From assembly GCA_029959195.1 (NCBI GenBank), contig CP114124.1, forward strand, positions 1,488,001 through 1,552,000: a stretch of 64,000 bases of DNA, read 5' to 3'. This document shows, in pieces, positions 1-64,000 of this stretch (position 1 is its first letter; each line of letters starts with the position of its first letter). This stretch comes from Dictyophora rubrovolvata. Its lineage: Eukaryota; Basidiomycota; Agaricomycetes; Phallales; Phallaceae. Both the position numbers and the translations under genes were made by a program. Below the pieces are notes generated by a model. The model searched no databases, was not told where the DNA came from, and worked only from the letters and a program-made list of their open reading frames with translations.

Positions 1-1883
1 ATCTGCTTGAATTGTTGTACTGGCATACTTTAAATCCTGTGAAGAAAGACGCAGTGCATCTTCAAGCTATATATATAGTTTAGTTAAACAGTTATGAATA
101 AACACAGAGTTATATAGAATATGCACCTGAGCTACATTCTCTCGTATCTTGGTAATATTGTTCCTTCTGGCTGTCTCGGGATCAACGTCCATCATCCCAT
201 GAAGCGAATGACTGAGCGCATTGAGTAACCCTATCCCAGTTCCACGCCTCCTTAGAGTAGATGTCGTTACCGATGATGAACCGACGTAGCTCTCATCGTC
301 TCGTTCACGCTGAACACCTTGTGGACTCGTTGAGACCACTCCTTCGGCATTGCCCCCTTCACTCTGCTCCCTTCCCTCATCGGTCAAGACCGAACCTCGG
401 GTGGGCGGTTGGCGTGTAAGAGCACTTTGTAGCCGTTGAGCCTCCCTCTCGCTCTTTTCCAGATCGACCAATTGCTCCTTCTTCGAAACAATGGAATCTT
501 GTGTCATCTCGAATTGAACATGTTTTTGGTGTCGGTAGGCAAGAAGCTTTTTGATGATGGAAGCAAATTGGGTATATTCATTTAATGGTTCTGCCCACTT
601 CTGTTCAAATTCTTGTGCCTATATTCAAGATAAATTATCATGGAAATTGACAGACATAAACTGACAGACCAAGCGGACGGTTGACATGTAAGTGGCATCA
701 ATGGCTTGTCCAGTTTTCTCTACTGACGCCGCAAGACGGCCGCTTTCTGACAAACTGAACGCATTGAGGATAGCCCCTAGATCGGCATGATCCGTTGATA
801 ATTCTATAAATCATGGTTAGCCAACTTACAAAAATAGCAGGGGATTGATGGGGATTACCTGACCACCGTTTTAAGGTTCTCCGTGATACTTTCTCCATGG
901 GACCACTAAGATGACTTGCGAACTTGTTGGTGAAAGCTTCGGAATCGAGAAACCGTTGATCTGGATGTCTTAGAGGCTGAGCAGCTGGTGGATTAGGTAA
1001 AGCATTATATGCAGGATTGCTTGTGTCTGTAGGATTATACGCCGGCGCTTTGAGTATACTCTTAGGTAAAGTCGACAGTGGTGGTGAATGCAATACTTCA
1101 GACTGACAAAAATTTAAAAAGGTAATTCACAGAGTGGGTTTCCAATAAGACATACCCAAGGAACGTTTCCATCCAAAAACTTGTGGAATATAATTTCATG
1201 AGACAAAACAGGATGACGGGCAATCCCATTAAGAAATGTCTGAAGCATACGTTTGCGTCTGGAAATCATCGCAGCATCTTCCTTTGCCTTGGCTTGTTTA
1301 ACAGCATAATCGCCGATAGTCTGCTTTGAAGGTATTGGAGGTATTATGAACACAGGATAAAGTTTGACAAGGCCATTTCGCAATGATTCAAATTCAGAAT
1401 AACGACGTCGTGCTTCGTAATTCTAAATAATAGTCCATTCAGTTTGAAATGACCATATTTTGACAAAACTACGTACTCCAGTGACTATGACATAGGCAAT
1501 ATATGTCGTATTTGAATGTTCTGAAGTTTTGACGGCCTCCGTAATCTAAAAGCCAAAATTAAATACACAACGAGAAGCGTCCAAATCATGTCGGAACGTA
1601 CATGAATTTCGACGTCATCTCCCGAATGCAGATACAAGTCAATAGGGCTTCGATATCCATTGAGCTGATTGTAAGGTCGAGTCTCAGGAAATATGCTCTT
1701 GGATGGTACAGCAGGTGGCTCTGTCGGCGTCGATACTAAGTCTTCCAGAGGAGGCGGAGAAGGCGATGGCGGAAGCACGTCCGCCGGGACGGGAGGGTCG
1801 ACAACGGCGTTGTTAACATCGACGTCAAAAACGTCGTCTACGTTCGTCTCAAAGGGGTTCGTGTCTTCAGCGAAATCATCCAT
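1..1883 (-). CDS. snx41: Sorting nexin, Snx41/Atg20 family (3' end cut by window)
   Basis: A PX-domain sorting nexin that in this family binds PI3P on endosomes and serves cargo recycling and selective autophagy. Exons on the minus strand: 1602-1883, 1477-1545, 1156-1422, 859-1102, 670-803, 127-618, <1-66. The start is ATG at 1883 (MDDFAEDTNPFE); the frame is open further upstream but without an ATG. A proline-rich acidic N-terminus of about 90 residues is followed by the PX domain, with RRYSEFESLRNGL (PI3P-contact Arg) and a PPIPSK loop. The later exons look like the helical BAR-like region (KWAEPLNEYTQFASIIKKLL) typical of Atg20/Snx41. The C-terminus lies beyond base 1. The exon 5 donor is the weak GTCTGT, chosen because it alone keeps the frame. 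Family assignment is firm; Snx41 versus Atg20 is not separable here. Confidence 0.88.
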
Positions 1884-2073
1884 TGAATGAGTAAATGTCG
1901 AGACTGAAACGCTTATGCTGCGTTCGAAGTCACGCGGAGCATCATAATGTGACAATTACTACAAAGCTCTCACAGTGAAAGAGAGCAGAGAAGTATTTTG
2001 AATTCATTAAATGGGCTATCAAATTATGTTGTTGTACTCTATTTTCGCATGTGTCACGACGAAGTATAGTTTT

Positions 2074-3102
2074 CTAAAAACCATTGTCATCAGTTACTTT
2101 TCCTTCTTCTTTGATCCTTTGTCCGAGAATTTTAGCATTAATCTGTTCGTGAGGGTGCAGTTGTTGGTTGGTGAGAAGTAAAAGTAACATATTAGCTTCA
2201 GTGTCAACTTACATTGCGGATGTGCATGGTTGCCTTTTTGACGCCATGTTTTTCGGCTCTCTTATAATGTTCGAGCGCACGCTCTAAATAACCACCTGTT
2301 ATTACGGCTGTGAGTGTGTCTGTTGGCATAACACTTGTGTCATCAACATACATGCTTCCAATACTGCGGCAAGATTGAACGCAATCTCTGCATCTTCGGG
2401 GGCCAAGTCCGAAGCAATCCTGCACAGAAAAGATTAGATTAGGTGCACAGGGCTGGAGAACAAGATCGGGATGTTTTACTGTAAATGTTCTAGTGCCAGA
2501 TCCGGTTTGGCATATTTAGGGGATAGAATGTACGCGCTTGCAAGATCTACAGCGTTCTTGTTTGAGTTTGAGCACGGGGTGAATATTGTGCCTTCTCAAC
2601 TTGTATGGGCGTCGGCGCTGTTTGGCGAAATGGTAATGCATTCCTTCCATGCCTCGATTGCTGCATCGAAATCCTCTAAAAATGAGCTGTTAGAACCTTG
2701 CTTAGCGTTCGGTAGCAGCCCAGTGGGCGAACTCACTCAAGTGATAGTGGGTAACTCCTAGATTGAACAGCGAAGATGCTGTACGTTTGATTTCCACGCT
2801 ACGTTGGTATAATACTTTGGCACCTTCGATATCACCTTCTTCGAGTTTTTGAGTCCCTTTTTCAAGACAACTTAATGCCTCTGTTTCTGCAGGATCTGAG
2901 GTGACAGAATGCGGAGTTGTGGACGTTGCCCATCCTGGATTATCATCGCAATTAGAAACAAAACAAAGTCAATGTTTTGAGAGATTCCTGATATACTTCG
3001 ATTGCTGTATCCTCCAAACTCGACGCGTTTAGTTAAAAAAGGGTATCGTGCTCGTTGTACGGCACCGCGAGTTACATGCCGTAGAATGCGTTGAGCAAAC
3101 AT
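2074..3102 (-). CDS. Mitochondrial tetratricopeptide-repeat protein
   Basis: A 221-residue protein. Exons 2997-3102, 2737-2934, 2601-2675, 2480-2546, 2352-2419, 2213-2295, 2074-2142. The start ATG at 3102 gives MFAQRILRHVTRGAVQRAR, an Arg-rich segment without acidic residues typical of a mitochondrial presequence. After about residue 50 come helical repeats fitting TPRs (for example SSLFNLGVTHYHL, SADAHTNLASAYI, AEIAFNLAAVLEA, YLERALEHYKRAEKHG). I recognise no specific orthologue; the length and layout resemble small fungal mitochondrial TPR proteins of unknown role. It is divergently paired with TIM23, 103 bp away, which supports a mitochondrial job. The mitochondrial location is inferred, not shown. 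Confidence 0.85.
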
Positions 3103-3205
3103 CTGTGCCAATGCGTACGCCAAACTTTAGCGCCGCGGAATCAAAAAAAAAAATTAGTCCGTCCCTCCGTTTCGTCACTTGGAATATTCCACTTTTTACT
3201 TAATA
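3103..3205. promoter_or_regulatory. Shared divergent promoter, TPR gene / TIM23
   Basis: Only 103 bp separate the two start codons. The stretch holds an A run (3146-3155 area) and pyrimidine-rich sequence next to the TIM23 start. I see no clear TATA box. Both flanking products look mitochondrial. Confidence 0.5.
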
Positions 3206-4053
3206 ATGTCTTCCTCCCAAAACCAAAATGCGTCAACGGACAGTAACCCCACCGAAACTTTACGAACAGCGCAATATTCAATAGACTCATCATCCGCAGC
3301 ACCAGAAAGCATCACCGCATCGGATATTTTCGCCTCTTTGGATCCAGCGAAGTTGCACCCATTAGCACAGTTGTCAGACCAGCTGGATTTTTTAAATTTG
3401 GAGGAAGACAAAACAAATGAACTGCCTGGTGCCACAACTGCAGTGCCGTCACGGGGTTGGGGCGATGATTTGTGTTATGGCACTGGGACGACATACCTGT
3501 CAGGTGAGCAATTATTACTTCATGTCGTCACTTCCATTTGGTTTGGGCTTGGTTATTTAGACTGCTTTTCTTTTACCCCCTATCCTCTGTAGGTCTAGGC
3601 GTTGGCGGTTTATGGGGCTTCCGGGAAGGTTACAGGCGACCGCTTGCTGTTTCGAATACACGACTACGTATCAACAGCATTTTGAATTCTGTTACGAGAC
3701 GAGGAACTTTTTTGGGTAATTCAGCGGGTGTTATGGGTTAGTTGTCTTCCATTTTGAATGTTATATCTCCAAACGCGTCACCAAAAAAATAGCACTTGCA
3801 TATAACATCATAAACTCGAGCATTGATTCGTTCCGGGGAAAGCACGATATATGGGGTGGCATGGCGGCAGGTGGTCTAACAGGTGCTATTTACAAGTCAA
3901 CAGGTATGTGAATTGTGAACGAAAACTTAACATCGCTAAAGAAACTTTCTTCCCTCGCTTGATTTAGCCGGTGTGAGACAGGCATTAGCAGCAGCCACAA
4001 TAATGACTACTTTGGCGGGCACATGGGGATACTTAAAACGGATATTAGTATAA
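3206..4053 (+). CDS. TIM23: Tim23, channel subunit of the inner-membrane presequence translocase
   Basis: A 212-residue core subunit of the TIM23 complex, which moves presequence proteins across the mitochondrial inner membrane. Exons 3206-3503, 3593-3736, 3793-3903, 3968-4053. A soluble Ser/Thr-rich N-terminal domain of about 90 residues is followed by the Tim17/22/23 domain: GLGVGGLWGFREG, then NTRLRINSILNSVTRRG and GNSAGVMALAYN, and near the C-terminus DIWGGMAAGGLTGAIYKST, all hallmark motifs of the four-helix family. The start at 3206 (MSSSQNQN) is the first ATG. Length matches fungal Tim23 (about 220). Confidence 0.95.
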
Positions 4054-4677
4054 AATTTTTATCGTTTCCTCACCTTTTTCTCACAGATTACATGGAAACT
4101 ATATATCATTTTTCAATGTAACCAAAATGCAATTAACACCTCTCACTACTCCCTTCACCCTTCCCTCTAATGACTCCACCACACAATCTTGAACTCGAAA
4201 GATCTGGCGGCCCCTGGGACATCTTCTCTTTGGCTGTAAGAGAACATCTTTTAATCTCAGGGCTTCCATATTCCTCCTGGTTCTTTGCCTTGCCTAGACG
4301 TTTTTTCCTCAGGAAGCCTTAGGTGACAGGGGAAACTACTAGTCTGGACCTATAACTTCTTCCAGTTGTCTAGCACGACTTGCACGACTTGCACGACTAT
4401 TCACATCGTTTATTTGTGTATTTCGATTGAGCACCTACCCAGCGTGCACACCGTGACATCCGGGCGGCGAAGTACAAAATCGAAATTTATGATATAAAAA
4501 TCAACAACGTTCACACGTCTTGAGAACAAAACACGTGTATATTCAAGGTTTAGGTTTGACATGCTTTATTTATCGAACCTTAACTCTCTCGAGTATGACG
4601 TCAAATGTCTTCTACTTGATCATGATGTTCCGAACAATTTTTAGTTTTCAGGCTTGGCTTCTGTCCTTGGCTCGGGA
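4054..4677. other. Intergenic sequence downstream of TIM23
   Basis: I see no gene here. It carries a short tandem repeat of gcacgactt (4373-4398) and several very short open frames of no merit. Confidence 0.5.
4373..4398. repeat. Short 9-bp tandem repeat, nearly three copies
   Basis: The unit gcacgactt occurs at 4373, 4382 and 4391 (the last copy is 8 bases). It is a simple local duplication between TIM23 and the unknown minus-strand coding-like stretch. Confidence 0.8.
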
Positions 4678-5813
4678 CTACACCCATGTACCAGCGCAAG
4701 GATGAGGAGGCTTCTCGAGGAAAAGAAATGGTGATGAACAATGGGTACATACGCCGTCCGTATACGTCGTGCTTTCATATCTCGCGTAGTAGTCTATTGG
4801 ACGTACTTCCACCATCAATCCCGGTTTAAATGATTGGCCGGAAAGAACTTCTCGATATTGTTCATATAGGGCAATAGCGCAGTTAATGCGTAACTCGAGA
4901 GCGTGAGAGGGATCGAGATCGGCGAATTTAGCTTACGAGAATTGGAGAGTTTTGCCCCCGACGAGGGGACGGGATGCTATGATATTTCTGCTCGAGTGCG
5001 CATACTATTCTGCTGTCGTGGAAGGCTGGTGTCACCGCACAACCAACTCAGTTCCTCCGAAAGGTACCAAAAAAACGAGTTTAGACCGGAATGGATATTG
5101 GCTGACCATGGCGCACACTTCACTCATGTGCTTAGGGAAATTTGCCGAGTTTGGACCAAAAATGAACTTGGATACACTTGTACCGTTCAAGAAGCGCAGC
5201 AGACTTTTTTCATGGACCTGTCCCAGTCACTTTCTTCGTGCCGTGTATTGTTAATCAGTGGCATTCAAAAAGGAGTACGTGTATTTTAAGAGCAACTGGA
5301 GATGATTGGTGTCCCTGGGCTTTAAAAGTGCCGGTATGTTCCTTCCGGATAGTACAACAGGCCTCAGCACACGGCCCGTAGTGAGATAGATTCAAGGGTT
5401 TAACAACGGGCGGGCCACTACTCGAATTGCGTATTTTAATTACATATGTATATGATGCCCCAGGTGCCTGTAGATCATTTGATCCCAGTTCTCCTTTAGG
5501 CCTTTTCCTTGGCTTTCTCGAGCTCCCCCCACGACGATTACTCACCACGTTGAACATGTCCACAAACACGGTCGTTACTGTGAACTTGGTCAGAACAACA
5601 ACGACTTATCTGGAAAAAATGCATACGCCCGGATGTCGTCGGATGACGTCTTCTTTCTGGAAAAAAAAGGTTGCTGATCGACTTAAAATAAATAGTGCAG
5701 GTGACGTTTTCATTGACATGGAAGCACATGCTTGATGAGGAATAAAATAACATTTGGACTGGGAGCGAGTTCGGCGAGCACATGCCAGATTTGGTAATTG
5801 TTGTGAGCCTCAT
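4678..5813 (-). CDS. Unrecognised minus-strand coding-like region (intron-containing gene or relic)
   Basis: Two stretches read like real protein on the minus strand but no complete gene could be joined. The distal one, about 4931 to a stop at 4678, reads ADLDPSHALELRINCAIALY and goes on through MVEVRPIDYYARYES to CTHCSSPF and a C-terminal stop. The other, about 5217-5077, reads SKFIFGPNSANFPKHMSEVC followed by VSQYPFRSK. Upstream, in 5540-5813, are further short open blocks, including a possible ATG at 5813, in mixed frames. Phases between the two good blocks do not fit with the splice sites I can see, so this may be a gene with unusual splicing or a decaying one. I recognise no family. The span is approximate. 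Confidence 0.3.
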
Positions 5814-6353
5814 TTAGATTCGGGGATTAATAGATTGGAGTTCGATTGCCGACACTGCACCTAGTACTTATGTATAAAAAGATACCCTTGTTTCTAATAC
5901 ATACATAGATACCCATGGCCAATAGGATATATATAACCCTTTCGTTAAGCCAGGCCACGCGGGACATGGTTTGCTCGGAACATGTCATGTAATTGCATAG
6001 TGCATTTCAAAAAAAAGAACGTTTTGTCGAGCCAAATTTTGATTTTGATTAATTTTTCTTTGTTCGTGAAAATGGACTTGTTATGTCACCGGATTGGATA
6101 TAAACGAAAAGGAGTGTTTAATAATTAAAAATATGTTATTTCTCTGAGCCAAGCGCAATGTAATCTCGCACCCAGCAGCTGGTAGTCCCCGATCTTTGTT
6201 TCTGTTTTTTTCTTTCTCTGACCACCAGCCCTCTCCCCCTCCTCCCCGCGTTTATATTTATTTATAAAGTACATGTATATTCACCAAAAGCCAGTCCATC
6301 TGCAGTGTGTCCGAGATTTCCATTCAGCACTCATTGCTCCCTCCTCTCCAACG
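5814..6353. other. Intergenic / velvet gene promoter
   Basis: AT-rich sequence upstream of the velvet gene with long pyrimidine tracts near 6196-6250, a common feature of basidiomycete promoters. On the minus strand near 5870 there is a TATA-like TTTTTATACATAAG that could serve the unknown minus-strand region. No other gene seen. Confidence 0.4.
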
Positions 6354-7550
6354 ATGAAAGCCGGCAGAACGACTACTCGTATGCGCGAACAACAACCGAC
6401 AACAACCCATCGGACGTCTTCGAATACTACAAATCGGGCTGTGGATGAGTTTGACAACCGGGTTGATGACTGGAACGATGGCGAGGAAAACCGCAGCAAG
6501 GATGAGATCGAGTCAGTCGAAAGGCAACGAGGGTCTGGTTCTTCATCTGTCCGATCAGAGGATGATGAAGAATCAAGAGACTCGTCTGAGCCTCCCGCGA
6601 CGTCGACCTCACCGCAGCATGTGAGCTCCGCTGGCCGCGGTGGATGGCCCGACACAACCAGCCGTGACAGCCGTTCCGCGACCAACTCAGTTTCTACTCC
6701 TTCGCCACTGAACAGAGTTTCCGTTGTGCTGGACTCTAGTCAAGGTTCCAACTCGAGGTTTGTGCCTTTTTATGTAATAGGGTAAATACGTTGTGAAAGT
6801 GTATCCTATTTTAGGTCATACCAGCTGCGTGTTGTCCAGTATCCCGTGACTGGCGCGGCGTGTGGCAGTCTTTCTCGTATTCCACTCGCACCCCCGTTAT
6901 TCGTGCAATTGATTGTCAAAGATGGGTCAGGCAACATTATACCAGCGTAATGCTTCTCTCTTTTCGTTTTGCTGTTTATTAAGGAGATTTTCTTTTTTAG
7001 CGATGATGATCTCCCGTTCCTGGTCGCCATTATCAGTCTTCACAAAGTGAACACTCATGTCCCAGAAGACTCGCTGTTCAACCGTCAGCTAAACGGCACA
7101 ACTGTCGCCTGTCCAAGCAACTTGCGGGATATGCGCGGTGATGGCGGTATTTATTTCATTTTTCCTGATGTCGGCATTGGTTGCTGTGGCCAGTGGAAAC
7201 TGCGCGTAAGTTTGATGCGTATAGCATTGTATGTTTTTCTCTTTCTTTCCCACACATGCATGTTCTGCCTCATTAAATTGACTTACCATGCGCTGGCGTA
7301 GACGCGGTGCCCAGTCGATTTTGGTAAACGGCGACGTGGGCGAATGTATAACAGGCATCTGGACCGAGCCGTTTGACATCAAACCTCAACAGGTGTATGT
7401 TGCGCCAAGTGAGATTCGGACTGCAAACATGTTTTTTTTCTTTGAGACGTCCTTCTCATTGTCTTTCGTCTAGAAATAACGCCTTTGACGAAACATTTTA
7501 TTGAACAAGGTGTCCGAATGTTCATATCAAGCTCAGTTGTTCCCGGCTGA
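6354..7550 (+). CDS. Velvet-domain transcriptional regulator
   Basis: A 315-residue member of the velvet family (VeA/VelB/VosA/VelC), fungal NF-kB-like DNA-binding regulators of development and secondary metabolism. Exons 6354-6757, 6815-6946, 7001-7228, 7302-7408, 7474-7550. Residues 1-135 are a low-complexity Ser/Thr/Arg/Glu-rich N-terminus. The velvet domain then runs to the end: YQLRVVQYPVTGAACG, PLFVQLIVKDGSGN, NRQLNGTTVACPSNLRD, GIYFIFPDVGIGC, ECITGIWTEPFDI and TPLTKHFIEQGVRM, the last matching the family's C-terminal TPLTK..A.QG motif. The donor at 7229 was preferred over a closer GTAAGT at 7206 because only it keeps the domain in frame. The subfamily (VosA/VelC-like?) cannot be fixed by eye. 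Confidence 0.92.
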
Positions 7551-7670
7551 ATCCTGACTATATCTATTTTCTGTCTCCGGCTTCGTGAGAACAGCGGCCG
7601 TCGCATGCCTATCTATATACCAATAATTTATTCTACCCTGGACCTTTCTCATCCGCTTCTGTATCTTATT

Positions 7671-7808
7671 GTATGATTATATTTTGCTTTGAACTTTGAT
7701 GTCGGAGACAGACCTTTCGTTATAAAATATATTATACTCTGTTTTTTTTCCTATTTAGTTACTTATTAGAGGGTTTTGAGGACTATCCGCGGTGATTATT
7801 TGGTGGTA
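7671..7808 (+). repeat. Diverged direct repeat, copy A
   Basis: It shares with copy B (8679-8812) the block gaactttgatgtcgg.gacaga, the lead-in gtatg.ttatatt, and the tail ttttgaggact.tcc..gtgatta. Copy A lies just 3' of the velvet gene. The identity is patchy, suggesting an old duplication or an old short mobile element. Confidence 0.7.
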
Positions 7809-8263
7809 TGTATGTATTTATGATATGTACCATGTGGTCCTAGTAAGCGACGCCCGAAATCTAGTTTGATTTTATACAAGTAAGGTTGTGTTAGGTATTC
7901 TGCTTATCATTATTCCGAGTTATCATTAGTATATATGCGCGTCGGTCCTCTGCAGCTGCCTTTTCAAGTTCGAACAGCGTCTTATGTAAGCCTACTCTCC
8001 AATTTCTCATTGATGTCTTTTTTCATGACACCAAATTGTTTTGTACATGAGAAATCACGTTGGGCTTGGACTTGCGCCAGTCGCTGGTTTTTGATCTAGA
8101 AGTTGGGCTTTTAGGTTCAGCTGTGTCGCAACTAGCGGTTATGGTATAGATAGAACTTGTTATTTAGTGCTCGAAATATAGAGCTTTATATACAAAATTA
8201 TAAATATGAAAAAGGTGAAAACTAACTACCGGGATTTATAATATTTTACTAAGACCTAACTAA

Positions 8264-8284
8264 TGCGTCGTCGCCGACGACGCA
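8264..8284. repeat. Perfect 21-base palindrome
   Basis: tgcgtcgtcg, one central c, then cgacgacgca: two perfect 10-base arms. It could form a short hairpin or be a dimeric protein-binding site. It is GC-rich in an AT-rich setting. Confidence 0.75.
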
Positions 8285-8678
8285 ATATTAATTTCACTGT
8301 TAGCCGGCGACTCCGATACCAACAAGCTGTTATGAAACTGTTCACTTTAAGTTGTCTTGCATGTCGTTTTGGAGGATGGGTGTGTTACCCATTTTGTTAA
8401 TCACGGTGTCGACCCTTTTCCAAGCCCTTTGATATCATTTTCGGCGGTGCATTGAAAGCGCGTCGCACTATTTCCTAAATATTTCCAAGTTCAATTTTTG
8501 ACAGCTTTTTTAGATTCGAGTCGTTCAACTTCTATCGAAAAGATGTCAATTATCATTGTTCTTGAATATACCAACCTTTTGCCAACGCCCCGGGGTCTTT
8601 GGGTTTTTTTGGCGCTAGACACGCTCGACACGCTCGACATGCATTCAAACTCGGGTTTGAATTGTTCTGCCCATCAGT

Positions 8679-8812
8679 GTATGGTTATATTGTGTGGCGT
8701 GAACTTTGATGTCGGCGACAGACTTTTTGTCAAAAGATATGACGCTCTTTTTCTATTCACTCACTGCTCAGGCTAGAGCTTTTGAGGACTGTCCACAGTG
8801 ATTATTTTGGTA
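8679..8812 (+). repeat. Diverged direct repeat, copy B
   Basis: Same orientation as copy A (7671-7808), about 1 kb downstream, between the velvet and CYSTM genes. See copy A for the shared blocks. Confidence 0.7.
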
Positions 8813-9116
8813 TACAAGATTGTGTCATTCCTGTGCTAAACGTTTAGAATGTTTATATGAACCGCGGTTAAATGACTTTCTTTCCTTTGACAAAGCACTG
8901 GTAAGTATTTTAAGTACAGGAATACCCTGCGGCAGTGCCGGATCCCTGCGGAACTTTGAACACAGCATGCGTACGTAAGCCCACGAACGCTATATGCCGT
9001 GCGACCGCGCCTGTTCGGACCCCAACTTTCTCTTCTTCCTCCTCATTTAAATCTTTTTAACTTTTTTCGGCCCATCAACCGTCTTTTTCCGCTCTTGATC
9101 GTTGTATTATCACGAC

Positions 9117-9639
9117 ATGTCTGGATACAATCCTCAAGGTCAACAAGGCTATTACCCTCCTCCAGGTGGTGCTCCTCCCCAGGTTTGAGACTTTTCGCCG
9201 CTTGCTAAGAGGTCCTAAATCCATGTCTTTCGTAGGCATACTATCCTCAACCACCTCCAGCGAGTTATCAACAGCAGCCATATTATCCAGCACAGTATGT
9301 TTTACTTTCGCAATTAACCTTTGTATTGGGACTCATCATACTTCGTAAAAAGACCGCAACCACAGACCATTTATGTGTATGTCGTTAATATCTGAGGGCA
9401 CCCAAGCGAGTAGCACTAATCTGTACATTAGTGAACAACAACGACCAGCCCAAAATGACGATTGCTGTGCTTGGTATGTATTTGTTTTCACCTAATTGTC
9501 TCAGTCTTTTACTAACTCTACGTCTAGCTTGGCCGGGGTAAGTGTTGACACTTGACATATGTTTCCACATCCATCGACGCTGTCTTGTTAGGTTTGCTTG
9601 TGCTGCTGTGCCGAAGAAGCATTGTGCTGTCTCCTATGA
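9117..9639 (+). CDS. CYSTM-domain small cysteine-rich membrane-module protein
   Basis: An 82-residue protein. Exons 9117-9182, 9236-9294, 9353-9376, 9432-9473, 9528-9537, 9592-9639. The N-terminal two thirds are Tyr/Pro/Gln-rich (GYYPPPGGAPPQ, PQPPPASYQQQPYYP). The C-terminus is a classical cysteine-rich transmembrane module: DDCCACLAGVCLCCCAEEAL followed by CCLL. CYSTM proteins are tail-anchored or palmitoylated small proteins linked to stress tolerance in eukaryotes. Exon 5 is only 10 bases long, yet it is needed to make the CLAG part of the motif and to keep the frame. Six exons for 82 codons is extreme fragmentation. Confidence 0.88.
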
Positions 9640-9960
9640 TTTATAACTTATGATTTCGTTGGTTTTTTTTCGTAGGAATAGATGATTTTTCTTGTCTATT
9701 CATTTTCTGCTTTCTTCGGGGCATTTATTAATAAGCTCGAGAGTTTTTTTTATAATGCGCCCACGTCTAGTTATGATTCTTTTGTAAATATTATTTCCCG
9801 AAAAATGATGTCTTTGACGAGAATAATTATATTTGGGGTTTTATCATTTGAACCTCCTCATCATTGTGTGTGCTATTGTGTGACATCAGTAACTGTGAGC
9901 TCGTCACATACCCCATTCCTCCCCTTCCAAAAAAAATAAACTAGAGCTTTTTTGCTGGAA

Positions 9961-11322
9961 ATGCTAAGGCTTCCCGCAGCGGCGCTGAGGGGAAGTAACT
10001 TGTCCAACACCTCGAGGAATACCGTTAATCGTTTGGCCGTGAGTTTGCCTCTCTGGCTTTTTTTTCGGGATCCCTACTGAGATCCCTTTTTGCAACTATA
10101 GTCGCGCTTCGCCTCTACCAATGCTTCATCAACACACGGTGCTCGGGTTTGTGGTTTTCAATATATCCTCTGAATATATCACTGAAATTCTAGAATTTCT
10201 ATCGACAGTCACTTTGGACCTCAAATGCTACTATTGCTTCCGCTACACTAATCTCTGTCGGGTCCGTTGCATGGTACACACATCTCTATGGTACTCTCCC
10301 CTTCATTGGCGAAGTACAAGCAAGCCATGCCTCTGACGAAGGATTACATCCCGTTCATTATCCATGGTCCCATAGTGGCTGGTTCGACACCTTCGACCAT
10401 GCAAGGTATGGACAGAAAACTTGACCTTACGTCTTTATTTTTTCTTCTCCGTCCCTCGATTAATTAATTTTTTCTTCTTTCCGGTTAGCATCCGCCGTGG
10501 GTACCAAGTGTACCGTGAAGTCTGTGCTGCGTGTCATTCATTGGACCGTATCGCATGGCGTAACCTTGTTGGTGTTTCTCATAATGTTGATGAGGTGAAA
10601 GCCATGGCGGAAGAGGTGGAATACACGGACGGGCCGAATGACCAAGGCGAAATGTATCAGCGCCCTGGCAAGCTTTCTGATTACATGCCTCCTCCATATC
10701 CGAATGAAGAAGCTGCTCGAGCTTCTAATGGGGGTGCTATTCCTCCCGATTTGAGCTTAATTGTCAAAGCACGTCATGGTGCCGCGGTACGTATGAGTTC
10801 GAACATTCCATGTTTTCGGTTTGTGTAAAAAAAAAACGAATTTGATAAGGACTATATATTCTCGCTCTTGACTGGATACGTTGACCCTCCTGCCGGAGTC
10901 GAGGTTCGTGAGGGCTTGAACTACAATCCCTACTTCCCCGGAGGAGCTATCGCCATGGCTCGTGTTCTCTTTGATGGCGTTGTCGAATATGAGGACGGTA
11001 AGACGGCTAGGCTTCAGAGAACTATTGATCAATGCCCTAATCCTATGGACAGGTACACCTGCCACTACGTCGCAAATGGCCAAGGACGTCACGACGTTCC
11101 TCAACTGGGCTGCAGAGCCAGAACACGACGATCGTAAGAAAATCGGATTAAAAGGTGTCATACTTTTCTCGGCGTTAACAGGTGTTGCGCTATACGTCAA
11201 GAGATTCAAATGGGCTGTCATAAAGAATAGGAAGATTTGTAAGTGGTCCGATACGTTTTACCGAATGATGGGAATTTTTTTCTCATGTCCTCGTGCCAGT
11301 CTACAACCCGCCCAAAGTTTAG
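9961..11322 (+). CDS. CYT1: Cytochrome c1, haem subunit of respiratory complex III
   Basis: 324 residues; carries electrons from the Rieske protein to cytochrome c in the inner membrane. Exons 9961-10038, 10102-10146, 10209-10405, 10489-10786, 10850-10997, 11053-11238, 11300-11322. An Arg/Ser-rich presequence ([20 protein letters not shown]) precedes a hydrophobic sorting segment, then [37 protein letters not shown] with the CxxCH haem-binding motif, [30 protein letters not shown], the [18 protein letters not shown] block carrying the axial Met, and a C-terminal membrane anchor ([15 protein letters not shown]). Length matches fungal cytochrome c1. Exon 2 ends at a GTTTGT donor, chosen by frame and homology. 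Confidence 0.96.
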
Positions 11323-11602
11323 ACATCAATTAGTCCTTGTGCACCCATTATTTTCGCCTGTTACATAATTTACCCCTTGTCCAAAACATTAAAGATATGC
11401 AATCGGGTCCATTACGATATGGACTAGAGACCAATTTGTGTGATTTTATAAAAGCTCGGGCTGATTCAGCTGGATGGATGTTCAACATCATAATAAAGCC
11501 ACAAACACCGGCTTAGCTAAGCAGTCAGGCGTGCTCTATCCTCTCCCTTTCCCGTCACCTTCACATCTAGGGAAGTTGCAGTCTATCTTATTTTTCAGCA
11601 TC

Positions 11603-13436
11603 ATGGACTTCCCTCCAACTCTCCGGTATGCGTGCTTCTTTTGAAAAAGTTTATTTAACGGTAGATTCATGATGTTACTTTTTTTGGTAGAAAATGGGTC
11701 GAATTACAGATGAGCAAGATGGACAATTCCAACAGGCAAGAAGCCATGGATGAAATGAAGAAGGTAATTCAACAGCATACCTTAGCGGGAGATATGTGGA
11801 CGTTCGATTGGCTATCCCTTAAGTTGGAAAGGCAAGTCGAATTCTTTGCGGCTTACCCATTTGGCTCATAATGTGCTGGTTCAAAAGTCTTGAGCCTAAG
11901 CTATTCTTGAAGCGGAAATTGTAAGCACTTGTCCAAAGCTTAAAGAAAATGTCGGTTTTTTAAAAATTCCCTTTTTTCTTCTTTTAAATGTAGCCAGCCA
12001 GAAACGAGTAATAAGAAAGGCAAGAAGGCAATTAAGACTTCATATGTTTTGGGAACCGAAGATGAGATCGCGAAAGCCAAAAGGGCTCGTCGGTTCGAAA
12101 GAGAGCATGAGCTTGAGAAACGACGATTGCGTACTGGGGGAGTCGGTTTTCAGAGCGACTTCGAATCATCTTCATCCTCATCACTTCATAATGCCCACTA
12201 TAGGGTAAATACAGGTCCAATTACACAAGGCGTCCATGACATTACGCTTGAGAATGGATACGATCCAGTATTCGTCCCGTCTTTCTTTTTTCGTACTTAT
12301 TTTCCTCATTTGATGTTTTAGAATGTTATCGATTGGGATAAATATACCATCGTCGGGAGATCAACGAGTCTGTTCAAGGATTATCTTCGCCTCACAACTG
12401 TATGTTCACAGTTATTTCTAATTTTTTATTATTCGGACGTTATTTGATGTTCTGTTCTAGGAACCTAATCCTGATGATATACGTCCTATTCATGTTCTCA
12501 AATTGACGCTGAAAGAACTGAAACGCATTTGGAGGGAAAAGAATGATTATAAATATATCAACAATCAATTCAAATCCTTGCGACAGGACTTGACTGTTCG
12601 TGTTCTAGTGGAGATTATATCTATACTGAGATCTCTCGCACATAGGTTCAACGGATTAAATCCGATTTCACTGTTCAAGTGTATGAAATACATGCACGAA
12701 TGGCATTAGAAGCCGTGAGTTTTTATTTGACTTTGTGCCGATTGTCCCTGTAATATCATGCGTCTCTGTAAGGGTGACATGGTCGAGTATAATCAGTGTC
12801 AGGGAATGCTGAAACATCTATACGATCTCGGCCTTCCGGGTAGCTTTCATGAGTTCTTAGCATATCGCCTCCTTTCTATGCTGCACGGACGAAATAAGAG
12901 TGGTAAGCGCAATATTTTTCCCCCCTAGGTTGTAACGCTTCTAATTCTTGCCGCTAGAAATGAATATACTAGTAGGTCAACTAACCGATGAACAGAAAGC
13001 CGCTTCAGCGATACGTCATGCCCTGGAAGTATCCAAAGCTTTAACCAGAAATAATTACCACGCTTTCTTCCGTCTTTTTGATACGGCTCCAAATATGGGT
13101 GGTTACATTATGGACCACTTTGTGGAGGAGAAACGAATTTTGGCATTGATTACTATGTGCAAATCGTCGGTGTCCTTCTTGATTTTAAACCCATTATTTC
13201 GAGGCTAACGTCGGCGTAGTTACTTAACATTACCGCTTTCCTTCATTGAGAAAGAACTAAGTTATGACTCCTTAGAAGCAACTCGCAAATCACTAGAAAC
13301 TCACAATAGTGCCATCTTCAAGAATCCCCATGACATGGATAGTCTGAAGAATATTGATTGTCGAGCCGCTTTACCGCATTTAATCGCTGCCTTCGAAGAC
13401 AAGTACAGCAAAGTAGGAATCAAGGGCCGTATCTAA
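11603..13436 (+). CDS. Thp3/LENG8-like Sac3/GANP-family protein
   Basis: 435 residues. Exons 11603-11625, 11691-11831, 11888-11920, 11994-12267, 12322-12399, 12461-12595, 12646-12714, 12773-12902, 12958-13165, 13220-13436. Yeast Thp3 works with Csn12 in transcription elongation and mRNA processing. Family marks: VGRSTSLFKDYLRLTTEPNP, IRPIHVLKLTLKELK, YKYINNQFKSLRQDLTVQRI, VYEIHARMALEAGD and YNQCQGMLKHLYDLG, which form the Sac3/GANP helical region; a PCI-like tail follows. The N-terminal KWVELQMSKMDN..DW segment also fits LENG8. Intron 2 (11832-11887) has a GC donor (AG|GCAAGT), needed to keep frame. The introns ending exon 6 (GTTCGT) and exon 9 (GTCGGT) also have weak donors. Confidence 0.9.
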
Positions 13437-13584
13437 AAGGAACCCGATATCATCCGTCAGTTTGGTTTTTTTTGTCTGCATTCTATTATTACAACGTGTG
13501 CCTACGTTGTTTGATTATAAGTCTTTTCTTTGTCTTTGTATCTTCATACGCTGCATGTATGTAACACTTTTATTCAATAATTGA

Positions 13585-15015
13585 CTAGTCTCGCATCCGC
13601 GCGGGCACAAAACGTCGTAATACAACTTCCCGAATTGAGTAATGAGTTAGGCATGCGGGCGATGACAGGAGTTTAGGTGATATCCGCTTTGACGACGGTA
13701 TTGTTACATAGGTTAAAATTAGAGTCTGTTGAGAATGGCTAGTGTTCGATTGCTCTCAAGTTCAAAATGATTTCGACTTACTTTTTGTACTTGAGTATTT
13801 ACACGACTAATGGTGCTTAACCATGACCATGAAAATGGATCAACGTTGGCTAGATTGAACGGTGAATGTAGCCGGTCTTCTTCATCCTCGTACACCGGAC
13901 ACAACACGATTGCGAACCTACAGACGGTGAATGGGTACGCACATCGATCGATCGATACTCATATAAGACATACTCTGCGTGATGAAACACTGGTCCACGT
14001 TTATAAAGAAGATAATCTACGCAAAACTTGATTCCTGTCCGTACGACCCATCCGAGGGATCGATAGTGGTGATATAAGACATAATGAACTAAAAAAGGGT
14101 TGTCAAAACGCAGTGGTGAAGGGTTAGGCTGTGAGAAAGGGAGATGAACGGTCTGGAACGTTGTCCATATTTGTGGTAATGACATGGTTCCCCCCTGTTT
14201 ATACGATGAGTATTGTTATACATGCGTTATAGAATTCAGGAATACCGTCTCAGGGTCGACCAAGTATAAACAATCTAATGCCCAGATTAAGAAGAAAGCT
14301 TCTGGTAATGTTAATTGAAGATGTTCGAGGTTCTCTGGAATCTCTTCCAAAGCGTCTTTCTCCTGTGTTTCTTCCGAAGGTACTTCTTGCGGTAGGGCGT
14401 CTGATAGATCTGGTGTTTCTCTCGCTGACCTTTGGGCTACAAAATTGGCAACGGCTTCACGAGTTAAAGGAGCGACTTTGACAGTCGCATCACCGGCAGC
14501 AAAAGCTGCCTCCGCTTCAGCTACTGACGAAGCAAACGCTTGAGCTCGATCGAACTTGAACTTTTGGCGTTCAGCCCGACGCTTTGCCGTTAATTCTTCA
14601 GCAGTCAACGCTGCATTTACTAAATGTCAGAAGAAACGTCCAATCAATTCATAGGCTTTAGACACACACTCTTCTTAGCTTTTGCCTGTAGTTCGTGTAT
14701 GCGTCGGGTTAGCCAGCTTGGCTCGCTCCGAGACAGACTGCCTTTGCCAAAGAATCCCCTTCTCCATAGAATCATTGTATCTGTCTCGTTCACAACCCAC
14801 ACCGAAGACGTGTCGTGATGAAATATTCCTTGACATTGAGGATTTTCCATTTTTGTTTTCCATGAATGAAATAGTCCGACATTAGCAACGGTTCCCGGCG
14901 GCTCAGGAGGCGAAAATAGAATTGGGAGGGGATACGCATAAATTTGGTTGATTTCTTTCTTGCGACCACGAGCTTTGAATGTATCGTTGGGTCGTGCGGC
15001 TGCAGTCATAGTCAT
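13585..15015 (-). CDS. SEN2: tRNA-splicing endonuclease catalytic subunit Sen2
   Basis: 402 residues; cuts the 5' splice site of tRNA introns. Exons 14670-15015, 14246-14610, 13974-14194, 13782-13917, 13585-13725. The N-terminus has [20 protein letters not shown] and LSRSEPSW, typical of Sen2. The middle is charged ([17 protein letters not shown]), followed by [16 protein letters not shown]. The nuclease domain reads [35 protein letters not shown] and VTIPSSKR, giving the catalytic Tyr (DYLLYKRGP), His (HHAEF) and Lys (SSKR). The gene converges on the Thp3-like gene (148 bp between stops) and shares a 109-bp promoter with the dynein gene. The start ATG at 15015 could also be the MTRVASI start slightly upstream, but the alignment supports either. 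Confidence 0.94.
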
Positions 15016-15124
15016 CTCGCACCAGCAGTCACGGTGACGCGTGACGATCGACGCGACGCGCGTCAATACTATACTAAGGGTCCATTCAACGTTTTACATT
15101 TCAACAGATCAGGAACGACCGACC
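15016..15124. promoter_or_regulatory. Divergent promoter, SEN2 / dynein intermediate chain
   Basis: 109 bp between start codons. Contains ACGCGT near 15037 and a CG-rich gacgcgacgcgcgtc block at 15050-15064, marked against its surroundings. Confidence 0.5.
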
Positions 15125-17592
15125 ATGCAAGAACGTCGTCGAGCAGAATTAGAGGCTAAACGAGCCAGATTAGCTGAATACAAACGGGCTCGCGAGGAGA
15201 GGCAAAAGGCGTCAGCCGAAAATGCAAGGCGGAGAGAAAGTGAAGTGCGTCTCCAAACTCAGGAACCTCTCGAAAAATTCGCATTTAAATTGCATAGGCT
15301 GGTCCATCGATTGCGAGACGAGACGCAGAGGATCTTGTCGATATTCTGTTGAGCGATAGACCGAGGACTGGCGAAAGTACGGGAGAGCGGACACCTTTGT
15401 CAGCACCTGGTACACCAGCACCGGCAGGCTCAGTGCTAGCCAGTACTCTGATTGGGACAGGGTCAGGAAGACTGAGTAGAGCTAGCAATGCTTCTGATTC
15501 ACCGATCCCCACTCGAAGAAGCGGCGAGCAGGTCGTTGTTCAGCAAGAAAGGTATGATGAACTGTACTCAAATTTTGCTCATGTCCTTTGTTGAAGACAC
15601 TCTAGGTTTATACCCGACTTGATAGATGTCGAACAAGAGCTTTTTGAGCTGCCGAGGAAGGTACGAAGCCTATGCTATTGAATTTACAAGATAGATATCG
15701 ATAGGTATTCTGACAGGAACGTGTCGTATACAACAAGGAGGTTCAGACCGCCGAAGTGGCTATTGAAACATTCCCTATACCGCAAGAAGATATGGTTCAA
15801 CGGATTACAAAAGAGCAGCAAGAGGCTGAATTAGCAGCTACCCGCGAAAAGGAGCTTCAAGAGGAAGAAGCGAAACTAGAGAAAGAAATTGAAGATGAAA
15901 TCCGAGGTGCGCGCATGGTTACGTATTTGAAACCAACTCATTCATTTCTGTTGTATAGAAATTACCGAGGAAGAAAGAGCCAATATTTTTGTCGCCCCCG
16001 AATTCATCGAATTTTTGGAGCAGTCGTCGAAAATCGTTCAGCGGGCACTAAGTGATGGTTATGATTATATCAGAGATTACACCGTTGGAGCTGATTCTGG
16101 ACAGTAGGTCATTTTCTACAGGTGCCATGTCTTTTATAACACTGATGGTACGTGAAGTGACGATTCAGAGGGGAAACGAGTCAAGCGGGTGTGTGCTTTC
16201 TGGGACGAACAGCGATGTAAAAACAGGTCGATAACTGATGTTGATTGGTCTCCAAAGGCGTGGCTTATTATTTATATTTTCCATATTATTTTATTAACGC
16301 TGTTTAGTATCCTGAATTGAGCGTGGCTTCTTATAATAAGAACCCTGCAGCTTTGAACGAGCCCGATGGAATCGTTGCCGTCTGGAATCTTCACTTGTTG
16401 GAGCGACCTGAGTTTGTTTTCCATTCACAGGTATGAATCAAATTGGTCAAAAATGATTGTTGTCTAATTTATTTCAGTCCGATGTTCTTTCCGTGTGCTT
16501 TTCACCATTCCATTCAAACCTCGTATTCGGTGGAACCTATTCAGGCCAAATTCTCCTATGGGACACTCGATCTAAGCATCTTCCGATTCTCAAAACACCA
16601 CTTTCGGCTGCAGGACACACCCACCCAGTTTATGCTATGCAAATGGTCGGAACACAGAATGCACACAACCTTATTACAAGTAGTACAGATGGTACTGTGT
16701 GCAGTTGGCTGGTCGATATGCTTGCGCAACCTCAGGTCAGAAAAACGTGTTGTTGCAAACGGTCCTAAAAGGGGTTGACTTTTTTTTTTGCACAGGAAAC
16801 GCTGGAGCTGGTATACTCGGGACATAATAAGACTAATGAAGTTGCAATCACGACGCTTGCTTTTCCGGACAATGAAACAACCACATTTTGGGTTGGCACA
16901 GAAGAAGGCAGTGTTTATCAAGCCAACAGATATGATAGAGCCGGAGCCAAAGCTGGATTGCAACAAACCGATATTTACAGAGGACACTCTGGTCCAATTA
17001 TGGGAATCGACTTTCATCCACTTCTCGGAGCGGTTGATTTCTCCGACTACTTCCTTACATGTTCTGTAGATTGGACAGTGAAGCTGTGGCGCAGGTCACC
17101 AACCAAAAACTCAAATACTGTGCAGTTCATTACACCGCTGTATTCCTTTGACGAGGCTGACGATTATGTTTACGATGTCAAATGGCATCCTTCGCACCCA
17201 GCTTTGTTCGGAACAGTGGACGGAGCGGGAAGGTTTGATCTCTGGAATTTAAATATTGACACTGAGGTATGTGTGAGAGAGAGAAAAAGGCAGACCCTGC
17301 TTCCGTTTTCACCCCATGCTTACCCGCGAAAAAAAAGGTCCCTGTCGTGCCGACGCAAGTTGGCTCAAATCGGGCTATCAACAAATTGGAATGGGACAAA
17401 AAGGATGGTCGCAGGGCGGCACTAGGATCGAGCGATGGTAAATTGTACATTTATGATATTGGAGACATGGGCATCCCCAGAGAATCGGAATGGACTGATT
17501 TGCAGCGTACAATTGCGAGCATTGCTGGAACATCGCTGAACGCAAGCAATCTCGACGTTGGAGGAGATCCTCGAATATTGGCTGGCCGGTGA
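15125..17592 (+). CDS. Cytoplasmic dynein intermediate chain
   Basis: 656 residues. Exons 15125-15244, 15298-15551, 15606-15660, 15717-15906, 15959-16103, 16158-16257, 16308-16430, 16478-16735, 16796-17266, 17338-17592. The N-terminal charged coiled coil ([20 protein letters not shown]) is the dynactin p150-binding helix of this family. A Ser/Pro-rich linker, then [12 protein letters not shown], a likely LC8 light-chain site, and an acidic helix follow. From about residue 250 a seven-bladed WD40 propeller runs to the end ([74 protein letters not shown]). It links dynein heavy chain to cargo and dynactin. Intron 6 (16258-16307) starts with GC (AAAG|GCGTGG), the only donor that gives SPK-YPEL in frame. 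Confidence 0.95.
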
Positions 17593-17718
17593 TGTAGCGT
17601 GTGTACTAGAATTTGGATATATAAATACCCATTTCAATTTTATCCTATTCCGTGAGAAATTTTGTTCGAGAAAAAGAAACGAGAACACATTTAGTACTAG
17701 GAGCGTGCCAGTATCACA

Positions 17719-19809
17719 ATGCTGCGTCACATAAATAATCCGTGCGCTCGAGTTGGTACCGGTGGCATTGTTACGGCACATTTCTCTTCTCGACTTCTTT
17801 GTCGTCATTCATCAGTTTCTCGCCGTTCCAAACTATTTTCTCGAACAATGTCTTCTACACAAGGTTTCAAACAGGCAGGTCGCGTATTGAAAATCTTCTA
17901 AGTACATTTACTGACATGATTGTTATTCAGGACCCCCATAAGTGAGTATCTTATTATACATATTCAATTCCTTCAGTTGATACCCTTCCGTCAACCAGGT
18001 TGCTAGTGTGAGACATTCTGCGCTCAACCTCAAAGAGCTCTAATGTGATACTCTCTTTTTCTAGAATACCTGGACCAATTGAGGTCGCAGACGACGTATG
18101 TATATGCATTCTTGTTTATCTCTTCCATTCTTCATCCCCCAACACAGGTATTGTATGCTAATGCCCATCCGTCTATGAGCCATGTCTCTGCGGAATTCAT
18201 TCCCGTCTTCGGCGACTGCATCCGGAATATTCGGTGAGAGCTTATATTTAGCGACCCGCTTCCTTGGGCCTTAGTCAGGTTACAGCAAAGTGCTTTACAC
18301 CGAGACGGCGCAGCCTTTCTTGATTGCAGGATCTGGGACATTAGGATGGGACCAGGTTGGAGCTAATTTAGTTGGTGCGTGTGAGCGTGAATAGTACGAT
18401 TGTTCCTTCTTATTGATCAGCCGGACTTGAACCTAGAGCCGGGAGAGAAAGCAATCGTCCTCCATTCAGGTAAAATTTCCTTAGCAACACTCTTTACGGT
18501 TTACTCAAAAAGTATCAGGGTATTTCGGAGATAGTTTCGCTGATGCGTTGAGTGTCCCAACATACCTAGTACGTGTTCGTTTCTGACCGCCTTTTTAGCC
18601 TACGAACGTATGGAGCGGATGTCGAACAATTGAAAGCTGAATTGGGAATGCCTGTTCTGGAAGCCGAACTGGAAAACTGTCTCATGACTAAGAAACCTAA
18701 AATTGTGACATTTACCCATGTGGATACATCGTGCGTATTTAAATACTGTTGGAGACATATACGAACCTATTTCAATCAGGACGGGTGTTTTGTCCAATGC
18801 CAAGCGCATTGCAGAAACAGTCCGAAGGGTTTCTCCAGAAACGCTTGTGCGTACCTCTGCATTTTAACGAACTCGTTGAATTTGCACACTCATCTTTTAA
18901 TCTACTCTAGGTCGTTCTTGATGGTGTTTGTTCCGTTGCTAGCGAAGAGATCCGATTCGATGAATGGGATATTGATGTGGTCATGACTGCTACACAGAAA
19001 GGACTCGGAACCCCTCCGGGTCTTAGTGTTCTCGTGGCAAGCAAACGGGCAATGGATCTCTTCGCTACAAGGAAGGCTCCTCCAGGGTCATACTATGCCA
19101 GCTGGAAGAAGTAAGAGTTTTTATCATAACTTCAAAGTTGAGATTAAAAAAAGGCTCGCTGGGACACAGATGGCTCCCCATTATGCAAGCTTATGAGCAA
19201 GGAAAAGCGGCATACTTTGCTACTCCACCAGTGAATTTGATCTATGCCTTTTCGGCCTCGCTCGCTCGCATTGTTGATGGCTCCCCATCTTTGGACGAAC
19301 GTTTCCGGCTGCATCGAGAGGCTGCCAGAAAGGTCAGGCAGGCTGTTACTGATTTGAATTTGAAACAGGTAGAATGTGTTTTTATACTCAGCAAGTTGTT
19401 TTAGATCAACGTTTGCTTTTTCTCTAGGTACCTGTCAATGATTCGTTCGCGGCTAACGGTATGACCGCTGTAAGAGCTTTTCACGTAAACCGCTTTTTTT
19501 TGGAACATCTAATGGTTTTTTTCTTCTTGGCAGGTATATTACCCCGAGGGAGTAGCAGCGGGTGATTTACTTTCTCGTATGGCGAAGAGAGACATTGTTG
19601 TTGCTGGAGGTTTGCACACTGACATAAAAGGTCTATCCAATTCTACCTTTGTAACGCCCGGAAGTTGATCCTTTTCTTCAGATAAATACTTCCGTATTGG
19701 CCATATGGGTATCACTGTTGTCGATTCTCACCGAGGGGATGTAGATAAGCTTATAAAAGCATTGCAAGAATCCATAACAGAAGCAAAGGAATCGGTTTCG
19801 AAGGCGTAG
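17719..19809 (+). CDS. AGX1: Alanine/serine-glyoxylate aminotransferase (class V, AGXT/AGX1)
   Basis: PLP enzyme that transaminates glyoxylate to glycine. Exons from the inner ATG: 17848-17883, 17931-17941, 18065-18095, 18148-18233, 18286-18374, 18437-18469, 18519-18546, 18599-18730, 18780-18846, 18911-19110, 19170-19368, 19428-19469, 19534-19630, 19682-19809 (392 residues). An in-frame ATG at 17719 adds 43 residues rich in Arg and Ser with no acid (SSRLLCRHSSVSRRSKLFSR), a good mitochondrial presequence, giving 435. Marks: HPSMSHVSAEF, LIAGSGTLGWDQVGANLVEP, VTFTHVDTSTGVL, VVLDGVCSVASEE, and TATQKGLGTPPG with the PLP-lysine. Exon 2 is only 11 bases. The chain ends VSKA, not a strong peroxisomal signal. 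Confidence 0.94.
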
Positions 19810-21009
19810 ATTTAGTTTTCTTTTTGATTTCTTTCACCGTGAATTAATGTGGAAACAGGAAAATGTAGACATCGAATGAAGTGTACCGCCTTAATGATCT
19901 AAGAGAATTACTCTCTATACGATGATCTCTGGAACAATTTATGTAAAGCTTCATTTACACTGCTAATAAAGCTTGAGAAAGTTACGATGATTGATAGAAA
20001 ATCAACCGCCACACCCCCATCGTTAGATTAGCTTCAATGGGCACACCATTGAAACTGTTGGGGTGTTGGATGACCTTGGCAGATGACAGATGCTGACATC
20101 ATGTTTTACACAAACCCTGGACTATACACCTTTTGGTCGTTTCTTTGGTTCCCCCCCCCACTGCAAAGCTTTTCATTTTCGAATATGTTGTTGTCATTTG
20201 AAAATCTTAATTGGCTATTCATTAGAAAGCTAGTTCCAACTTCCCTGTATCCCTCATTGTGAAACAAGAGCTTCCATACCAGTCTGGGTACTCGGCTAGT
20301 GTTCGGGCTCGGGTTCAATAAAAGAAAATCATGCGTAGTTTGAAACCTCCGAGTCGTTGTTTTCGAATCAAAATCGTAGCTATCAACTTCCTGTCCTGTT
20401 CACCAGATGGGCCGACGTGCGATGTTTCCACCTCCAGCCACATCATATCTCAGCTGCGTTCCTGGACCGAGATACAAGTGTGTTACCACTTATGGAATAT
20501 CTGTCGGGTTTGTGGGAGTTGTCTCTACCTTCGTAATACGTTCAACCACAACTTCTACAAGCTCATCAATAAGAATCCCGTTGAAGCATGGAAAACGTGC
20601 GACCTTCTCTTCGCCAAGTGAGTGCGTTTGACTCACAGGTAGTAGTATTCGTTTCCGTTCGTCATTTTCCGATAAAGATGCGCACATTTTGCCAACTCAA
20701 CGGGCTGCTCGGACGTTTGGTCTTTCTTATCAACATATGACTACCTATTGCGCATAGCATTGCATCAGAAAGTCTTCGGTTTAAAGCGAATTTCACCACG
20801 CCACCCCCGTCATTGGTTCCCAGCTGGCTTGATCAAGGTTCTGATTTCAACTAATTTCAAAACCAGGGACAAAGGACTATATATATGTCGATTCTGGTTC
20901 GCCGTTTTTCACAAGCTCGGCATAATCAAGCTTTCGCCTCAGACTGCCCTTCTTTATTTAACCGGACCAAACTCTCTTGAGACCGTCGTCCCCAACCCAC
21001 TTGGTTACC
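19810..21009. other. Gene-poor stretch downstream of AGX1
   Basis: 1.2 kb with no gene I can support. Two overlapping open frames at 20331-20621 and 20407-20631 read like chance. A compound inverted repeat lies at 20011-20066 just 3' of AGX1. Confidence 0.45.
20011..20066. repeat. Nested inverted repeat (hairpin) 3' of AGX1
   Basis: Inner arms ttcaatgg (20033-20040) and ccattgaa (20046-20053) are a perfect 8-bp stem around gcaca. Outer arms acaccccca (20011-20019) and tggggtgt (20059-20066) also pair with one bulged base. The two stems could fold as one interrupted hairpin. It could be a 3'-end or RNA structure, or a trace of a small inverted-repeat element. Confidence 0.6.
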
Positions 21010-22241
21010 ATGCTACCTCCAGTTTTCACTGTGGTCGAACCAGACATACCAAATGCCCTTAGTGTGGAGAAAGATTTTTTAGTAGGATGTTTGCTGGGGA
21101 TGTTCGCTTATGGTATGGACTTGATGTACTTTCATTGAAAGGGATGACCGCAGACCATGTCTAATTAGGCATTCATGTCACTCTTTACATTATATGCATG
21201 TTTGCATTTTATTCTACCAGAAAAAGCAGTCCTAGAGCCAGCTGGGTATACATGGCCTATATCACCTTCAACTTCGTCCTAGGATCAATCGGAAACGCTT
21301 TGAATACATTACTCGCTGTCCAGGCTTTTGTAGACGACCAAAACCGCTTTCCTGGAGGACCGGCTGCATTTGTAGCCAATGTTGACACGTTGGCCGCTAC
21401 CCAGGCCTCATTCATAGTTTATACTATCAATACATGGAGTCAGGATGGTTTACTTGTGAGTGTAGTATATAGCTAGCTTGGAGGACCTCACTCGAAAAAC
21501 TCATTGCTTCTTAAACGACAGTTGTACCGATTCTACGTCATATTCGGCAACAGTTTCAAGACTATTGTTGTTCCTTTATGTTGTTATCTCGCTGCGATCA
21601 GTAAGCTCAAGCTCTGTCTCATGAGAGTCATGTTCTCCCTCCTTACTGTTGTTCTTCTCTCTCTTAAGTCTCCTCCTGTTTTCTTATGAACCGCCTTACC
21701 ACACCGGGGGACTTTTCTCGCGCAGAAGAAACATTGCATTTCGGCATTGTTTTCTGGTCTATCTCAATTGGCACCACAATTTTCCTGACATTGCTAATCG
21801 TCGTTCGGTTAGTGATCATGAGGTTTAAAGCAAGAAAAGCGATGGTTAATTACAATAACTCCCCTTACCTGTCCGTATCGGCCACTCTTATGGAGTCAGC
21901 GTTTTTATATTCAGTTGTCGGAGGAATTTATCTCGTGTTCTATGCCAAGGGAAGTTTGACGCAGTATCTCCTTATAGAAGTTCTTGGACAGGTCACGGTA
22001 TGTTTGCCCCATTTATATTTATAAGGCTGGCTGAAATTTCAAATTGACTGATGGCATTGTTCAGTCCATCGCACCTTTGCTCATTTCATGGCGCGTTGCA
22101 CAACGACGAGCATGGACCTCAGATACGTTACAGTTGTCAACTAAGGGGACTCTTGTATTCCTCAAGACGGGAGAAAACTCAGAGCTTAGAACGTTAGGAA
22201 CCGCGGAAACTTCTTCGACGGAGGTTCAATGGCATAAATAA
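21010..22241 (+). CDS. Orphan multi-pass (7-TM-like) membrane protein
   Basis: 324 residues. Exons 21010-21112, 21169-21455, 21522-21600, 21669-21997, 22065-22241. Hydrophobic segments: DFLVGCLLGMFAYGIHVTLY, YMAYITFNFVLGSIGNALNT, a third with IVYTINTWSQDGLLLYRFYV, IVVPLCCYLAAII, FGIVFWSISIGTTIFLTLLI, FLYSVVGGIYLVF and LLIEVLGQVTSIAPLLIS. The WSQDG..LYRFYVIF stretch and the late SIAPLLI.WRVA recall the large families of receptor-like integral membrane proteins expanded in agaricomycetes. The C-terminal tail is hydrophilic. Ligand and function are unknown. It sits in a gene-poor island together with a decayed nuclease gene, consistent with lineage-specific content. Confidence 0.78.
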
Positions 22242-23058
22242 GCCGAGCACACAAAACGTGACATCCCTTCGCCTTGGTTGCCCTCTCTATATTAGAACAC
22301 ACTGAATAATCTCATTATGCTTTCGTTTTTCTGCGTTCGCACCTATGTGTCGGTGTTTGAATTTATTCTGATTTACATTTTGTGGGGCGTTCACCGGCAC
22401 CTCTCACAGAAGATGCCTCCTGGATGTACAATCGGAGGCTTAATCAATGTAATCAAAATATATTCCGAATTTCAAATCGGGTTATTTGGGATATCATGAG
22501 CTACTAGTACCAGTGTAGCCCCACGCTACCGCAGATCGTTCCCAGCCTATTATCGGTGAGAGAAAGCCTAGCTCGACCTATCAGAATTTCACCGTTGATC
22601 TAGATGTATATGCATACGCTTTAATCAGGACTGCTCATTAGGGGATGTCGAAAATAGTATATTATCACCTTTTACTGTCGTAATTGCCTGCTTCGCGTTG
22701 TTCTGAGCTACCATTTTATTTATTAGTTATGAACCCGAGCACTACGGTGGTCCTAGTAAGATAAATTGTGACTTGGGATCCATCTGGTAGAGTGCTTCAT
22801 GACTCATGAGGCTAAAGCGGCAGTAAAAGCCGGTCGCGGTAATACCTCACATCTCTTGTTCCCCTGAAAAATGGTGGGACACGGCGCCGCCAGACAAAAT
22901 CTGCTAAATATCTTAATGACAAGATTTCACATATCCCACCGATCCATCAAAGCACGGTGCAAGTTTCTTTGATGTACTTTGGTATCAGCGCCTAAACCCC
23001 GCTGAAGACGATGTCGACGCATGGTATTTTTCCCGTATCTTGTCCAAATTTTGTCTCT
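22242..23058. other. Intergenic, upstream of HNH relic
   Basis: No gene supported. A possible short coding start at 22730 (MNPSTTVVL before a GTAAGA donor) could be a lost first exon of the HNH gene, but I cannot connect it. Confidence 0.35.
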
Positions 23059-24333
23059 GCCCTATTGCTTGACAATGAATTACTATGTTTACTATAAAGG
23101 TCTCTTAGAAAACCAACCTCTATTAACTATTCCTGTTGCTGACGCCCGCGAAATTCTCCACAAAGCCATTAAAAATGGATCCGCTACGTTACCTCTGCTG
23201 TGCTTGGTGCAAAAGGCAACTTGAAAAAATATGAAGATGCAAGCAATTCCACCCTTGATTTGGAAGATGTGACCCCTGCTCAACGCAAATTTCTGTTTGT
23301 TCCTGAAGAACCAGTCAAAGTCGTCGATTGCCTTGGTTTAGACCATCTCACTGGGTCTTCCCAATTTACCACAGAAAGTCGCGCAGGGTTCAGGGATGCT
23401 CTTGTGGCTAGGAATGGTACAAGTGTCATTTCTGGTGCCTCAGCGCTCTCTGAAGCTGTTCATCTCATTCCCAATTCTAAAGGGACTGATGTATGTTCAT
23501 TGATTTAACTATGTTTTCACTTGCTTAGGAAAATCAAGTATATCCAAGCTGTCTGTCGTTGGAGGATGAACACGGGGGATGTGGAAATCACTGACATTAA
23601 TGATACACGAAATGGAATTCTGGTGGACATTGTACTAGTTCACCAAGTTTTTACTGACAGATCATTGGCTGCCTTGCCTGTGAGTTTCACTATATCACTC
23701 TATTAAAGAATCAATTATTCATGCTTGCAGACCCCTAATTTTGCTCTGGCTGTTGACGAAGTGTTGCCACAGTCAACCCACATCAATCCTCCTTTCCGTT
23801 TCACCCCTCATTATTTCTTTGACAACAGTTACACCGAGGTTGATAGGTCCTTGGTAAACAACTATCAACGTGATTTACGTTACCCGATAGATACCGTCAA
23901 TGGGTAACCAGCAGGTTGGCCTCCTCGGTTTTTATTCGATTTTATATGCGGTGTTGTTATCGCAAGGAAATATGGAAACAGTGACGCTATGAATGCTCTA
24001 GGCGATTCAATAGAGTCAAATTATTACCCACAAGGTATTGAGACAGTCACCGATCGAGCTCTTGCTCAGCTTCGGAGAGATAAACTGAAAGTTGCGGAGA
24101 GGGAAAGAGAAGAGCAGAAAGTGAAGGGTGAGAGAGTGAGGCAGCGTGGAAGTGCTGAAATGGGGATGGACTCATCTGACTTGGTGTTTTGTTTGTGGAC
24201 ACAATATCATTTTGGACGGGATAACCAGGAAGCCCGCGCCAAGGAGATGGAGGAATACGCAAGGCGTGGGCTGCAGAGGGAACGCTTCACAGCTGAAAAA
24301 GTGGAGATGTGGAGGCAGAAGGCTGACAGTTGA
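23059..24333 (+). pseudogene. HNH_2-type nuclease-domain gene, apparently decayed
   Basis: Readable pieces at about 23059-23490, 23539-23679 and 23731-24333, with good introns between them. Family marks of the fungal HNH_2 group: ALVARNGTSVISGASALSEA, VHLIPNSKG (the His of the motif), DINDTRNGILVDIVLVHQVF, then HINPPFRFTPHYFFDN and, further on, WPPRFLFDFICGVVIARKYG followed by a charged helical tail. The opening block (LENQPLLTIPVADAREIL) and the next block (RYVTSAVLGAKGNLKKYED) are in different frames, and an in-frame stop separates the middle from the C-terminal block unless a further 60-odd base intron (about 23904-23967) is removed. Both problems together suggest a recent pseudogene or a poorly understood splice form. 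The role of this family in fungi is unknown. Confidence 0.7.
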
Positions 24334-25508
24334 AAGGTAGAGGTTCCGAGAAAGTAACTTGAATGTCTCACAGGTACATCTCTCATTACCGATCGACACT
24401 CAGCCTTTCCGGGTGCAGTAACGTACTCCTCGAACGTTGATGACGCCGTGTTCATCAGCTACCTCATTTTGCCCCTTCTCTCCACGTATTCCTTGATAGT
24501 ACTGACTCGCTATACATGGTCCCTATAATAGAGGCACCTGTCCTCCAGGAAATCGATTCAATTCGTCTCCATCAATCCAAGCGTGTTCAGAGCTGTTCCG
24601 ATAGAATCTGGGGGTAAAATGAAAAGCGATATACTGAGCCATACAAAATTGACTCGTTTTGATATTTTTTCTTCTTGTCTAAAGGCACTTGCATGACATA
24701 AAGAATAACATCGTGATGACCACTGCTTGATTGAAATCACGGGCAGCGATGTTGGTGCTTCAGAGAGCCGCTATATAATGTCTCGTTTTTTGAGCTGCAA
24801 GGGTCTAATATGAAAGCTGGAGAAGCCAAACACTATCGGTAGTTGAAGTCTAGTATATCATCAGCCCATGGAACTTAAGGCGAATAACACGTTATATATG
24901 CGCCTAAAGAGCTTTTTCAAAGAGAGTATTTGGGTTTAAGGTTTGAAATTCTACTTGAGTGCCAATAATTTGCGCGGTGATATTACCGTGGTGAAAGCAT
25001 TAGTATTGGTAGGGCTAACAGTTCTGCGAGCTTTAGGTTCCACCGGTTAGAGACAATAGAAAAGTGACATCAGTGTTTTGAAGGAACGTAGGCCTGTAAA
25101 GATCATCCTTCGTTTAATATCTAACTACACAATGGCAAGGAGATAGGTTATGTGTCTGTTCTCTGATATTCGATTCCCAATACACTTGCAGCTTGCTATG
25201 TGTTTTTTGAATCCTATGACGTGTGGGTGTAATTAATTGTGCAGCTCAGCGTATAAAACAAATTAAATTCGGAAACAAATTATGTCCACCACAGACACGA
25301 AGTGAATACTAATATAAAGCCGAATAGGACCCTTTCCCGCCATAATCATGATCGGAATTGGCATCGTGAATACAATAGCAAAGGGTTAGATTATAGTACA
25401 CGTGAAGAAAAAGTCCATATGTTGATATTTATCGTGTGTTTATTGAGTCTTTGATGCTGGAGTCAATTTTTTTTTCATTTCAGGGGTAATGGCATGACTT
25501 GAACTCAC
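24334..25508. other. AT-rich intergenic stretch
   Basis: About 1.2 kb with no supported gene, RNA gene or clear repeat in either strand. Confidence 0.45.
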
Positions 25509-25694
25509 TCAGAAAATACGGGGAACACTGGATACCGCTAGTTTTCCAGGAGCAACGGAAACTTCTCCAGATTTTTCATCAGACTGGTCTGCAGACGACG
25601 CGGACTTTTTGTGAAGAGTGATCGGAGCGGCGATAGCAGTGATGCATGCCAGGCAAATGGCCACCACTATTGGCACGATAGCAAACTTTGGCAT
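25509..25694 (-). CDS. Possible small secreted peptide
   Basis: A single-exon frame of 61 codons starting at ATG 25694. Residues 1-23 (MPKFAIVPIVVAICLACITA..) look like a classical signal peptide with an AIA-A cleavage site; the mature part is short, Ser/Asp/Lys-rich (SSADQSDEKSGEVS) and without cysteine. A TATA-like TTTTTATAC lies about 60 bases upstream on the minus strand (near 25752). No family is recognised. The chance of a spurious frame is real because it is short, but the signal-peptide shape and TATA position support it. Confidence 0.45.
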   Translation of the reverse strand: MPKFAIVPIVVAICLACITAIAAPITLHKKSASSADQSDEKSGEVSVAPGKLAVSSVPRIF

Positions 25695-26983
25695 GGCAGA
25701 ATTCAACTGAGGAGTAGAGAAGCTATTGGTAGCGAGTTGAGTGGGGGTTTTGTATAAAAACTTGAGAAGAGGTTACGTAAATAAGCCCCATCGTGATGGT
25801 CTCCGTATGGGGAAGCAGCGTTTTGATCAGAACTCGTCGGAAGCCCCACTGCGTAGCAGGAGCTTGTCATCTATCTGTCAATGATAGGCCTCTGCACTTA
25901 ATACTGAATTCAAAAAATACCCAATCGTTATAGTCGAGGTCTTTCAAAAATAAACGATTGAACAATCATCATCGCTAAAGAGCTTTTCTGGCTCAGGATG
26001 GGTTAAGGATGAGGCGATGTAGGAGGAAACGAATTTGGAATCGCTTCTGTGTGGAGTTCATAGCGTGACGTCACGCTTTCAAGCCGGATTGTCACAGTTC
26101 AATTGTCCGACATGATTTCCTTGCAGAGAAAGTTTCACTGCCAACAACATAATCAACTATTAAATGTGCTCAGAAATCAACTGGAGCACATGATCAGAAC
26201 ATTTACGGCGTGCGCAGTCTTTCTCAGCCACCTCTTTCAACCCTTTCAGACGAGAAGACCAAGAGAAGAGCCTTTCGAAGCTTTTCTGAAACCCAGCCCA
26301 GCAAATTTGATCATTAATAGCCCGCAATGTTATTAGATTATCCACTTACAAGGTGTGTAGCGGAAGGAGGACGAATTACAGGATATGGGATATGAAAAGA
26401 CCGCCTGATATTAAATTTAGGTGTATATTCGAAGTCTTCTTCGCTCAATTCATATGGCCCGAGTCGCGGACTGAGGAGGGAGCTTGACATGTGCAGTGCA
26501 ACATGTGCCATCGAACAGCCCCTTTAAATATTTGTATCATGTTCAGATTGCCTTAAAGCCAATGCCGGTGTCCAATGGAGCCCGTTCATAGGCTAGTGTC
26601 CATGTCATTGTTGACAACTCGTGGTGTGTTATTTTTGTTTCGTATGTCTATATAGCAGTAACCTTTGTTACCGCAGGGAATACCTTCTCTTTCAAAGCGG
26701 AGAATTGTGCTACTCCTTAGGGAAAGGATTTGAAAAAGACTGGAAGCTCAAGAAGCTCTGCATGTGTCACCATCGATTCCACCACTATATTAACTTTAGT
26801 TGCAAATACCGTTATTACTTTTCTCTTTGCACAGGATTTTCCTTTCATATGAATGTCAATTCTCGAACAATGGCACTTCGAATTAACAGGAACTGCCGGC
26901 CTTTTCACCCCTTGCTTCTCCTTCATTTGGTGCACATGAACATCAATGTATACATCAGACAATAAGATCCGGCCCGTGAGTAT
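25695..26983. other. Gene-poor stretch
   Basis: No gene supported. A plus-strand frame at 26621-26965 is Cys/His/Phe-rich and reads like translated non-coding sequence. Confidence 0.4.
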
Positions 26984-27319
26984 ATGCGGCGTCGGTACGT
27001 CATTTTTGTTATCATAGCATCCACAGAGGATCTCATCCGAACGCACTGGTCTAAACCGACATTACAAGAGGAGGCATTGGAAAAGTACTGGTCTCTTAAT
27101 ATATACTTCAAATTTGGGTTCAACCCTCGAGCGACATTCGAAGCAATATACGGAACCTATGACGTTCAGCGCCGTGTACCTTTATCACCAGCTTGTGTTA
27201 TCAAGTTCACACCAGGGTTTGGTCCAAAGAGAATTCAAATTAAGTGTACAATCGAGGGGTATATCGTAGCCGAAGAAAAATACAACATTGTGCCACCATT
27301 AATTAGAACACTACAGTAA
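26984..27319 (+). CDS. Unrecognised open frame, possibly an exon
   Basis: A 111-codon frame starting at ATG 26984 and ending 7 bases before the convergent BRN1 stop. The second half looks protein-like (LNIYFKFGFNPRATFEAIYG, SPACVIKFTPGFGPKRIQIK). The first 43 bases (about 26977-27019, GTGAGT...ATAG) look like an intron instead, so the true coding part may begin at 27020 as a downstream exon of a gene I cannot join upstream. No family recognised. Confidence 0.25.
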   Translation: MRRRYVIFVIIASTEDLIRTHWSKPTLQEEALEKYWSLNIYFKFGFNPRATFEAIYGTYDVQRRVPLSPACVIKFTPGFGPKRIQIKCTIEGYIVAEEKYNIVPPLIRTLQ

Positions 27320-27326
27320 TTTATCT

Positions 27327-30300
27327 CTACCCAGTCAAAACAGCGTTGGGATCCTTGAATACCTAAACCAAAAATAGTCAGTCTCATCTGGCCCGAGCTA
27401 GACCACCATAAAGACGAAAATTACCTGGAGATTCCATAAATTACCAACTCCTCTCTCTTCATTGACAACTTCGTCAGTGAAATCTTCACCCTTACTGCCG
27501 TCAACTTGAACTCTCAGACCCTCCTCATTTGCCAGATGTAAAAGACAAATGAAACAGAAACTAGTGCTGATTTCAGACATTTTGTCCGGAGGATAGCTTT
27601 CTTTGAGTCGCGTTATGACGCTTTCGAAGACTCGACCGTCTGGTTGTGATTTCGCAGCCCGGGACGACATCCGTGTATCATCAGCGATCTTTATTTGAAA
27701 AAAAAAGGTCTTTCAGACATCTGGTGCCCAATAATAAAAACGCTCATTTACCTCCATTTCCACATCACCTTCCTCATCCTCATCCCGCTGCTGCGCGGAT
27801 ATTTCATTTTCCTCAGGCAAAACCTCGATAACATCGCTTAACCCCTTCCAAATATTCTCTTTCAATTTCCGTACATCAACCCTTTTTGCTCGTTTAGCAT
27901 AGCTTACAAATTCAGGTCGAATGCGCCTGCTTTGACCTTCCGTCGCAGCAAGCAAGTTCTGTTCTTCAGGGTCGACCGATGCATCAACGCCAGACCTCCC
28001 CTCTCCTTCAAAGACATCTTCATAGCCACCCCCATCTTCATAGTCGTCATGGAAAAACTGGGTATTGAAAGGTATAGCACCACCATCAACAGCTAATGTG
28101 AATTTAGAATTAGAGATCAAAATCAATGAATAGAGAGAGCATCAGAAGCTTACTTTCATCCTGAGCATCTAGCTGTGCCTGCGCCTGGTCCGCAGCTGCC
28201 TGTGCCCAAAACCGTTCATCGACTTCTCCATCGCCTTCATTTATCCGCACACGGTGACCGCGCATCTTAAGCTGTGATAATATTGTCAGCATAATATATT
28301 GAAGAGCAGGAAGGGCTGCTTACCGAGAACTTGGGCTTTAAGAATAAAGTGACAAGCTGTCTACTCGAAAAATGCATATCGTCGGGGAGCATTTGATCAC
28401 TTCGTTGTTTTTCCTTTTCTTTCGCTTTCTTACCACCTCCTGTCCGGGCATTTAAGGGAGTAAAAAGTTCTTTAACACTAATGTCAAGAGGCTTCGAAAA
28501 ATCAATCTTATTGGCGTCCTTGTCTTTCTTTTCTCGCCGAGTTTTCGGTCCAGCAGCTTCACCTGCATTCGAATCTACTGCATCCAGTGCTTTTTTTCAT
28601 AAAAAAAAGACGATTTCAGGGCTTCAACATAAAATTCCTCTAGAAAGAGAAGACACTCACGTCGGCGAACAGTTCTCTTAACCTTCCAGTGTTCAGGACC
28701 AGCCCAATTCTTCAAGAAATTTTGATCGAAATAGTCCATCATGCCCCCACTGTCGCCCCCACCCTCCATCTCCCCAGTCATCGCCATAACAAGGTTGCGT
28801 TCATTGGGTACACGCCGAGGATCAAACGGTTCATAAGGAGCAGCCCCTGTAGCCCCGTTTTGATTTGGATACGCAGGGGCGGACACACCGGGATCACCAT
28901 AGTTATCTCCACTGTAATCATCTTCTACTGCTTGGTCACCGACAAAAAAGTCTTCCACGTGAGACACTGGTTCAGTATCGCCTTCGGGCAGTATCAAGCC
29001 CTCATTATCATCACGGAGATCTTCCATCATCATGTTATCAGCAATCCCGGCGTCGTTGTCTTCTCCGTCGCTGTCCAGAGCGAGATTTGTGTCGAGAACA
29101 GTAATGTCAGTAAAATCAAAAGCGCCACGCTCGAAAGAAAATCCTTCTAATGACTGTGAGATAGCTTTCGTCTCAAACGTGTCAAGAGACGGTAAGAATT
29201 CTCCTGCACAGAGCTCAAGTAAGTGACATGCTTTGAAAGACAACAGCCTGCCGTTGACAAGGTACTCACGTCGCAAATAACTGAGATCTATTAAATCTTC
29301 AGGTTCTTCTGCTTCGTGCTGATCAGCATCGTCGCCTTCTTCATTTTCTCCTGATGCAGCGACGCAATCACCGGCATCGAAGACAACGCGAAGACAACCC
29401 GCGCCTAGTCCCAAATTGAGATGGTTCATTAGGAGACCCTGGGCTCCGCTTTCGTCGAAGTCAGCACATGTTTTCTTGAATAACGGATCTACCATAAACT
29501 CGAGCTCGAGCTTCTTCGTACGCAACTGAGCGGCAGACTTGGCTAGTGTTGATTCAGTACGGTGCTTCCCTGTATTATTGCGCTTCTTTTGGGGATCATG
29601 TGCTTGGTCTGATGGATCTTCCAGGTTTTCCGCATCTGTAAAAGAAGAATTGATTAACAGAGAAAAGGCCTTTCAAAAGATATTATAAAATAAAAAAGAC
29701 AACGCACTGCCTTCGCTAGCCAAGTTGCTCACGAGTTTAAAAGTCTCTGTGCCGACGCTGTCGACACGACTTGTCCAGATTTTCACACATCCATCTAGTG
29801 TACACGACGCCTTTTGAAAATTAATCGAGTTGTCTGTTACGTTCCGTAGTAGTGACATATCGTGAAAATAGTCAATTAGCGCGAAATTCCATGAATTCGT
29901 CGGGTTTATTTTCTAAAGAGACATATATTTCGGCGTAGTTCATTTTTATGCATAGATTACGCACGTTGTCTGTCGCGAGTTTCATCCATTCTTCAAAATT
30001 ACTGCTCATTACATCCAATGGGACCTGGACAAGAGGTGCCTCTTCTACTGCGGTTATGTTGCCAATGGACGGTCGCGCCCGAAGAGTATCAGCATTATTT
30101 TGGGTCGGTTGGCTAGAAGCTGGTACGGCTCTCGCTTTGTCGTTACCAGGTGAAGGTGCTGAAGGCATGACTGCGTCTACTTCTTCCATAGAGGGTTGAG
30201 CCAGAATTTTGTTACTTTTGCGTCTGCGTCGTTTTTCGGCAAGATCGTCGTTTATATCATTGAGACTGACGGTACGTAAAGGCATACGACTCTCATTCAA

Positions 30301-30519
30301 GGGGGTATAGTTGATAGTGTCGGAAGATATATCTTTCAGAGGAACGGTTGCGTCACCGTGATGTTTTTTTCGGTGTGACTTGGATGGGGATTGGATTTGG
30401 TCTCGTTGTTTTGTGATAGTCCGAGGAGTGTTTTCGACATCAGATAAGTCTTCCTCTGAAGACGCGGCCGACGGATAGATAGTTTTTGCGCGGGTACGCG
30501 TCGAACGCGATGTAGACAT
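27327..30519 (-). CDS. BRN1: Condensin complex subunit 2 (kleisin, CAP-H/Barren/Brn1)
   Basis: 897 residues; the kleisin that bridges the Smc2-Smc4 heads of condensin for mitotic chromosome compaction. Exons 29965-30519, 29708-29912, 29270-29635, 28661-29203, 28324-28589, 28154-28271, 27752-28092, 27425-27688, 27327-27362. An N-terminal disordered Ser/Arg/Lys region is followed by family signatures KINPTNSWNFALIDYFHDM, SINFQKASCTLDGCVKIWTS, RVDSVGTETFKLVSNLASEG, an acidic middle (about residues 250-480), DYFDQNFLKNWAGPEHWKVK, and the C-terminal winged-helix with MSEISTSFCFICLLHLANEE. The start at 30519 is the first ATG after the divergent promoter. Length fits fungal Brn1 (750-900). Confidence 0.95.
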
Positions 30520-30917
30520 GGTGGTCAAGAAATTGGAGGGGAAATTTGTTGGGACGCGGCTGGTCACGTGTTCGATGTCACGCGTTGGACCAATCAAAAT
30601 TCAAACCGACCCGGTATACATATCTCAGTGTGTAACCATCATTCACACATAACGAACGTGTATTAATTTCTAACGATGTTTTGAAATTACTAGAGGAATC
30701 ACTGGGTGCGACGGAACATTTGTCAACATCATTAGTTGCACCGACTCGGATGCTTACTAACGCACTTAGTCTCACGGGCGTCTACGAAATTGCGCAATCT
30801 GCAAAAAAGGACGTGGAATGCGTATATAGACAAGACTCTTAGCGTGTGATATCTAGCACAGAGGTTTCTTATTACCCGTCGCTGCTGCCGTTTGACTTGT
30901 GATTCTGAAAACTGCAA
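30520..30917. promoter_or_regulatory. Divergent promoter, BRN1 / MET5
   Basis: 398 bp. Near the BRN1 side are ACGCGT (30580-30585), an E-box CACGTG (30566-30571) and gacgcgg (30553). CACGTG is the Cbf1/Met-type site that in yeasts controls sulphur-assimilation genes, so it may serve MET5; ACGCGT is the MluI cell-cycle box and would suit BRN1. Both assignments are inferences from known fungal promoters. Confidence 0.5.
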
Positions 30918-33900
30918 ATGCCCGCAACAGCCTCAACATCGTCGCAGACAGCAGTCGGGCGGATAGCCCTTCTCGCTTCGACGTTTGTACTCGATGCACT
31001 CCCCCGCCCGCCCGCGAAGACGGCATTTGAAGACACGAATGCGACCCAAGTTCGCTGTTCCTCTGATCCAGGATCGATCCTGGTCAGGAATAGCGTCAAA
31101 GCTGGACTGCAATCTTTGCTTATATCGTCGCCTCGAGATGTCTTGCCTGGTCTGATCCCACATATTCCTGCTTTGGAAAAACGTCCCATTGCCATACATG
31201 TTGCCGTCAAAAATGACGACCTCGCAGATGCTCTGGCTCTACGGCTTCATGTCCCATTCGTGTTGTATTCTTCGACGCCACAACAAGCCCATGATCAAGC
31301 ACTCCTTGCTTCTCGTCTGGCAAGCATGGAAAAGAAGGCTGTCGTTCACATCTTTCATCCCGGCGTCGAGCGGCAACACCAGCATATAATCGAGATCGAA
31401 GCGGAAAAAGTCTTGCCTTTCATTCGAGCCGAATTACATCACTCAGTGGTATCGAATGGACATGCCAGCGGAACGAACGGACATGCCAATGGCGTGAACG
31501 GACACAAGAACGCCGTTAATGGTCATGCTGGTAATGAAATTCCACATAGTCCGGTTTCACCGACGACCCTAAATTCGAGCCATAATCACGTCCTCTTCGA
31601 TGCATATGAATCCGCCGGTCTCGATACCCTTGCCTTGGTTCGTCGCGCACTTCGTCCACTCACCTATACAGGTCCCAGTAATCCTACCACAATTCTTGTC
31701 GCCCTCGGGCAAGCCGTCATCGACGAAAAATGTCTTACATCTCTACACAATGTCGGTGCATTAAGCATTTCACTTCTTTCTCCTCTTCCTCCTTCCAAGC
31801 TCTTGGCACGAATCCCTCCCTCCGTCAATCGCATTATTATCCTTGAGCAGATTACTTCCTGGCCTACAAAGTACACGCCTCTTTTCTTGGACGTTATATC
31901 CGCGATCCAGCATCGAGAGCCAAGACCCTATGTCGTTCAGGGTACCTTGGGCCCGCTTGCAGAATCAGATGAAATCACCTCTATCGACATACAGAAGTTA
32001 ATCTCGAAGGCGGTCCCGAATTCATCCGCATCAATACACCTTGGTCCTTCGTTTTTGGAAACTCCATTACCTGCCCCAGCGCCCGTGGAAATTCCTGCAT
32101 ATGAAACCGCATATACCAAAATTCTCTCTATGCTTTTCGGAGACAGTCTTACCATTGAAAATGCACCGGATCGTATTCCAATATATGGCGATATCGCAAC
32201 ACGCCTTGACTTTGCTCTTGGTCGTGTGCAGGTGGAACTCGAAGAAAGGGATGCGCTTGTACAAGCCGTCCAGACCTTCCTACAGGACTCAAAGCGGAGC
32301 TCATTATATCCAAAGTTATCTTCTCTCCTCACAAAATGGCTTCTTTCCAAAGACGATGTTACGCAGTGCAATATCTTAGCGGAGCAGATTCTTCCACTTT
32401 TGCCCGATAAGGATTCTAATTTGCGCTCGCTTCACTCCCGCCGTAGCCACTTTTCACACTCTTCACGATGGATCATAGGTTCCGATGCATGGTCATACGA
32501 TTTAGGAGCGTCCGGACTGCACCATCTTCTCGCATCCAAAGCTAATGTTAATTTGCTTTTACTCGACACCACTCCGTACACGCTACGAGATGCTTCGCCA
32601 GGTACACGTAAAAAAGACGCGGGTCTATACGCAATGAACCACGGCGACGTATACGTTGCAAGTGTTGCCGTATATTCTTCATACGGGCAGGTCTTGCAAG
32701 CCCTTGCTGAAGCGGACAAGTTCAACGGACCTAGTGTTGTACTTGCGTACCTCCCGTACGAATTCCTTTCTTCTTCTTCAATGACAGAACCTATAGGTGC
32801 ACTCGACGTGCTCAAGGAAACTAAACTCGCGGTGGATGCAGGTTACTGGCCATTGTATCGATGGAATCCGGCCAAAGAACGTATAGGCGAAGAACCGTTT
32901 TCGTTAGACTCGGAGGCGATTAAGGCAGATCTTGAAGCTTTCATCGATAGGCAGAATCACTTGAGCCAGTTAGTCCGCAACACTCCTGAACTGGCAAGTG
33001 AAATTGTCGGCTCATTGGGCAAGAACTTGAAAGAGGTATGCACGCACACTCTTACAGCGCTTTATTTTTGCATCAACGTTTTCTCCTACAGTCTCGTCGT
33101 AAAAAAGCCCAAGAATCTTATGACGCTCTTCTTAACGCATTAGATGGACCACCCCTTCTTGTTCTCTATGCATCCGATGGCGGTGTTGCGGAAAAGATGG
33201 CCAAAAGGCTCGCAGCACGCGGCAAAACCCGAGGACTCGCTACGCGCGTTCAAACGTTCGACTCTTTCCCATTCACAGACCTCGCTAAAGAGGCTTACAT
33301 TGCTTTCGTAACCTCCACAGCGGGACAAGGCGAACCACCCCAAAATGGGAGAGATACTTTCAAGGCTATTAATGCAGCTGTCGCGAGGGGAGAAAAGATT
33401 TTGTCGGGACTCAAGTATACCGTTTTTGGGTTAGGTGATAGCCATTACTGGCCTCGAGGGGAAGACAAGCACTACTATAATCGACCGGGAAAAGATCTCG
33501 ATACTAAACTTGCTTTGCTTGGTGCAGAACGCGTCGCCGATTCGGGCTTCGGAGACGATCAGGATGCAGACGGACCTCAAACGGGGTATAAAATCTGGGA
33601 ACCATTAGTTTGGAAAGCATTGGGTGTTGACAATGTCGAGATTCTCGAAGCCGAGCCTGAAACCATCACGAACGAGCATATCAAGATTGCGTCCAACTTT
33701 TTACGAGGGACTGTAGCTGAAGGCTTACTTGACACGAGTACTGGTGCGCTTGCTCCGACTGATGGGCAGATTACCAAGTTCCATGGTATATACGAACAGG
33801 ACGACCGGGATATACGGGATGAACGAAAGGCAGAGGGTCTTGAGCCTGCTTATGCGTTTATGGTTCGGGTTCGAATGCCTGGAGGCGTATGTACACCCGC

Positions 33901-35822
33901 TCAATGGCTCGCTATGGACCGAATTGCGGATGAACGCGGGAATAGTACTCTTAAGCTTACGACGAGGCAGACGTTCCAGTTCCATGGTGTTATTAAGCGA
34001 CACTTGAAGCCTTCTATACAGGCTATCAACCGCGCATTGCTTGATACCATTGCTGCGTGTGGTGACGTTAACAGGTTAGTCTCATATATTTCTAGGCTTT
34101 ATGGTTCTTACATACATTTTGAATAGAAATGTGTTGTGCTCTTCTATGCCCCCGTTGAAACACATCCATGAGGAGATGTACAGGTTCGCAAAAACGTTGA
34201 GCGAAAAACTCATGCCTCGTACGACGGCCTATCATGAAATCTGGTTGGACAGGAAAATGGTAGCAGGTGATGCCGTCAAGGATTTCGAGCCGATGTACGG
34301 CGCATATTATCTCCCACGAAAGGTGTGTGTGTAATTTCGAATTTTCTAAACGGGTTTTTGGAACAAACGCTGAGTTTTTTTTTTTGGTTAGTTCAAAATT
34401 GCGGTGGCGTGTCCGCCCCACAATGATGTGGATGTATTCGCGAACGATGTTGGCTTTATTGCCATTGCTAGCAAGGATGAACGACATGTTCTGGGCTTTA
34501 ATGTGACCGCTGGAGGAGGCATGGGTGTAACCCATTCGAATAAGAAGACGTATCCTCGTTTGGGTGACGTTCTCGGTTTTGTTACTGTTGAACAAGCATA
34601 TGTCATTGCTGAATCAATATTGACTACACAAAGAGACAATGGAAACCGTCAAGAGTATGTAAATTTTTTTGTTCTCTTTCTGATAATGGCGATGCTCATT
34701 ATAATTTATTTTTTTCTAGTCGCAAGGTAATATAATAGGCCAATTATGTGAAACCGATTTTTCTTTCTGACACTGTACACAGAACGCTCGTTTGAAGTAT
34801 ACAATCGATCGTATGGGATTGAACACCTTCAAAGCCGAAGTAGAACGCCGAGCAGGCTTTAAATTCGAACCCGCGCTACCTTTCGAATTCAATTCCAACG
34901 TCGACTACTTCGGATGGCAAAAAGGACTAGACAACAAGCATCATTTCACCGCTTTCATAGAGAACGGGCGTGTGCAAGACGAGCCTGGAAAGGACTTCAA
35001 GACTGGTTTAAGGGAGATTGCCAAAATACACAAAGGCACGTTCAGATTGACGTGTAATCAACACTTGATTATTGCGGATGTGCCTGAGGAAGAAGTACCG
35101 AAGATAAAAGAGTTTTTGAAGAAGTATAAATTGGATAATTTGGAGTTCTCGGGGCTTCGTCTTTCGTCTTCTGCTTGTGTTGCTTTCCCGACGTGTGGTC
35201 TTGCTATGGCGGAGTCGGAAAGGGTATGTTTCTTTTTGTTTCGGATTAATTTCATCATCATCTTATATGTGTGCGTAGTATCTTCCAATCTTGATTGACA
35301 AGGTCGAAAAGATATGTGAAGAAAATGGGTTGAGGAATGACTCGATAGTGATGCGGATGACTGGATGCCCTAATGGATGTGCAAGGCCCTATGTCGCAGG
35401 TTCGATTTATATATGTATGATTTGTGGTATTATTATTAACCCCTGTTTTCTTTTTTCTTTTGCAGAGGTGGCGTTTGTGGGCAAATCACCCGGTGTATAC
35501 GTCATGTTACTAGGGGGCGGTTACTATGGCCAACGGCTGAACAAAATCTATCGAGGTTCGATTTCTAAACACTTGCTTACCATTGTTTGTCTTACCAAGC
35601 TCTTTGTGTTTTTTTTTTAAAATAAAAACAGAATCGGTGACCGAACCGGAAATTTTGAAAATTTTGCGACCGATGATTAAGCGATATGCTTTGGAACGGC
35701 TTGAAGGGGAGCGATTCGGGGATTTTACAATTCGGGCAGGGTATATTGCGCCGACCAGTTCTGGGAAGGAGTGGTATGATCGTGCTGGTGGAGAGGGAGA
35801 GTATCATATTGACACTGCATGA
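30918..35822 (+). CDS. MET5: Sulfite reductase [NADPH] beta subunit (haemoprotein)
   Basis: 1469 residues; reduces sulfite to sulfide for Cys/Met synthesis. Exons 30918-33035, 33092-34074, 34127-34322, 34392-34654, 34720-34726, 34783-35223, 35279-35399, 35466-35555, 35632-35822. The first 700 residues are the fungal Met5-type pyruvate:ferredoxin-oxidoreductase-like region, with a His/Asn/Gly repeat insertion ([19 protein letters not shown]). Then a flavodoxin domain ([44 protein letters not shown]), followed by the two nitrite/sulfite-reductase half domains ([30 protein letters not shown]). Sirohaem-FeS ligands: CVAFPTC and CPNGC. Exon 5 is 7 bases, encoding part of DRK. Yeast Met5 is 1442 residues. 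Confidence 0.97.
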
Positions 35823-37091
35823 GCTGCGGCGCCGAACCTGAGAGGCGATGACTATGGCGATAGTTGTCATTGCGTAGTCTTCCGCTCCTTACGCTCGGGC
35901 TGCTCATACGCAGCTCGATTGTTTTTCGTTTGGTTCGGTCAAGTTTCTTTTTTTTTGTTTTTTTTTAAGCATCTCGTTTTACACTATGATCATTATGCAT
36001 ATGCCCATCTGACTATTATTTTCACAAAAGCATGTATGAATGTATGTAAGTAGATATATTTCTGTACGAGTAGTCATCATCAGATATTTAGAGATGTTTT
36101 CTCATACCGTGCAGAGTATTTTCATTAGGGATGACTAGAAGCGGATGGACCTGCCTTCAACAGCCTTCAACCTCGTGCGAGCATATGTCGGAGGCGCTTA
36201 TCGCGGCCTTGGGTTGCCACGTGTGCAAAGCTCGCGCTCGCGTGACAGTGTGCGAAGCGAGTAATTAATGATGACTTTGATGACTTAGAGTGGATCGATC
36301 TCCTGCCCTAATCTCCTATCAAACCGAAGGCGAGAAAGAGAGAGGGCGGTACATATCAATGTTTGTATTGTACAGGTATTCCAGGGTTACCCTCCGTGCT
36401 GTATTCAGCGGGATTCCCGATCCGATACACTGTGTTTATAGCCTTGCGGGACAGTAGGGGGCAGTGTGGTTACCGTGGAGTGCAGTGGCAGGGATGAAAT
36501 CCAACGGATCATGGTGGTGGATGAGCGATACCATCCCGGCGGAATGAATAGCTAATCGATGATTGGGCAGTGGTTCCATCGATGACCAGAATAACATAAG
36601 CCTGGTGAGTCGTGGTGCCCATGGACTCGAAATTAATAATTTCCCTCGTAGCGTAAACTACTACCACACACAAAGTGAAATGATAATTAAGCAAATAGTA
36701 TATTGTTTATTGTAATATAGTCTGATCTGGAGTCCCCTTTTTTGGTAATAGAGAAGCAACTGGTGGTAGTGGCATAGTATGTAGTAGTCAGAAAAGTTAA
36801 GAATTTATCTGCAATACAGCGGTGCGCAGCAGCGCATAGAAAGCATGGTAAGGGGGGATATGGAGAGGGAACCAAATGTGTTTAGAGATACATATTGTGC
36901 GATGCGACATGGAAGCGAGCTTTTTATTGCTACATGAGACGGAGAGAGGTCAAACCAAAAAAAAAAAAAATCAAAGTGTGCAAGATGTCATGCGAGGAGA
37001 GAGATAGCGAATCGAAATCGAAACGAGAATTCGAATGTCCAGATGCCAGGACAAGAGACAAAAAGAAAAAACGAAGAGGAGAAGAGGGTTG
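35823..37091. other. Intergenic stretch downstream of MET5
   Basis: 1.27 kb with no supported gene. AT-rich MET5 3' region, then mixed sequence. I looked for tRNA-like or hairpin RNAs and saw none that fold convincingly. Confidence 0.4.
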
Positions 37092-37502
37092 TCATCGGAG
37101 GCTGACACGAAGGGGAATGGCACTCCAAACGTGGGAGAGGCGACGCTGGAATTTGCTGATGTGTTCTGCATACCTCATGTATGCCTCCTCGGGAAGATCG
37201 AGCATGCCAGTGAAAGGGCAACATTCGATATCATTTTCGACGGGTAGAACGGTTAGCAAGTCTGCAACGCTGATGCGGGTGCGCGGACTTGTTGGGTCTG
37301 AGAGGAAGGTGCGCGAGCCAAAGTGTTGGAATGGGCAAACGTCTATCGTGCGCTCATATGAATTATGATTTCGTGCGACTGTTGAATAAAGCCAAGTGTT
37401 AGAAAAAAAAAAGGACAATTATGCGAGAATTTATTGATACTTACGCTGTACGAGGACAACCTGCTGACGGACGAGAGCGACTGCAAGAGTACCGGAGTTC
37501 AT
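37092..37502 (-). CDS. Small protein of unknown family
   Basis: 114 residues. Exons 37445-37502 and 37092-37378, with a clean GTAAGT...CAACAG intron. The start MNSGTLAVALVRQQ is followed by charged and hydrophobic sequence (ERTIDVCPFQHFGSRTF, RTRISVADLLTVLPVENDIE, CCPFTGMLDLPEEAYMRYAE, HISKFQRRL). No signal peptide or membrane segment is visible. The frame is open on both sides of the intron and phases agree, supporting a real gene. A TAGYAA microsatellite lies just upstream of the start. No homologue comes to mind. Confidence 0.55.
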
Positions 37503-37512
37503 CGAGAGGTGC

Positions 37513-37549
37513 AGTAGCAATAGCAATAGTAATAGTAATAGCAATAGAA
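37513..37549. repeat. TAGYAA microsatellite
   Basis: Tandem tagcaa/tagtaa units just upstream of the small minus-strand gene start, followed by two aaatatag units. Confidence 0.75.
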
Positions 37550-39751
37550 ATATAGAAATATAGAAAATATGGCTGAGGCTGGACTAGACTGGGGGATCAA
37601 TTGGGCAAACTAGGTTGAGACTTGGAGCTGGGCCTGTGTTTATATCAGGGGAGTGTAAAAATTTTTATTCGGACGAAGAGAGAAGAAGAATACAATGGCG
37701 GGGGGAACACCCGTAAACAAAGGGTTGTGTCACACCTCACCCATACACACGCCCATACACGCCCACAAATGTCCAGCTCGGTTATTTGGTTGCTACTCCG
37801 ATCCGCCCTGTCCTCCGATGTGGGCCTGGGACCATTCATCCCTGCACACCTTCCCCTTCCCGTGACGCCTCCATCTGTCTTGTCTCTCCAGTGCTCAGAA
37901 TACCCCATCGTATCCACAATACCCGCACACAGCGGAGCAGATTCAGCACTCGACCAGCACCAACGGCGATCCATAACCCTTTCCACACCGCCGCGTGTTT
38001 GGTTGGTTGGTTTCCTCCTACTTGCCTCTACGAACACCTGCGCCTGGCTGTCTGATTTTTTAGTTCCAGGTTTCAGATGCGTTTTCTTTTTCCTTTTCCG
38101 TCTCTTATCATATCATATCATCAAACTAGCCTGCTTTATTCTCGTAACCTGCCGTTCTGCTCAATCAAAATCATCGAATCAAACTCCAACGCTTTCTTTC
38201 CGAAACGTGTTTAATTATAGCAGGGCTTGTTTTCTTCAACGGAGTCTACTTAACTAATATCGCAAACGGAATAAATACGTACTACTCACTATGCTCTCTC
38301 GTCGCCTTTTTTTTTTTTTTTTGCGATTTCGAAACCTCCCGCAATCCACACCGAAAATGCACCCCGTCCGTCGGTAAACCAAAAACAAGCCATTCTTTTT
38401 CTTATCTCTCTAAACTTATCTAACCCACCCCAACCGCACAGCGGAAATCAGGCTACACAAATAACAACAACAGCAGCACGGTGTATCTTAAGCCCATGGC
38501 GACGTGGCTATTCTCACACAAGAAATAAGAAAGAAAGACGGAGAAGGGAACAACAAAACCAATCTTTGCACCAAATAGCAAGCGGACTTGCTTCCCAATT
38601 TAGCTTCCCCTTCTCCTTGTGTTGTTCCCAATTCTAAAACAATCATTTTGTTTCATCTCCGCATCAAACCTGGATCTCGATTCACTATCCATATCAGCTA
38701 TCAAGACTACGACTCACGACTAGGAAATGTAAGTATACCTTTTTCTACCCATACCCAACTGTTCCCCTCACAAAAGGGCAGTGTTTTGGGCTCCAGTTCC
38801 GGTTTCTTTCGGCTCATGTGCTAGTCAGTCAAACTTGCCCTTTGCGGTTCATGTTCATTGAGGGAAGGTTGATTTCCCTCGTCGTCTAAGTGCCAGGCGG
38901 AACGCTTTTCAAATATGGAGCAAGTGAGTAAGTGTGCGTGTGCTCGCACGCGTGTTGGTTGGTTGGTTGGCTGGCTTTTCATTATCCCGGCATTATCTAT
39001 GGTATTACTGCTTATGGTTACACTCGACCTTAACCTTTTTGCGTTTCGCGATCGGGTATCATTCTTGTATCCAATTGACCTGATCTCTCCGTTATGGAAA
39101 GGTGAATGGGCATCTCTATTACATATTGATTGTTTACCAACTCTGGGGCGAGGGCGAGGGTGAGGGGGTTGCCGTCGGCCGCATTTGGGTTGGTTGGCTC
39201 CAGTACGCAGCCTAATTTCATAATAGAATACCCTAAGCATTTGCGGTACTTTTTTCTTTCTTTGAATATTAGTCTCAAAAACATTAATTGCTTACACACT
39301 GAGAAGTGCGGGTGTAATTTAGATCTAAACGTTAATTGACGCGGTGAGCTTCTAGCAAGGTACTAACTCCACAGTATGTGAGTAGGTACACACGCCTTTT
39401 GAGTCTCAAAGGCGTAAATGGGACAATGACAAAAAGGGTTTCTCTTCTTTTTTTCTCGTCTGCATCCGAAGAATTTCGCAATATTAATGTTATAAACTCG
39501 AACCAATGATTGAACGAGTTCTAGTCATCCGAGTCTTTGTGTGTACGTTCGACCTAATCTTCTATTGGCTCGGAAATCAACTTTTGGGGAATTCCCACTC
39601 TTATTGTTCGTGAAAAGGTTTCCCCTTTCTTCCTTTTGTTCATAACTCGAGTGCCATTGAGTCGAACTGGAGCACGTCACATGGCTTGCGCTGAACGAAC
39701 TTGAGTCTTGAAGCCGAATTCCCATTCAGAAGTTGAGTCATTGAGTGTGAA

Positions 39752-39773
39752 ATATATATATATATATATATCC
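39752..39773. repeat. (AT)n microsatellite
   Basis: About eleven AT units with no interruption, inside the long non-coding stretch before BRAP2. Confidence 0.85.
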
Positions 39774-40221
39774 ATTAAAGGGTGTTTTTAAGTCCAAGTT
39801 TGGCTGTAGTTGGCCCCAAAAAAGAACATGTATTTGTTAGTGTGCTCGAATAGAAGAGAGCTGAGGTACAAACGGCCCTAATCTCTTATCCCTTTCAGAG
39901 AAAATCAGCATCATCAGTAGTTTGGATTGGTCCATGCTTTGGGTAAAAGATTTCCAGTGCCCCTTCATTGAGAATTCGTAAATTCGCTGCTTGCCTTGCA
40001 ATTGAAATCCAAGATATGATCCAGCGTGGTCTATGTCGTATACAAAGGTGAAGAAGACGGCGCCGAACTCGGACGCGTGACGAAACATACGTACGGGTGA
40101 CTGGTGGTGACCACTGCCGTTTTACGCCACTGAACCAATTTACCGAATCACCAGCACCAGCACCGAACGAAACGACGACGACAAATATTAGCAGGTTATT
40201 CATCGTTTTTTTTAAAATGTC

Positions 40222-42541
40222 ATGAACGATTATAGCCTTCGATTCCGTTTAACCAAAGGCTACCACAATTCCAGAGATTCAACTGCATCACATAGTCCGA
40301 GCCCTTATTGGCCCAAAGACCTATTCGAGAAACTACCCTCCCACCGTCATTCAGCGATTCATACTCATTATACCGATTACAACGAAGGAAAAACGACGAA
40401 CGATTGGAGGTTTGGTAGTATTGTTATTGATTGGCTTGATTCGGAAGTGCTTAGCACGAGCGTGTCGTCCGAGTCTGATTTAATTATGGAACAGGAGAAT
40501 ACTCAGGCTTTTGTTTCTAAACTTCAGCGTAGGCTTCAATATCTCACTCAATGTCGGCCTTTCTAAGTATCTAAATGCTCCTTTTTCATAGAGAAGAATA
40601 AATCTGTCGTAAGGAACACAGATAATCCAGGTCACCACCAACCCTCAAAAACCCACATACTCTCCCAAGGAAGCACATTCTTACCCGAAGGCGTTGTGCA
40701 TATTTATCGACATACTCACAATTATAATCAAAACATTGCGAATTTTGTAAACGATCATGACCGGAGAGAAGAGGAGGAGGAGAATAAGAAGAACAACTCT
40801 TCTACAACTGAATTTGAAAACAAACTGAAATTAGATACCATCAAAGTGGAAGATTTGGACGATGGAACGACTCTTGCTGTTCTTGCTGTTCCGTCGTATA
40901 TGACTCCTGTTGATTTTATGACTTTTATGGCCCCCGCTTCGGAGAGTGTCGCCCATTTGAGGATGATTCGGTGATTAACTACTCTCCCTCTCCTTTTTCC
41001 GGCGTTTTTGAAGGCTGATGATTGTTCTGTTTTTAGCGATTCTTCGCCCAATCGCTCGATTGTGTTGCTAAAATTCAGATCTAGAGACGACGCCGTACTC
41101 TTTTCACAAGAATATAATGGTCGTCCATTCAATGTCCTAGAGGTATGTATGTATATACATTATGATACGGTTCTATCAGTTCAGACATTTCTAAATTATT
41201 TCACTTCCAAAGCCCAGTGAGATATGTCACGTAGTCAATGTAAAGTCCATCGAAATTGAATCAAACGATGTCACATCTCTCGCTATATCCCGTCTGGCCA
41301 CTGCTCAAAGCAATTTACACGAACTCCCCAGCTGTCCAGTTTGTCTTGAACGAATGGATACATCCGTTACGGGGCTTGTAACAGTTCCATGTTCGCATAC
41401 CTTTCATTGTATGTGTTTAACTAAATGGGGAGATAGCAGGTACGGATTATTATCTCTCTTTCTCCTCTCTCGAGTCGATTACCCGATGAGCTCATTTCCT
41501 CCAAGATGTCCGGTATGCCGGTACTCCCAAACTCGTCTTCCAGCGCATTCCACAACAACATCACAACGCCACGGTCGCACTGCAGCCACCGCGGACTCAC
41601 CAGGTGGCCCTTCCCTATCCGTCTGCTTTGACTGTTCTTCGACATCTAACCTCTGGATTTGTTTGATATGCGGGAACGTAGGCTGTGGACGATACGGCCG
41701 AGCCCACGCCCATGCGCATTACGAATTAACGATGCATTTGTACTCGCTTGAGCTCGAAACACAGCGAGTTTGGGATTATGCGGGTGATGGTTATGTACAT
41801 CGGTTGATTCAAAATAAGACGGATGGGAAACTTGTTGAGTTGCCTTCTGCTGCTGCTATGACAAATACGACGACTACAAACGGGATCGGGAGCGATGCGG
41901 ATGGATCGAGGTTAGGTCCTACGTCTATTGATTCGATGCATGCTGAGAAGATGGAGGCTATTGGAATCGAGTATTCGTATTTGCTTACGTCGCAGTTGGA
42001 TTCGCAGCGGGATTATTATGAGCAGCAGAAGAGCCATTTGGAGAATATGCTTATATCCGCGCAGGAGCAGATTAACGTACTTGAGAAGGAGTTGGTTGCT
42101 CAAAAGGAGTTTGACAGGGATGAGATAAGTCGGTTGAAAGAGAAGGGGGAGGAGGAGGTTGTAGGGTGGCAGCGCGAGAAAAACAGGATCGAGAAGCGGT
42201 GTGAGAAGTTTGTGGAGGTCGCGAGAACGTTGGAGAGGGAGTTGAAGGAAGAGAGAGCTGTTAGTCAGGGCTTGATGAAGAATTTGGAGAAAGTCAGGCA
42301 GAAGGCGGAGATTGCTGAGGTGGAGAGGAAGAAAACTGAAATGAGAGTTGGTGAGCTGGAGGAACAGGTACGGGATTTGATGATTTATTTGGATGTGAAG
42401 GAAAAGATATCTGGTGCTGGAGATAATAGCGGTAGTGGCGGCGGCGGTGTACTGCAGGAGGCGGCGGGTGGGTCTTTAGAGATTCGTGAATCGGAGAGTA
42501 ATGCGAAGGGTAAGAAAAAGAAGACAAATAGAAAGATATAA
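40222..42541 (+). CDS. ETP1: BRAP2/ETP1-like RING and UBP-zinc-finger E3 ligase
   Basis: 684 residues. Exons 40222-40528, 40592-40970, 41037-41142, 41213-41439, 41506-42541. Domain order is that of BRAP2: an N-terminal BRAP2 RRM-like domain (TTLAVLAVPSYMTPVDFMTF; SIVLLKFRSRDDAVLFSQEY), a RING finger (CPVCLERMD; CSHTFHCMCLTKW; CPVCRYSQ), a UBP zinc finger (CFDCSSTSNLWICLICGNVG followed by CGRY..HAHAHYELTMH), then a long C-terminal coiled coil rich in Glu/Lys/Arg and a basic tail. Yeast Etp1 acts in ethanol tolerance and ubiquitin-linked signalling; human BRAP2 limits Ras-MAPK signalling. A two-codon upstream frame (ATG TCA TGA at 40218-40226) overlaps this start. Confidence 0.94.
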
Positions 42542-42646
42542 TCATATATTGTATTTTCAACGATAAGCATGTATCATCAACATACGATTATTACGATAGG
42601 CTAACCACACCGAATTTTCATCTAAAATACATTACTTTTTATTGTG

Positions 42647-44521
42647 TTAATATACAGCAGGAGAAAAATCAAGAACGGCACGAGGTCCCATTGAGTTATA
42701 ATCGGCTTTGGATAGGAAATCCCTACTAGCCGGTTCGTTGAATGCGACCTAAAAGGGTGAGGAGTTGAGGAGTTAAAGAAGATAGGGCCAGTTAATATCA
42801 AAATACATACTTTTGCAGCAATACTGGTTCCCAAAAAAGCGGCAAGATCTTCACCTTTGTCACGATAATCGCCAAAATATTCAGGTACGTTGAGCATTCT
42901 CACGTGTCGATGACCGCTCTGATCCGGTGGAAGGTAGGGATACAGTCTCGATTGAAGGGCGGGACTGAGACCTAAGCATAAGGCCGGTATGAGAAACACA
43001 AACATGGATGAGGAAGAGAAGATGTTTCTTCGTACCTTTCACCCCCGTTGTGATTTCACCTGTAACAAACACGCCGCTCCAAACAAGATAGCGATACGTG
43101 TATGGAAGACTATTAACAACCACATGTACACCTTCTTGTAAAGACATAACTCGGTCCAAAAGCGGGTCTTTTTTAACCGTTTCCGTTTCCAGCGAATTAA
43201 GCAAACTTGGGTCAAATAAAGGCTCGCAGAATCGATGACGCTCTCGTCCCAATGTGAGAGTCTTTCCTTTGAATTCTACTTGTATAAGATCGAGTTGAGC
43301 AATTTCTCTTTCCCTTTCCCGTTCAGCTTGAGTTTGTTTTGCGGTTAGTTTGCGTTTTGTACCAGCCTCGATGGCAGCTTTTTCTCTACCGGCAACTAGT
43401 AAGGCGGCGATATCCGTTACGCCCTCTTCTTCTTCAGGCTGGGCGGTTTCACCGTCGGATGGAACCTTGATAAGGCCATCTCGCCAGATTTGACGAGTTA
43501 GCTCGAATAACTGGGTATTCAGTTGTTCTTCTGTGTATGTTTCTCCTTCGGAAATTGCAGTTACTAGGTTGTGATGCGATCGGAACATATGAGTCAGATA
43601 GATCTCGCATTCTTTTATACCGAGGTCGATACGTGTTGTATGGTGATACTGAACCAAAGACTCCACGATAGGGGTGATTGTCGTACCAGAGTAAGATATG
43701 TCAATCACAACGCCATACAGAACATTCGTTGAGTATATCTGCATCAAGGGTCGTTCTACTAGCATAAATGCCGCCACATTAAACCGTTCGAAGAATAGCT
43801 GTGCTAGTAATTCGTGTGTTGGGCGTGGGTAGCATGGGACACAGAGGGTTATGGGTGATTCGTTCTGTTTGCGGCGAAGGCCTAGACGTGTGAACAAGAT
43901 GTATTTCCTGGGAAAGAGATAGGTACTAAGTGTTATCCTTTATAAACCTTTATTGCCAATACCTACCAGAGTGCTTCAACCTGAGCCCAGCAACGGATAT
44001 CATCACCTTCATCCAAAGGCCAATATATCTCAACGTTTTCGCCAGATGCAAGAGCATCATCTAATTGTTGTCCAACGAGATAATCAGACACTTTTGCACT
44101 CGGAACGGGACTGAGTGGTTTACGAAGACGGGTGATGTGTTTGGTGGTACTGGCAGCAGCCGTCTTTGTAGAAGAGGACATCATCGACGACGGCGGCGGC
44201 GGTTTCTCGCCTTGATAGCCATTAGTCATTTCAACATCATCTCTGAGGGGTTGGACGCTTCCGGTACGTGATGTGCCATTAATATTATTATTAGTGATTT
44301 CAGCTTCGTTGTCCACCTTGGAAGTTGAGGGTGTTTTGCGTAGCCCAACGCGTGCCAGCACTTCCTGTTTTCTCTGTCTTAGCGAAACGCGAGAAAGAAA
44401 AAGATTAGACTACACGTACGATAGTTGGAACGCGTAGAAAGTCACTGACACCGACGCCTGCGCGAATTAATCGTCTGCTAGACTCGATGACGATAACGCT
44501 GGACTCCCGAAAAGCAGACAT
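42647..44521 (-). CDS. Actin-related protein, Arp9-like
   Basis: 547 residues. Exons 44420-44521, 43967-44373, 43036-43907, 42811-42971, 42647-42748. The start MSAFRESSVIVIESSRRLIR is the actin-fold opening seen in Arp9 orthologues. Then LARVGLRK, a Ser/Thr-rich insert, WPLDEGDDIRCWAQVEALW, CVPCYPRPTHELLAQLFFER, LYGVVIDISYSGTTITPIVE, IKECEIYLTHMFRSHH, a charged 100-residue insert, and a C-terminal LVWSGVFVTGEITTGVKGLS plus WGP-like SMGPRAVLDFSP end. Arp9-type proteins are non-ATPase subunits of SWI/SNF and RSC remodellers. Classical ATP-binding motifs are weak, as expected. Which Arp class cannot be settled by eye. Confidence 0.8.
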
Positions 44522-44700
44522 TTGGGATTTCACAGGGCAAATAGACGCGCATTGTGAGCAACAACAAGGGTCCACAGTTTTCCTTTACCAGTGGCACTGG
44601 TAATGGCCATTTTAAAAATTGTTTTGAATCTACGGTATTTTGTCCAACTACACAAATGATACTGGGGTAATGTGTCCAAATGCGTCCCAAGTGCATTCTG

Positions 44701-47533
44701 CTACCCTTTGAGCTCCTTCAAATAACGCGAAGCTTTACCGAGTGCCCAAATGGTAAACGAGAGCTTGAAATTGGGATAGGCAATACTGCAGGTCTTATTG
44801 AAGATACCTTCTACAGCTTCTTGAGCCCACGAGCCATCCTAAACATGAATTTTGTTCAAACAGAGGGAAGAGCAGAGCGCGTTGTATGAGACTCACGGAG
44901 AGTTGCCGATCCGTAATAAGCTTAACGCCTTTCTCGACTGCTTCTCGTTTTGGATATTTGCCGTGAATGAGTGCAATCACAGCCCATGCGGTTTGGACGA
45001 CTTGAGTTTGCTCGTGTTCTACCCATTCTCCCTCCTCGCACGACTTTTGCGTAAATCAGAACTACTGCGATCGTGCTAAAGGTTATTTTTTTTTAAAAAA
45101 AAGAGCATACCTTATAACTTTCACCCCAACCACCATCTCGTCGCTGTTTGCTCACTAAAAACTCGCATGCTTTGCGTACAACACCACTGGTGTCATACGT
45201 TTCTCCAACAAGTGACAATGATTCCAAAGCAAACATAGTTGCATAAGTGAAACAAATGCCCCAGCTCCCGAACCAGGCTCCATTCCGGTGTTGAGCTTGG
45301 TGTAAAAATTTGATAGCACGATTTGTAGTAGCTCTAAGTTTTGCACATTAAGCATCGTTTACTTGTCAGAAGCGAAAGACATACTCGATATCTCCACGAC
45401 GATAGTCGGGATAGTAACTTTTGAAGATGGACAAAGCGGTTAAGACCGAGGTCGTGCATTCAGGATAATTATATTCAATCATAATATTACCTGCCAGATG
45501 AGCCTTAGAAATTCCACATCGCAGACAAAGTATGAAGTTTGCCCTACCAAACACCTCTGCAGGGTTAATGTACTCCAATAAAGAGGGCCCACGGATAGGC
45601 TCATAACTGGCGAATCCACCATCGCTGTTTTGCATTGACAGCATAATATCGATCGCATCAAACAACCGACGGTCCGAAACCACTTTAGGGGTATATCTGT
45701 TTCATTATTCCTATCCTTAATATGGCTCTAGCTGTATACTAACATAGAACTCACGATAAGTGCTTTTGAAGATATAAAACGGCCTTTAAACCTTCACCCG
45801 TGCAATCACTGACGGTGTATCCCTGTTCTTTAGTCGAGAAAGGCCATGCTCCTTTAGTAGCCTGTCGATAGGCTTTTTCAAAGTGAATGGGGTTATCTTG
45901 GATTTGAGTTTTATCTAGCCAGTCGAGAGCTTTCAAGCAGGCCTCGTGATTCTCTTCGTCCTCAGCCAGACCGGATTCGACCAAAGCTTGTGCAATAAAA
46001 GCCTATATCGAAGGGTTGGGATATTGGTCAAATAAATGGCGTACATATTAATCAACGACTTAACAGTATCCCATAACTGACTACCATTCGTTCCACACAT
46101 TCGCATACCTTGAGGACCTATCCACAAGAAATCCTTGCGTTTCAATTCATGCATCTTGTATGCATGACTGTCCTTGCCCTCCGCAAGAGACCGACAGACC
46201 AGGTTCACCATTTTATTGACAGGCCCCAAATCTTGATACGATGTGTTATCGTCTTCCTCGCATATCATGCGATATACGAGATCGAGGGCCTTTCGTCGTA
46301 AAGGTGGAATAGAGCACGATTCGTAGGCTCCAAGGATGCCGTTCAGGAAGTCCAATAGTTTTGTATGAGGTACATACACGTCAACATGACAAACGTTATT
46401 TCGCTGTTTAGGCCAGTCAATTTTGTAGTAGTCATCGACATATAGTTCCTATTCTTGATTATTGAATACTAAGCTGATTAGCTGTAAAAGATTCGTAAGA
46501 ACCTTTCTCAATTCCATAATTATAGGCGATTCCGGAGCTTGATAGCGAAGGCCATAGATATAACTGAATTTGATTAAGGGAATCAACCTTTCTAAGCCAA
46601 CTCAAAGTGCTTGCCTCATGGGAATGTATACTTGACGCGTATGGATCCACCAACGGTGAGGATGGATAGGAATTGAATCAGGTAACAACCTAATGGCCAA
46701 ACCGTTTTAATCCAACTCTTCTGAACAACCATCGACTAACCATAATTCTGGTGGAATGGGATTGTTACCTTCCCAATCATATACGTTCAGAAGAGATAAC
46801 CAAAACTTTCCCCAGGAAGGTACGGCGGCGGCGCCACCTTGTAACATATACTCAATGAGCATGTCGAAAATACTAAGAATAGACGTACCTAGTTTGTGTA
46901 AAGTAAGCCTAGCTTTTTCCATAACAGGATGATCTGCACTGGCACCCAGCAGCCTTGCAGCAGTATAATTAAGAGCAGTACCAAACGCTGTAGAGGGTCC
47001 TTCAATATGCCTAACACAATTGTCGGGTTATGTTCTGTAAGTTTCTACGGACATTGGCTTACAAACCCCATCCGCCGTCCTCAGGATGTGCCAAGCTCAT
47101 AAGGTAGCGAATAAGCTCAGTCTTTTCTTCCTCTTCGAATGGCATTTCCGCAACGTACGATCCTATGACCAAGCCTGGTATAAGGAACATTGGACCACCA
47201 TATTCGCCTGGCCAGTGACCGTCTGGAGCCTGGAGAGCTTTCAGAAACTTGAAGCCTTTTCTAGCAGCTGACAACGGGTCTTTTGCAGGGGGATAAGTGG
47301 GCAAGTTCTGAACAAGTAAGTTTGGTCAAATAGCAGTCTGAGAGACCAATCGCGCTAACCGTGTCTAATCCAAGCCAATATTTGTCGTACGTTGTCTGAG
47401 GCCATGCAGCACATTCTTCGTCCGTTTTGAGGTAATGCCAGACATGTCGGCCATTGTCGTCTGCTTTGAGACGCCACCGAGAGTAGTCAGTTCGATCGTT
47501 CGCGTCCTTTGGGACTCTTTCCGCGACGAACAT
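44701..47533 (-). CDS. ERG7: Lanosterol synthase (2,3-oxidosqualene cyclase)
   Basis: 722 residues; cyclises 2,3-oxidosqualene to lanosterol in ergosterol synthesis. Exons 47360-47533, 47063-47307, 46889-47010, 46741-46837, 46615-46689, 46503-46563, 46065-46448, 45755-46002, 45548-45696, 45385-45490, 45111-45333, 44897-45043, 44701-44838. Marks: [83 protein letters not shown] with the catalytic Asp, [54 protein letters not shown] and a C-terminal [18 protein letters not shown]. Several QW repeats are seen. The active site reads DCTGE where the usual motif is DCTAE. Intron 5 (46564-46614) has a GC donor (AG|GCAAGC). Confidence 0.97.
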
Positions 47534-47561
47534 GGCGGAATTAGAAAAAGAAGAAAATTAT

Positions 47562-47707
47562 GGGGAAACAATCGAACGACTTCGGAGCGAATATTTCGTT
47601 TTAGCGCGTGGGTGTCATCACAATCATAGTGGTGAGAAATCTTATGAGGGCACCGTTACATCTATGAAAACTCAATAGTATGCAAAATGGAGATCATCTC
47701 CGAACTT
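47562..47707 (+). repeat. Diverged direct repeat, copy 1 (upstream of ERG7)
   Basis: Same orientation and order of blocks as copy 2 (50759-50931): gggg.aacaatcgaacga, aatattt, tagcg.gtgg.t.tc, agaaatct..tgagggc.c, then ctcaat..., aaatgga.a.catctccgaac. It lies between ERG7 and the M20 peptidase gene. Confidence 0.8.
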
Positions 47708-47830
47708 GCGTGAAGTCAGTATACACTAGTACAACATGTCCATTACAAACAAGGTAAGGAAACTAAGTCCTTCCGTTTTTCAACAAAATCATCCTCTCTG
47801 AAAAAGAATTCCTTCATTTTCCACCATTGT

Positions 47831-50448
47831 TTAAAGTTCCTCAGACTCATCCGCATTTAGAATCAGAAGAGTGAAGAAGCGGACTTGATCTGTCAGAGCA
47901 ACAGCGGATACAGCTAAAATGGCGTTAACGCCTAGCGACATCAGGAAATAATCTTTATCATACCCTCGTTCACCGAGTGAAGCCCATCTATAGAGTAAAC
48001 CGCTAAGATGAAGTTAGGACAACATATTTAGCCAAACCAACCAGAATATATACCATCTGGTCTGAAAAATGGGCTGTATCTAGAGAATAAAGAGTTTGAG
48101 TGAACATGGTGTCGTGCTCTAATAGAGAAAAATAGTCTCATACCGGAAAATATGAGGTGTTAAACGCCAGTAGTATCGCGTATCTAAACAAGATCTGAAT
48201 CAAACGGATCCTTCGAAATAAAATAGGTCTATTTGTACCAGTATCTGAAATGATGGTGAGCACGAAAAATCACTCAGCGGCTGTAAACGATATCACGTAC
48301 TAACTGAGCTAATACCCGGGGCAATAACGAGCTACGGAGATCATCCTGATCTAATTCTTCGAAAAACAATCTAATAACCCACCCTCGATTGATCGAAATC
48401 TGAGTTTACAATCTCTTGCTCGAACATAGTTCTGATGGTGGAGGACAGCAATAACCACGGTTTAGCATTACCCGTGGGGCTCGTAGGAGCCGGTTCGTAA
48501 CCACTTTTGAAGGCGTCGAAGAGAACAACGCTTCCTGAATCGGCCGAGGAAGTGGTATTCTCAAAGAAGCTGAGCTTCAAACTGTATTTCTCAGCTACAG
48601 GCTTTAAAATGGAATGGATGTGTGCTTTTACAGCGTCTACAGAGCTAGAATGAATGAATTTAAGTTGTAATACATAAATTACAAAGACGCATATCACCTT
48701 GTTGTGTCAATGCGGTGGTTCACCACTGCAGTTGCTTGTTCGGGAAGCGCATTAACCTTTACACCGCCTTTGATAAGATCAATTGCCTGAGTTGTCTGAA
48801 TTAGATATTTCATTCCTGGAAGGTCGGCCAGAATCGCCTTTTGGACTCGAGCCAGAGCCTCGTCAGAAGTTTGAGATTCTAATATATCCTTCTTCAGAGA
48901 TGATGAAATGCCTGCGGTATGAACAAGGCATCGAATAGTCTCGTATGTCGCTTGATTGCGAAGTAAATGGGGCTGAAAAGGGTTTTCTTCTAAAGCAACC
49001 AAGAGTTTGGACAAAAGACCAATGCTCTTGGTTGCATTGGTAAGTCCCCAAGTGTATTGTCTCCCAAATGAATAAACCCTTACTGTATGATCAGGAGGTT
49101 GACTGGAATGTCCTCCGCGAGCATTCACTTCAATACCAACATTCAGATACCCCTATAATTATTCGATTATTAGAGACGGAGGGACTGGCGGGTCGTGTTT
49201 AGGTTCTACCTTCTCGCTGGTGCTGGGGGTAACGACTGCACTCCCATAAGCAATCATAGTGCTACCTGAAGAATATTAGCTATTGACAATTTGTTTGGAA
49301 ATATAAGATAGTTGACCTCCTTCATCAATAGCAAGAGCAAAACCGTTTTCACCATAGGTTTCCAGCAGATATTCGCTTATGTTGCCAGCACCCTGTGTAA
49401 ATTTACTCAGTACTATGATAGTGGAGTTAAGAGAACAGTTAGACGAACCATATTTCCACCAGCCTCTTCGTCAAAGCCAAAGGCTAGAACAATACTCCTC
49501 TCAGGCTGAAACCCGTTGTCCAACAGTGTTTCTATTGAAGACCTACAGTGCTTGAGTATAAAGACGGGTCATTGAATGAGAAAGATAATACATGATAGAG
49601 ATCAAACAGCCCTTATCGTCAATACTTCCTCGTCCCCATATATATTTACCTTGGGTTTGATTTGATAAGGAAAATTCGCTGTAGAGAAGCATAGAGCAAG
49701 TTAAATACCGTCGTAAAAGCCAGAGAAAGGACGATGAGTCCATTGATCAATAGTCGAAGGTTCAACAGGCACAACGTCTGGTTTGTCGATCATTACTACG
49801 GGACAAACGATTTCGCTCCATTGACATTAGAAAGAGGTTTACCTTGATGAGCTGCTAAAAGCAGCGGCTTTAGAGATCGATTTTTACCCTCCCAGTGATA
49901 AACGAGCCCATAAGTATTAATTTTCATTAAATCGAGTTCCTCATGTCTGACAAGTAAATATGTTATCTCATCATTGGATACACATACGCGTCATGAACGC
50001 ACATTAGAGGGAATTCATCGCGAAGGTAGTTATGGAATTGTCTAAATACTCTCCATCGTGGATCTTTGCCAATAGGGCCCATTTCGTCGTGAGATACTGT
50101 AGGCAACTTGATTGCGCCGGACAATAACTCGACTACTTGTAATTTGAATTCTTCACTGCTGTAGAGATCCTTGAGCTGGGAATGCAAGTCGGCGTGTTTG
50201 ACGGGTGTTTGACTCTGAACTTGAGGACATATTGGTTCGCCATTCGGAGGATAAGGATCCGAGTGTGCAAGAAAGTACGTGGACAACAGAGTAGAGTATT
50301 TGACAATTAAAGCAGTCGATAAAAGCAAGGTTACGAGCCAGTGCCATTTGTAAATTGTACGACCACCGTGTTTGCGAGCGCGTTCGTTATTATTTTTGAA
50401 GCTTGCATCAGCAATTTCAGCATCCATGGCGGAGCTCTTTGAAGACAT
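47831..50448 (-). CDS. Carboxypeptidase S-like / Gly-Xaa carboxypeptidase (peptidase M20)
   Basis: 596 residues; zinc metallopeptidase of vacuole or secretory route. Exons 49988-50448, 49843-49946, 49709-49777, 49592-49649, 49449-49542, 49317-49392, 49210-49265, 49084-49152, 48698-49026, 48383-48644, 48316-48331, 48239-48244, 48144-48183, 48054-48079, 47964-47987, 47831-47931. A type II membrane anchor (WLVTLLLSTALIVKYSTLL) follows a basic tail. Metal and catalytic marks: LLLAAHQDVVPV, GRGSIDDKGCLI, FGFDEEAGGN, VNARGGHSSQPPDHT, DTRYYWRLTPHIFR, DGLHSVNE. The chain ends VRFFTLLILNADESEEL, as in CPS1. Exon 12 (6 bases) and the last intron (32 bases) are uncertain. An in-frame ATG at 50574 would add 42 residues. 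Confidence 0.88.
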
Positions 50449-50758
50449 TGTGAGATTCAAGATAGTACTGATTGAGGAAAGGTATGTATAGTTGAAGGAA
50501 AGTTTGAACTTCACTGGATCCTCACGTAACAATATGTAGGTACGTGCGGGCGCCCGTGCTAGATGATCAACCATGATATTATTCTCACTGAGAACGCGTA
50601 AAACCTTGAACCGGTTACCGAATCCACTTGATTTTCTAATTCGATTTCACATGATTTCATGAGATGAACAAGTCAAGCGAGAGGGTAGGACGCGTGACAT
50701 GCGTGATATGACACACAGCGTCTTTGCGGATGATTACATCGAGTCTTGTGTTTGTCAA

Positions 50759-50931
50759 GGGGAGAACAATCGAACGATCTCCAGAGAAAATATTTCTGTC
50801 TCTAGCGTGTGGATATCGTCATAACCACCACAGTACTAGAAATCTCGTGAGGGCGCTGTTATATATATAGTGTGAAACTTTCATATCAGCATCAATAATA
50901 AACTCAATGAAATGGAGAGCATCTCCGAACA
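50759..50931 (+). repeat. Diverged direct repeat, copy 2 (upstream of Nudix gene)
   Basis: Partner of 47562-47707, 3.2 kb away. It ends about 60 bases before the Nudix start. The pair brackets the M20 peptidase gene. Confidence 0.8.
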
Positions 50932-50991
50932 TTGAACTAATTATATTGCCCGCTGTAAATATGGCTATGCAAAGGATTGCTTCTTGCCACC

Positions 50992-51928
50992 ATGTCGCGC
51001 GCGCTCGCCGCAGGTTTGCACGTTCGTTGTTTGACCGCCGCTGGCGCTGGCGCAGCCAGCACACCGCAAATACCTCTCCACGCTCCTTTGACACCCAAAA
51101 CTCTACTGAAAATACAATCTTTGCTGAACGAGTCGGTGGAGAATGCATACTCAAATCCTAATGCGCACTCTGATAAAGACCGCGACGCCACCGCCGCCGT
51201 GCTTGTACCCTTGTGCAATGTCAACGGCCAACCCGGTATCCTATTTCAAGTTCGAGGCAAGCTGAGGACCCACAGTGGGCAAGTCAGGTATACAGTATAC
51301 ATATGTTTGGTTTACTTGTAGCAGCGAACTGACGATCGTGGTTAGCTTTCCGGGAGGGAAAATAGACGAGGTCGGTCGACTGTTCAGGCAGTTCAAGTAG
51401 TCTCTCTTTACTAATAGATTTTTCTTGTCAGTCGGACAGGTCTCCTGAAGACGCAGCTATTCGAGAAACATGGGAAGAAATGGGCATTCACCCTAAAAAT
51501 ATTCATGTGTTGAATCGAATGGAGTCATGGCAAGAGCGCTCCCTCGTGGGTCTCCAGGTCCTTCCTATTATTGTGAGCATAACATCGCCTAGTGTTTATA
51601 ACGTCTAGTTTCATATATCCAGGGATATATATCTCCATTACAAAACAACCACCGTCCATCGGATCCTATACCTTCTCTCAAAACTTCATCGCTAATGCTG
51701 TCAGCAACTGAAGTAGCCCACGTTTTCCATCTTCCCTTCAGTGATATGTTGACATCGTCACGCCTAAGACGAGACTTATTCCGGGGATCTCAGCCTTATT
51801 GCACCGTAGACGTTTCCGATAAGATACCCCAACTAGCGGCAACGAGCGACGATGATAATCGGTTAGAGGTGTGGGGAATAACAGGATGGTACTTGTCGTT
51901 GTTTATGCGTGCTATGGGTGTATGGTAG
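50992..51928 (+). CDS. Coenzyme A diphosphatase, Nudix family (Pcd1/NUDT7-like)
   Basis: 255 residues. Exons 50992-51287, 51346-51370, 51432-51572, 51623-51928. The CoA-type signature LFQVRGKLRTHSGQVSFPGG leads straight into the Nudix box GGKIDESDRSPEDAAIRETW..EEMGI, with the REtwEEmGI metal-binding core; the extended LRxHxGQ..FPGG lead is specific to CoA hydrolases that split CoA into 4'-phosphopantetheine and adenosine 3',5'-bisphosphate. Start ATG at 50992 gives MSRALAAGLHVRCLT, weakly mitochondrial in character; no peroxisomal C-terminal signal (ends AMGVW). It converges on VMA12 with 72 bp between stops. Confidence 0.92.
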
Positions 51929-52000
51929 TTTTGCGAGTTAGTTATATAAACTAGAGTAGAATTCATTAATAATATAGATGTTTTTTTTGGAATGGATGTA

Positions 52001-52718
52001 TCAATGGCCGGCTCGTCTTTTTCGCAACTTCATATCGTCCTTTTCTTTCTTGACCGGCGCAGGGGTGATCTCAGTCTCCTCTGCATTTTTCGAAAGCTTC
52101 TCTCTTTTTTTCTTTTCATCAAACTGGAAGCGTATGCCCTTCGGACGCGATTTGTCTCCACGCGACTGCCATATTATAAACAAAATACCTTCGGTTACAG
52201 CGAGTATCAGTGCAACCGACAGAGCGAATAAAGCTCGCTAGCGTCTTGTTAGTTGAAAATTTTCGCGTCAATATGTCCCATACCCATTCGTCTCGCCAGC
52301 CCACATGTTGACTAGCCCACCAGCCGGCATATCCCGCTCCTCCGACGCTGAAGAGACCGTTGACAAGCGCGAGAATCGCTTTCCTATCACTCAGATTCTT
52401 GTGTGCTGTTTCCGCGGGATCCTCCGGAGGGCCGTACTTTGGAAATTTGGAAAGAGGGGATGTAATTGTTCCAGAGAGAAGCGAAATCATGCTATAATCA
52501 TTTGCGTGCAGCTGCTTCCCGGTGAGCTGTTTACGAGCATCTTCCGTCCGAGCCCATTGGGAGATTTTCAGGAGGGTTGGATAGGATATTTCTATTTGTT
52601 CTTTGAGTGGGATTGATAGTGCATCTTTTAATTCGTCTGGTAAGCAATCGATTACGGCCTCGAGTTTTGCGACCAGATGCTGTGGAAGAGAAACGGTTGT
52701 GGTGGTCAAATCTGACAT
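52001..52718 (-). CDS. VMA12: Vma12-like ER factor for V-ATPase assembly
   Basis: 223 residues. Exons 52284-52718 and 52001-52237. Yeast Vma12 with Vma22 helps build the vacuolar ATPase Vo sector in the ER. Seen: a soluble N-terminal part (LVAKLEAVIDCLPDELKDAL; YPTLLKISQWARTED), then DRKAILALVNGLFSVGGAGY, AGWWASQHVGW and RALFALSVALILAVTEGILF as the two membrane spans, and a Lys-rich cytosolic C-terminus (KKREKLSKNAEETEITPAPV) ending KLRKRRAGH. The layout matches pfam Vma12. It is divergent to ataxin-10, with only 38 bp between start codons. Confidence 0.85.
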
Positions 52719-52756
52719 AACTACGGCACAACGGCTTCTGAGCGGAAGCAAAATTT
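52719..52756. promoter_or_regulatory. 38-bp divergent promoter, VMA12 / ataxin-10
   Basis: All the sequence between the two ATGs: a GC-rich centre (cggcacaacggcttctgagcgg) and an A/T-rich flank before ataxin-10. Such a spacer cannot hold two full separate promoters and leaders, so transcripts must start within or overlap the neighbouring gene. Confidence 0.6.
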
Positions 52757-54722
52757 ATGGCTGAACCCTCTTCCCTTGTCGAATCGTTTAAAAGTAAATT
52801 CATAACAAAACGGGAGGCGTGCGATGTTGTCGACGATTTTTCAAAAAGACTCGCCAGAGAAGATCAACTAAGGTGAGTATGCAAGGTGTAATCAACATTT
52901 GAGATGCTGAGTCGTAGACATGACTTACCGGTGTCAGCGCCGACGCTATGGATTCATCTCGCGGATAATTGGGAATATTTGAAAGACAATTCCATCGACC
53001 TGACTGCACACTCGAATTCAATATTGTCTCTGGCTCGGTTTACGCGTAATTTAGTAGCTGGCGTACCTGTTAACCAACAAAATGCATTGTGACTGAGTCT
53101 TACCACTTCGATTTGTTCTCTTGCGTCTAATTCTAGCACTCAAGCGTAATAGAACCCGAAATACGTTTTGTAATTTTTAGATTAACCTCATTCTCGGAAA
53201 TAAGTAAAGAAGAGTGTAGGCTGACACACCGCTCTGGCCCGTGTATTCGGCTTACTTCTGTTGCAGCATACCCTATAACGAGGATGCTGGTCCAAACCTT
53301 GTCAAATATCATCACAGGAAACGTGCAATTATCTATCACACTTTGGGACACGTATGTTACCGTATCCGAAGAGAAAGAAATCATCTCGTGAGCTCGTTGC
53401 CTACAGTGCCAATTGCTTTTCTTATGATATATCTCTATGTTTAGGAGATTGCTCGCGTCGTCTGATGTAAAGACTATAAATGCCACATTAACCCTGATAT
53501 TAAATAGCATGAATTCAATGTCAGTTCATTTTCTAAGTCGTAAGACTTCCATTGAATTCACCTTATACCGTTTAGCTCGAAAATCACGTCGAGGAATATT
53601 CTCCGTATCCTCGTTAGGATTCTAGATCTTACGGAAGATATAACTTCAAAAGAGAACGAATCTCAGGAAGAGGAGGAACTGTTTTTATTTTCGTTAGTTG
53701 TGTTCGCTTAATAAATCAACCGTCGCTGATGCGTTTTTAGGTACCGAATTTTTGAAAATTTATTTGAAAGGGAGATCAGCAACGTTTTATTCGAGTCGTT
53801 TTCAATGTATAATTTCATGAATTCCTTGATTATCGATCCACTCATTCCTTGTAGCGAGGGGGAACCAATAACGCCGCACCAAACAACACTGTTGAAGCTG
53901 CTAGATTCGTATTTTCGTGATATCAAAGTCATGAAAACGGAGCATTCAACTCGGAATTATGCATTTCTGACAGATAATCTCCTACATCTGTTAATATATG
54001 CCCAGCAAGCTATCAAACAATCGTTGAAAATTGTCGAGACGGAGTTGCCACCTGGACAGGATGAACCGGTCTTACAAGACCTGGACGTCCGTCTGCCCAA
54101 AGTATCTGCGGGACTGATTCTTTTAGCACAATGTGTAAACACGATTTGTGTACAGTTCCAGGACGTTCCAGATGCAGCTTTGAATGACATAGGGTATCAA
54201 AGTGTGGTTGTTGGCAGCCGTTCTCCAGGGTTTATCGAATCGCTAATAGGTACAGTCATTTTGTTTCGTTTGCCTTCGTCTATGTTCAAACTCGTCCTTT
54301 GCTTTATAGAAGTCTTACGGCTTTTGGACCAATTTCTTCCTCGCATAGTGTTTGGGAAAGCCGTACCTTCGCCAAATACGAATACTACCACAAGCCATAA
54401 TGACACCAAAGGTTTCGCATATTTGAAACGGGATTTGGTTCGGCTAGCTGGGACGTTATGTTACAATAACAGCGGTATGCAAAATCGGGTTAGGGAATGC
54501 GAAGGCATCCCTGTTATTATGAACCTCTGCGTTATAGACGAACGAAATCCATGTGAGTCAAAATTTCTAAATCATCTCCGCCTAATTACAAATCTCATGA
54601 TTTTAATAGATTTGCAAGAGCATTCATTATTTGTTTTACGCAACATCCTTCACGAGAATCCAGAGAACCAGGCTGTCGTTGACGCTTTGAAGCGGGTAGA
54701 AGACTCACTGACGCGTCCATAA
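52757..54722 (+). CDS. Ataxin-10 homologue (armadillo-like)
   Basis: 548 residues. Exons 52757-52872, 52918-53088, 53145-53387, 53445-53519, 53576-53692, 53741-54552, 54610-54722. Marks: SLARFTRNLVAGVPVNQQNA, TRMLVQTLSNIITGN, a helical ARM-like body with a long middle (LKLLDSYFRDIKVMK, LPKVSAGLILLAQCV), FKRDLVRLAGTLCYNNSGMQ-type region (seen as YLKRDLVRLAGTLCYNNS, NRVREC) and the C-terminal ataxin-10 domain PYLQEHSLFVLRNILHENPE..NQAVVDAL. Fungal members (yeast Ctr86) are essential and of poorly known function. The exon 3 boundary (53145) is the least certain. Confidence 0.88.
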
Positions 54723-54810
54723 CGGTACACAATATTTAATTCGCCTGTATAGTATTTGGTTTACCTCAATCGCCTGCTTATTAAAGTTATAACATTGCAT
54801 ATATCTATCT

Positions 54811-54847
54811 ATATATATATATATATGCGTGCGTGTGCGTGTGTGTA
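54811..54847. repeat. TA/TG dinucleotide microsatellite before REC8
   Basis: (AT)8 followed by gcgtgcgtgtgcgtgtgtgt, ending 33 bases before the REC8 start, so likely in its promoter or leader. Confidence 0.8.
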
Positions 54848-54879
54848 TGCTCGACGCCGTCTTGATCTTTCTCCCCGCC

Positions 54880-57806
54880 ATGTTTTTCAGCACCGAGCTA
54901 TTAGCTCGACGAGACAGCGGATACGGTCTTTTGTGGTATTGTGCCTATCCTCTTTTCAGGACATGTGTATATTCAATTATTATTGCAGGTTGGCTGCGAC
55001 ACTCGGTTCAAAGTCGAAGAAACTTGGCCGTCGAGAGGTGGTGTCGGCGGATATAGCGCGCCTCTGTAACTTGGTCTCTCAACCGCCCGAGCCACTTGCT
55101 TTGCGCCTTTCTAGTAATTTGATGGTCGGCGTAGTTCGGTACGATTCTAGACATGTTTTCTTTTAAAAAAATACAGATATTACTAATGCTATTTGCGCTT
55201 TTAGGGTTTATAAAAGTATGTATTTCCTCCTGTCGTTTGGTGTGTGGTTTGACAAACACTGGTTTTAGTCAAGTGCGATATCTTTGAAAGTGATGTTAGC
55301 AATTGCGTCGTATCTTTAAAGAAAAACTTGAACGAGTTGCGTTCCACAAATAAGGGAGGTATAGACATGATACCAGTGGCGCAAAGGTTAGAAATACTAT
55401 AGAAATAGTACATGCGATATCTTCAACTTTCTTATTTTTCACAGGCCAGACACTCTAAATTTGCAAATCGATCCTGCTATGTACATGACTATCGAACTGG
55501 ATGGGATTATTGACGTGAGTCTTACTTGCTATTTGTCCTATTCGTTCATTGGCGACCTTGAGCTTAGGACTGGGATGTGATTTGTCGAAACATTAATGAA
55601 GGTAAATTCTACTTTAAACTTTGATTGAAATCAAAATTCTTATGTGTTGTCCAGATGAAAAACTCCCTGACCATCCTAGTTTCTTGTCTTCCCTCAATCC
55701 AAATAAATCAGTCAACGCGTCTGTATCTTTCAACTCTTACGATAGAAATAAATTACACAAGCTTGACGAATCATTTGAGCATTTATTTTCCAGCTCCTTT
55801 CTGAAATCACTTGGGGGCGAAAATTTGGATGAGCCGTCCACGTCCCCCGCTGCAAACATAAACGATGTTCTCTTCAACTTGGATTTTGATGAACCAATTG
55901 GGCTGGGTGAAGAGATGGAGAAGGACCTTGAAGAGGCGTGGAACTTGTCTTTACGACAGGAGGGGGAACGCAACAAAAGGTATACATATATGCTAGTGAT
56001 TATTACTGACTCGTAATTCGTCCTGCAAGCATAATCAAACCACGAGAAAGTAGCGTCCCAGGAATAATAGACCCTTTTGGACCTTGTGACGATGGACAAG
56101 GATATACTATACCCACGGCAGAGGTATGATTTGTGTAAACGCATTATCCTTATGGTCTAATAGTTCCCAGCCTATGGATATAATGCCTCCAAACGAAGAT
56201 CCCTTTGGTATGCTACTCTCCGCTAAAATGTGTTTATATACTAAATACCTCTTTCAAAGGCATTTCACCCGCGCGCATGATGCTTGCGAACCAAATGGAC
56301 CAGATGCACATGGACGCTAACCCAGTACAAACAATAGAAACGATTGTCATTGAAAAAGTGTCAAAACCGAAAATAAAGAAGTATACCATAACTTTGGACC
56401 CGACAACGGAGTTATCTGATGAACAAATGAAGGCAAGCTTCACATGTTATCATGAACCCCGGCTCCTGATTAATTTAAATTTAGGCTAACAGACAGAACC
56501 ACTTCGAGGAAATGAAACGTCAAAAATTGGACATGGATAAGAAGCGTTATGAAAAAGAACGGAAACGGAAATTCGAAGAAGCTCTATGGAACCCTCCTTC
56601 GCATTGTGCGTTCATTTGCGTTTTTGGTGTCCTTTAGTCTTACACGGTCTTTGATTAGTCTATGCACCCGAACTTGTTGGTCTATGGAATGAACGTGTTA
56701 TTAATCCGGTCCGACAACAAGAAACTTTATGGAGGGAGAGCCTGGAGAATAACGGTACGGTTTCCTTTACTCTCGATTTGCAATACTATTTGAGACGAAA
56801 TTTTTGTACAGCCAATGGTCGACCTAAGAAACGTCGTCAAACCGGTGAAAAGCCGTACACGATAGCTAAATCTCGGGACAACAGTATTTTCAACGGTCCG
56901 GGAGACACCATACCCTTAGACGGTTTTAATGAAATTCAGATGGATGTGGATACAATTTTACCGCCTGAATTTCCTCTCAGCTCTGGAAGCAGACGTTCCT
57001 CTCAGGTTAGTTTAAGTAATAATAATAAATATAATTTAGTTTTGATTGAATATATGTATAGGATCTAGGACAACCACGACATGCTTCCAACCCACCTCTT
57101 TCGCACAGTATTAGTATATTAGAACATGGCGCAGACCATTATGAGTCGCAAGGGTTTCTGTCCAACAATATTTTTCCCTGGGATAACGCCCCCAATTCTT
57201 CTTCGACTGGAGCCGTTTTGACCGGATTTGCAAATAGGAGTGATGCTCAGATTAGTATAGAGGGCTCTGTTGTACGCCTGAGAAGAGGGTCGGGAAGTAT
57301 TGGCAGTAGTCCAACTGTCGTTTTCAACGATCTCTCGCTCCCCGATGTCATAAACAGTGATAGTGGAGCCGTTTTAGGAGGTGGGTCGGACAATATCGTC
57401 TTTTTTTGAACAAACCAATCGGATTGTTTAGACAACGACGAACAAATGATTGGAGAAGCTCAAGGAGAATCTGACAACATTGTGACGTTAGAAAGGAATT
57501 CATTCAATTTTTTGGGGTATGCTATATACATAATTGTTTCTTCTGCATTTTTTTGACCCATTAATTTAGCTATGCCAAAATGCATGCAACCACGACGCGC
57601 GGGGAGTTGTTCTTCTCTGACATAGTTCCGCTTGAAAGCAGCTCAGCTCGAGTGGCAGCTGAAGGATTTTATCACTGCTTGGGTAAGATTCATGACCCGA
57701 GCCTGAGTGCATTTATTCAATTCCTTCCATAGCTCTCGCTACTAAAAAACTTATAAATCTCAATCAAACTGAACCTTATGGCCCCATTAGAATACATATT
57801 TTGTAG
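54880..57806 (+). CDS. REC8: Meiotic cohesin kleisin Rec8
   Basis: 689 residues; closes the cohesin ring between sister chromatids in meiosis. Exons 54880-54935, 54989-55138, 55205-55215, 55269-55386, 55445-55514, 55568-55601, 55655-55979, 56030-56123, 56171-56207, 56260-56432, 56485-56605, 56659-56754, 56812-57005, 57062-57380, 57432-57516, 57570-57682, 57733-57806. N-terminal Rad21/Rec8 domain: MFFSTELLARRDSGYGLLW, ARLCNLVSQPPEPLALRLSS, NLMVGVVRVYKIKCDIFESD. The middle is disordered with a KIKKYTITLDPTTELSDEQM block. The C-terminal winged helix ends FYHCLALATKKLINLNQTEP. Length and no strong Rad21-only features favour Rec8. Exon 3 is 11 bases; intron 10 (56433-56484) has a GC donor. Confidence 0.9.
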
Positions 57807-57996
57807 GGCACGCCGCACGTCGTACTACTTTAATACCATCGCTTTATGTCGCCGAGGTTCTGGTTCGGCATTTGCCGGGTACTTTACAGCACCCAAAAAA
57901 ATCATTTACGTAACTCGTTTTTCTTCATCCTCAAGACTCGTCCTACGACACCGACCCTTGCTCCTCCTTCGTAAGAAGTAAAAAAAAAACTTTTAA

Positions 57997-58507
57997 ATGG
58001 CTCCCAGTAAAAAGACCAAAGCCGCGAAGACCACAGAATCTATTTCCTCCCGTTTGGCTCTCGTCGTCAAATCAGGAAAATATACATTGGGATACAAATC
58101 AGCTTTGAAGCAAATGCGAAGTGGGAAAGGTGCGTTGAAATTCCACAACTCTCTCTCTGGGGGACTGGAGCGTGAGGCTGAGAAGGTCCCTTTTTGCTGA
58201 TCAATTTTTTTCCCTCCCCTCTATTACTTATGTAGCCAAGCTTGTCTTGATAGCTGGTAACTGCCCACCGCTACGCAAGTCTGAGATTGAGTACTATGCT
58301 ATGTTGTCGAAAACCGCTGTTCACCATTTTTTGGGTTCGAATGTTGCCTTGGGGACTGCTGCGGGAAAACTTTTCCGAGTTGGGTAAGTTTCGATTGGTA
58401 ATAATAATTGTTGTCGTGTTTTGCTTACGGTCAACTTCAGTGTTATGACTATTAGCGACCAAGGTGACAGTGACCTTTTGTCAATCGCTGAAGGTCCAGC
58501 CCAATAA
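57997..58507 (+). CDS. RPL30: 60S ribosomal protein eL30
   Basis: 115 residues. Exons 57997-58129, 58236-58383, 58441-58507. Marks: [60 protein letters not shown], and a C-terminal [15 protein letters not shown]. Full family length. The region just before the start is pyrimidine-rich (ccttgctcctccttcg) followed by an A-run, typical of fungal ribosomal-protein leaders. Confidence 0.97.
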
Positions 58508-58650
58508 ACCAAAAAAAAAGCTGCATTGTTCATGGTCTCTTATCGTATGATCTTTTTTACATTTTCATATGTATTAAGTATGGTGTTCTACAATATGCAC
58601 AACAAGCACGCCTGAGTCATATAACATACTACTAAGTGTCAAAATCCTAA

Positions 58651-60884
58651 TCAACGTGCTCCCGACAAGGCTTTGAGTCTGGCTTCCGCTGCTCTAGCCC
58701 GTCGCTCTCGCTCGACTTTCGCTCTCATTTCAGCACTCAGTCCCATAATACCGTCTTGTGCACCTGACGCACCCCCCAATCGTCTGGGACCCGCTAAAGG
58801 AGTGACAACTTGAGGCGCAGGCTTAGTGGGTTCCGGCTCAGGCTCAACTTCAGAATGTCGAGATTCGGCTTGTTTAGCCTGTCGCTCCTTTATCTTGTCT
58901 TTTAGTCCCTTCCTGCGCTGTTTCTTCCGTTCATCTCTCTCTTCCTCCATTCTTTGGCTCAGCACGCTAGGGATACGGGCTGCTCCTAGCCAATCCCACC
59001 ATTCAGGGTGAGATGCCGCGCATCGTCGAAAGACATCGCGGACAGCGCGAGATTTGGCAAGGTCGTATGCGACGCGTCGTGATGCCGTTGAAAGTGGGGG
59101 AGGTGCATCTGATGCGTCTGAAAGATGTCCGTCATCATCGTGTTCGCCATCGCCATCGCCTGCGACTGGTATAGTAGGATCGGCGCGTAATTCCTCGAGG
59201 ATATATTGCGTCGTCTCCTCTTGCCCAGATGAAGCTGATATATGGAGAAGCGTGGCCTCATTTTGCGGTGTTCTGGAGTCTACTCCACCTAATTGTTCAC
59301 CCTCTCGATTCCACAAGTCTTTGAATGCTTCCAAGCGACCTTTTTTTACCATCTCAATCAATCTATCCCATTTTTCGAGCCTCGCTTCTTCTTCTTTAGT
59401 AAGACGGGGGACGGTTGGCTTTGGAACTGGGACAGACTGTTGTTGTTGCGAAGGTTGTGGTTTCGGTTTAGGCTTTGGGAGCGAGGCGAGATACGCTTCA
59501 TCCTGAGCTCGAAGTTCATCTTCTGTTAGATGGGTGACCCTGGCCCTCGTTAACTCATTTAAGCACCGAGTTAATTCAGATAGTGTCTATGTGACTATGA
59601 GTTCGTCGAACGGAGGATTAGTGGAAAAGATTGCACTCAACAGGTCTTCGTGTCGGGAAAGGGAAATTTCGCAGTCGTTCGTCATCTGTGTTGTTCTGAG
59701 TCGTAATCTAGTGTACGGAACTCAAGCTACATACCTTTTCGAAATACAGCTTCATCATAATCATAAAAAATCCGCTTGTTCGAAACGCTGGCCCTGATCC
59801 AAATCATTTCGCAAGTTGCAACGTCTTCGGCCCAGTCTGTCATTAGGTTTCTGATGTCCTGTATAATTTTGTCAACTGCAAATTCTGGCTCTCTTTAAGT
59901 CTCGTAATACATACTTCACGAAGGGCTTGTTCGCCATAACGGCGAAGTAAAGCACCAGCACTCTTTGCGGGGCCTTTAGCATTATCATTCACTGATTGAG
60001 AACCACCCTGTTTCCTTCGTGCTGAGTGAAAAATTGAGATTTAAGGATACAAATCTAAACCTAAATGCTTACTTGTATAACGATGGAACGTTTTGTGCTT
60101 CAATATTTCAAAGTCTGGTTTCGCTTTGAGTTTCTGTTTCTTCTTTCTCGTGGTGTTTGGAGCCTCTTCCTCGTCTTCAGGCGGCTGAACTTGGACCAGC
60201 ATTCCAGCGAAATGACCACCAGCGGTCATTAGCATTAACCACCGTCTACCAGTTTGCCCCCCTTGTTGCATACCTTTCAAAACAGGAAGGAAGTCTGCCT
60301 GCGGGAGACCTTGAGGATATAGAAGACGATATATGCCGATTTGTGTAGATGATTGTGGCGAATGAAACCATACTATTGGATTTCGAGCTAATTGAGGTTT
60401 ATCTTCTGTCGGGGATGATGATCTTTCTCTATTTAGTCGTGTTTTGCTGAGCAAGGTTTGAAGAGTGTCTGTGGCCTGATCATCGCTTTCTTCTTCGGAC
60501 GAAGATGCAGAGCCGGAAAGGGAGTCCTCCAAGCCTGACGAAACGTTGAATAAAAATCGAACAAAGGTGATAACAAGGACAGTACCAACCCTCTATTAAA
60601 GATGAAAAATGAGCTTCCGTAGTGGCACTTTCGCCTCGCAGCCTCAGTTTCACATTGTAGCGATGCCAATCTGATTTGAAGTGGGCTCGCTGATCGTCTA
60701 CATCTGCAAACGCGGATCCTAAGCAAATATTGCATGATTTAGATCCCGATGGTGCTGATGGAATAAAAGTTTGGGATATAGAAGCTGGTGGTGGACTAGA
60801 GGCACGCGACGGAGATTTGGCGAGTGTGCGGGGAGTGAGGGTATCGAGAAGTTCCTTGGGGAGGGAGAAGATGTGATAGGACAT
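58651..60884 (-). CDS. VMS1: Vms1/ANKZF1 peptidyl-tRNA hydrolase
   Basis: 655 residues; releases stalled peptides from 60S ribosomes, especially at mitochondria, and binds Cdc48. Exons 60590-60884, 60073-60534, 59915-60021, 59735-59858, 59642-59685, 58651-59586. Order: zinc finger (CNICLGSAFADVDDQRAHFK..SDWHRYNVK), VLRF1 catalytic domain with RYTTRRKQGGSQSVNDNAKG (the GGSQ glutamine), GALLRRYGEQALREDIRNLM, FPFPTRRPTLSELTRCLNEL, coiled-coil plus ankyrin region (EATLLHISASSGQEETTQYI), and a C-terminal VCP-interacting motif RERRARAAEAR, an exact R-x5-AA-x2-R. Everything the family needs appears present. Confidence 0.95.
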
Positions 60885-61244
60885 GTTTTGGAATGTTATT
60901 GAAATCAAAGTTGCGATGAAAAGATATTCATGAATGAACTATTTTATAGCGACCTCAACGAGTCAGAGTCTGACAAAGATTGGATACGATGGGCGAGTCA
61001 GAAATTGCTAAGCACGGGTGGCAGTGAAGGATCCAGCGATGTGACTCATTGCTTCTGGTCAAAGCACTGACTGCCAAGGAGACGCAAATAAAAGCATTTT
61101 GAGGGGGTAATTTATGTATGTAACTGATTTTAAGGTACAATGTGATGTTCTAATATACATTAAGGGCTACAAAATCTTTTTAAACATGCATGCGTTCATA
61201 GTAGAATGCGTTTTGGGAGTAAGAATCAGTTACAGATGGAGTGC
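60885..61244. other. Spacer between VMS1 start and RPB7 stop
   Basis: 360 bp between two minus-strand genes; it should hold the VMS1 promoter and the RPB7 3' end. No gene seen. Confidence 0.5.
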
Positions 61245-62093
61245 TTATTCGATGACTCCAAGATGATCTTCTTTTATCGTTCCGATGGCAAACTAAAGAA
61301 CATTAACATAATCGTTTGTAACTTGGCAATAAAAGATTTGTAACACACAATTTCGGTCGCATCCACACGAGTACCAACTATCTTTAGCCGAACTCTGGTA
61401 TTCCTTTCGACGATCTACGAGTAAGGATTAATAAAAGTATATCACAAAAAGTCTAGAATAACCTGATCCGCAGATGCAAAAGAAGGTGGATTCGAATTAG
61501 GATCAAAGCGAAGGTCGGGGTGGACGAGCTACTCCAAATTTAAGGGCGGTTCTGTTTTCAGTGATTATGAGCTTCACCTGATGCGACACGAAAACCGTCA
61601 GAGGACCAACATCCGCAAAAAAGCCCATCTACAACCACAATTACCATCAAGGGACAAACAAACAGGATTACAGGCTAGCACACCTTATTTACATTATTGA
61701 CGACAGCGTCCACAACTTCGCCTTTGAACGGTTTGAATACGATGGCTCGATATCGGGTAATAAATTCAGCTTGGCCACTTCCGACAAGCACCATACCCTT
61801 CCCAATGTCTATGACATTAATGACGGCAATAATATAACCGAATTCTCCTGAACATGTTCCTATGGAAGATAAAGGCGTGTCAACAACTAACATGCATCCA
61901 AAAAAACAGCGCATGTGAGCCCACCTTCTACATCTGCGTATAATTTTTTCTCGAGAAATTCGGTCATTCGGGGACCAAAATACGAGGGATGCAGAAGAAT
62001 AGTATGAGACAGCTCTTTCTGCAATGATTACAGAATGTCAGGAAAATAGCATTCTGACTCCAGTGACTGCTAGGCACTCACGATGAAGAACAT
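61245..62093 (-). CDS. RPB7: RNA polymerase II subunit Rpb7
   Basis: 170 residues (yeast 171); with Rpb4 it forms the stalk that binds emerging RNA. Exons 62082-62093, 61925-62018, 61684-61859, 61578-61628, 61463-61528, 61349-61414, 61245-61292. Marks: [89 protein letters not shown] and [20 protein letters not shown], the truncated RNP fold plus S1 domain. The first exon is 12 bases, ATG plus three codons. Divergent to POL3. Confidence 0.97.
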
Positions 62094-62379
62094 AGATGGC
62101 AGGGGTGAACAAGGACAGTATGGATAGTTCCAAGATGAATTCAAAGCTGATCACTAAAAAGATGACTGAATGAATGAGGCAAGCATGCTACGAGGCAATG
62201 AACGCATACGTACGAACAGGTCAGAAAACAACGGACTGGTATCGAACTCCTAAACTTTGCTGGGCGGGACGAACTATTGTGACGCGTAACGCGTGACGCA
62301 CGGATGTGATTATCGGAGTTGGCACGACTTTTGCCCGTCCTCGCGTATGTGACGCGACCTGCTGCTGCGACACCCCTCC
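62094..62379. promoter_or_regulatory. Divergent promoter, RPB7 / POL3, with two ACGCGT boxes
   Basis: 286 bp. Two perfect ACGCGT hexamers at 62282-62287 and 62289-62294 (7 bases apart), about 90 bases before the POL3 start, and a related gacgcga at 62351-62357. In ascomycete yeasts ACGCGT is the MluI cell-cycle box that drives S-phase genes through MBF; POL3 orthologues are classic targets. The inference for this fungus is by analogy. Confidence 0.65.
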
Positions 62380-64000
62380 ATGTTGACAGACAACTCAAAC
62401 TCGCTTCCCAAGTAATTTTGAAGTTTATGTATCCTGTGGCGATTCCTCACACATTCATTTTTAGCTCTCAAAGTACAGGTCATGCCACCAAAAGGCGAAG
62501 GCTCGCTGGTAGCCATGCCGAGATTGTCCCGCAAGAATCGTTTACAGAAGTTTTGAAGGAACTAGAGAAAAATACACCAGACGCCTTGAGTGAGCATTTA
62601 TTCTTGTTTCTTTTCAAGTGCTGAAATGTGAAAACGACATAGAGGCCGAGGCTGAAGGTGGAGCCAATGCTTGGAGTCGTCCTCCCTTAGGGGAGCTTAA
62701 TTCGAAGAATGATCCACTCAGTAGGCGTGCTCAAACGTTTTTCGGACTCTTGTGCTCATTCATGACTAGTTTTTCAACAAATTGACATTGAAGAGACTCA
62801 GGAAGCGAGGGCTTCGATTCGTATGTTTGGTGTAACGAAGGTACTGTTCGTTCCTAATCCATAGTTATTAGGTCTGATCGACATGCCCACGTCCTTAGGC
62901 CGGACACAGTGTCATGGCGATGATCGAAGACTTTTTGCCCTATTTCTATGTTCCTGCTCCCCGCAACTTCGATGACGATTGCCTTAAACCATTCTTGGAC
63001 ACAGTCAACGTGAGCTGCGTACTTCACAGCTGATATGCACGTGGTTTAATGTCTTATCCAGCGCTCGCTGCAATTTCCCATGGCAAAATCCGCAGAACTA
63101 GTCTCCAAACATCCCTTATTAAAATTTAGAGGAGACAACCGTGTTTGGTTTATCAAACTGGTCGTCCAGGACCAACGAGGCTTACCCAAAGTCAGAGATA
63201 AGTACTTCTTGGATGTATTTGAGTTGAAGTGGAGCAAGGGCCTGACGCTGTTAATTCATCACGCTTGTTTGAAAGTGAACGGGACCCATTTAGATTCCGT
63301 GACTTTACATTCGGAGATGCGACCTACGAAAGTAACATTCCATTTACTTTACGATTCATGATCGATACAAAGGCACGTTATTGTTTAATAGTTGAGGTTT
63401 CATCCCTAATGCATATTTAGATCGTAGGAATGAACTGGATAGAGTTTCCTGCGGGGAGCTACCAAATAGTTTCACACAAAACTTCACGTTGTCAGATCGA
63501 AATATCAACGAAGCAAGTTATTTCACGCATCATGCTACTTCATATACTGACAGCTTATCAGATGGAATACAATCATTTCACATGCGCCTGATGGAGAATG
63601 GTCGACACTAGCACCACTCAGAATCCTCAGTTTCGATATCGAGTGTGCGGGTCGTAAAGGTATCTTCCCTGAAGCCGATGTCGATCCCGTCATTCAAATC
63701 GCAAATATGGTTACTCGTCAAGGCACGTAAAAATCTCACTATCCAGAGCATTTATGATATTGAAAATTATTTTCGCAGGCGAATCAAAACCTTTCATACG
63801 CAATGTCTTAACCTTGAACTCGTGTGCACAGATAGTTGGCTCAGAAGTTTTACCGTTCCAGCGAGAAGTCGATTTACTTATGAAGTGGCGCGATTTCATT
63901 CAAGAAGTTGACCCTGATATCATCATCGGCTACAACATAGCTAATTTCGATTTTCCATATCTACTTGACCGAGCTAAGGCTCTCAAACTCGATGATTTCC
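62380..64000 (+). CDS. POL3: DNA polymerase delta catalytic subunit (5' part, cut by window end)
   Basis: Lagging-strand replicative polymerase. Exons 62380-62411, 62465-62589, 62643-62720, 62770-62840, 62899-63009, 63062-63201, 63294-63372, 63421-63512, 63562-63722, 63779->64000. An N-terminal basic stretch (ATKRRRLAG) is followed by [80 protein letters not shown] (exonuclease ExoI Asp-Ile-Glu) and [20 protein letters not shown] (ExoII). Introns 7, 8 and 9 (63373-63420, 63513-63561, 63723-63778) all begin with GC; no GT donor gives an open frame. Intron 6 (63202-63293) is a best fit. The start ([10 protein letters not shown]) is a likely but not certain choice. Confidence 0.92.

Follow-up and report, generated by a model that had tools for sequence, protein, structure and literature searches.

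In POL3, which encodes the catalytic subunit of DNA polymerase delta, three consecutive introns in this fungus begin with GC instead of GT, and the question is why, and whether such a run is more than chance. The window examined is the whole stretch of 64,000 nucleotides of DNA, corresponding to bases 1488001-1552000 of contig 8 in a genome of 28.24 Mb and 11 contigs. POL3 lies on the + strand, starts at 62380 and extends past the window end. The continuation beyond the window was fetched as locus L009, base 1 of which is window base 62001, and the gene was curated by hand. According to the curated model, the stop codon ends at window-scale position 66844 (L009 base 4844), and the spliced product of 1064 aa is encoded by a gene with 24 introns, four with GC donors (introns 7, 8, 9, and 20) and the other 20 GT-AG. 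The features of the gene that bear on the question are as follows, with a slash marking the splice junction.

62380..64000, + strand: 5' part of POL3, curated model, the remainder lying beyond the window
63202..63275, + strand: POL3 intron 6, GT-AG, 74 nt, the final GT intron ahead of the GC run, hand-placed to keep frame and the least certain among nearby introns
63373..63420, + strand: POL3 intron 7, GC-AG, 48 nt, AAG/GCACGT, phase 0, placed by homology; context score 6.07, top of 410 GT donors
63513..63561, + strand: POL3 intron 8, GC-AG, 49 nt, GAA/GCAAGT, phase 2, placed by homology; context score 4.83, 92nd percentile
63723..63778, + strand: POL3 intron 9, GC-AG, 56 nt, AAG/GCACGT, phase 1, placed by homology; context score 6.07; also found by the de novo model
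64022-64070, + strand: POL3 intron 10, GT, after the GC run, curated model
66057-66106 on the window scale (L009 4057-4106), + strand: POL3 intron 20, GC-AG, AAG/GCAAGC, curated model, outside the window

Residues 75-1057 of the predicted protein align with the yeast Pol delta chain and residues 61-1060 with the human chain (E=0, ~1220 bits), and this match of nearly the entire protein to catalytic subunits of Pol delta bears out the identification as POL3 made in a first-pass annotation of the window. The N-terminal ~60 residues and the start codon are predicted and lie outside the homology-supported part. The same annotation had placed GC donors at introns 7-9, with coordinates that agree with the sequence, and had proposed that each intron joins conserved Pol delta residues in frame. 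This was confirmed for all three, as the junctions FMIDTK/IVGMNW (intron 7), CQIEIST(K)/WNTIIS (intron 8), and MVTRQ(G)/ESKPFIRN (intron 9) align gap-free with both yeast and human Pol delta. Splicing of intron 20 gives VIIKGIK(G)/AAAYEKSEDP, which is gap-free versus the human chain and adjoins a 2-residue gap in the yeast chain. It had further been claimed that no GT donor serves instead, and the closest GT in introns 7-9 is indeed 4 bases inside, where its use would shift the frame and the context is poor (-0.7 to -0.8 bits). This protein evidence argues strongly that the GC splice sites of introns 7-9 are real.

All four GC introns begin with GC (+1,+2) and terminate in AG, and their lengths (48-56 nt) and YAG acceptors match those of the GT introns of POL3. 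A YTNAY word, a weak and common motif, is found ~12-25 nt before the end of each. A U12-type donor, ATATCCTT or GTATCCTT by the consensus assumed here, is absent from the POL3 GC introns, the donors of which are GCACGT, GCAAGT, GCACGT, and GCAAGC. A gene model trained de novo, described below, found three of the four GC introns, one with a wrong acceptor. The model missed intron 7, placing a TA donor upstream instead, and for intron 8 it found the right GC donor and an end at 63553, which is in the wrong frame.

The GC donor rate in this genome was estimated from a sample of 272.7 kb (~1% of the genome) comprised of the window, 16 spread 10-kb pieces, family-B polymerase genes, and six RNA polymerase subunit genes. 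Counting donor, branch, and acceptor words with regular expressions was uninformative, given how degenerate the splice signals of this genome are, and a trained model was therefore needed. The gene model was trained on the sample with the donor dinucleotide initially without preference among the 16, and this unbiased start yielded 376 introns with 321 GT, 18 GC, 15 TA, and 22 other donors. The branch motif was next reseeded, and three rounds were run on GT and GC introns only before the model was freed. After correction and the addition of genes, the final model contained 488 introns (459 GT, 18 GC, 9 TA, 1 AC, and 1 GA). The nine TA calls provide a measure of model noise; in one case TA was called in place of the real GC donor of POL3 intron 7, another call fell beyond the POL3 end, and there were seven others. 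The genome is very intron-rich, with the 488 predicted introns of the sample distributed over 62 predicted genes and a median intron of 55 nt.

Outside the POL3 locus and at lengths of 42-90, the model called 410 GT and 15 GC introns. Five of these GC calls were doubtful and were dropped. The 'intron' at L012 1124 reads as Pol epsilon coding sequence, judging by the human protein, while L021- 5754 and L026 619 had poor donor context. At L025- 3175 a GT donor was a better fit, judging by the gene family, and L071 5635 fell in RPB1 tail repeats with tiny exons. With these calls removed the GC rate outside POL3 is 2.4% (10/420, 95% interval 1.1-4.3%), and with all doubtful calls kept it is 3.5% (15/425); according to the gene model, a rate of 2-4% would be a fair statement for the genome. 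Homology extends across the junction in seven of the ten GC introns kept, and the other three are without homology support. The homology-supported junctions are those in RPA1, VPS34, the cytoplasmic dynein intermediate chain, the dynamin-like VPS1 (where a small gap lies close by), and CDC16/Cut9 (E=3e-5), together with a polysaccharide deacetylase and an AMP-binding enzyme in which the junction lies inside the matched Pfam stretch. The AMP-binding piece had no solved-structure match at 1e-5. Within the window, the following GC-AG introns were predicted in genes other than POL3.

11832..11887, + strand: predicted GC-AG intron, SAC3/GANP-family gene, AAG/GCAAGT, de novo model; family by Pfam, junction outside the matched domain
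16258..16307, + strand: GC-AG intron, cytoplasmic dynein intermediate chain gene, AAG/GCGTGG, de novo model; junction gap-free versus dynein intermediate chain 2
17875..17930, + strand: predicted GC-AG intron, early in a presumably aminotransferase-like gene, CAG/GCAGGT, de novo model only
56433..56484, + strand: predicted GC-AG intron, Rad21/Rec8-family cohesin subunit gene, AAG/GCAAGC, de novo model; family by Pfam, junction outside the matched domain

No Pfam match was found in the first 119 residues of the gene with the intron at 17875..17930. The Rad21/Rec8-family cohesin subunit gene (window 54847-57806, + strand) has 16 predicted introns, one of which is GC-AG.

The first-pass annotation had given the GC-AG share as about 1% of fungal introns. 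This figure matches the published fungal mean of 1.009% (PMC7072748), but the estimate for this genome is nearer 2.4-3.5%. For Ganoderma lingzhi, the annotation of which was manually corrected, the reported figure is 1.85% GC-AG (PMC11590231). The rate in this genome is somewhat above the fungal mean and near that of Ganoderma lingzhi, with an interval of 1.1-4.3% that nearly touches the mean.

A common property of the POL3 GC donors is the quality of the positions surrounding the dinucleotide. Scored without +1,+2, the donors of introns 7, 8, 9, and 20 reach 4.8-6.1 bits and fall at the 100th, 92nd, 100th, and 97th percentile of the 410 GT donors, respectively, and the remaining donor positions of all four are near consensus. 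Outside POL3 the fraction of GC donors follows the same property, with 0/131 below 2 bits, 2/156 at 2-3.5, 0/81 at 3.5-4.5, 3/37 at 4.5-5.5, and 5/15 above (Mann-Whitney p=2e-5), a trend that rests on 10-15 GC introns and on calls and context scores sharing one gene model, by which strong-context GC calls can be favoured. Leaving out two of the five doubtful calls on the ground of poor context helps the argument from context; the analysis was therefore repeated with 15 and with 12 calls kept, and the conclusion stands. With all 15 calls kept the same bins contain 2/133, 3/157, 0/81, 5/39, and 5/15 (p=0.0003). In strong contexts, POL3 has 4 GC and 5 GT donors compared to 8 GC and 44 GT donors in the rest of the sample (Fisher p=0.065).

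Predicted pairing with U1, calculated with a canonical U1 end, describes the same donors differently. The pairing energies for introns 7, 8, 9, and 20 are -3.0, -1.4, -3.7, and -4.8 kcal/mol, respectively, and with T at +2 instead they would be -6.4, -5.6, -8.0, and -9.5 kcal/mol, a predicted cost of 3.4-4.7 kcal/mol for GC versus the same donor with GT. The median of the 410 GT donors is -5.4, and 17%, 7%, 21%, and 40% of them are weaker than introns 7, 8, 9, and 20, respectively. Among the 20 GT donors of POL3, three (at 62412, 65202, and 66257) pair as weakly as that of intron 7 or more weakly. By these calculations the POL3 GC donors appear weak in predicted U1 pairing and strong in context, and both descriptions are true. 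Mammalian GC donors are reported to be closer to consensus and to arise from GT (PMC2490688). For human and mouse, a later study reports weaker donor and acceptor sites in GC-AG introns (PMC7242645), which is a misfit with a simple compensation picture.

These results are probably best explained by ordinary U2-type introns in which a nearly neutral change from T to C at +2 is tolerated through a good remaining donor and scattered unevenly. The major spliceosome reads donors through U1, then U6. A C at +2 would lose one pair, for which close matching at -2, -1, and +3 to +6 may compensate in the contacts with U1 and U6. Such a C would be tolerated mainly where the other donor positions approach the consensus AAG/GYAAGT, and strong-context donors would drift between GT and GC. 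Nine POL3 donors belong to the strongest class and four of these are GC; three of the four could be neighbors by chance. The POL3 GC introns would then probably be removed constitutively. The weaker predicted U1 pairing of these donors, and the weaker sites reported for human and mouse, count against this reading.

The run had been described as unexpected, and it does exceed expectation. At a flat rate of 2.4%, the probability of at least 4 of 24 GC introns in POL3 is 0.002 and that of a run of three in the gene is 0.00025. The frequency of GC donors in POL3 (4/24) also exceeds that elsewhere, both against 10/420 (Fisher p=0.0046) and against 15/425 (p=0.014). When a logistic model of GC on donor context, fitted without POL3, is applied to the gene, the main GC set gives P=0.014 for the run of three and P=0.05 for at least four, while with the two alternative GC sets the values are 0.010 and 0.005 for the run, and 0.046 and 0.022 for at least four, respectively. 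The context model expects 1.2-1.6 GC donors in POL3 and four are observed (P=0.02-0.05). Part of the POL3 cluster is unexplained by context, as seen both in this excess and in the run (P=0.005-0.014). Under independence, and with an extrapolated ~50,000 introns, the expected number of runs of three genome-wide is 0.07 at a GC rate of 1.2%, 0.24 at 1.85%, 0.5 at 2.4%, and 3.0 at 4.3%. A genome-wide rate high enough to make the run ordinary had been named as one finding that would refute the observation, and the rate of 2.4-3.5% does so in small part only. Once context is taken into account, the excess left is modest and concerns a single gene among the many open to a scanning reader, and the run of three is a mild curiosity, not a new mechanism.

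Regulation offers a different explanation, in which splicing of POL3 could be tuned through the weaker GC donors of introns 7-9, and retention would lower Pol delta output under some condition. Three adjacent donors with weak predicted pairing (only 7-21% of the 410 GT donors are weaker) are consistent with this proposal, as are the consequences of retention, since a stop would be reached in introns 7, 9, and 20, and intron 8, at 49 nt, would shift the frame. GC donors elsewhere have already been linked to regulated splicing, and from a regulated GC-AG intron of the let-2 type condition-dependent splicing that needs the C would be expected. A stop or a shift of frame would, however, likewise follow from retention of 19 of the 20 GT introns of POL3, only intron 22 being open and a multiple of three, and the effect of retention is therefore no specific evidence for regulation. 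The GT donors of POL3 that pair as weakly as that of intron 7, or more weakly, also count against it, and in G. lingzhi the genes that contain non-canonical sites are not significantly enriched for any function (PMC11590231). The first-pass annotation had suggested weak donors with a perhaps regulatory role. The weakness is upheld for predicted U1 pairing, which lies below the GT median (7-40% of GT donors being weaker), but not for context, where these donors are among the best. A regulatory role for the POL3 GC introns is possible, though not specifically supported by these observations, and as an explanation of the run we consider it unlikely.

It is also unlikely that C at +2 is actually preferred where the other donor positions match U1 perfectly, offsetting a donor that would otherwise be too strong, a proposal by which the donors of strongest context would be GC about as often as GT. 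In the sample, 4/11 AAGGCAMGT words are predicted donors (two of the four outside POL3), although ~4 such words and not 11 would be predicted from a 1% genome share, and 1/4 AAGGTAMGT words is a predicted donor (in POL3). The wider class VAG/GYAHGT contains 6 GC and 8 GT donors, while the corresponding words with GA (0/25) and GG (0/24) yielded none, both being unlikely by the trained model anyway. Genome-wide, AAGGTAMGT occurs 566 times versus 821 for the reversed word, and AAGGCAMGT, at 454 versus 431, is level. AAGGTAMGT is thus rarer than its reversed control despite an estimated ~50,000 introns, which may reflect avoidance of GT donors with a full match. One possible reading of the word counts, which are confounded by coding sequence and in the sample are tiny, is selection against donors with a complete match, relieved by C at +2. 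Should such a trade-off between +2 C and context hold across the genome, short-intron fungi would be a clean system for the study of selection against very strong 5' splice sites.

A regional process, in which POL3 gained several GC donors together through local T-to-C mutation or through gain of an intron set with GC donors, would account for the excess in POL3 over the rest of the sample and for the location of introns 7-9 together within 406 bp. Local mutation bias had been put forward in the first-pass annotation and fares poorly, as the G+C content of 63373-63778 (0.409) is lower than that upstream in POL3 (0.446) and there is therefore no visible local push towards C. Furthermore, introns 7-9 compared by eye have nothing in common beyond splice signals, and intron 20 is 2.3 kb distant from them with ten GT introns between. 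A shared regional origin of these donors is accordingly doubtful.

A general change in the splicing machinery was considered together with a search for the spliceosomal RNAs. Rfam models applied to the whole genome easily detected six copies of U2 and four copies of U6, of which two U2 and two U6 copies were detected a second time, while U1 was not found genome-wide (best match 17.8 bits, cut-off 69.5). The 5' end word of U1, ATACTTRCCTG, in which G may replace A so as to pair with GC, occurs at 38 places, none of them matched by Rfam at an E threshold of 1, and the gapped word occurs at one place with no Rfam match. No U1 gene emerged from these scans, which covered the 38 places and the one gapped place; a further 115 places have another base after that word. 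Fungal U1 RNAs reportedly deviate extremely from those of other groups (PMC3033335), and the miss therefore says little; this fungus may have a strongly divergent U1. A U1 variant or splicing factor accepting C at +2, which would raise GC use everywhere and could draw on the failure to detect U1 and on a rate of ~2.4% versus a mean of 1.0% that its interval nearly touches, is very unlikely, since the miss is uninformative and strong contexts remain where GC donors are most frequent, which would be expected of an unchanged U1.

The tolerated T-to-C change favoured here can be compared with known systems. The basidiomycete Ganoderma lingzhi has a gene with several GC-AG introns; a finger of that gene is also found in Pol zeta, and the gene may be Pol delta or Pol zeta. 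Multiple GC-AG introns in one fungal gene are already in print, as the report on this likewise fungal genome, with 1.85% GC-AG, describes several in one gene (PMC11590231). That gene also has an AT-AC intron, whereas none of the POL3 introns (0/24) is AT-AC. U2-type GC-AG introns, as described elsewhere (PMC7072748, PMC2490688), have the same GC donor and AG acceptor with the rest near AG/GYAAGT, and POL3 differs from them in having three adjacent and a fourth in one gene, in a genome with a rate somewhat above the fungal mean. GC donors likewise exceed their usual share in Aureococcus anophagefferens (39.6% GC-AG) and Micromonas pusilla (22.2%) (PMC3033335). These two algae are very G+C-rich, with tens of percent GC-AG, whereas the window examined here is ~44% G+C and the GC rate is ~2.4%. 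For annotation, a GT-only gene finder would break POL3 at four places, and genome-wide perhaps one intron in thirty to forty would be affected by GT-only gene finding.
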